A DNA stretch of 34,644 bases, taken from an uncultured Bacilli bacterium. Its GTDB lineage: Bacteria > Bacillota_I > Bacilli_A > RF39 > UBA660. Each line of letters begins with the position of its first letter. The first letter of the stretch is position 1. The stretch spans positions 1 through 34,644 of the forward strand of contig CALVKM010000009.1 of assembly GCA_944332705.1 (NCBI GenBank), given 5' to 3'. Position numbers and translations under genes: made by a program. This document shows positions 1 to 34,644 of this stretch, piece after piece. The notes beneath the pieces are model-generated. The model did not search any database and was not told the DNA's origin. It worked only from the letters and a program-made list of their open reading frames with translations.

Positions 1-1
1 A

Positions 2-169
2 AAACTGTTAGAAAGAATGAAAGAATTCGAATGTACTCGTGATGTTGGAAATCTATATAAATTTATTAGATATAAAACCGAAATACAATATCTTAACAGA
101 AAATTCCATATAAATCTAGATAAAAGATATCAAACTCGAAGAGAAATTAAAAAATTATTGAAATATTGA
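2..169 (+). CDS. 3' end of unknown protein (truncated by window start)
   Basis: An open frame enters from the left edge and runs 55 codons to a TGA. The peptide is very basic and probably helical (ends RREIKKLLKY), and its codon use is A-rich like the rest of the window. A strong intrinsic terminator follows 28 bases after the stop, as expected for a real gene end. I do not recognise a family. The highly charged tail would suit a nucleic-acid-binding protein, but that is only a guess. Confidence 0.55.
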   Translation, partial: KLLERMKEFECTRDVGNLYKFIRYKTEIQYLNRKFHINLDKRYQTRREIKKLLKY

Positions 170-196
170 GTATTACACAACGTTCATAACATCAAA

Positions 197-230
197 CTAG
201 CCCAGGTTTTACCTGGGCTAGCTCATTTTT
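197..230 (+). terminator. Rho-independent terminator
   Basis: A perfect 11-bp stem (CTAGCCCAGGT / ACCTGGGCTAG) with a TTT loop is followed by CTCATTTTT. It is unusually G+C-rich for this window. It ends the + strand gene whose tail lies at 2-169. Confidence 0.85.
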
Positions 231-274
231 ACTGCAAAACAAAAGATTATACCATTATATTTTAAAAAAAGCAT

Positions 275-304
275 TAAAAAAGTAAAGAAATTTTATCTTT
301 ACTT
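275..304 (-). terminator. Rho-independent terminator of the HTH/membrane-protein operon
   Basis: A 9-bp stem (AAGTAAAGA / TCTTTACTT, loop 7) at 280-304 has six A on its left side, which gives a U-run in the minus-strand transcript. It overlaps the stop codon of the gene that ends at 303. Confidence 0.7.
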
Positions 305-1106
305 ATTCGGGAATACTAGATACCCAATAATAGGTATCACCAGATTGTTTAAATGTATGCTTATAAAGTGTACCATATTTCTTTAAAAAATCATAATCAA
401 CTTCATAATCTTCTTCCTCTTCAGGCAGTTCATTAGTACAATTATTATTAGTTGCTCCATTAACATATGAACTATAACATTCCCCATTTACTATTTTTAA
501 GAAATAATCATATATTATTACTTCATCACCTTTTTTATAAGCTTCTTTTATTACTCGGTATGTATGAGGTTCTGCCCCAAAGGTTTTAGTATAAGTTTCA
601 GCAAGGCCACAATAATAATTATCTTCATCACTATAACAAATTGTGTTATAATTAACAGAAAATTCTCTTTCATCATTTATATCTTGACCAAATATTTCTT
701 TATATTTACTATTTAAATCATCTTTGTTGATTATTTCAACACTACATTTATCACTATCATAATTATCTGTCGCATAAGTGATATTTTCATTTATATTACA
801 AGTTTCATCTTCTGTTTCTTCATATTCTTTTACGCTTATATTTTCCTCATCTAATAATCTATATGCAGTACACAAACGGATTTCATCACCTAAAGATTCA
901 TAATTTACTTCTTCATTACTATAAACTTGCAAACCATTACAAATTTCTAAATCATTACTACCTAAATAATTATACAAATTATTGACTAAAGTACTATTAG
1001 CATCTAATTTTTGGCCTTTAAATAACACTATAGCTAATATTATAATAATTAATATAACTAGAATAATACATACAATAATAATATCTTTTTTCTTATATTT
1101 TCCCAT
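303..1106 (-). CDS. Membrane-anchored extracytoplasmic protein, unknown function
   Basis: 267 residues, starting MGKYKKKD. A basic N-terminus is followed by one long hydrophobic helix (about residues 9-31), with no lipobox, so the acidic rest of the protein probably faces outside. Several Cys pairs (e.g. CNINE, CSVE, YYCG, NNNCTNE) could form disulfides. The ATG at 1106 is preferred over a TTG at 1127 because it has AAGGAAG upstream and begins 1 nt after the stop of the HTH gene, so the two are co-transcribed. I recognise no family. A regulator paired with a surface protein could form a sensing or surface-expression unit, but this is inference. Confidence 0.75.
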   Translation of the reverse strand: MGKYKKKDIIIVCIILVILIIIILAIVLFKGQKLDANSTLVNNLYNYLGSNDLEICNGLQVYSNEEVNYESLGDEIRLCTAYRLLDEENISVKEYEETEDETCNINENITYATDNYDSDKCSVEIINKDDLNSKYKEIFGQDINDEREFSVNYNTICYSDEDNYYCGLAETYTKTFGAEPHTYRVIKEAYKKGDEVIIYDYFLKIVNGECYSSYVNGATNNNCTNELPEEEEDYEVDYDFLKKYGTLYKHTFKQSGDTYYWVSSIPE

Positions 1107-1107
1107 A

Positions 1108-1878
1108 TTATAACTTCCTTGCTTCAATTTCAGCGATTTTTTCTAAAAACTCCGCAGCATTACTAGAATCAATAGAATCATATCCTAATTCTTTTAAAGC
1201 TTGCACTTTAACAGTATTAAGTTGTTGAGTACGACTTAATTTATCTTCATTTTTTTGTTCAATTTCTTCAATAAATTTTTGATGTTTTTCCGCTAGTTTG
1301 CTTTTAGAAGCTCCCCCATTATTATATAAAGTTAACGCCGTATATAAAATGCCTTCAAAAACAAATTGTTTATCAGCATCAAATGCATTTTCATTAGGCT
1401 TTATAAAACCATTAGATTTTGCCATATAACCTAAGAAATATTTAGCTTCGGGAATATTATCCATGGCTTGCAATAAATAATAAATATATTTTATCGCTGC
1501 ACTATCACTATCATTACCATCTTCTAGCTTTTCCTTAATAATAAAAATTATGTCATTTAAAAGAGTCTTTTTATCTTTAGTTAAATTACTAATATCTAGA
1601 CCTAAATCACCATGATTGCCAGATTTTAAAGCATTATTTAATCTCTTTTCTACACCAATTAAATATTCGGTATCAACCACTAAATTATTCAAAGTTTCTT
1701 CTTTAGAATCTCTAATATCAAGTAATTCTAACAGTAACATCTTTTTTTCTTTCGGCCATTTATCAAGACTATCTAAGACTAAATAATTATAAACCATTTG
1801 TCTTGAAACTCCTAAATATTTGGCTAACTTCACTTTTGATAAGCCTAATTCTTGTAATATTTCATTTAATTTATCCAT
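1108..1878 (-). CDS. HTH transcriptional regulator with unknown C-terminal domain
   Basis: 256 residues. The N-terminal 50 residues form a Cro/CI-like helix-turn-helix: LSKVKLAKYLGVSRQMVYNY has the expected small residue in helix 2, the Gly turn and SRQ in the recognition helix. The remaining 200 residues are mostly helical, charged and not recognised; they probably carry dimerisation or ligand binding. The ATG at 1878 is chosen over the GTG at 1887 because AAAGGA lies only 3 nt from the GTG. The gene has its own promoter and is followed at once by the membrane protein ending at 303. Confidence 0.75.
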   Translation of the reverse strand: MDKLNEILQELGLSKVKLAKYLGVSRQMVYNYLVLDSLDKWPKEKKMLLLELLDIRDSKEETLNNLVVDTEYLIGVEKRLNNALKSGNHGDLGLDISNLTKDKKTLLNDIIFIIKEKLEDGNDSDSAAIKYIYYLLQAMDNIPEAKYFLGYMAKSNGFIKPNENAFDADKQFVFEGILYTALTLYNNGGASKSKLAEKHQKFIEEIEQKNEDKLSRTQQLNTVKVQALKELGYDSIDSSNAAEFLEKIAEIEARKL

Positions 1879-1912
1879 TTTCTTCACTTTCCTTTACTCT
1901 ACTTATACAACA

Positions 1913-1941
1913 ATTATACATAACTTTACAGTTAAAATCAA
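1913..1941 (-). promoter_or_regulatory. Sigma-A type promoter of the HTH gene
   Basis: On the minus strand TTGATT (1936-1941), a 17-nt spacer and TATAAT (1913-1918) lie about 35 nt before the HTH start. The -35 box sits immediately after the mnmA stop codon. Confidence 0.65.
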
Positions 1942-1943
1942 TA

Positions 1944-3056
1944 CTAGTTTGCTAAATACCATAATTTCTCATCATTTTTATAAACATTTTTAATAAAACC
2001 ACAACCTAAACATTCTTCCCCTAGATATAAAACACAAGCTTGTCCAGGGGTAACGCTAGTGGCTTTACCTCTATATTTAACCATTATTTCATTATTTTCA
2101 AGGTATTCAAGTTCAACAGGATGATCTAAATCGCGATACCTAAATTTAGCGGTACAAAATGTTGGACGAAGTCCAGAGATAAAGTTAACATTTTCAATTA
2201 GACAGGCATCACTTTCTAAATATTCATTATCTTCACCAAAAGCGACATATAAAATGTTTTTTTCGACATCTTTACCACAAACATAGTGTCTGTCCGGGTA
2301 ACCACTAATACCAACATTTCTTCTTTGCCCAATAGTATAATTCATGAGCCCATCATGTCTACCGATTACTTCTTTAGTTTTTACATCTAATATATCCCCA
2401 GGATTAGGTTTTAAATAATTTTGCGTAAATTTTTGGAAATTTCTCTCACCAATAAAACAAATTCCGGTAGAATCTTTTTTGCGAGCTACATTCAAATTAT
2501 AATCTAGAGCAATTTTTCTTACTTCATCTTTAGTGTAATCGCCGATGGGAAATAAAACATTGCGGAAACATTCCGCCTTTACATCTGCTAAAAAATAAGT
2601 TTGATCTTTATTTAAATCAACTGCTCGAAGTAATTTGCCGTCCTTAATTCTGGCATAATGTCCTGTTGCAATAAAGTCCGCTCCAAGTTTCTTGGCATGT
2701 TTCACAAATAAATCAAATTTAATATAGCGATTACATAGCATATCAGGGTTTGGTGTTCTTCCCTTTTTAAGTTCTTCTAAAAAGTAAGTAAAAACATTGT
2801 CCCAGTATTCTTTAATAAAATCAACTCGATGTAATTTTATACCAAGAGAGTTACACAATTCTAGGGCATCATTATAATCTTTTTCTTGCGGACATATATC
2901 ATTTAAATCATTAGGATTACCTAAATAATCATTATTAATAGTACTATCCCAATTACGCATGAATAAGCCTTCAACATCATAACCCTCTTTTTTTAGGAGG
3001 ATTAAAGCAACTGCTGAATCTACTCCCCCGCTTACACCAACGATAACTTTTTCCAT
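1944..3056 (-). CDS. mnmA: tRNA-specific 2-thiouridylase MnmA
   Basis: 370 residues, the usual MnmA length. The enzyme transfers persulfide sulfur, after ATP-dependent adenylation, to U34 of tRNAs for Lys, Glu and Gln. The PP-loop SGGVDS is at residues 9-14, the first catalytic Cys is in LCNRYIKF (Cys108), the second in STGICFIGERNF (Cys200), and TGHYARI and the IGQRRNVGI segment are also present. The C-terminal beta-barrel ends with a CLGCGFI stretch. The ATG at 3056 is taken because it gives the canonical MEKVIVGVSGG start; in-frame GTG and ATG codons lie just upstream. No cysteine desulfurase gene is adjacent. Confidence 0.97.
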   Translation of the reverse strand: MEKVIVGVSGGVDSAVALILLKKEGYDVEGLFMRNWDSTINNDYLGNPNDLNDICPQEKDYNDALELCNSLGIKLHRVDFIKEYWDNVFTYFLEELKKGRTPNPDMLCNRYIKFDLFVKHAKKLGADFIATGHYARIKDGKLLRAVDLNKDQTYFLADVKAECFRNVLFPIGDYTKDEVRKIALDYNLNVARKKDSTGICFIGERNFQKFTQNYLKPNPGDILDVKTKEVIGRHDGLMNYTIGQRRNVGISGYPDRHYVCGKDVEKNILYVAFGEDNEYLESDACLIENVNFISGLRPTFCTAKFRYRDLDHPVELEYLENNEIMVKYRGKATSVTPGQACVLYLGEECLGCGFIKNVYKNDEKLWYLAN

Positions 3057-3102
3057 AAACATCACTACTATAGTATACCTTAAATAGAGGTAAAAATAAA
3101 GA

Positions 3103-3681
3103 TTAGAAAATTAAAAAGTTAAATAAACTAATGATTTTACTACCAAAGAAATATAAAATTAGATCATAAATTAATATAATAAGTAAACATAAACCAATTT
3201 TTTTTAGTAAATGAATTATTTCATCACGATTAATTTTTTCTTTATGAATGAAATTTTTAAACATAATTAGAACTATTTTATATAATGCTAAGCATAGAAA
3301 ATATAAGAAAAATATAAAAACTAACTTATTTAATATTAAATACATTAAACTATAAATAAAACCTTTAAAACCAAATATAGCACTTAAACTAGCAATAACA
3401 AATCCTAAAGAAAAACCATTAAAAAAGATAAAAAATACTGATATAGGTATACCTATAATAAATATTGATAAAATTATTAAACTAGATAATATTATAATAT
3501 CCATAAAAATATTATTAAAAGTAAAATTATTTAAGTTTAATAAATAATCATTAATATTTAAAAATATTATTTCTTTACTAGCTTCATTTAAGAAAACTAA
3601 AAATAATATGCCGGAGGTTAGTCCAATAATTAAAATAATACTAATAAAAAGAAAAACTTTTTTATTTAAGCTTGTCCACAT
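3103..3681 (-). CDS. SpoIIM/DUF95-like integral membrane protein
   Basis: 192 residues with about five transmembrane helices. The central segment NGFSLGFVIASLSAIFGFKG followed by an N-rich loop (ILNKLVFI) matches the conserved core of the stage II sporulation protein M family (G-x-x-x-GF, then G-x-x-G, then P/N before a hydrophobic helix). In endospore formers SpoIIM joins SpoIID and SpoIIP in septal peptidoglycan remodelling during engulfment; DUF95 relatives occur in non-sporulating bacteria too. Start ATG at 3681 has GGTGAT 3 nt upstream. No SpoIID or SpoIIP is nearby, so a sporulation role is not implied. Confidence 0.65.
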   Translation of the reverse strand: MWTSLNKKVFLFISIILIIGLTSGILFLVFLNEASKEIIFLNINDYLLNLNNFTFNNIFMDIIILSSLIILSIFIIGIPISVFFIFFNGFSLGFVIASLSAIFGFKGFIYSLMYLILNKLVFIFFLYFLCLALYKIVLIMFKNFIHKEKINRDEIIHLLKKIGLCLLIILIYDLILYFFGSKIISLFNFLIF

Positions 3682-3701
3682 ATTATCACCACTTAATTAT
3701 A

Positions 3702-3730
3702 TTGAAAAAATAGTGAAAATATGATAAATT
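3702..3730 (+). promoter_or_regulatory. Possible promoter of the 30-residue membrane peptide
   Basis: TTGAAA (3702-3707), a 17-nt spacer and TAAATT (3725-3730) lie 30 nt upstream of the small ORF at 3761. The -10 matches only four of six consensus bases. Confidence 0.35.
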
Positions 3731-3760
3731 ATTAATAGTTAATTTTGAAAGGAGAAAAAC

Positions 3761-3853
3761 ATGAATAAAAAAGTACAAAAGATTGCTGTTTGGATTATGC
3801 TTTTATTAATGATTGGTAGTGTTGCTGCAGGAATACTTGTTTATGTTATTTAG
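3761..3853 (+). CDS. 30-residue single-pass membrane protein (DUF4044-like)
   Basis: A strong Shine-Dalgarno site (AAAGGAG, 3748-3754) stands 6 nt before ATG. The peptide begins MNKKVQKIAVWIMLLLMIGS and continues hydrophobic to the stop: a basic N-terminus followed by one membrane helix. This layout resembles the short DUF4044 proteins of Firmicutes, whose function is unknown. It lies between two minus-strand genes and its stop overlaps the prepilin peptidase stop by 4 nt. Confidence 0.65.
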   Translation: MNKKVQKIAVWIMLLLMIGSVAAGILVYVI

Positions 3854-4605
3854 AAATTAAATAAAAACTCTACTAATAAGACAAATTTATCATAGTGAAA
3901 GAATACTATAAATAAGGCTCCAGCTAAAAATGGGCCATAGGGAAATTCACTATTTTTTTTGAGCTCTAATGAGGCTACAGCATAAGGTAATGCTAAAAAT
4001 ACTGATAATACTAAAGCTACTAAACCAATTTTAAAATCTAGTATTAAACCCATTAAAAAAGAAAATTTGATATCTCCTCCACCAAGAGATTCTTTTTTAA
4101 AAGCAAAATTACCTAGTTTATAGATTAAAATCATGACTAAAAATAGACATAAACCACTAATTAAACTAATTAGTACATCAATCGAATCATAATATATAAA
4201 TTTTAAAATAATTATTAATATAGCACTAATAACCATCGGAGAATCTAATATAATCATGTATTTAAAATCACTAACGAATATTATTATTAATAAAGAACTT
4301 ATTATTAAACCAACAAAAAAATCATAACCAATTGGAAAATAAAAACTAGTAAGTATAAATAAAAGAGCAGTTGATAGTTCACACCAAAAGTGGCCACTAG
4401 CAATTTTTTTGTGACAATAACTGCACTTACCTTTTTGAAATATAAAAGAAAAAAGAGGTATTAAGTTATACCATTTTAATTCATGTTTACAATAATCACA
4501 GTGACTTCGAGAAGTTAAAATGTTTTCATTTTTTGGCAATCTAGTACCTAAACAATAGAAAAATGAACCCATTATACTTCCTAAAACAAACATTAATACC
4601 GCCAT
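3850..4605 (-). CDS. Type IV prepilin peptidase / N-methyltransferase (A24 family)
   Basis: 251 residues. It cleaves class III signal peptides after Gly and, in most family members, methylates the new N-terminus. It has the N-terminal cytoplasmic domain with two CxxC zinc pairs (CDYC, Cys36/39; CSYC, Cys61/64) and then six membrane helices carrying the two catalytic aspartates, D113 in VSDFKYM and D178 in GGGDIKF. The start has AAGGAG 5 nt upstream and lies 9 nt after the stop of the platform protein, so the two form an operon. Likely substrates in the window are the pilin-like proteins at 31011-34493. Confidence 0.95.
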   Translation of the reverse strand: MAVLMFVLGSIMGSFFYCLGTRLPKNENILTSRSHCDYCKHELKWYNLIPLFSFIFQKGKCSYCHKKIASGHFWCELSTALLFILTSFYFPIGYDFFVGLIISSLLIIIFVSDFKYMIILDSPMVISAILIIILKFIYYDSIDVLISLISGLCLFLVMILIYKLGNFAFKKESLGGGDIKFSFLMGLILDFKIGLVALVLSVFLALPYAVASLELKKNSEFPYGPFLAGALFIVFFHYDKFVLLVEFLFNF

Positions 4606-4614
4606 AAAAACTCC

Positions 4615-6291
4615 TTATTGAATTTGTTCATACATACCAAACATTGGTACAATTACAGCTATAATTATTAACCCAACTACTACCGCCAAAAAAGCAATCA
4701 TAATTGGTTCAATAAATGCTTTTAAATTATTTATTACATTTTTATGTAATAATTGATAATATTCACTAACCTTTTGCATCATTAAGGCTAAATCTCCGGT
4801 AGATTCTCCAGTAACAATCATATAATATGCAACATCAGGAACAGCCCAGTGATCTTTAAATGCTTCACTAATCTTTTCCCCTTTAACAATATTATTAATA
4901 GTTTTATAAAGAATTGCTTTATATATTTCATTATTAGTTATTTTACTTAAAATATCCATACTATCAGTAATAAAGACATTATTACGAAGCAAAGATGCAA
5001 ATGTTTTAGTAAATATAGTCATTTCATTATAAATTATTACATCTTTAATAACTGGCAAATGCATTAAAAATACTTGCATTGATGTTCTAAATGCTTTTAC
5101 ATATTTATATAATACAATAATTACTATAATAATTATAAATATTATACCAAATAAGATATACCAATGATCTTTTAAAAAATTACTTACATCTATAACTATT
5201 TTAGTAATACCGGCAATTGGTGCTCCATTTTCGGCATAAATTTCAGTAAATTGAGGAACCACATAAAGTAATATAAAAACAATAACACCAATAGAAAACA
5301 CAGATACAATGGCAGGATAAGTCATAGCACTAATCATTTGCTTTTTAGTTTCATATATTTCGGAATAATAATTAGCCATATCATCTAATGTTTCAATTAA
5401 TGTTCCACTAGCTTCTGCTGCTTTAATCATATTAATAAGTAAAGCCGGAAACATACTGCCCTGTTTAGATAAAGCATTAGAAAAAGATTCTCCTAAAGTA
5501 AGTTCATATGAAATAGCCTTAAAAGCATCTTGTCTAGATTTATTTTTACCCATTTGATTAGTAAGTATTTTAACAGCTTCACTTAAAGTAATACCTGCTT
5601 TAATATAAGTAGATAATTGGGTTAACCAAAATATTAAATCTTTAGCAGACATCTTTTTAGTACCAAAAAAACCAGATTTTTGGTATAAAAAGTCATAAAA
5701 TGGTGTTGTTTTAATTACATATACATCATAGCCTTCATTAAGTAAATAAGAATTAATATCAAGTTTAGAATAACCATTCATAGTACCACTAATAATCTTG
5801 CCATGAGTATCTTTAGCTTTATAATAATAAACATGAGGTACTTTGCTTCTAGTTGCTCCAGCTGTTTGTAAATCCAAAAGCAACATTTTCTTTTGTTCTT
5901 CTAATTTTGCCAAAGTTTTAGCACTATACTTATATACTTTTTCTTTCTTTTTTCTTCTTTTAGTCTTTTCATATATTCTTTCTTCTTCAGATAAGAAAGC
6001 ATCTTGATTAATAGATTTATTAATTACACTATTAACTCCCATATCTTCAGGTATATTCATACCACTTTCAATACTATTATTACTTTTAGTTACATGACGA
6101 TAGGTTTTATCAATTTGATAACTTGCTCCAGTAAACAAAGCCACCCAAATATCTACAAATACAAACTTTATTCCTAAAAAAGCAAAATAAAATAAATTAT
6201 ATATAATTATATAAATCATTCTAAATACTTCTGTAAAACTTGTATGATTCTTTTGTTTTAGTTTTTTATCATCTTGAGTTATCTCTAACAT
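4615..6291 (-). CDS. Type II secretion/type IV pilus platform protein (GspF/PilC/ComGB family)
   Basis: 558 residues. This is the inner-membrane platform that couples an assembly ATPase to pilus or pseudopilus growth. Two T2SSF repeats are visible, about residues 220-345 (LTQLSTYIKAGITLSEAV) and 423-548 (FTKTFASLLRNNVFITDSM; VTGESTGDL), each followed by membrane helices. Residues 155-195 form the PilC-type N-terminal domain (YYKAKDTHGKIISG). Unusually for ComGB (about 330-400 residues), there are about 150 extra N-terminal residues: a hydrophobic hairpin at 23-55 and a basic linker (KRRKKKEK). It precedes the prepilin peptidase in an operon; no PilB/ComGA ATPase is in the window. Confidence 0.9.
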   Translation of the reverse strand: MLEITQDDKKLKQKNHTSFTEVFRMIYIIIYNLFYFAFLGIKFVFVDIWVALFTGASYQIDKTYRHVTKSNNSIESGMNIPEDMGVNSVINKSINQDAFLSEEERIYEKTKRRKKKEKVYKYSAKTLAKLEEQKKMLLLDLQTAGATRSKVPHVYYYKAKDTHGKIISGTMNGYSKLDINSYLLNEGYDVYVIKTTPFYDFLYQKSGFFGTKKMSAKDLIFWLTQLSTYIKAGITLSEAVKILTNQMGKNKSRQDAFKAISYELTLGESFSNALSKQGSMFPALLINMIKAAEASGTLIETLDDMANYYSEIYETKKQMISAMTYPAIVSVFSIGVIVFILLYVVPQFTEIYAENGAPIAGITKIVIDVSNFLKDHWYILFGIIFIIIIVIIVLYKYVKAFRTSMQVFLMHLPVIKDVIIYNEMTIFTKTFASLLRNNVFITDSMDILSKITNNEIYKAILYKTINNIVKGEKISEAFKDHWAVPDVAYYMIVTGESTGDLALMMQKVSEYYQLLHKNVINNLKAFIEPIMIAFLAVVVGLIIIAVIVPMFGMYEQIQ

Positions 6292-6324
6292 ATTAACCTA
6301 TCCTTTACTATAATTAAGTATATC

Positions 6325-6356
6325 AAAAAACATAACTAATTACAATTAGTTATGTT
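6325..6356 (-). terminator. Rho-independent terminator of the fn3 surface-protein gene
   Basis: A perfect 12-bp stem (AACATAACTAAT / ATTAGTTATGTT, loop TACA) is followed by six T on the minus strand, 9 nt past the stop codon of the gene that ends at 6365. Confidence 0.8.
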
Positions 6357-6364
6357 AAATTTAT

Positions 6365-8059
6365 TTAATTTATGCGAATTGGGTCGGATTGGGTTCCAGA
6401 TCCGCTGAGATATGCTACATCAGAGTTTAGATAAAAGACTGGCCGGACCGCATTCGAATAGCCCAAGCCGCCGTTGCGACTGACTTCCCCTGCAGACATC
6501 ACACGGAAAGCGTTATACATAACGTCGGATCTGCGGGAGATAGTCCATTCGTTTAATCCAGCTAACCAATTAGAACTTTTTGCCGGTTCGTAATAATATA
6601 ACTCTGTCGTCCAATAATATGGGCTTGCTGCAAATCCATAATCACTTACATACATTAATCCTATCTTCATACTGTCTGTTGTACTACTTGAGCTACTTCC
6701 TACTTCTGTATTGTAAAATTGTTTTGCTGTATATGAATCACATCGAGCCATTCCTCCAACTTTGTATGCGTGCGTTGCTATTTTGTTTTGCCATGTACTA
6801 CTTAGTGTTCCCAAAAATGTACTATTTAATGTTGTTCTTATATCTGGTTTTGTACTGGAATTCCATGTATTTCCTTGGCCTTGCCAATCTGATTGCCATG
6901 CATAATTTCCATAACTTGTGCTCTTGATTAATTTTACTTCGTTTCCAAATACTCCTATAATTCTGTATAAGTTTGCACTTGGGCAGCTTGCTGCATCTGA
7001 CCCAAAACATACATAATTATTTGGATTTGCCCCAGCATATCTATATGAATAATCACCAGCCTCTTGGTCAGCATTAGTGTATGTTCCAACACCATCATGA
7101 TAATATAATCCATTTGATCCTTGTGATGTATATTGATTTTTAATACATGTTGCAAAATTTGTTCCTGTTGAACATAAGTATACTACACTTTCTGTCTCCG
7201 CATTTATTGTATATACATTGGAATCTATTCCATTTCTATCTTTTACATATACTCTTATACTATAATTTGTCCCTGCACTTAAACCACTAAATGTATATGT
7301 ATTTGAACTACTGCTTGTATAATTTCCATTATTTATTGAATAATAATATGTTTGGATATTATTTGTTCCAGCAGATGCACTTACACTTACTGTTATTGAA
7401 TCATTACTTACACTTGTTGCTGTTACACTGTTTACAACTGGATTTACATAGTTATCTGTTGTTACTTCTATTGTTTCTTCATTTGATTCATATCCTTGTG
7501 AATCTACTGCATATACTTGGAAAGTATATGATGTATTTGGTGTTAATTCACTAAAGGTATAATTAGGACTTGTACTTGTCTCATAACTTCTTCCTCCATC
7601 TATACTAAAGTAATATGTAGCTACTGGATTTTCTCCTGCATCTACTGTTACTGTTAATGTTACACTATTTGTGGTTTTGGTTGCTGATACATTAGTAATT
7701 GTAACTACATTATATAAATCAAAGTATACATAACAGGCATCTGATTTATTAGATAATAGATTTACTATACCTTCTTCTCTATTCCACCTTAGTTCTCCAC
7801 CATTTTCACATCTACTTAATTCACTATTAAAAGCATAATTTCCACTTGGCCAAGTATTAGATTTCGATTCTTGATATGAGCCATCACTTTGCTCTAACAT
7901 TAATGTTAAAAATGAATTATTGATAAAGTTTTTATTATTTTCGTTATCACTTAATACTACTTTATCATCGTTTTTAAATAAAGTTAATGATAATGTAATT
8001 ATTAATATTATTACAGATATACTAACTACTCCAATTAATAGTTTTTTCTTTTTATTCAT
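6365..8059 (-). CDS. Membrane-anchored surface protein: two fn3 domains plus lectin-like C-terminal module
   Basis: 564 residues from the ATG at 8059 (GAGGTGG upstream). Basic MNKKKK then a membrane anchor (about 6-27); a segment with CENGG and DACYVYFD; fibronectin type III domains at about 118-202 and 206-289 (TYYFSIDGG, YTFSELTPNTSYTF; TYYYSINNG, YTFSGLSAGTNY); and a C-terminal module of about 270 residues (NNYVCFG...CPSANLYRIIG, IGLMYVSDYG, AVRPVFYLNS, SGTQSDPIRIN). The same module ends the proteins at 31011 and 33019. It resembles domains labelled DUF6273 in gut Firmicutes, but I cannot confirm that. Adhesion or ligand binding is the likely role. The last ~60 codons have a different base composition (see 6370-6550). 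Expression is probably controlled by the palindromes at 8072-8179. Confidence 0.85.
   Translation of the reverse strand: MNKKKKLLIGVVSISVIILIITLSLTLFKNDDKVVLSDNENNKNFINNSFLTLMLEQSDGSYQESKSNTWPSGNYAFNSELSRCENGGELRWNREEGIVNLLSNKSDACYVYFDLYNVVTITNVSATKTTNSVTLTVTVDAGENPVATYYFSIDGGRSYETSTSPNYTFSELTPNTSYTFQVYAVDSQGYESNEETIEVTTDNYVNPVVNSVTATSVSNDSITVSVSASAGTNNIQTYYYSINNGNYTSSSSNTYTFSGLSAGTNYSIRVYVKDRNGIDSNVYTINAETESVVYLCSTGTNFATCIKNQYTSQGSNGLYYHDGVGTYTNADQEAGDYSYRYAGANPNNYVCFGSDAASCPSANLYRIIGVFGNEVKLIKSTSYGNYAWQSDWQGQGNTWNSSTKPDIRTTLNSTFLGTLSSTWQNKIATHAYKVGGMARCDSYTAKQFYNTEVGSSSSSTTDSMKIGLMYVSDYGFAASPYYWTTELYYYEPAKSSNWLAGLNEWTISRRSDVMYNAFRVMSAGEVSRNGGLGYSNAVRPVFYLNSDVAYLSGSGTQSDPIRIN
6370..6550 (-). 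other. G+C-rich, possibly diversified 3' segment (candidate DGR variable region)
   Basis: From 6371 to 6540, 88 of 170 bases are G or C, against about 14 of 60 in a typical stretch (30301-30360) and 18 of 60 at the equivalent end of the paralogue (31021-31080). Codons such as CGC, TCC, GAC, GTC and GGC are common here and rare elsewhere. The encoded part runs from SRRSDVMYNAFRV to RPVFYL in the lectin-like module. Composition, gene-end position and host domain are those of diversity-generating-retroelement targets. No template repeat or reverse transcriptase was found in the window. Confidence 0.45.
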
Positions 8060-8093
8060 AATCCACCTCACGACATATTATGTCTATATTCTA

Positions 8094-8122
8094 ATTATAT
8101 TTCATGTGACATTTGATGTCAA
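8094..8122 (-). promoter_or_regulatory. Consensus sigma-A promoter of the surface-protein gene
   Basis: On the minus strand TTGACA (8117-8122), exactly 17 nt, then TATAAT (8094-8099): a full consensus promoter. The -35 box is embedded in the second palindrome (8108-8120) and the first palindrome (8072-8084) lies just past the start site, so a bound repressor would block it. Confidence 0.85.
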
Positions 8123-8129
8123 TAACAAA

Positions 8130-8159
8130 TTGACACAAAATGTCGTGGAAGTTTAGGTT
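8130..8159 (+). promoter_or_regulatory. Promoter of the HTH regulator (weak -10)
   Basis: TTGACA (8130-8135) is embedded in the third palindrome. At 18 nt spacing the -10 is TAGGTT (8154-8159), three of six consensus bases, so this direction looks weaker than the opposite one. The fourth palindrome covers the start-site region, which suggests autoregulation. Confidence 0.5.
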
Positions 8160-8192
8160 AATATATGACATTATATGTCTAGGTGATTTAGA

Positions 8193-8387
8193 ATGCTAAA
8201 AGAATATAGAATAAAAAAGAATATTACTCAAGAAGAACTAGCAGAATTACTTAATATTACACCTAGACAAGTACAAAGAATTGAAAGTGGTGAAAGTAGA
8301 CCTAGTTTAAAGACATTAAAACTACTTATTGAAATACTTGAGATAAGTTGCGAAGATGTTGTTAAAATAATTAAAGAAATAGCATAA
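8193..8387 (+). CDS. Small XRE-family HTH regulator
   Basis: 64 residues, almost entirely a Cro/CI-type helix-turn-helix: KKNITQEELAELLNITPRQV, then QRIESGESRPSLKTL. No dimerisation or sensor domain follows, as in small HipB-like or phage-type repressors. The start has AGGTGAT 5 nt upstream. It is divergent from the fn3 surface protein and separated from it by four palindromes that are its likely binding sites. Downstream come the small protein and HipA-like kinase at 8441-9594, so it may instead or also serve as a HipB-type antitoxin/repressor for that unit, although a terminator and a possible second promoter lie between. Confidence 0.9.
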   Translation: MLKEYRIKKNITQEELAELLNITPRQVQRIESGESRPSLKTLKLLIEILEISCEDVVKIIKEIA

Positions 8388-8404
8388 GTTATTTCTTTTT
8401 TAAT
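8373..8404 (+). terminator. Probable terminator overlapping the HTH stop codon
   Basis: A 9-bp A/T-rich stem (AAAGAAATA / TATTTCTTT, loop 8) runs into TTTTTT. With so little G+C it may allow readthrough to the next genes. Just downstream, TATAAT (8415-8420) sits inside the inverted repeat TTGCTA-TAATTT-TAGCAA (8411-8428), a possible internal promoter. Confidence 0.5.
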
Positions 8405-8440
8405 ACTTTTTTGCTATAATTTTAGCAAGGAGTGGTTATA

Positions 8441-8674
8441 GTGAGCAAATGGAATTTTATTGATGATTCTATTGTTTTTGATGAAGAATCATTACCTAGT
8501 GGAATGAGAGAAAGAATTAAAGAATTAGAAAAATATGATAAAGATAATGATTTTATTATGTTTGATGCTTGTTATGAAGGAATAGAAACTGGAGCTAAAA
8601 ACTTATTAATATCGGGTAGAATTACAAAAGAACAATATAGAGGAATTGAAAGAAAATATGGAGGTTATGTATGA
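8441..8674 (+). CDS. Small acidic protein, putative partner of HipA-like kinase
   Basis: 77 residues from a GTG at 8441, chosen because AAGGAG (8427-8432) lies 8 nt before it; a GTG at 8432 would overlap that site. The protein begins SKWNFIDDSIVFDEESLPSG and ends with KEQYRGIERKYGGYV. No known domain is recognised. The stop overlaps the kinase start by 4 nt (ATGA), so translation is coupled and the products probably act together. In HipBST systems a small protein (HipS) neutralises the kinase, but I see no clear similarity to HipS, so an antitoxin role is inference. Confidence 0.75.
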   Translation: MSKWNFIDDSIVFDEESLPSGMRERIKELEKYDKDNDFIMFDACYEGIETGAKNLLISGRITKEQYRGIERKYGGYV

Positions 8675-9594
8675 TAACATTAAATGATTATTCAAAAGCT
8701 CAAATTAACAACCAATTATACGGTGGTGCTGCTGGTCAAAAATTAGGAATAAATATAAATGGCGAAAATTGGTTTTTGAAATTTCCTAAATCAACTAGAA
8801 GTATGAAAAATGTAAATATTTCTTATACTACTTCCCCTCTATCAGAATATATTGGTTCTCATATATATGAAGATATTGGTATAGATGTTCATGCAACTAA
8901 ACTTGGAATATATGATAACAAGTTAGTAGTGGCTTGTAAGGATTTTAAGAAAGATAATGAATTATTATTTGATTTTAATTCTATTAAAAATCAATATTCT
9001 AAAGATATGGATGAAACTTCTTCAAGTGATGGGCAACAACCTCTTGAAGAACTTGCAGAAATATTTGAAAATAATCAAATATTTAAGGAAGTTCCAGAGT
9101 TAAAGAATAGATTTTATGATATGTTTGTTGTTGATGCTTTAATTGGCAATCATGATAGAAATAATGGAAACTGGGGAATACTTGTAAATAGTATAACTCA
9201 AGCTATAAGACTTGCTCCCATATATGATAATGAAGCTGCATTTAGTAATAAACTAGATGATGAAAAGATAAAAGAAATAATAAATGATGAACATAAATTT
9301 AGACAAAATGTTTATGAAAGTAGGATATCATCATTTTCATTAAATGAAAAAATAATTAATCCTTTAAAATATATTGAAACTATGAAAGATAAGAAATTAA
9401 ATGAAGCGGTCATTAGAATAGTGCCTAAAATAAATATAGAAAATATATTTAAGATTATTGATAAAATACCTAATGAATATAATGATATTAAAGTAATTAG
9501 TGATATACAAAGAAAATATTATAAAAAATGTATTTTATATAGGTATGAACAAATATTATTACCAACATATGAAAAATTAGAAAAAGGAATTTAA
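8671..9594 (+). CDS. HipA/CtkA-like serine/threonine kinase
   Basis: 307 residues. HipA-type kinases phosphorylate protein targets (glutamyl- or tryptophanyl-tRNA synthetase in studied toxins) and cause growth arrest. Visible: a Gly-rich N-terminal strand (YGGAAGQKLG), the ATP-binding Lys in WFLKFPKS (about K37), the helix SEYIGSHIYEDIGI, the catalytic loop GNHDRNNGNWG (residues 159-169; D162, N167) and the metal-binding Asp in APIYDNEAAF (D186). It lacks the long N-subdomain of classical HipA (about 440 residues), like HipT and Helicobacter CtkA. It is translationally coupled to the 77-residue protein and lies downstream of an HTH gene. The target is unknown. Confidence 0.85.
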   Translation: MITLNDYSKAQINNQLYGGAAGQKLGININGENWFLKFPKSTRSMKNVNISYTTSPLSEYIGSHIYEDIGIDVHATKLGIYDNKLVVACKDFKKDNELLFDFNSIKNQYSKDMDETSSSDGQQPLEELAEIFENNQIFKEVPELKNRFYDMFVVDALIGNHDRNNGNWGILVNSITQAIRLAPIYDNEAAFSNKLDDEKIKEIINDEHKFRQNVYESRISSFSLNEKIINPLKYIETMKDKKLNEAVIRIVPKINIENIFKIIDKIPNEYNDIKVISDIQRKYYKKCILYRYEQILLPTYEKLEKGI

Positions 9595-9609
9595 CATATT
9601 TCTTTTTTT
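9581..9609 (+). terminator. Possible terminator after the kinase gene
   Basis: A-rich stem (AAAAAGGAA / TTTCTTTTT with G-U pairs) around TTTAACATA, running into T residues. Weak and A/T-rich. Confidence 0.4.
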
Positions 9610-9637
9610 ATGCATATAATTTTATAGGTGATAATCT

Positions 9638-9922
9638 ATGTTTGGTGCAAATATTGGGAGAGGTCTTACTTTAACAAGTGTTCTTGGTGGTATATCTAAA
9701 GGCCTTGGAATACTTAATCAAGCAATACCCCTTTATAGGGAAATAAAACCAATGATAGGTAGCGCTAGAAAAGTAATGAGTGTCTTACAAGAATTAAAAG
9801 TAAATAATAATAGTAATAATACAAATAACAGTACAAGTAATAATAAGACTACTATAGATATAGAAGAAAATAAAAAGATTGTGACATATGAATCACAATC
9901 TGCTCCGGTATTTTTCCAATAA
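9638..9922 (+). CDS. YqfQ/VrrA-like small protein
   Basis: 94 residues. A Gly-rich hydrophobic start (MFGANIGRGLTLTSVLGGIS) is followed by an amphipathic stretch (PLYREIKPMIGSARKVMSVL) that resembles the core of the YqfQ (VrrA) family, and then a low-complexity Asn/Ser/Thr linker and an acidic tail. In Bacillus subtilis yqfQ lies in the same rpoD-trmK (yqfN) neighbourhood, which supports the match. Function is unknown. The start has AGGTGAT 6 nt upstream. The gene is convergent with trmK and the two overlap by 30 nt. Confidence 0.6.
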   Translation: MFGANIGRGLTLTSVLGGISKGLGILNQAIPLYREIKPMIGSARKVMSVLQELKVNNNSNNTNNSTSNNKTTIDIEENKKIVTYESQSAPVFFQ

Positions 9923-10495
9923 TTCTAAATATTCTTTATATTTAGGATATTCAGAATATTTATTTTGTAAATAATTATAATAATCAAAATTATTAGATTT
10001 ACCAAATAATATTTCTTCTTTTGATAAATTTTCTTTACCATAAACATAATACATAATTAAATAATATTTATTATTATCAAGTATTGCTATTTCTTTATCT
10101 AATTTATAATTTATACTATTTAGATATTCTCTTAATATATGATGATCATTATTACTTGATATAATAAGGGTTTTAGGTAAGTTCTTAGCATCTAATATAT
10201 CAATTATAGTATGAGTACCCATTCCTGCAATAATGGCTAAATCATAGGTATCTGTAACTCTTTTAAAGCCATCGCTTTGAATTAATTTAATTTTATCCTC
10301 TAAATTATATTTTTTTAAATTATTGTATGTACTTTTTAAAACATTACTTGATATATCTGTTGCTGTAATATAGGTAGTAATATTATTTAAATATAAATAG
10401 ATTGGAACGTATGCATGATCTGTTCCAATATCTATTACTTTACTGTTTTTTGGCACTAAATCTACAATAGTTTGTAATCTATCAGGAAGTTTCAT
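9893..10495 (-). CDS. trmK: tRNA (adenine22-N1)-methyltransferase TrmK
   Basis: 200 residues. SAM-dependent enzyme that methylates N1 of A22 in tRNA. The N-terminal Rossmann domain carries [15 protein letters not shown] (SAM-binding loop with the family's TDHAYLP variant), ATDIS after the second strand, IQSDG, and [11 protein letters not shown], the TrmK form of motif IV. A short helical C-terminal region ends [20 protein letters not shown]. Its start overlaps the rpoD stop by 4 nt, giving the operon dnaG-rpoD-trmK. It is somewhat shorter than the Bacillus protein (about 235 residues). Confidence 0.93.
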
Positions 10496-11598
10496 TCTTC
10501 TAAGAAATCCTTTAATTTTTTAGCACGAGAAGGATGTCTTAGTTTTCTTAGAGCTTTAGCTTCAATTTGACGAATTCTTTCTCTTGTTACATTAAATTTC
10601 TTACCTACTTCTTCAAGAGTATGACAAGTTCCATCAATTAAACCAAATCTTAACTCTAGTACTTCTTGTTCTCTTGCTTGGAGAGACATTAATACTTCTT
10701 TTATTTCTTCTTTTAATATTTCATTTTCGGTATATTCTTCTGGAGAAAGACTTGATTCATCTTTTAGAAAATCCCCAAGATGCGAATCTTCTTCTTCCCC
10801 GATTGGTGTTTCTAGAGAAACCGGTTCTTGGCTTATTTTCATGACTTCTCTTACCTTATCTACAGGAACTTTCATTTTTTCAGCTATTTCTTCAGCACTA
10901 GGTTCTCTGTTAAGTTCTAGAGTAAGTTGTCTTTGAACTCGAGACATTTTATTAATTGTTTCAACCATGTGAACAGGAACACGAATAGTTCTTGCTTGAT
11001 CTGCTAGAGCTCGAGTGATAGCTTGTCTAATCCACCATGTTGCATAAGTTGAGAATTTATAACCTTTGTCATAGTCGAATTTTTCAACTGCTTTCATTAA
11101 GCCAATATTTCCTTCTTGAATTAAATCAAGAAAAAGTAAACCACGACCTACATATCTTTTAGCAATAGATACAACTAAACGAAGGTTAGATTCCGCAAGA
11201 ATTCTTTTAGCATCTTCATCACCCGCAGCAACTCTTTGAGATATTTCCATCTCTTCTTCACTTGATAAAAGAGAAATACGACCTATTTCTTTTAAATACA
11301 TTCTAACGGGATCATTGATATTCATGTCTTTAGTAATATCTTCATCATCTAAAATAATTTCTTCCGCTTCTTCTTTAGGTTTTACTTTTACTTCTCCAGT
11401 TGATGAATCTACATCTTCTTCAGTTACAACAGAAATATTTGCTTCAACTAACTTATTATATAAATTATCTAGGGCATCACTATCAATATCTAGGCCTTTT
11501 AATTCTTCTGCTAATTCTTCATAAGTTATAAAACCTTTCTTTTTCCCCTTTTCAATTAAGTTTTGTTCTCTTTCTTCTAAAGTTTTTATTTCGTTCAT
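10492..11598 (-). CDS. rpoD: Primary RNA polymerase sigma factor (sigma-A/RpoD)
   Basis: 368 residues, the compact Gram-positive form without the long non-conserved insert. Region 1.1 has TYEELAEEL; region 1.2 [11 protein letters not shown]; region 2 [33 protein letters not shown] and [15 protein letters not shown]; region 3 [10 protein letters not shown]; region 4 VLELRFGL...[10 protein letters not shown] and [19 protein letters not shown]. Start: AAGGAAG stands 7 nt before the ATG at 11598, whereas the upstream GTG (11604) is too close to it. It follows dnaG within 2 nt, the classical macromolecular-synthesis operon order. Confidence 0.98.
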
Positions 11599-11600
11599 AT

Positions 11601-13337
11601 TCACACTTCCTTCTTTATCTCTGTAAGTCTATTTATTAACTCCATTTTTTTATTCATATCTAATTCTTTTGTTATTTTACTCTTTAATTCTTTTATTTCA
11701 TCTTCTTTTAGTACCTTAAGTACCGCATCAACACAATCATTAAACTCTGAAACACTATCTGTAGTGTTTTTATTTTCACTTATTATATTACTTACATAAT
11801 CACTTAATTCTTCATTATTTGTTATATAAGTAATAAAATCTGCAATATTAATATTTTCATGTTCACTATTATAATATACTATCTCACTAGCAACAACCCT
11901 TTCAATTTTTTCTTTAAAATACCCAAGTTTATTTTTATATATTGTAATATATTTATTATCAAGCATCATCATATAAAGTATTTTACTTACTGCTTTATGA
12001 TATTTGCTTACTTTAGGTATTACTTCCCTCTTTTCTTCTTTTTTAACAACTTCCTTCTTCGGAGTTATATTTAATTCCCCGATAAGAATTTGTTCATCAA
12101 TAAGATAATCCTTGCTTATTTTAGATATAATTAGCTGTTTTGTCAAGTCATCTTCGTAATTTATATGAGAAATTACATTATTTATATACTTTTTTAAGTC
12201 TGTTATATTATTTAAATCCAAATCTTGCTTTAAATGTTCAAGTAGAAAATCTAGGAAACTTATCGCATGCTTGATGTTATCTTTTAGAGCTTCAACTCCT
12301 TTAGCTCTAATGTATTCATCAGGGTCTTTAGCACCACTCAACCTAACAACTCTAGTATCTATTCCTGCTTTTCTTAAAAGTTCACCATTTTTAAGAGTTG
12401 CATCAAGCCCTGCGGCATCATTATCAAGCATTAATATTATGGGCACATTTAATTTTTTTAATGTATCTATTTGCACTTGTGACATTGCAACACCCATTAG
12501 AGCTACAACATTTTTAATGCCTTTAGAGCTTAATGTTATAGCATCCATATTACCTTCAACTACAACAACAACTTTCGTCTCTCTAATAGCATTACGAGCA
12601 TTATGATAATTAAATAGGATATTTCCCTTTTTAAATATTTTAGTTTCTTTAGTATTTAAGTATTTGGCAGTGTCCTCTTCGCCATTATAAATACGCCCAG
12701 TAAAACCTACAACATTACCTTGTAAGTTTTCAATAGGTATCATTATTCTATTTATAAAGGTATCATAAACATTTAAATTAATTTTATTAACTAAACCTAG
12801 ATCAGATAAATCTTCTAAAGAATAATTTTTCTTAAGCAATATATTATATAAATCATCCCTTATATCAAGAGCAAGACCAATATTAAATTCTTTAATTATA
12901 TCTTTGGTTATTCCTCTATTTTCTAAATATTTTAAAGCATTTATTCCGGATGTTGTATTGATATTATTGGTATAATATTTAGTAACAAAATCCATTATTT
13001 CATATTCTTTTTTATATTTACTTTCTTGAAAATTACTAAAATCCCCTTTTAGGGTATATCCTATTTTTTTAGCAACAGTTTGAACCGCTTCGGGGAAAGA
13101 GACATTTTCATATTTCATAACAAATGAAAATACATTACCACTAGTTTTACAAGTAAAACAAGTAAACATTTGCCGTTCACGAGAGACTACTAAACTCGGG
13201 GAATGGTCATCATGAAAAGGACAAACCGCAACATAGTTTCGTCCCCTTTGTTTTAAATCTAGGTAATCACTTATTACATCCACAATATCAGCATTGCTTC
13301 TTATATTATTTAATTCTTCTTCACTTATATAAGCCAT
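11601..13337 (-). CDS. dnaG: DNA primase DnaG
   Basis: 578 residues, normal length. Makes RNA primers at the replication fork. N-terminal zinc ribbon: [10 protein letters not shown] (C39, H42) and [13 protein letters not shown] (C60, C63). Catalytic core with [36 protein letters not shown] (E261) and [13 protein letters not shown] (D305, D307), then KDPDEYI. The C-terminal part, from about residue 430, is the divergent helicase-binding domain. It has its own promoter at 13367-13395 and is translated directly ahead of rpoD. Confidence 0.98.
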
Positions 13338-13366
13338 GTTTGTCCCCTTATTTAAAAATCGTGATT

Positions 13367-13395
13367 ATTTTACCACTTTTCACACAATTTTGCAA
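13367..13395 (-). promoter_or_regulatory. Promoter of dnaG-rpoD-trmK
   Basis: On the minus strand TTGCAA (13390-13395), 17 nt, then TAAAAT (13367-13372), about 30 nt before the dnaG start. The same two hexamers at the same spacing occur before the toxin-antitoxin repeats (14152-14180). Confidence 0.65.
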
Positions 13396-13411
13396 GTGTT
13401 TTTGCACAAAA

Positions 13412-13930
13412 TTAAGGTGTATTTACTAGTTGCTTATTATAATTTGCACAAGCTTGTTCCAGTAATTTAAAGTTACAACATCTATTACTAATAACTTTAG
13501 GTAAATGATTATTATTATATTTTTCATATAACTTTTCAGCTCTTCTTTTAAGAATATCTACATTAGAACTTAACCATCTATATTGATTTTGTAAAAGCAT
13601 TAAATATTTTAATTCTTTAAAATCATTAGTTTTTTTATTTAAATTAACCATTGTATAATTATTTGGAGTTACAGGAATCATATTATTAAAATTAACAACT
13701 CCTAATTTACCATTATCAATTTTTATAAAATCTATTCTATTTTTCATAGTTAAGTGTTTAGCTTTAGGACTAGATAATGGTGCAAAATATTCTATATTAC
13801 CCACATTAAATAAAACACCAATAAATGGTCTAGTATTCTTATTAGCATAATTATAAACAACCTTACTATCAAATTTTCTTAAATAATCGCAATAATTTGA
13901 ATCAACAATTACAAGTTTTAAAGTATTCAT
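13412..13930 (-). CDS. toxN: Type III toxin-antitoxin endoribonuclease toxin, ToxN/AbiQ family
   Basis: 172 residues, close to ToxN (171) and AbiQ. Family landmarks in order: an SNYCDYLRKFDSKV start motif, RPFIGVLF, the catalytic patch YFAPLSSPKAKHL (residues 48-60, with S53 and K55 where ToxN has its active-site Ser and Lys), RIDFIKID, KLGVVNFNNMIPV, the helix LMLLQNQYRWLSSN and the C-terminal CCNFKLLEQACANY. Such toxins cut mRNA and their own antitoxin RNA, and they act in plasmid maintenance or abortive phage defence. The ATG at 13930 has AAGGGGG upstream. Upstream lie a terminator and tandem RNA repeats, the diagnostic type III layout. No terminator is obvious between it and the dnaG promoter. 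Confidence 0.92.
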   Translation of the reverse strand: MNTLKLVIVDSNYCDYLRKFDSKVVYNYANKNTRPFIGVLFNVGNIEYFAPLSSPKAKHLTMKNRIDFIKIDNGKLGVVNFNNMIPVTPNNYTMVNLNKKTNDFKELKYLMLLQNQYRWLSSNVDILKRRAEKLYEKYNNNHLPKVISNRCCNFKLLEQACANYNKQLVNTP

Positions 13931-13980
13931 GTTTAATCCCCCTTTTCTTTGGTATTTATATTGTATCACAGATTTACAGA

Positions 13981-14010
13981 AAATAAAAGACCAAAATTAA
14001 TATTTTGGTC
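13981..14010 (-). terminator. Terminator between antitoxin repeats and toxin gene
   Basis: A perfect 9-bp stem (GACCAAAAT / ATTTTGGTC, loop 4, 13989-14010) is followed on the minus strand by TTTTATTT. In ToxIN-type loci this terminator sets the antitoxin:toxin transcript ratio by limited readthrough. Confidence 0.85.
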
Positions 14011-14012
14011 AA

Positions 14013-14145
14013 CTTTTTTCATTCCTCATTTATGGCTGTGGATCACCGCTTTTTTCATTGCCATTTCCGGCTGGCAACACCGCTTTTTTCATTCCTCATT
14101 TATGGCTGTGGATCACCGCTTTTTTAGCATTGATTAACTCAATGT
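14013..14145 (-). ncRNA. toxI: ToxI-like type III antitoxin RNA, three tandem repeats
   Basis: Read on the minus strand, three abutting units (14118-14083, 14082-14049, 14048-14013) of 36, 34 and 36 nt are preceded by a 7-nt partial unit (14125-14119). Units 1 and 3 are identical; unit 2 differs. Each begins CGGUG and ends UGAAAAAAG. A stem encloses an 8-nt loop: UUGCCA/UGGCAA around GCCGGAAA in unit 2, UCCACA/UGAGGA around GCCAUAAA in the others. The differences mostly preserve pairing. GGU at the 5' end can pair with GCC in the loop, an H-type pseudoknot as in known ToxI. Known ToxIN antitoxins have 34-38-nt repeats, cut by the toxin and bound as an inhibitor. A small hairpin (14128-14144) opens the transcript. 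Confidence 0.88.
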
Positions 14146-14151
14146 AATTTT

Positions 14152-14180
14152 ATTTTACTATAAATTACTAGCTTTTGCAA
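14152..14180 (-). promoter_or_regulatory. Promoter of the antitoxin RNA/toxin operon
   Basis: On the minus strand TTGCAA (14175-14180), a 17-nt spacer and TAAAAT (14152-14157). The predicted start near 14145 lies about 20 nt before the first full repeat. Confidence 0.7.
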
Positions 14181-14278
14181 TACTTTTACTGTATTTTAGC
14201 CTTTCTTCCGTATTTTTTTATTAATAATAGTATCAATATAGTCAATTTAAAAACCCCCTTTGACATGGATTAATTATA

Positions 14279-15145
14279 TCATAAATGTTTGTTCTTGTCA
14301 AATTTGCGTAAAATACCATAGCTCAAACTCACTATAAATATTGCTATGAATGCTCCGGTATAAATTGATACAAACTGACAAAGTAAAGCAGAAATTATAC
14401 TAACAACAATACCATAAATAATAGTTCCTTTTAGAGATACTGGAGTATTTTTTAACTCTGGTGCTATTAAAATAAAGCTTAAAACAGCATTAGAATTAAG
14501 TAAAGAATTAATATTAAAATTATTTAAAATAACCGTCAATAATAAAAAGACAATAATACTACTTATAGCTATATTTTGCTTATAAATTGTAAATATACTA
14601 TAGTATATTATTAAAATTATACCAATAATTATTGATGAAGCTGCTATTCCACCAGGATTTCTCCCAAATAATAAATCTAAAAAAGAATAAGAATAGTTAT
14701 TTGTTTGTTCTATTGGGTTTAAATAATTATAACTATTAAATATTACTAATACTAATATAATACCTAATATAATAAAAGATATATTGTTATATTTGAGTAT
14801 TTTAGATAAATAATGATCAATAAATAATAATCCAAATAAAGATATACTATAAATAATTAAATTAATAGAATATGGCATAAATAAAGGAATAATTAGAATG
14901 CTTAATAATTCTAAATTAAGTTTTAATTTTCTTTTAGTTATTATACTAAATATAATATATATTATTAAACTAATAATAATTAAATATAATACTTTAAATA
15001 TACTAAGAAAGTTAATTAAATTAGCATTATATAAAATTATACCATTTTTATATATTCCATATAAGACTAATGGAATTAAACCATAAATATACTTTAAAAC
15101 ATATTTATCTATAGTATTTTTACTATGAATATATACTTTATTCAT
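14279..15145 (-). CDS. RnfD/NqrB-like integral membrane protein
   Basis: 289 residues with about nine or ten membrane helices. The segment LLFGRNPGGIAASSIIIG resembles the flavin-attachment region of RnfD/NqrB proteins (G-x-PGG-x then Ser/Thr), and a late segment (LLNSNAVLSFILIAPELKNT PVSLKG) looks like their conserved FxATDP loop but is degenerate. In Rnf/Nqr pumps this subunit carries FMN and helps couple electron flow to Na+ or H+ transport. The ATG at 15145 has AAAGGTGAT 4 nt upstream and overlaps the end of the RnfC-like gene by 8 nt. No RnfA, B, E or G is adjacent, so the complex may be reduced or split. Confidence 0.7.
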   Translation of the reverse strand: MNKVYIHSKNTIDKYVLKYIYGLIPLVLYGIYKNGIILYNANLINFLSIFKVLYLIIISLIIYIIFSIITKRKLKLNLELLSILIIPLFMPYSINLIIYSISLFGLLFIDHYLSKILKYNNISFIILGIILVLVIFNSYNYLNPIEQTNNYSYSFLDLLFGRNPGGIAASSIIIGIILIIYYSIFTIYKQNIAISSIIVFLLLTVILNNFNINSLLNSNAVLSFILIAPELKNTPVSLKGTIIYGIVVSIISALLCQFVSIYTGAFIAIFIVSLSYGILRKFDKNKHL

Positions 15146-16235
15146 TACTATCACCTTTAATCTTTTCTCTTAAATTAATTGATGCTGGGCAAAAAAAGGT
15201 ACATAAGCCACAATCTAGACATTTATCCAAGTTAATACCTTTAATAGGATTAACACCAACTGGGCAAACTTGGGTGCATTTGCCACAATTTAAACATTCA
15301 GTATTATATTTAGGTAATTTTTTAAGTAAATGAATAGATGTAATATCATCTGTTAAAATAAAATATGCTGGATTATCTATTTCGAAACCTCGCATTAATC
15401 CATTAATAATAATATGATAATTCTTAAGTTTAGGATAAGTATATTCTAATATATCACTTAGCAAAGTATATTTTTTACATCTAATTATTTTACATGTAGA
15501 ATTATCAGTTACTGTTATAAGAGAGGTGGTATTATCAATTAATCTTAAATATTTACATATTTTATCAATATCAGTAATGTTTAAAAATAAAGTATTACCA
15601 ATAATATTTAATTTATCAAGTAAAAATTGTTTTTTACCTATTAAGTATAAATCTTCAACTAAAGTTAAAGTAATACTTGGGTAAGTTCCAATTACATTTA
15701 GGCATTCCTCAATTATAAATGATTCATTGTTTTTGATTACCAAATAATTATTGTTACATTTAGTAATCATTCTTAGTTCATCAATTAAATCAAGATAAAT
15801 ATTAGCATTTTCTTTTAACAAATACATGTTATTATAAACATTTATTTCATCGTCAACAGCACTTACTACGATATTATCAATTGTATCTATATTAAATTTA
15901 TTTAATAATTCTTCATCTTTGTTATCTAGTAATACTTTTTTGATATTTTCTAAAGTTATTTTGATCTTCTTATTCTTTTTTTCATCCATTTCTTTAAAAT
16001 CATTAGCAATTATAAAAGAATTATTATAAATATTATTAAATACTCCCATTTTAAGACCAACAAGAGAGCCACTGATACTTGATTTATAACTATTAATTAA
16101 TTCATTTTTATGGATTTTAGTTAAATTTGTATCTAATTCATATGGTATATAGATGTAATCCGGATCTAAAAAGGTAACAGTTTTAATATTATTCTCACTT
16201 ATGGTATCAACATCTAATTTATAAAGACGAGGCAT
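15138..16235 (-). CDS. RnfC-like ferredoxin-domain protein
   Basis: 365 residues. The C-terminus holds two [4Fe-4S] motifs, CLNCGKCTQVCP and CLDCGLCTFFCP, each with the typical following Pro, as in RnfC. The N-terminus has a barrel-like stretch (IYIPYELDTNLTKIHKNELI) like the RnfC start. The Gly-rich NADH/FMN loop of true RnfC (GAGGAGFPT-like) is not visible, so NADH oxidation is doubtful; an electron relay to the RnfD-like partner is more likely. The ATG at 16235 is taken although AAAGGAG lies 14 nt away; a GTG at 16250 overlaps that site. It overlaps uvrC by 17 nt. Confidence 0.7.
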   Translation of the reverse strand: MPRLYKLDVDTISENNIKTVTFLDPDYIYIPYELDTNLTKIHKNELINSYKSSISGSLVGLKMGVFNNIYNNSFIIANDFKEMDEKKNKKIKITLENIKKVLLDNKDEELLNKFNIDTIDNIVVSAVDDEINVYNNMYLLKENANIYLDLIDELRMITKCNNNYLVIKNNESFIIEECLNVIGTYPSITLTLVEDLYLIGKKQFLLDKLNIIGNTLFLNITDIDKICKYLRLIDNTTSLITVTDNSTCKIIRCKKYTLLSDILEYTYPKLKNYHIIINGLMRGFEIDNPAYFILTDDITSIHLLKKLPKYNTECLNCGKCTQVCPVGVNPIKGINLDKCLDCGLCTFFCPASINLREKIKGDSNE

Positions 16236-18009
16236 TATTTTTATTTTCACTCCTTTCTTTTAAGTATTTATGTAAATTAATTGCAACATTTTCTGGTATA
16301 ATCTCTCTTAATTCTTCAATGCTTGCTTCACTCATTTTCTTTATACTACCATATTTTTTAATAAGTTCTTTTTTTCTAACCTTACCTATACCATCAATAT
16401 TATCAAGAAGTGATGCTATTGTTCCTTTATCTCTTAGGGTTTTATGGTAAGTAATTGTAAATCTATGAACTTCATCTTGAATACGAGTTAAATAATGAAA
16501 TACATCAGTATAATTAGATAAATCGATTACTTCTAGGATATCGCCATCAACAAGCTCGCTAGTTTTATGATGATTATCTTTCTTTAAGCCACAGACTTTA
16601 ATGTTTAACTTTAGGGCACCAAGTATTTCTTTAGCTGCTCTAATTTGATTTTCTCCCCCATCAACTAATATTAAATCGGGCATAGTAAGATTATCTACTA
16701 AAGCACGATAATATCTTCTATAAATTACTTCTTTCATAGTATTATAATCATCATTTTTATCAACACTTACTTTATATTTCCGATATTCATTTTTAGCGGG
16801 TTTTCCGTTAATAAATACGACCATTCCGGATACCGCATAAGAACCAAAAAGATTGGAATTATCAAAAGCATCAATCCGATCTAAGACATCTAAATGGAGT
16901 AATTCTTTTAATTTAGCATTAGCATCAACTGTTCTGGCCTCATCCCTCTCAATAATCTTTAATTCTTGTTCCAAACTAATTTTAGCATTAGTCTTAGCCA
17001 TATCAAGTAAGTTTTTCTTCTTTCCCTTTAGGGGATTGTAGACTTTAGTATGAAGTAATTCACTTAAAATTTCACTATTCATAATATTTTCAACTAATAT
17101 TTCTTTAGGTATTTCATGTTTAGAATAAAAATTTAGAATATAAGTGTTTACTTCATCAGCAAAGTCACTAATTAAATAAAATTTATCATTGTGTCCGCCG
17201 ATTATTTTACCACTCCGAAGAAATAGTATTTGGACAGATACTAGGCCATCATCAAGATATGCCGCAATACAATCACGATTAATATAATCATGAAGTTCAA
17301 CTTTTTGTTTATCTAAAATAACACTAATATATTCAAGTTCTTTTTTTAGGTCTCTCGCCATTTCAAAATTTAGAGCATCACTATAGGCTTTAATTTTTGT
17401 ATTTATTTTATCAATTAATATTTTATCATTGCCTTTTAAAAATGCAAGTATTTCATGTTCCATTTCTTTTAGTTTATCAAGATTAACATTTTTTTCACAA
17501 TAGCCTAGACACTCACCAATATGGTAATAAAGGCAGACATGCTTTGGCATCCCTTCACATTTTTTTAGGGGATACATTCTATTAATAAGTTCAACAATCT
17601 TCCGGGCCGCATAGGCATTAGGATATGGCCCAAATAATAATTTTTTATCTTTCTTACGAATATTTAAGTATCTGGATACTTTAAGTCTCGGATAAGGTTT
17701 TGAAATATATTCAATATAAGGATAACTTTTATCATCTTTAAGTAAAATATTATATTTAGGATTATATTCCTTTATTAAATTAAGTTCTAGAATAAATGCT
17801 TCTTGTTCAGAAGAAGTAGTAATATAAGTAAAATCCGCGACTTCACTAACCATAATAGCAGTTTTTCCAGTAACTGTTCCTTTAAAATAACTATTGACGC
17901 GTTTATATAAATCTTTAGCTTTACCAACATATATAATATTACCATTAATATTACGCATTTGATAAGATCCTGGTAAATGAGGGATAGTTTTTAATTTCTC
18001 TTTAAACAT
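16219..18009 (-). CDS. uvrC: Excinuclease ABC subunit C (UvrC)
   Basis: 596 residues, normal length. Makes both incisions in nucleotide excision repair with UvrA and UvrB. N-terminal GIY-YIG nuclease (LPGSYQM...IIYVGKAKDLYKRV), a Cys-rich patch (CEGMPKHVCLYYHIGEC), a UVR segment around residues 200-230 (ALNFEMARDLKKELEYI), the RNase H-like C-terminal nuclease (DAFDNSNLFGSYAVSGMVVF; DLILVDGGENQIRAA) and a terminal HhH pair (LLDNIDGIGKVRKKELIKKY). The ATG at 18009 has AGGTG 6 nt upstream. The RnfC-like gene follows with overlap. Confidence 0.97.
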   Translation of the reverse strand: MFKEKLKTIPHLPGSYQMRNINGNIIYVGKAKDLYKRVNSYFKGTVTGKTAIMVSEVADFTYITTSSEQEAFILELNLIKEYNPKYNILLKDDKSYPYIEYISKPYPRLKVSRYLNIRKKDKKLLFGPYPNAYAARKIVELINRMYPLKKCEGMPKHVCLYYHIGECLGYCEKNVNLDKLKEMEHEILAFLKGNDKILIDKINTKIKAYSDALNFEMARDLKKELEYISVILDKQKVELHDYINRDCIAAYLDDGLVSVQILFLRSGKIIGGHNDKFYLISDFADEVNTYILNFYSKHEIPKEILVENIMNSEILSELLHTKVYNPLKGKKKNLLDMAKTNAKISLEQELKIIERDEARTVDANAKLKELLHLDVLDRIDAFDNSNLFGSYAVSGMVVFINGKPAKNEYRKYKVSVDKNDDYNTMKEVIYRRYYRALVDNLTMPDLILVDGGENQIRAAKEILGALKLNIKVCGLKKDNHHKTSELVDGDILEVIDLSNYTDVFHYLTRIQDEVHRFTITYHKTLRDKGTIASLLDNIDGIGKVRKKELIKKYGSIKKMSEASIEELREIIPENVAINLHKYLKERSENKNNASSL

Positions 18010-18075
18010 AATTAACACCTAACAATATTATACTACAAATTTGGAGAGTTTTACGATATAATATTAGTGATGGTT

Positions 18076-18429
18076 ATGAAATTATTAAAAAGTGCAGAAA
18101 TTATAGTTAAAAAATCAAGATTTATTTCCTATTATTATGAAATTAATGATTTTGATGAAATAAAAGAAATATTAAATGATTTAAAAAGTAAACACAAAAA
18201 AGCTAAACATATTGTTTATGCCTATAAATTTGGAAATACCGCGGGCAAAAGTGATGATAAAGAACCTAAAGGTACGGCAGGACTGCCTTTATATAATTTG
18301 CTTGATGCAAAGAACTTAAATAACAGATTAATTGTTGTAGTAAGATATTTCGGAGGAACCCTACTTGGTGCAGGCCTACTCCAAAGAACATATCGGGCAT
18401 CTGCTCTTGAGGCAATAAAAAATGATTGA
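18076..18429 (+). CDS. YigZ/IMPACT family protein, N-terminal domain only
   Basis: 118 residues. The UPF0029/Impact fold motifs are present: KSRFISYYY, HIVYAYKFG, GKSDDKEPKGTAGLP and VVRYFGGTLLGAGLL followed by RTYRASALEAI. Full-length YigZ has about 205 residues with a second ACT-like DUF1949 domain, absent here, so this is a single-domain form. Function is uncertain; eukaryotic IMPACT modulates GCN2. Start choice is open: ATG at 18076 has GTGAT just upstream, ATG at 18070 would be nearly leaderless from TATAAT at 18057-18062. It is divergent from uvrC and abuts trxA end to end. Confidence 0.88.
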   Translation: MKLLKSAEIIVKKSRFISYYYEINDFDEIKEILNDLKSKHKKAKHIVYAYKFGNTAGKSDDKEPKGTAGLPLYNLLDAKNLNNRLIVVVRYFGGTLLGAGLLQRTYRASALEAIKND

Positions 18430-18448
18430 TTACTCAACCATTTTTTTT
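18417..18448. terminator. Bidirectional terminator between yigZ-like gene and trxA
   Basis: A 9-bp stem with one mismatch (AATGATTGA / TCAACCATT, loop TTAC), with AAAA on the left and eight T on the right, works in both directions. It covers the stop codons of both convergent genes, which touch without a gap. Confidence 0.75.
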
Positions 18449-18717
18449 ATATCAGCTAGATTTTTAAAGCCTAAATCTCTTTTTATTTCTTCACCATTTT
18501 CCATTACTATTAAAGTTGGAATACTCATAACTCCAAATTTAGCAGATAGTTCGGGAAACTCATCAACATTAACTTTTAGAACATCGATAAAATCCACTTG
18601 TTCAAGTATTGGTGCTAGCATCTTACAAGGACCACACCAATCAGCATAAAAATCTACTAAAATCTTATTTTTTGTAAATTCTTTCAAATCACTTTCTTTT
18701 TCTAAATGTTTTACCAT
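18430..18717 (-). CDS. trxA: Thioredoxin
   Basis: 95 residues, slightly short for a thioredoxin (about 105). Active site YADWCGPCKMLAP, the cis-Pro loop MSIPTLIVMENGEEI, and the buried Asp in ILVDFYADW. Reduces protein disulfides in the cytoplasm. AAGGAGG stands just upstream of the ATG, and it follows the cvpA-like gene by 9 nt, so they are co-transcribed. Confidence 0.95.
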   Translation of the reverse strand: MVKHLEKESDLKEFTKNKILVDFYADWCGPCKMLAPILEQVDFIDVLKVNVDEFPELSAKFGVMSIPTLIVMENGEEIKRDLGFKNLADIKKMVE

Positions 18718-18726
18718 AAATCCTCC

Positions 18727-19422
18727 TTAAATTATAACTGTATTTGTGAAATATATTTTACCATCATCAATTAATTTTTGCGCATCTTCTTTAGAAATTA
18801 CACTATAATATACTAATTTATGTAATACTTGGAAGTTTACTGATTCTCTATCAGATTCTTCTTTCATATTTTCCAGTATTTCATTGATATCTTCTAAAGC
18901 TAGAGTTGTATCAACTGCCATTGGTCCAATTATTGGAGTTCTCTCTAAAACGATTATTGCTAGTTTAGAATCAGCAATCATTGCTTCAGTCTGTGGTAAA
19001 TGAAACATAATAAATACTACTAAAAATGCCATTATTATGCCTTCGATTAAACCAAGGATAGCCCCAAGAATCTTTGAAGGTATTGCTAGTATTACTGTAA
19101 GTTTTAATATTTTTTCAATTAAACCAGAAATATTTATAATAATACTTAAAATACAATATAATAAAATATAAATTACCACAAATGATATCAGTTCATAAAT
19201 TACTATATTCATTGAAGTAATACCTGTAAATATACCACCAAAATCAAAGAACGGTAGATACCTCATCAAAAGATTAGCTAAAGAATCTTTAAATACCCAA
19301 GCAAGTATCAAAACAGCACATGTTCCAACTAACTGAACTAAAGTTTTGATAACCCCTCTTTTAAAACCCCAAAATGTAAATAGTAAAATAATTAAAATAA
19401 CTACTACATCCGCTAAATTCAT
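18727..19422 (-). CDS. CvpA family membrane protein
   Basis: 231 residues. Four membrane helices with the family signature at the start (MNLADVVVILIILLFTFWGF then KRGVIKTLVQLVG) and the later IPSKILGAILGLIEGIIMA. About 90 cytoplasmic or peripheral C-terminal residues follow. CvpA is needed for colicin V export in Escherichia coli; in Firmicutes (YshB) the role is unclear, often linked to envelope stress. In Bacillus, cvpA (yshB) and trxA lie in the same mutS2-containing region; mutS2 is not found here. Confidence 0.88.
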   Translation of the reverse strand: MNLADVVVILIILLFTFWGFKRGVIKTLVQLVGTCAVLILAWVFKDSLANLLMRYLPFFDFGGIFTGITSMNIVIYELISFVVIYILLYCILSIIINISGLIEKILKLTVILAIPSKILGAILGLIEGIIMAFLVVFIMFHLPQTEAMIADSKLAIIVLERTPIIGPMAVDTTLALEDINEILENMKEESDRESVNFQVLHKLVYYSVISKEDAQKLIDDGKIYFTNTVII

Positions 19423-19512
19423 ATATCACACATCCTTATATTTTAATTATATTATAATTATGTCGAAAAATAAAGAAAAATATGTTAAAATGTTTATAAC
19501 GGAGGCAAATTT

Positions 19513-20439
19513 ATGACAATTGTATTTAAAGTAAGTGATAATGTTAAGGAAAAAATGATTAAGTATTATAAGGATTTAAGAAGAGATAAAACTCCCCCTT
19601 ATGCAATATTTCAAGCTGAGGAAGCTGATACCATAATAACTCTTTATGAATCTGGTAAAGCTATGTTTCAAGGTATTAGTGCTGATATTGATGCTAATAT
19701 TTGGATTGATTTAGAGCGTAAATTAAATAACCGAATTATCGATATTAAAACTGGTAAAGATAAAAAAACAAATGAAAAAAATAATGCAAGATTATTTGAT
19801 AAATATAACACTATAGGATCTGATGAAGTTGGTACTGGAGATTATTTCGGCCCAATTGTAGTTGTTGCTTCATTTGTTACAAAAGATGACATAAGTTTTC
19901 TAGATGAATTAAAAGTTACTGATTCTAAAGCTCTAAGTGATGAATACATCAAAAAAATAGCACCAAAATTAACAGAAAAAATACCATATAGCGCCTATGT
20001 ACTAAGTAATGAAGAATATAATAAATTTTATAGTGAAAACTTAAATATGAATAAAATAAAAGCCATACTTCATAATAAAGTATTACTTAATATGGTGAAT
20101 AAGAGTTATCCTTATGATAAAATAATCGTTGATGAATTTACTCCTGCTAGAAACTATTATGGTTATCTAACAGAAGTTAAAGATAAAGTAACTAATATAA
20201 CATTCGTACAAAAAGCAGAATCCAAATGTTTATCAGTTGCAGTATCATCAATTATCGCAAGATACATATTCTTAAAATTAATTCATGAAATGAGCAGCGA
20301 ATTAGGTAGTGATATTCCTAAAGGCGCGGGCTTACAAGTTGATGAATTCGCAAGAAAAATAGTTAAAGAAAAAGGAATGGATGCTCTAAACAAATATGTT
20401 AAATTAAACTTTAAAAACACAAATAAAATAAGAGAATAA
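19513..20439 (+). CDS. rnhC: Ribonuclease HIII
   Basis: 308 residues, the usual length. Cleaves RNA in RNA-DNA hybrids. It has the N-terminal substrate-binding domain typical of HIII (PPYAIFQAEEADTIITLYES), then the RNase H2-like fold with IGSDEVGTGDYFGPIVV (D104, E105), VTDSKALSD, a buried acidic strand IIVDEF and the helix ESKCLSVAVSSIIAR. The G-x-DEVGxGD signature separates it from RNase HII. Start has CGGAGGC 8 nt upstream. In Firmicutes it commonly neighbours cvpA, as here, in divergent orientation. Confidence 0.96.
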   Translation: MTIVFKVSDNVKEKMIKYYKDLRRDKTPPYAIFQAEEADTIITLYESGKAMFQGISADIDANIWIDLERKLNNRIIDIKTGKDKKTNEKNNARLFDKYNTIGSDEVGTGDYFGPIVVVASFVTKDDISFLDELKVTDSKALSDEYIKKIAPKLTEKIPYSAYVLSNEEYNKFYSENLNMNKIKAILHNKVLLNMVNKSYPYDKIIVDEFTPARNYYGYLTEVKDKVTNITFVQKAESKCLSVAVSSIIARYIFLKLIHEMSSELGSDIPKGAGLQVDEFARKIVKEKGMDALNKYVKLNFKNTNKIRE

Positions 20440-20457
20440 ATCTCTTTTTTTATTTTA
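20423..20457. terminator. Weak bidirectional terminator
   Basis: AGAGA / TCTCT stem with loop ATAAA, extended by A/T pairs (AAATA... / ...TTTATTTT), with T-rich flanks on both strands. It lies between convergent rnhC and the CmpB-type gene. Confidence 0.55.
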
Positions 20458-20983
20458 TGAAAAAACTATATATAACATCAATTAAAAATATAGCTAAAAC
20501 TAAATAAAATATAATATTTGTAGTCTTCTTGTTTAATCTATTTAAAATTTTATTAAATAATGGTTCTAATAAATATAAAAATATTACTCCACCAAGACCA
20601 AATCTCAGACTAGGACTTAAAGCAATTCTCCCTTCAAAATTATATTTATAATCCACATAAGTTTGCCAAGGCCAAGAACCCATAAATGCCTCACAAATAT
20701 AAGAAGTAACAAGTTCTATTAAAGTGGCTACCAAAGCACAACCAATAAAAATAACAGGAATTAATAATATTTTTTGCTTTACAGTTTTATTTTTTAATAA
20801 TTTATGAAAACAAATAATAAAAGCCAAAGCTCCAAACCCATAAACAGGACAATATGGGCCAAATAAAACTCCGCGATTAGAAAATCCCCAACCATAGATA
20901 AATACCTCTAGAAAAACTTCATAACACCAACCAATAATGGCATACATCATGAATTTTAAATAATATTTTTTTGCCATTTCCAT
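20450..20983 (-). CDS. ABC_trans_CmpB-type integral membrane protein (putative permease)
   Basis: 177 residues with about five membrane helices. Family motifs: IIGWCYEVFLEVF, NRGVLFGPYCPVYGFGA, IELVTSYICEAFMG followed by WPWQTYVDYKYNFEGRI and PSLRFGLGG. This domain (Pfam PF06541, from memory) is annotated as a putative ABC transporter permease, but no ATPase is nearby and a transport role is unproven. Start: the ATG at 20983 shares one base with the holA stop (TGATG) and has GGAG 7 nt upstream, so translation is coupled. Confidence 0.82.
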   Translation of the reverse strand: MEMAKKYYLKFMMYAIIGWCYEVFLEVFIYGWGFSNRGVLFGPYCPVYGFGALAFIICFHKLLKNKTVKQKILLIPVIFIGCALVATLIELVTSYICEAFMGSWPWQTYVDYKYNFEGRIALSPSLRFGLGGVIFLYLLEPLFNKILNRLNKKTTNIIFYLVLAIFLIDVIYSFFIK

Positions 20984-21918
20984 CAACAACACGCTCCAAG
21001 CAAGAAGCTTATTAAAGCCACATCCTTATCCCAAAGTCCTTTTTTAATAGAAGTATCACAATTACATAAACTAACTAAATTATTTAAAAGTTCATCATCA
21101 CTATATTTAATACTATTATTATATAATTTATTTACTTGCCAATCTTGTAATTTAAGTTCATTACAAATATTACTTAAAGATAATTTATTTTGATACATTT
21201 TTTTAACATAATACATAAGACGATATTCTCGAGCTAACAAACTAATTAACATTACTGGTTCTGTCTTTACTACTTTTAAATCATCAAATAACTTTAATGA
21301 TAACTTTAAATTCTTATTTATTACTGCATCTACAAAATGAAAATTATTACTATCTATAATACTTCCTACAACTTGTATTAAATCTTTATATTTAATTGTC
21401 GTTAAATGATTATAGTAAAGTACCATTTTATCTATTTCATTAAATATTATATCTAAATTATCGTATGAATTATTAATTAAATAACTAATACATTCATATT
21501 CTATTTTAAATCCCTTACTACTGACATATTTATTAATTTCTGATTCATAATCTTTATAACTAAATTTATTAATATTTATTAATTTATATTTACTTTTAAT
21601 TTCTTTAGCAATACTTTTTCTTAAATCTATTGGACTCCTTGTAGTAAATATAATAGTAGTACTTTTAATTGGATTTTTTATATAATTTAATAATAATGTA
21701 CTGTCTTTTTCATCTAATTTTTCATTACCAAAAAAATTAGCATTAGATACAACAATATATTTTTCATCTCCCGTTAAAGTATAATAACTTGCTTCATCTA
21801 TTATATCTTTAATAGTAGTTTTAGCCATATTAAAATGCACATAGTCATTATCTTTAACTATTTTTTTTATTTCATTATCTATTAGATGATAAGATGGTAT
21901 ACTTATTAAATACAACAT
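20983..21918 (-). CDS. holA: DNA polymerase III subunit delta (HolA)
   Basis: 311 residues. The delta subunit opens the sliding clamp. The sequence is divergent but shows the family pattern: an N-terminal AAA-like domain (EKYIVVSNANFF, TTIIFTTRS), an acidic middle part (KYKDLIQVVGSIIDSNNF HFVDAV), then PVMLISLLAREYRLMYYVKK and the collar-domain end (LWDKDVALISFLLG). The ATG at 21918 is chosen because upstream in-frame residues (CYYISVIV) have no ribosome site. In Firmicutes holA normally follows comEC; here an accessory island separates them. Confidence 0.88.
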   Translation of the reverse strand: MLYLISIPSYHLIDNEIKKIVKDNDYVHFNMAKTTIKDIIDEASYYTLTGDEKYIVVSNANFFGNEKLDEKDSTLLLNYIKNPIKSTTIIFTTRSPIDLRKSIAKEIKSKYKLININKFSYKDYESEINKYVSSKGFKIEYECISYLINNSYDNLDIIFNEIDKMVLYYNHLTTIKYKDLIQVVGSIIDSNNFHFVDAVINKNLKLSLKLFDDLKVVKTEPVMLISLLAREYRLMYYVKKMYQNKLSLSNICNELKLQDWQVNKLYNNSIKYSDDELLNNLVSLCNCDTSIKKGLWDKDVALISFLLGACC

Positions 21919-21948
21919 AACAATCACACTAATATAATAGCACAATTT

Positions 21949-21974
21949 AAAAAAAGAAGAAACCGGTTTCTTCT
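21949..21974 (-). terminator. Strong terminator upstream of holA
   Basis: A perfect 20-bp palindrome (AGAAGAAACC / GGTTTCTTCT, 21955-21974) is followed by seven T on the minus strand. It stops transcripts from the accessory island before holA. Just beyond, 21985-22000 is another perfect 16-bp palindrome (ACATTATATATAATGT) of unknown use. Confidence 0.75.
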
Positions 21975-22044
21975 AATTTATGACACATTATATATAATGT
22001 TATTATATTTTATGATTGATATTTATTATAGTTTAGGTTTTAAA

Positions 22045-22944
22045 CTATTTATTATCCAAAGCGTAAGTAGTAACTAAAATATCATCACTTGTAGTATATT
22101 CGATTACATATTTATTCTTTTTCTTAACTATTAATAAACCAATAGTTTTATTGTGATTATCCCTTTTTATGATCTACAAACCTCACATAAAACTCTAATT
22201 GGGATATATCATAATGTTGAAGTTCTCTGGTTTTAACTTCAACCACTACAAATGCATTTATTAAATAGTTAAAAAATAATAAATCTTGTTTTTAGTTTTA
22301 TTATCCATATGTATTTTATATTCATGACCTATAAGAGCAAAACCTGTACCTAATTCTAGGAATTTATCTTCCAGTAAAGATATAATGTACTTGTGAATAG
22401 CTTGTTCATCAATTTTATCTATATTTTTATCAGATTTTAGTATTATTGGATCTTTTATCATATCTTTAATTGATAATGGAGTATTATTAGTATCACTAAT
22501 AATCTCGATATGTTCTTTATCAGCATATGACAATCTATCAAAAGCTTTATTTTTTATTTCTCTTCTTAACTCTCTAACTGATAGATTTTGTTGTTCAGTA
22601 ACCTTTATATAATACTTGATTTTATTTATGTTATCTATTGCCATTAGTTCTACATAATGAGAATATGATAAAAAGTCAGACACTGTCTGGCTTTTTGAAA
22701 ACAGCTCATATAATTTTCGCATATTTTTAAGTGAAGAAACACCATATCCTTTACCAAGTTCATTGGTTAATCTTTTAGAATACTCATTTATAATACCTTC
22801 ACCATAATGTTTACCAGCTTTACTTAATAATTTACCTACATTATAATAAGTAGTTAAATCACTTTTGTTTTTACTATAATCCTTTATTCTTTTAGTTATT
22901 TCATTATTTATTAATTCATTTTTTATTTCGTTATAATAATTCAT
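22045..22944 (-). pseudogene. DUF1016/YhcG-type PD-(D/E)XK nuclease, copy 1, frameshifted
   Basis: Intact N-terminal part (MNYYNEIKNELINNEITKRI; VGKLLSKAGKHYGEGI; SYSHYVELM) from an ATG with TAAGGAGGG upstream. The frame ends early at 22261 (KNKIYYFLTI). In another frame the sequence resumes as DLLFFNYLINAFVVVEVKTR, which contains the nuclease D and ExK residues, then shifts again near 22165 before ending at 22045 (TYALDNK). So at least two indels break the catalytic domain. DUF1016 proteins are often found beside restriction systems and in defence islands. It is a tandem paralogue of the next copy. Confidence 0.85.
22670..22696. repeat. Terminator-like hairpin inside DUF1016 copy 1
   Basis: AAAAAGTCAGAC, loop ACT, GTCTGGCTTTTT: a 12-bp stem with one T-G wobble, flanked by A and T runs. 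It lies in the coding segment for SKSQTVSDFLSYSHY. The other copy has an equivalent at 23565-23591. Confidence 0.7.
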
Positions 22945-22953
22945 ATTCCCTCC

Positions 22954-23838
22954 TTATATCTCTTGATATTCTCTTGCAAGTATTCTAGAGTCACTGCAGT
23001 ATTCCATTATAAACTTATTACCTTTTTTTACATATAATAATTCCTATTGTTTTATCTTGATTAATTTCTCTTATATTTTTATCTATGTAATTTATATATA
23101 CTTTAATTTGTCCAATATGTTCTTTTTTGAGTTCCGTTACTTTAAGTTCTACTACCACAAAACAATTATATTTATAATTGTATAATAGCAAATCAATGTA
23201 ATTATAGTTGTTACCTATTTTAATTTTGTACTCATTTTCAACAAATGTAAATCCATTACCTAATTTTTTTAAAAATGCAGGAATATTCTCAAGAATAACT
23301 TTTTGTAATACTTTTTCAGAAATTATTTCTTTATTGGTAGTATTTTTAATAGTAATTGGATTTTTAATAAAATCAACAACTGATGTTTCCTTTGAAAAAA
23401 TAAGTTTTTGTTTTGTTTTATCATCTAATCTTTCATATTCATTATTTTTAATTAGTTCTCTTAATTGTCTAACTGATAAATTTTGTTCTACACTTATTTT
23501 TATATAATAATTAATTTTATTAATATCTTCAAACCAAATTAATTCACAATAATGTGAGTAAGACAAAAGGTCCGACAGTGTCGGACCTTTTTCAAACACT
23601 TCATAATATCGTCTCATATATTTAAGCCTAGTAATCGTATAACCTCTACCAAGTTCATTAGTTAATCTTTTAGAATATTCCTTTATAATGCCTTCGCCAT
23701 ATTGTTTACCGGCTTCACCAAGTAATTTACCAACATTATAATAAGTAGTAAGATCACTTAATCTCTACTATAATCTTTTATTCTTTTAGTTATTTCATTA
23801 TTTATTAATTCATTTTTTATTTCACTATAATAATTCAT
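22954..23838 (-). pseudogene. DUF1016/YhcG-type PD-(D/E)XK nuclease, copy 2, frameshifted
   Basis: Begins MNYYSEIKNELINNEITKRI at 23838 with GGAGG upstream and breaks after DYSRD near 23760, where one T seems lost (GATTAAG for GATTTAAG). In the shifted frame LSDLTTYYNVGKLLGEAG runs on and continues to the nuclease core YIDLLLYN and FVVVELKVTELKKEHIGQIK. A second shift in an A-run (about 23015-23020, after IICKK) hides the proper end GNKFIMEYCSDSRILAREYQ, stop at 22954. Copy 1 starts 9 nt later. The N-terminal DNA of both copies is very alike, so this is a tandem duplication. Both shifts are in short homopolymers; sequencing error cannot be excluded. Confidence 0.85.
23565..23591. repeat. Terminator-like hairpin inside DUF1016 copy 2
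   Basis: AAAAGGTCCGAC, loop AGT, GTCGGACCTTTT: a perfect 12-bp stem followed by T. It encodes EKGPTLSDLLS. It has the same position and stem length as the hairpin of copy 1, with different but still paired bases. Confidence 0.75.
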
Positions 23839-23848
23839 ATTTCCTCCT

Positions 23849-24424
23849 TTAAGGTTCATAAGTTTTGATATCAATTTTATTTTTCTTTATATTAAATTTG
23901 ATTGTTCCATCTATATCAGTTCGGTAAATGATTCGATTAGATAAATTGGCTAATACTTCAGTACTGGGATGATTATATCTATTATTTATTCCAACAGAAA
24001 TTATCGATATTAAAGGATTTACATAATCAATAAAATTCTTAGATGAGCTTGTTTTACTCCCATGATGACCAACTTTTAAAACCGTAATATTCTCTAAATT
24101 ATATTTATTCATTAAATCCTCTTCCACATTTATGCCAGCATCACCCATGAAAAGAAATTTTTTATCATAAATACTAAGATATAAAACATTGGAATTATCA
24201 TTTTCATTATCATATAAATAATCATTTAAAAAATATATTGTATTATTAGTAATACTTAAAGTTTTGATATTTTGATAATATTTTATATTCTTAGCATTAA
24301 GAACATCTATTAATTCTAGTTCTAAAGTATTATAAGCATCATTATTAAATATAACATTTTTAACATTTAATTTATTTACTATATTTTGGACTTCTCCTAA
24401 GTGATCATAATCGCCATGTGGTGA
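23849..24424 (-). pseudogene. Relic 3' end of a second comEC (metallo-beta-lactamase-like domain)
   Basis: An open frame without a proper start encodes about 190 residues: PHGDYDHLGEV at its upstream edge (the metal-binding HxDxDH), then FMGDAG, ITVLKVGHHGSKTSSS, IISVGINNRYNHPS and IIYRTDIDGTIKF. This aligns end to end with the tail of the intact ComEC at 26068 (ILKVGHHGSRTSSS, IISVGKNNRYGHPN, KIYRTDQNGSI), roughly half identical by eye. Upstream of 24424 the frame is closed and the sequence becomes unrelated (a terminator of the next gene). A smaller ORF from the internal ATG at 24148 is unlikely to be functional. Confidence 0.85.
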
Positions 24425-24451
24425 CTATCAGTTATGCATACGAATTATGGC

Positions 24452-24483
24452 AAAGAAAAAAGAACTACCATTGAAATAGTTCT
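24452..24483 (-). terminator. Rho-independent terminator of the 232-residue gene
   Basis: Stem AGAACTA / TAGTTCT (loop 9, 24461-24483), followed on the minus strand by TTTTTTCTTT. It overlaps the stop codon at 24482. Confidence 0.7.
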
Positions 24484-25180
24484 AATTATTTTTATTATCT
24501 TCTAGTGATAATACTCTTACTTTGGGTTGCTCTCCATCAGCCATAACATATTTTATAAAGATATCATTATCTATATTATGCAATAATTCTTTTAACTCAT
24601 TTTCACACATTCCATTTAGTAAAGTTATCAACCCATTTTTATCTAAAGAGTCAAAATAGTAACGCTTCATACTATCAATATATTCATTTTTTATTTTTTT
24701 AAAAGATGGTACCTGTTCTAAATGAGTATAGTATCTTCGAAATAGCGAGTATAAGTATTGCTTTTTTACTTTCATGTTTTCAAAGTTCAAATTTAAACCA
24801 ATATCACTGCAGTTAATTCCTTTAATACTTTTATCAGTCCAATTAATAGCAAATTTTAAATCAATTTTTCTACTATCAAAATTTATATCTCTAATAACTT
24901 CATGATCTTCCAAAAGGCAATCTATTACATCACATATTTCTTCAAAACTGATAATATAAGAAGTTGTTACTCGTTCTGGAATACTTCTCTTAAAATTGCA
25001 ATTACCAAACATAAACATTACCTGTGATTCATTATTACAAATGTTAAATTCAATATCTAATTGTGCTGCTTCTGCATTACATAAGATTGACATTCTATTT
25101 TCCACATAAGGGCAATATTTTAAAATCACACTTTTAATGTATGATATTAAATCTTCATGGTTCTTCATAATAATATTCAT
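24482..25180 (-). CDS. Unknown accessory protein
   Basis: 232 residues from the ATG at 25180, which has GGAGGT 4-5 nt upstream (a TTG at 25192 would lie over that site). No signal peptide or membrane helix. The first half looks like a mixed alpha/beta domain (QLDIEFNICNNESQVMFMFG; IDLKFAINW), the second half helical and charged (FRRYYTHLEQVPSFKKIKNEY). No family recognised. It lies downstream of the DinD-like gene in the island between comEC and the comEC relic and has its own terminator. Island location suggests mobile or defence-related cargo; this is inference only. Confidence 0.75.
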   Translation of the reverse strand: MNIIMKNHEDLISYIKSVILKYCPYVENRMSILCNAEAAQLDIEFNICNNESQVMFMFGNCNFKRSIPERVTTSYIISFEEICDVIDCLLEDHEVIRDINFDSRKIDLKFAINWTDKSIKGINCSDIGLNLNFENMKVKKQYLYSLFRRYYTHLEQVPSFKKIKNEYIDSMKRYYFDSLDKNGLITLLNGMCENELKELLHNIDNDIFIKYVMADGEQPKVRVLSLEDNKNN

Positions 25181-25229
25181 AATTACCTCCAAAATATATA
25201 ATTGTTTTTTATTATATCATACTTTTTAT

Positions 25230-26051
25230 CTATTCTTTTAGTTTATTATTATCTTTTTCTAATTTTTTCAAACTTTTTTCTGGGGTAGGTAAATCCTCTG
25301 GCATGGTACCACCTAATCTTTTAATACTATCCCTTACTTCCCTACCTACTTCATAATGAACAGAATTTGCAGTAAATTCATTGTCTACATTATCTCTTTT
25401 TAATTTAGCATCTGCTTGAGCTATTCTAAATATATTATCTGCAAGTTCTTCACTACCCATATTATCTAATATATCTTCTCTATATCTTAATTTTTTCCTT
25501 TTAAATATATCATCAGCAGTTTCACCATTATATAATCCTTTATATCCCGCATTATGAAATCTAGCTAAATCTTTTACTCCACTATTAACAGCTGTTTTAT
25601 TTAAATTAAAATTACCTTTTCTTGCTTGATTCCTTCTATATAATCTTTTCTCATCTTCAGATAGTTCGTTATACTCTTTTTCACTTAATTCTTGTTTCCT
25701 TGTTTGTATAGCAAAGTAAGTCTGAGCTAGTGCTATTACTTCTTTTCTAGAATCACCATTTTGTGCAATTAGGTAACAAGCATATCTTGAAAGTTTATAA
25801 TCAATTATTTTTTTCATCGCATTATTAGGCATTTCTAACATTTTCCTGACATCAGGAAAATGTTCTTTATAATTAATACTACTGTTTTGACAAGCGACAA
25901 TTGCCTTTTCTATTACTTTATTAAAATTTTCCCATTTACTATATCCAAGTACTGACATCAATTCTCTTGCATACCAGTATTCATTACCAATCTCATCAAT
26001 ATGTTTAATATCTTCAAATACCTTTTCAGTATATTCTTTTATTTCATTCAT
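25230..26051 (-). CDS. dinD: DinD-like protein (DNA-damage-inducible protein D family)
   Basis: 273 residues, the usual DinD length. N-terminal BRO-like fold: YWYARELMSVLGYSKWENF, then VIEKAIVAC, KKIIDYKLSRYACYLIAQNG and EVIALAQTYFAIQTR. C-terminal part: NLNKTAVNSGVKDLARFHNA, GYKGLYNGE, ENIF-like DNIFRIAQADAKL and VGREVRDSIKRLGGTMPEDL. Escherichia coli DinD is SOS-induced and inhibits RecA filament activity; homologues are frequent mobile cargo. The ATG at 26051 has AAAGGAAG upstream and lies 16 nt after the comEC stop, so it may ride on the comE transcript. Confidence 0.9.
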   Translation of the reverse strand: MNEIKEYTEKVFEDIKHIDEIGNEYWYARELMSVLGYSKWENFNKVIEKAIVACQNSSINYKEHFPDVRKMLEMPNNAMKKIIDYKLSRYACYLIAQNGDSRKEVIALAQTYFAIQTRKQELSEKEYNELSEDEKRLYRRNQARKGNFNLNKTAVNSGVKDLARFHNAGYKGLYNGETADDIFKRKKLRYREDILDNMGSEELADNIFRIAQADAKLKRDNVDNEFTANSVHYEVGREVRDSIKRLGGTMPEDLPTPEKSLKKLEKDNNKLKE

Positions 26052-26067
26052 TTTATCATCTTCCTTT

Positions 26068-28173
26068 CTATGGACTACAAGTCTCAATTTTTAATTTATT
26101 ATTATTGATTTTAAACATGATACTACCATTTTGATCTGTTCTATATATTTTTGATTCCTCTAATGCATCTAACACTTCTTTATTTGGATGTCCATACCTA
26201 TTATTCTTACCTACACTAATAATGGAATACTCTGGATTTATCTCATTTATAAATTCAATACTTGAACTTGTCCTACTTCCATGATGTCCTACTTTTAATA
26301 TATCAATGTCAGGAAGATTGTATTTATCTATTATTTCTTTTTCAGTTGTACTTGATGCATCACCCATAAACATAAAATTATAACCACTAAGTTCAGTATA
26401 AATAACATTTGAATTATCATTTTCATTATCATATTCTTTAGTTTGTAAAAAATATAATTTGTTATTATCTATATTTAATTCTTTAATACACGAATAATAT
26501 GGTATTTTCTTTTCATCCAATACTTTAATTAAATCAGTCTCTAGTTCATTAAATTCACCACAATTAAATATTACTTTCTCTACTTTGAAATTTTCTACTA
26601 TGTATTTTGCATTTCCTATATGATCATAATCTCCGTGAGTAGTTATTAAATAATCTATTTTTGTAATACCTTTACTTTTTAGAAACTTAATAGTATTATC
26701 ACTTAAATTATAGGTTTTATTTCCTTTTTTCCAATCTTCTACTTCATAAGTAATTTTACCACCAGTATCAATCATTATTACATCTCTTCTATAGGGAGTA
26801 ATGATAATAACACTATCGCCTTGATTAATATCTAGAAAATACACTTCATAACTACTATTTATTAATGGTAATAATTTTATAAATCCTAAAATAATTAAAA
26901 TCACATATAAATACTTTTTGTTGTTTTTCGCAAGAAGTAATAATATAAATAAAATTATTGCTACAAAGAAAGGCATTTTAGGAATATTTATAAATATAGA
27001 AATAAACTCACCAATATTATTTAAAACATTAGTAATTGATAATAAAACACTTAATATTGGATTAAATATTGGAAATATAAAAGTAATTATAGAAATAGGA
27101 AATACAATATAAGATATCCAAGGAACAAATATTAAATTAATCAAAATTGATGAAAGATTAACTTCGTAATTAATATAACTACTTATTGGCAAACTAAATA
27201 AAAATGCAATTATACTAACCTTTAGAGTAGCAATAAGTAGATTTCCATTTAATTTATTACTATAATACATTATTCCCAAAGATATACAAAATGAATAGAT
27301 AAAACCTAAATCATAAATGGTAAAAGGATCTAATAACAATAAAATAAAAGCTGTAATAAATAAAACCTGAATATTAGATAATTTTAAATTTCCTAATTTA
27401 TTAATACGATTAATAATAAAGAAATAAATAGCTCTATTTACTGCTGAAGCGTTATTAGTAACAAAAGCAAAAAATAGCAAAATTAAGGATATAATAATGA
27501 GTTTTGGTACTTCTTTTAATTTTTTCAAGAAAAATGATAGCACTAAAAGAATAACTGTAATATGTGAACCTGATACAGCAAGAAGATGTGATGTACCATT
27601 ATTTTGATAAGTATTATATTCATCGCTACTAATTAGTGCTTTATCACCTAAAACTAAAACTAATAAATATTCACTATTTTTACTATTATATGCTCTTTTA
27701 ATCAAATAATCTTTAGCCTTTTCAAGTAGATTATTATCATTTTTTATACTATAAGAATGAACATCAAATAAATAATATATTTTATTGTTATATAAATATT
27801 TTTTATAATTAAAGGTATTAGGTATAGTATTATTTATTGGTTCATTAAGTGTTCCATTTACAGTTATAGTTTTACCAATGCCAATGTTTTCTTTTAAATA
27901 TGCTAGTTCTTCTTCGGTATCTATATAATAAGTGGCAATTACTTCTTCTTTATCTTTAATGTTAATTTTAAGTTTATTACCATTAATACTATAACTTATG
28001 ATTTTACCAGTAATACTTGTCTCATCACCTTTATAAATAGATTCATATTGAATTACAATAGTAGCAATAAAAACATAAATAACTAAAAATATAAACATGA
28101 TAAGAAAGATTATATTACACCGTAATATAATCTTTAAGTTTTTCAAACGTTGCATCACCAATACCACTGACAT
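26068..28173 (-). CDS. comEC: Competence DNA-uptake channel ComEC
   Basis: 701 residues. Carries single-stranded DNA across the membrane. N-terminal helices, an OB-like external part (TSITGKIISYSINGNKLKIN), the competence membrane domain with HLLAVSGSHITVILLVL and about ten helices, then the metallo-beta-lactamase-like domain (FLDINQGDSVIIITP; TTHGDYDHIGNA; FMGDASS; LKVGHHGSRTSSS) thought to degrade the non-entering strand. The ATG at 28173 has GAGGAT upstream and overlaps comEA by 59 nt; a later ATG at 28155 is possible. A diverged relic of the same 3' end lies at 23849-24424. Confidence 0.95.
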   Translation of the reverse strand: MSVVLVMQRLKNLKIILRCNIIFLIMFIFLVIYVFIATIVIQYESIYKGDETSITGKIISYSINGNKLKINIKDKEEVIATYYIDTEEELAYLKENIGIGKTITVNGTLNEPINNTIPNTFNYKKYLYNNKIYYLFDVHSYSIKNDNNLLEKAKDYLIKRAYNSKNSEYLLVLVLGDKALISSDEYNTYQNNGTSHLLAVSGSHITVILLVLSFFLKKLKEVPKLIIISLILLFFAFVTNNASAVNRAIYFFIINRINKLGNLKLSNIQVLFITAFILLLLDPFTIYDLGFIYSFCISLGIMYYSNKLNGNLLIATLKVSIIAFLFSLPISSYINYEVNLSSILINLIFVPWISYIVFPISIITFIFPIFNPILSVLLSITNVLNNIGEFISIFINIPKMPFFVAIILFILLLLAKNNKKYLYVILIILGFIKLLPLINSSYEVYFLDINQGDSVIIITPYRRDVIMIDTGGKITYEVEDWKKGNKTYNLSDNTIKFLKSKGITKIDYLITTHGDYDHIGNAKYIVENFKVEKVIFNCGEFNELETDLIKVLDEKKIPYYSCIKELNIDNNKLYFLQTKEYDNENDNSNVIYTELSGYNFMFMGDASSTTEKEIIDKYNLPDIDILKVGHHGSRTSSSIEFINEINPEYSIISVGKNNRYGHPNKEVLDALEESKIYRTDQNGSIMFKINNNKLKIETCSP

Positions 28174-28816
28174 TTTTTAAATCCTCAATAGATTTAAAAC
28201 CACCAACTTCTTCGCGATAAGCAATTATACTATTAGCTTTTGTTGCCCCAATACCAGGTAATTCTTCTAATTTTGTTGCATCAGCAGTATTAATATTTAT
28301 AAGTGTACTAGTATTATCTTGTGTTACATTATTATCATTACTACTTATAATGCTAACTTTACCTTCGGTATACGTTTCAATATTATAGCTATTAGCGTTT
28401 CCCACGGAATTACTTACTACATTTTTATTTGAATTATTTTTCTTCATCTCTTCTTTAGTATAAACATAGATTACTAACTCATCGCTCACCTTTTTACTTA
28501 AATTGATATTGTCGGTATAAGCATCACTATTTAGACCACCAGCTTTAGCTACAATATCATTAATGATTTCATCAGTACTAGCTTCATAAACTCCAGGATT
28601 TTTCACAGCCCCTTTGATTTCAACATGAATAGTTATCTTTTCTTCTTCTTTAACTTCTTCTACTTCATTATTTGAATCAATTAAAGTTAATGGTGCCATA
28701 TCACAATTTGGTTCACGGTTATAAAGATATAAACTAATGCCACATAAAAGGACAATTATTAATACGAGTAGAGAAATTATCCCTATTATGATATTTTTAT
28801 TTTCTAATATTTTCAT
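28115..28816 (-). CDS. comEA: Competence DNA receptor ComEA
   Basis: 233 residues. One N-terminal membrane anchor (about 9-31), an SLBB domain (IHVEIKGAVKNPGVYEAS...IVAKAGGLNSDA) and a C-terminal helix-hairpin-helix DNA-binding domain (ININTADATKLEELPGIGAT, then AYREEVGGFKSIEDLKNVSG). It binds double-stranded DNA outside the membrane and delivers it to ComEC. A strong AAGGAGG site precedes the ATG. comEB is absent between comEA and comEC, as in many Firmicutes. Confidence 0.96.
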   Translation of the reverse strand: MKILENKNIIIGIISLLVLIIVLLCGISLYLYNREPNCDMAPLTLIDSNNEVEEVKEEEKITIHVEIKGAVKNPGVYEASTDEIINDIVAKAGGLNSDAYTDNINLSKKVSDELVIYVYTKEEMKKNNSNKNVVSNSVGNANSYNIETYTEGKVSIISSNDNNVTQDNTSTLININTADATKLEELPGIGATKANSIIAYREEVGGFKSIEDLKNVSGIGDATFEKLKDYITV

Positions 28817-28862
28817 AAACCTCCTTCTTTATTTTTTTAATTATTAAAATATGATAAAAATA

Positions 28863-28904
28863 TCAAATTAACAAGCTTAAATATAATATAAAAAACTTTT
28901 GCAT
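28863..28904 (-). CDS. Possible 13-residue leader peptide ahead of comEA
   Basis: GAAGGGAGG (28911-28919) stands 6 nt before an ATG that opens MQKFFILYLSLLI and a TGA. The ribosome site is among the strongest in the window and comEA begins 47 nt downstream of the stop. The peptide is hydrophobic and could be a short membrane peptide or a translated leader. Chance is possible in such A-rich sequence. Confidence 0.35.
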   Translation of the reverse strand: MQKFFILYLSLLI

Positions 28905-29030
28905 ATTTTTCCTCCCTTCATAATATAATTACAATTTTTTTTGAGTAATTACTTTTTTCGGAAAGCAATTTTTTGCAAAAATTTTTTATAATATGTATTT
29001 TTTGCCTAAAATACATAGAAAAATGAGCAT

Positions 29031-29068
29031 AAAAAACAATGTAAATATTTACAATCATTTACATTGTT
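29031..29068 (-). terminator. Rho-independent terminator of the ylbL-like gene
   Basis: A perfect 12-bp stem (AACAATGTAAAT / ATTTACATTGTT, loop 10, 29035-29068) with a run of A on its left gives a U-run on the minus strand. It lies about 85 nt past the stop. Confidence 0.65.
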
Positions 29069-29152
29069 TTACATTATTTTATAACCTATTTTAGCTTAAG
29101 TGTTTTTTGAATTTAGAACATATTTTACTTGACTTGTCAAGAAAAAGTTTAA

Positions 29153-30160
29153 TTATTTGAGCAAATATTCTAATGCTTCATCAAAAGTGGCAACACCATG
29201 AATATCAATATTTAGATTAAACTCTTCTTTTACTTCTAAAGCTTCTTCATAGTTTTCCATTGGGCATAAAAATATTTCAGCATCATTATTATTAGCTCCA
29301 AGCAACTTATATTTAACGCCATCAATTTCTCCGACATTGCCTAGGATATCAATTGTGCCAGTACCCACAACAGTTCTTCCTTTAGTTATATCTTCATCAC
29401 TAATAGCATTATAAATAGCTAAACTTAACATTAAACCACCGCTAGAACCAGATTCACTAGCTTTAGTAGACACTTCAATCTCAGGAGTTGTTTCATATTC
29501 ATAGGTAGTTAAAAAGGAAATTCCAACCTTTAAACCATCAGTTGTTTCATAAACTCTAGCACTACACTCTAATTCTTTTTCATCACGATTTACAAGTATA
29601 CTAACACTATCCCCAACATTTAAAGTATTAATATATTCTTTTAATTCATCAATTGTAGTAAAACTTTTTCCATCAACACTTAATAATTCATCATATATTT
29701 TTAAATCAGTTTCAGCTTCATCAGCGATATAGACAATATTATTTACTTCTCTTGTGATATTTATTTCTTTATTAGCTTTTCTAAATGCCAGAATGGTAGC
29801 ATTATTAATCGATGAGGTCATATATAATCTTTCTAATTCTAATAGTTCATCTACTGATTCATCTTCTCTAGTAATCTCTTCACTAGGTAAAATATCCCAA
29901 TTAGGAATAATGTATGATAAAAGCAACATAGGAATTGTGCCTTTAACTAAAGAAACATAACTCATATTTAACGACCCATCAGTAATATCTTCTTTACCAT
30001 CAACCACTATACGATCTTCCAAATTAACAATTCCTCCGGGAGTATATATAACATAAGGAAGTTCATAAAAAAACAACACAATAATAATTAACCATCCTAT
30101 TAAAAATTTATAATTATCGATTATAAAATTCTTAATTTTTTCATATATTTTATTAAACAA
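29153..30160 (-). CDS. ylbL: PDZ-Lon membrane protease, YlbL/SepM family
   Basis: 335 residues: an N-terminal membrane helix (about 19-40, ending VIYTPGGIVNLEDR, a family hallmark), a PDZ domain (about 140-215; LLSVDGKSFTTIDELKEYI) and a C-terminal Lon-type protease domain with the Ser-Lys dyad, S240 in ESGSSGGLM and K285 in DGVKYKLLGA. SepM cleaves a competence peptide in Streptococcus and YlbL is linked to cell-division checkpoint proteolysis in Bacillus. The start is a TTG at 30160 with AGGTGAT upstream. The YlbJ-like gene is next to it, divergent, as in the Bacillus ylb region. Confidence 0.92.
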   Translation of the reverse strand: MFNKIYEKIKNFIIDNYKFLIGWLIIIVLFFYELPYVIYTPGGIVNLEDRIVVDGKEDITDGSLNMSYVSLVKGTIPMLLLSYIIPNWDILPSEEITREDESVDELLELERLYMTSSINNATILAFRKANKEINITREVNNIVYIADEAETDLKIYDELLSVDGKSFTTIDELKEYINTLNVGDSVSILVNRDEKELECSARVYETTDGLKVGISFLTTYEYETTPEIEVSTKASESGSSGGLMLSLAIYNAISDEDITKGRTVVGTGTIDILGNVGEIDGVKYKLLGANNNDAEIFLCPMENYEEALEVKEEFNLNIDIHGVATFDEALEYLLK

Positions 30161-30177
30161 AATGTATCACCTAATTA

Positions 30178-30206
30178 ATTATAGCAAAAAAGGATGCATA
30201 TATGAA
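30178..30206 (-). promoter_or_regulatory. Promoter of the ylbL-like gene
   Basis: On the minus strand TTCATA (30201-30206), 17 nt, TATAAT (30178-30183), just ahead of the AGGTGAT ribosome site. Confidence 0.5.
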
Positions 30207-31014
30207 AAGAAAATTGCTTTACTTGACAATTCTTATACTTATTTTTTTAATTTTTAATAATTATACTACTGTTTTAGATAGTACTGTTTTAGCTGTAGAA
30301 CTTTGGCTTTATAAAGTGTTTCCTTATCTATTCATTATGATTATCATTAATGATATCTTAATTAGTGCTGATTTTGCTAGTATGTTTAAAAATACTAGTA
30401 TTTATGTTTTTATTATGTCTTTACTTAGTGGAACACCATCTAGTGCATATATTATAACTAATTTATACAAAAACAAAAAAATTTCTAAAGACAATGCTCA
30501 TATAACTCTTTTATTTACCTATTTTGCCAATCCTTTATTTTTATATTCCATACTAAATTCAATCTTTGAATCTAAATTTATAAGTATTAAATTAATGTTA
30601 ATACACTATTTAAGTAATATAATCATTTATTTTATCTATCATAAAAAATTAGATAAAAATTCAAAATTTAGTAACAAAAGTAAAATCAATCTAACAGATT
30701 CCATAAAAAAAGCCATGAGTACAACAACCATGGTTCTAGGTACTATTTGTTTTTATTTAGTTATTAGTAATATATTGCATCTAAATATTTATTTAAGAGG
30801 TATCCTAGAAATGACTCAAGGCTTAAATATGCTAATTAACAATAATAGTCCTTTTAAAGAAATCATTGCTATAATTTTTATATCTTTTAGTGGGCTCTCA
30901 ATTCATACCCAAGTTAAATGTATATTAGAGGAAACTGATTTAGAATATAAATATTTTCTTAAAGGAAGAATTTACCAAACAATAATTGCAGTTATATTAA
31001 CGCTCATATTTTAG
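30202..31014 (+). CDS. YlbJ-like (nucleoside-recognition type) membrane protein, short form
   Basis: 270 residues with about seven membrane helices. SLLSGTPSSAYIITNLY corresponds to the YlbJ motif SGYPSGA, ILEMTQGLNML to its EMTxG segment, and SFSGLSIHTQVKCIL to the SFGGLS-H-Q motif; these are the family's conserved loops. Bacillus YlbJ (about 400 residues) is a SigE-dependent sporulation protein affecting heat resistance; this copy is about a third shorter. Neighbourhood with YlbL supports the match. AAGGATG precedes the ATG. It converges on the pilin operon, with a 4-nt overlap of stops. Confidence 0.8.
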   Translation: MKRKLLYLTILILIFLIFNNYTTVLDSTVLAVELWLYKVFPYLFIMIIINDILISADFASMFKNTSIYVFIMSLLSGTPSSAYIITNLYKNKKISKDNAHITLLFTYFANPLFLYSILNSIFESKFISIKLMLIHYLSNIIIYFIYHKKLDKNSKFSNKSKINLTDSIKKAMSTTTMVLGTICFYLVISNILHLNIYLRGILEMTQGLNMLINNNSPFKEIIAIIFISFSGLSIHTQVKCILEETDLEYKYFLKGRIYQTIIAVILTLIF

Positions 31015-33026
31015 TTAATTCTTATTGGATCATCCATTGTTCCCATTCCACTAGTATAAGTTACACTAGAATTTAAATAAAATGATGGTCTGGCAAATAA
31101 TCCACTATAAGTTAAAGTACTTCCCACATTTATATTGGCACTTAAACCATTTGCTGAATGGGTAATTGAATAAGCACCTTTATTATCAGTAATTGGTGAA
31201 AGTGTCCATTCTTTTTCAGTTAATCCACCTTTCATCCAATTATCACAATTTTGATTTGCTGTATTATAATCAGTCGGAGGATATGACCAACACCTAGCTT
31301 CAGCCGCATAGGAAAAATCACTTACATACATTAAAGCTACCTTTGCCTTATAGGTTTTATTTATTCTATTTTGTCCCACTTCATATCTATAGGTGGTTCT
31401 AGCATTAACATCTCTTATATTATCGATAGCTCCACCACCAACATACCAAGTAGTAGTTGCTATTTTATTTTCCCAAGTACTGCCCAATTCATCTAAATAT
31501 AGGTTATTTAATAAGCTATTTAATTGACTGATACTCCAATCATTAGAATTAGCATTTCCTACTGCTCCACAAGGAGTTAAATCATTCACATTAGTACAAC
31601 TCCATGATAAATTATCTTTATAAAAATACCTTTTTAATAACTTAACTTGATTACCAAATACACCAATTATTTGATACAGATTATCACTCGGGCAATTAGT
31701 AGAATTAGAACCAAAACAAACATAATTATTAGGATTTTCACCAGTATACCGATATGAGTTATCCCCTGCTTCCATTGAGCCATATGTACCAGTGCCATCA
31801 TGACGATATAATGCATTTACACCATCACTTGAATACAAACTTATAATACAACTAGCCAAATTAGTCCCCGGATTACATAAATTGGTGATATCATCGGTTT
31901 GATCAGTCATTTCATAATTGTTTGATGCTATATTATTTGTATCTTCAACATAGACATTTATTTGATAACTTGTATTTTTATTAAGACCACTAAAAGTATA
32001 AGTATTATTTCTACTACTCACATATGAACCATTATTTATAGAATAATAATACTCATCTACACTATTTGTACCTCCGCTAGCATTGACACTTACTGAAATA
32101 CTACTTGCAGTTTTATCAGTAACAGTTACACTATTTACCGTTGGATTAACATAATCGCTAGTTGAAGCTGTTAATTCGTAAACGTTTGACATATATCCCA
32201 TAGTATCTACAGCATATACTCTAAAATTATATTCTGTAGATGTTGCTAAATCATTAAATATATAAGTATTATTATTTGAACTAATATATTGACCATTATT
32301 AATAGAATAATAGTATGTAGAAATTGGATTATCTCCAGGACTAGCAGTTACTGCTAAAGTAATACTATTTATATTACTACTAACCGCCACATCAGAAATT
32401 AAAGGACCATTAGCAAATTCATTATTGCATGCATAGCCGAAACATGTAACATTATTTATATCTATTTCCAAAGTTCCAACGTAATTAATTATGATATCAT
32501 CTAAAGTATTGTTATAAGAAATTAATTCATCAGCATTTTTTTCTGTTACATTATTTATATCATTAGGAGTATGAATTTCTATATCTATAGTTAAAGTATA
32601 AATACGGAAATTGCCTTCTTCATCAACTCTTCTATTATAATATACATTAGCACTAGGTACATATATTTCCCCTTCATTTAAAGTCCATTTTCTAATATCA
32701 GCCTCTCCCGAAGTAGGTATATAAGTTATTTCACTACTATTACATCTAATGGTTGAATACGAACTATCATCAAATTGAAAATTAATAACCAATTCATTTT
32801 CGTTTGAACCAATATCAGTAACTCTAGTTATTTCTTTGGCTCTAATATCATCTAATATTGTTCTCGTTATTTCAGCTCGATTAATTTGATTGCCTTTAGC
32901 ATATTCATTATTAGATTCCATATTATTTAAATCTACCAACAATTTAATCATAAACCCTAATACAATTGATATTAAAGCTATACTAATAATTACTTCCATT
33001 AAAGTAGTTCCTTTTTTATTAAACAT
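31011..33026 (-). CDS. Pilin-like protein with two fn3 domains and lectin-like C-terminal module
   Basis: 671 residues. Class III signal peptide MFNKKG|TTLMEVIISIAL with Glu at +5, a substrate for the prepilin peptidase at 3850. After a pseudopilin-like domain (to about 200) come two fibronectin type III domains (YYYSINNGQY, YIFNDLATSTEYNF; YYYSINNGSYV, YTFSGLNKNTSYQI) and the C-terminal module also found at 6365: NNYVCFGSN, CPSDNLYQIIGVFG, KVALMYVSDFSYAAE, ARPSFYLNSSV, GMGTMDDPIRIN. The fn3 linkers and module are far longer than normal minor pilins, suggesting an adhesin displayed at the pilus tip or surface. GGAGGT precedes the ATG at 33026, which overlaps the previous gene by 8 nt. Confidence 0.88.
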   Translation of the reverse strand: MFNKKGTTLMEVIISIALISIVLGFMIKLLVDLNNMESNNEYAKGNQINRAEITRTILDDIRAKEITRVTDIGSNENELVINFQFDDSSYSTIRCNSSEITYIPTSGEADIRKWTLNEGEIYVPSANVYYNRRVDEEGNFRIYTLTIDIEIHTPNDINNVTEKNADELISYNNTLDDIIINYVGTLEIDINNVTCFGYACNNEFANGPLISDVAVSSNINSITLAVTASPGDNPISTYYYSINNGQYISSNNNTYIFNDLATSTEYNFRVYAVDTMGYMSNVYELTASTSDYVNPTVNSVTVTDKTASSISVSVNASGGTNSVDEYYYSINNGSYVSSRNNTYTFSGLNKNTSYQINVYVEDTNNIASNNYEMTDQTDDITNLCNPGTNLASCIISLYSSDGVNALYRHDGTGTYGSMEAGDNSYRYTGENPNNYVCFGSNSTNCPSDNLYQIIGVFGNQVKLLKRYFYKDNLSWSCTNVNDLTPCGAVGNANSNDWSISQLNSLLNNLYLDELGSTWENKIATTTWYVGGGAIDNIRDVNARTTYRYEVGQNRINKTYKAKVALMYVSDFSYAAEARCWSYPPTDYNTANQNCDNWMKGGLTEKEWTLSPITDNKGAYSITHSANGLSANINVGSTLTYSGLFARPSFYLNSSVTYTSGMGTMDDPIRIN

Positions 33027-33894
33027 TATTACCTCCGACATAATAAGGGTTATCTATAGTACCATCACCACTTAATAATTTGACACTGTTTTTTAGATAA
33101 AAAACTGGTCTTATATTTTTAGTTAAATTAATACTACCCACATTTATATTTCCAGAAGAATCTAAATAATAATAATTATTTATAGGAAAGTTTGTTTCTT
33201 CATCAATAGTATTACTATTTTGTTGAGTAATAAACCAAGTATCAGCAATAACATCTAACCAATTTTCTCCAGAATTTTCTGCATATAAATAATCACTTAT
33301 ATACATAAGACCTATTTGTCTTAAAAGACTCGAAGATGACATTTCTGCATTATATACTTGTAATTTATCACTTTCAAGATTACTTATTCCTCCAACAAAA
33401 TAATTTGTAGTAGCTATCAAATCCATATAAAATAAAATAGTATCATAATAATTAGAGCCATTTGATGTATTTAGATAACTTGCCAAACTTGTCGCCGAAT
33501 ACAAACTTGTTGTATCATCAATTATATGAGAAATTGGACTGTTTTTTATTAATTTAACTTTACCATCAATTACTCCAATTACTCGATATATATTATCCTC
33601 TGGGCATGGTGTTGCATTTGTCCCAAAACAGACATAATTATTGGTAGCATTTCCTACAAAGCGATATGAATTATCATTCAATTCATCGTTATTAAAATAA
33701 ACTAAATGTTCAATATCATTATTTATTAAATAGCCAGAAAAACTACTATTATAAATGTCACTTTTAATATCCGAATTAATTCTTCCAACTAAAGTTCTGT
33801 TATTAATTAAATTAGCCACAATAAATATAAGTACCATTAAAAACACCAAAAAAAACGAATAAACCATTGATGTCGACAAAAAACCTTTTTTCAT
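33019..33894 (-). CDS. Pilin-like or signal-anchored protein with the shared C-terminal module
   Basis: 291 residues. MKKG|FLSTSMVYSFFLVFL looks like a class III signal peptide but has Ser instead of Glu at +5, so it may be an atypical minor pilin or a plain signal anchor. Directly after the helix comes the same module as at 6365 and 31011 without fn3 domains: NNYVCFGTNATPCPEDNIYR, VIGVIDGKVKLIKN, IGLMYISDYLYAE, NIRPVFYLKNSV and SGDGTIDNPYYV. The ATG at 33894 has GAGGGGG upstream. It is the middle gene of the three-gene operon. Confidence 0.85.
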   Translation of the reverse strand: MKKGFLSTSMVYSFFLVFLMVLIFIVANLINNRTLVGRINSDIKSDIYNSSFSGYLINNDIEHLVYFNNDELNDNSYRFVGNATNNYVCFGTNATPCPEDNIYRVIGVIDGKVKLIKNSPISHIIDDTTSLYSATSLASYLNTSNGSNYYDTILFYMDLIATTNYFVGGISNLESDKLQVYNAEMSSSSLLRQIGLMYISDYLYAENSGENWLDVIADTWFITQQNSNTIDEETNFPINNYYYLDSSGNINVGSINLTKNIRPVFYLKNSVKLLSGDGTIDNPYYVGGNNV

Positions 33895-33905
33895 AAATCC
33901 CCCTC

Positions 33906-34493
33906 TTATATTGCTAGTGATGCATAGTAAGAATGACATCTAATATCCGTTCCTTGGGTACAAGATGTAATTTTACCAACATTACTATTAGTAATATCAT
34001 CATTTATTTTTTCGGAATATTCAACAATCAAATAATAATCTTGGGAAGTATCATTCAACGAAATAACATAATTACGTAAATTATAAGACATGTTATTATA
34101 AGCATCATAACATATTCCACTACTTTCTCGACCATCACACTCACTAATTAAATCACTAGACACAAGCAACATTTGATAAACATTGAAATTAGTCCATAAG
34201 CTTTCAAAATCGGCTCTACTTTCTTCATCGTCAAAAAGACCACTATACATTGGACCAATATTAGTAGCATAGCTATTTGCTAAAGCTATTGACTTAACAA
34301 TCTCAATATTAGAATTATTTAGTAAATAATCTCGAAAATAACTTGTTCTATAAATATAAGCAACATCATCATAATACACCCTAGTTTCTTCATTATTAAT
34401 CATACTATTATAAGAAGAATATAAATAAATTAATGATGCGCATAAAATTACTACTGTAATAATTGTTTCAATAAAGACAAATCCATTTTTCAT
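33906..34493 (-). CDS. Minor pilin/pseudopilin
   Basis: 195 residues. MKNG|FVFIETIITVVILCAS is a good class III signal peptide: Gly at -1, Phe at +1, Glu at +5, then a hydrophobic helix. The rest (VYYDDVAYIYRTSYFRDYLL; CDGRESSGICYDAYNN) is not recognised and has four Cys that could form disulfides. It opens the operon, with GAGGG upstream and a promoter 20 nt further. It is probably an assembly-initiating or tip subunit together with the next two proteins. Confidence 0.85.
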   Translation of the reverse strand: MKNGFVFIETIITVVILCASLIYLYSSYNSMINNEETRVYYDDVAYIYRTSYFRDYLLNNSNIEIVKSIALANSYATNIGPMYSGLFDDEESRADFESLWTNFNVYQMLLVSSDLISECDGRESSGICYDAYNNMSYNLRNYVISLNDTSQDYYLIVEYSEKINDDITNSNVGKITSCTQGTDIRCHSYYASLAI

Positions 34494-34512
34494 AACATCC
34501 CTCTATAATAAA

Positions 34513-34541
34513 ATTATACCCTAAATTAAACTTTAAAACAA
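34513..34541 (-). promoter_or_regulatory. Promoter of the pilin-like operon
   Basis: On the minus strand TTGTTT (34536-34541), 17 nt, TATAAT (34513-34518), about 20 nt before the first gene. Confidence 0.65.
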
Positions 34542-34565
34542 GAACAAAATAAATACATATAATAT

Positions 34566-34644
34566 CTATATGTAGGTTTGTCAAACAAAAGTGACAAAGT
34601 CACGACAAACCAACTATAGATTATTTTAATTTTTTAAAATAATC
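34566..34644. repeat. Two adjoining hairpins at the right edge
   Basis: 34566-34619 folds as nested arms: CTATA..GT.GGTTTGTC pairs with GACAAACC.AC.TATAG, enclosing a second GTGAC-AAA-GTCAC hairpin. 34619-34644 is a perfect 11-bp A/T stem (GATTATTTTAA / TTAAAATAATC). The window ends exactly at its last base. On the minus strand the first may be a terminator of an upstream gene; it could also be part of a repeat that ended the assembly. Confidence 0.55.

Follow-up and report, generated by a model that had tools for sequence, protein, structure and literature searches.

Sequence and structural-model evidence for a chromosomal ToxIN (AbiQ-like) type III toxin-antitoxin operon beside dnaG in an uncultured Bacilli bacterium

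The window analysed here, a whole stretch of 34,644 nucleotides from an uncultured, gut-type Bacilli bacterium, carries on its minus strand, from 14180 to 13412, a promoter-like site, a 17-nt inverted repeat, three tandem repeats, a terminator and an open reading frame of 172 residues, in this order. The order promoter-repeats-terminator-toxN recurs in nearly all loci read among the relatives. In toxin sequence and fold, active-site residues, repeat array, terminator and predicted H-type pseudoknot, the locus agrees with the published definition of ToxIN (PMC5086642; PMC8860590). From its sequence, we therefore regard it with high confidence as a type III toxin-antitoxin operon of the ToxIN (AbiQ-like) kind, located on the chromosome. 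A first-pass annotation had proposed a complete ToxIN/AbiQ-type locus, which family HMMs, matches to solved structures and compensated base pairing now bear out, and every part it named was found where it had placed it.

The toxN gene (13412..13930, minus strand) encodes a 172-residue ToxN/AbiQ endoribonuclease toxin with the putative catalytic residues R34, S53-S54 and K56. Its earlier assignment to the ToxN/AbiQ family held in HMM searches, which matched Pfam ToxN_toxin (PF13958) at E 7.2e-49, with 166 bits where the cut-off is 25, and the PADLOC AbiQ model at 3.6e-39. Among PDB chains it matches ToxN_Bt (5.5e-24), ToxN_Pa (1e-13), and AbiQ and ToxN_Ec (both 1.8e-12). The NCBIfam scan gave no match for the toxin, though its plasmid relatives carry a ToxN/AbiQ annotation. 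The AlphaFold model, built from an alignment of 28 homologues, reached a pLDDT of 90.8, and in Foldseek only ToxN_Bt, ToxN_Pa, ToxN_Ec and AbiQ matched it at E<=0.001, with TM scores of 0.73-0.79, while CptN and MazF were far weaker. Specifically, the ToxN_Pa active-site residues Lys33, Thr52, Ser53 and Lys55 correspond to R34, S53, S54 and K56 of the window toxin, so that S53 occupies the position of Thr52; the fifth, Tyr29, is without a clear counterpart. Residues R34, S54 and K56 are invariant in all 28 homologues, and E. coli clusters 4 and 5 likewise have Arg in place of Lys33 (PMC8860590). We also observed an unusual active-site change in the toxins of three other loci (L017, L012 and L016), which carry Tyr (LYSPK) instead of Ser at the Thr52 position.

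The antitoxin array comprises three units in an AAAG register, namely unit 1 (14087..14122, 36 nt), unit 2 (14053..14086, 34 nt) and unit 3 (14017..14052, 36 nt, the same sequence as unit 1), all on the minus strand. Tandem Repeats Finder reports one single array at 14013-14125 with a score of 177, and the repeat pattern occurs at these three places only in the 1.43-Mb genome, with 0 matches for a reversed control pattern; the 36/34/36-nt repeats described before were thus real. In unit 1, stem P1 would pair GGU (14117-14115) with GCC (14106-14104), and stem P2 would pair UCC (14112-14110) with GGA (14095-14093). P2 of units 1 and 3 is weak and interrupted (UCC/GGA, an A.A mismatch, CA/UG), while in unit 2 it is rewritten to UUGCCA/UGGCAA. 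Folded alone, units 1 or 3 are not stable (-2.9 kcal/mol, z 0.2) and unit 2 does better (-9.2, z -1.15), and the case for the repeat fold rests on comparison between loci.

For this comparison, we used 70 distinct units from loci fetched through the toxin, and counted pairs on a global MAFFT alignment with a gap-open penalty set by hand, as the default alignment misplaced P1. The consensus reads AAAG-[C/U]-GGU-GA-(P2a)-GCC-AUUAAA-(P2b)-tail. Position 7-20 of P1 is paired in 68/68 units (GC 59, CG 5, AU 4) and position 8-19 in 70/70, the GG/CC of stem 1 being swapped with compensation to AG/CU in 4 units and CG/CG in 5, while U-G and U-A prevail at the third pair. The paired fraction is 0.93 for P1, against a shuffle mean of 0.86, and 0.75 for P2, each reached in 0/2000 shuffles, which ignore the relatedness of the units. 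When P2 is slid by one column it keeps as many pairs (0.757 versus 0.752), as indels make the alignment imprecise on that side. Stem 2 takes the forms UCC/GGA, UUGCCA/UGGCAA, UACCA/UGGUA, CCCA/UGGG, UUCC/GGAA, UCUC/GAGA and AUUGCU/AGCAAU, and is rewritten with compensation even among near-identical toxins; among four sister loci with toxin identities of 73-95%, three different P2 stems are in use, which suggests that the sequence of P2 is not read by the toxin. These data support the prediction that the repeats form an H-type pseudoknot, the clearest evidence being the compensated changes themselves, and they agree with the pairing between GCC and GGU and the conserved stem pairing seen in the first pass. 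Additionally, the junctions between repeats are A-rich (AAAAAAG) and match known ToxN cut sites (PMC5086642).

One earlier impression, that the repeat looked new, needs correction. The Rfam ToxI covariance model gave no match to the window even at E<=10, and weak matches to other Rfam families (Qrr, sR44 and others) were rejected as chance, but a Lactococcus lactis plasmid carries the close repeat AAAAAAGCGGTGAATCTCCACCATCAAGTGAGAATC and dozens of relatives share the repeat. As the Lactococcus and Clostridioides phage repeats are very similar, that of the window is not new in kind, though it lies beyond the Rfam models.

The putative sigma-70-type promoter of the operon (14152..14180, minus strand; TTGCAA-17-TAAAAT) matches 9/12 consensus positions, which by itself is not above chance (8 found versus 8.0 expected); its -10 region and leader are closely similar in three sister loci (L008, L010 and L017). 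The gap between antitoxin and toxin holds a Rho-independent terminator (13989..14010, minus strand; 9 pairs, loop of 4), which had been recognised in the first pass and proved far above chance, with a folding z-score of -4.7 and 0.1 +/- 0.4 terminators in shuffles. Between terminator and toxN lies an extended -10, TGATACAAT (TGATATAAT in G022), with similar sequence in the closest sisters; in the search for an internal toxin promoter in this gap most loci do not beat shuffles. In one other locus (L029) a perfect 12/12 promoter, TTGACA-18-TATAAT, occupies this gap and would free toxin expression from reliance on read-through of the terminator.

Between promoter and array lies a 5' leader stem-loop (14128..14144, minus strand; CAUUGA-GUUAA-UCAAUG), a part absent from the first-pass annotation, which starts 8 nt past the -10, where +1 is expected. 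Its p value is about 0.04 when taken alone, and it recurs with other stem sequences in relatives across the class. In the stretch that separates the -10 from the first repeat, most loci carry a stem-loop with a variable stem, such as CAUUGA/UCAAUG, GCAUAUA/UAUAUGC, ACAUAGC/GCUAUGU, GUAUUUA/UAAAUAC and ACAAGGAAAA/UUUUCCUUGU, and in 14 loci picked for a clear stem it starts 6.9 +/- 1.1 nt after the -10, at the expected transcription start. Using the 35 nt adjoining the first repeat, a length fixed after the first results, we found that 13/34 loci versus 2/34 control regions beat dinucleotide shuffles at p<=0.05 (Fisher 1e-11 versus 0.59, with independence overstated by related loci). A second set, fetched later from other genera and with array starts picked by eye after the sequences had been seen, gave 4/20 loci versus 0/20 controls (Fisher 0.003 versus 0.87). 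GNRA loops occur in 7 leaders of the first set and 4 of the second, against 0.2 expected per set, and suggest that selection acts at the RNA level and not on an operator in the DNA. The PMC papers searched on ToxIN describe promoter, repeats and terminator and yielded no leader hairpin; this element may be novel among type III antitoxins.

Among known systems, AbiQ/antiQ of L. lactis plasmids shares the toxin family and fold, three repeats and a terminator before the toxin, and its repeat AAAAAAGCGGTGAATCTCCACCATCAAGTGAGAATC is close to that of the window, AAAAAAGCGGTGATCCACAGCCATAAATGAGGAATG; it differs in its plasmid rather than chromosomal location, and the plasmid hit has a protein identity of 38.7% and no leader stem-loop at its locus. 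The ToxIN system of Bacillus thuringiensis, which is plasmid-borne, offers the closest solved toxin (PDB 4ato; 5.5e-24, TM about 0.8, about 30% identity). Its antitoxin is an H-type pseudoknot, as predicted for the window (PMC5086642). The systems of Pectobacterium atrosepticum (2xd0) and E. coli (7d8o) have the fold and the active-site Ser and Lys in common with the window, and their stem S1 has the same two central G-C pairs (PMC8860590), whereas repeat number and tails differ, and Lys33 of P. atrosepticum is Arg in the window. The ToxIN of the Clostridioides phage pCD1602_4 likewise has an array of three units, of which the middle one is a variant (A-B-A), together with the repeat core AAAAAGCGGTGA and 42% toxin identity, but is phage-borne, unlike that of the window.

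ToxN was found in 20/59 relatives searched, with five matches in one genome, and in 40/395 genomes of a class-wide draw; a scan of viral contigs found no relative. Within the genus, ToxIN commonly sits amid core genes: several genomes carry it between polA and mutM, G014 having two tandem copies ahead of mutM, and other copies adjoin dnaE, polC, recO or alaS, gene names here being assigned by eye from sequence. Loci L002, L004, L009, L011, L020, L031 and L013 have replication or repair neighbours, and a preference of ToxIN for such neighbourhoods is possible. On the plus strand of the window, 4 kb from ToxIN, a HipA-like kinase gene (8671-9594) matches the PADLOC candidate defence model PDC-M03A at 1.2e-35 and may be a second defence or toxin gene.

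In the window, ToxIN directly adjoins dnaG on the same strand, which together with its recurrence beside polA-mutM might suggest a regulator of the downstream dnaG-rpoD genes or an addiction module guarding them. We consider this very unlikely. The dnaG gene has a putative promoter of its own outside ToxIN, in the gap that separates it from toxN (13367..13395, minus strand; TTGCAA-17-TAAAAT, with TG before the -10), and the TAAAAT...CGATTTTT region is similar in relatives without ToxIN, including G001, G012, G013 and G016. In most genus members examined, dnaG lies beside an NQR2-like gene without ToxIN, eight of them having only ~73-117 bp between the two (a contig end replacing the NQR2-like gene in one), and ToxIN occupies this gap in G000, G022, G002 and G019. 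At the same site, toxN of the sister G002 has a premature TGA at codon 105, where a sequencing or assembly error is possible, and broken ToxN copies are also present in G023, G026 and G009, which argues that loss of ToxIN is tolerated. A dependence of dnaG on the locus was thus rejected, and the idea that a position upstream of dnaG-rpoD makes loss risky did not survive the comparison. The same broken copies might point to a decayed remnant in the window, complete in appearance but no longer a working pair; the open frame, the full set of catalytic residues, the clean terminator and the three intact repeats of this copy make that improbable. As for another type III family, CptIN or TenpIN, the gene order is alike and the CptN fold is distantly similar, but this reading has almost no chance of being right, given that CptN (4rmo) scores E 0.027 and TM 0.34 versus 1e-8 to 1e-10 for ToxN/AbiQ, the toxin sequence likewise favours ToxN/AbiQ, and the repeats measure 34-36 nt and have a first pseudoknot loop of two bases, as in ToxI.

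The NQR2-like/dnaG gap holds further elements in the relatives. A gene for a J-domain protein (DnaJ-like, HPD motif) is intact in G019 (L072) and broken in G002 (L073), and in G001 (L071) it occurs without ToxIN, while the window has no J-domain gene; from these sister gaps we infer that the window acquired ToxIN and later lost the J-domain gene. A perfect promoter (TTGACA-17-TATAAT with TG; 14273-14301, minus strand) lies inside the end of the NQR2-like gene. It is followed by a 19-codon open reading frame, LTILILLLIKKYGRKAKIQ, with a TTG start after AAAGGGGG (14186-14245, minus strand). This element is kept in four sister genomes with mostly conservative or silent changes, and in G019 the J-domain gene comes next.

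By analogy with studied ToxIN systems, one promoter would transcribe the three 34-36-nt antitoxin units, and most transcripts would end at the terminator, which would keep antitoxin in excess of toxin. ToxN would then cut the precursor in the A-runs between units, and the pseudoknots so released would trap it in an inactive, closed ring. Once resupply of antitoxin fails, through phage infection or another shock, ToxN would be freed to cut A-rich RNA and growth would halt. Antitoxin processing, toxicity and phage defence at the window locus are all inferred from this parallel. The leader stem-loop probably shields the precursor from 5'-end-dependent RNases. More tentatively, and with the odds somewhat against it, Bacilli ToxI precursors may commonly open with a start-site stem-loop whose structure is kept while its sequence is free, and whose loop is often GNRA. 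Such a stem-loop would be a previously undescribed element of type III antitoxins, one that protects the precursor 5' end, such that loss of transcription, and not exonuclease decay, times toxin release.

Overall, the window ToxIN adds a new member to a known family, and the leader stem-loop is the sole part that might surprise specialists. The window locus and its relatives add a well-supported ToxIN set from uncultured Bacilli, and the 70 natural antitoxin units with compensated stems provide a map of the bases tolerated by the toxin. With the recurrent leader stem-loop, the standard ToxIN layout gains a candidate element that can be tested.
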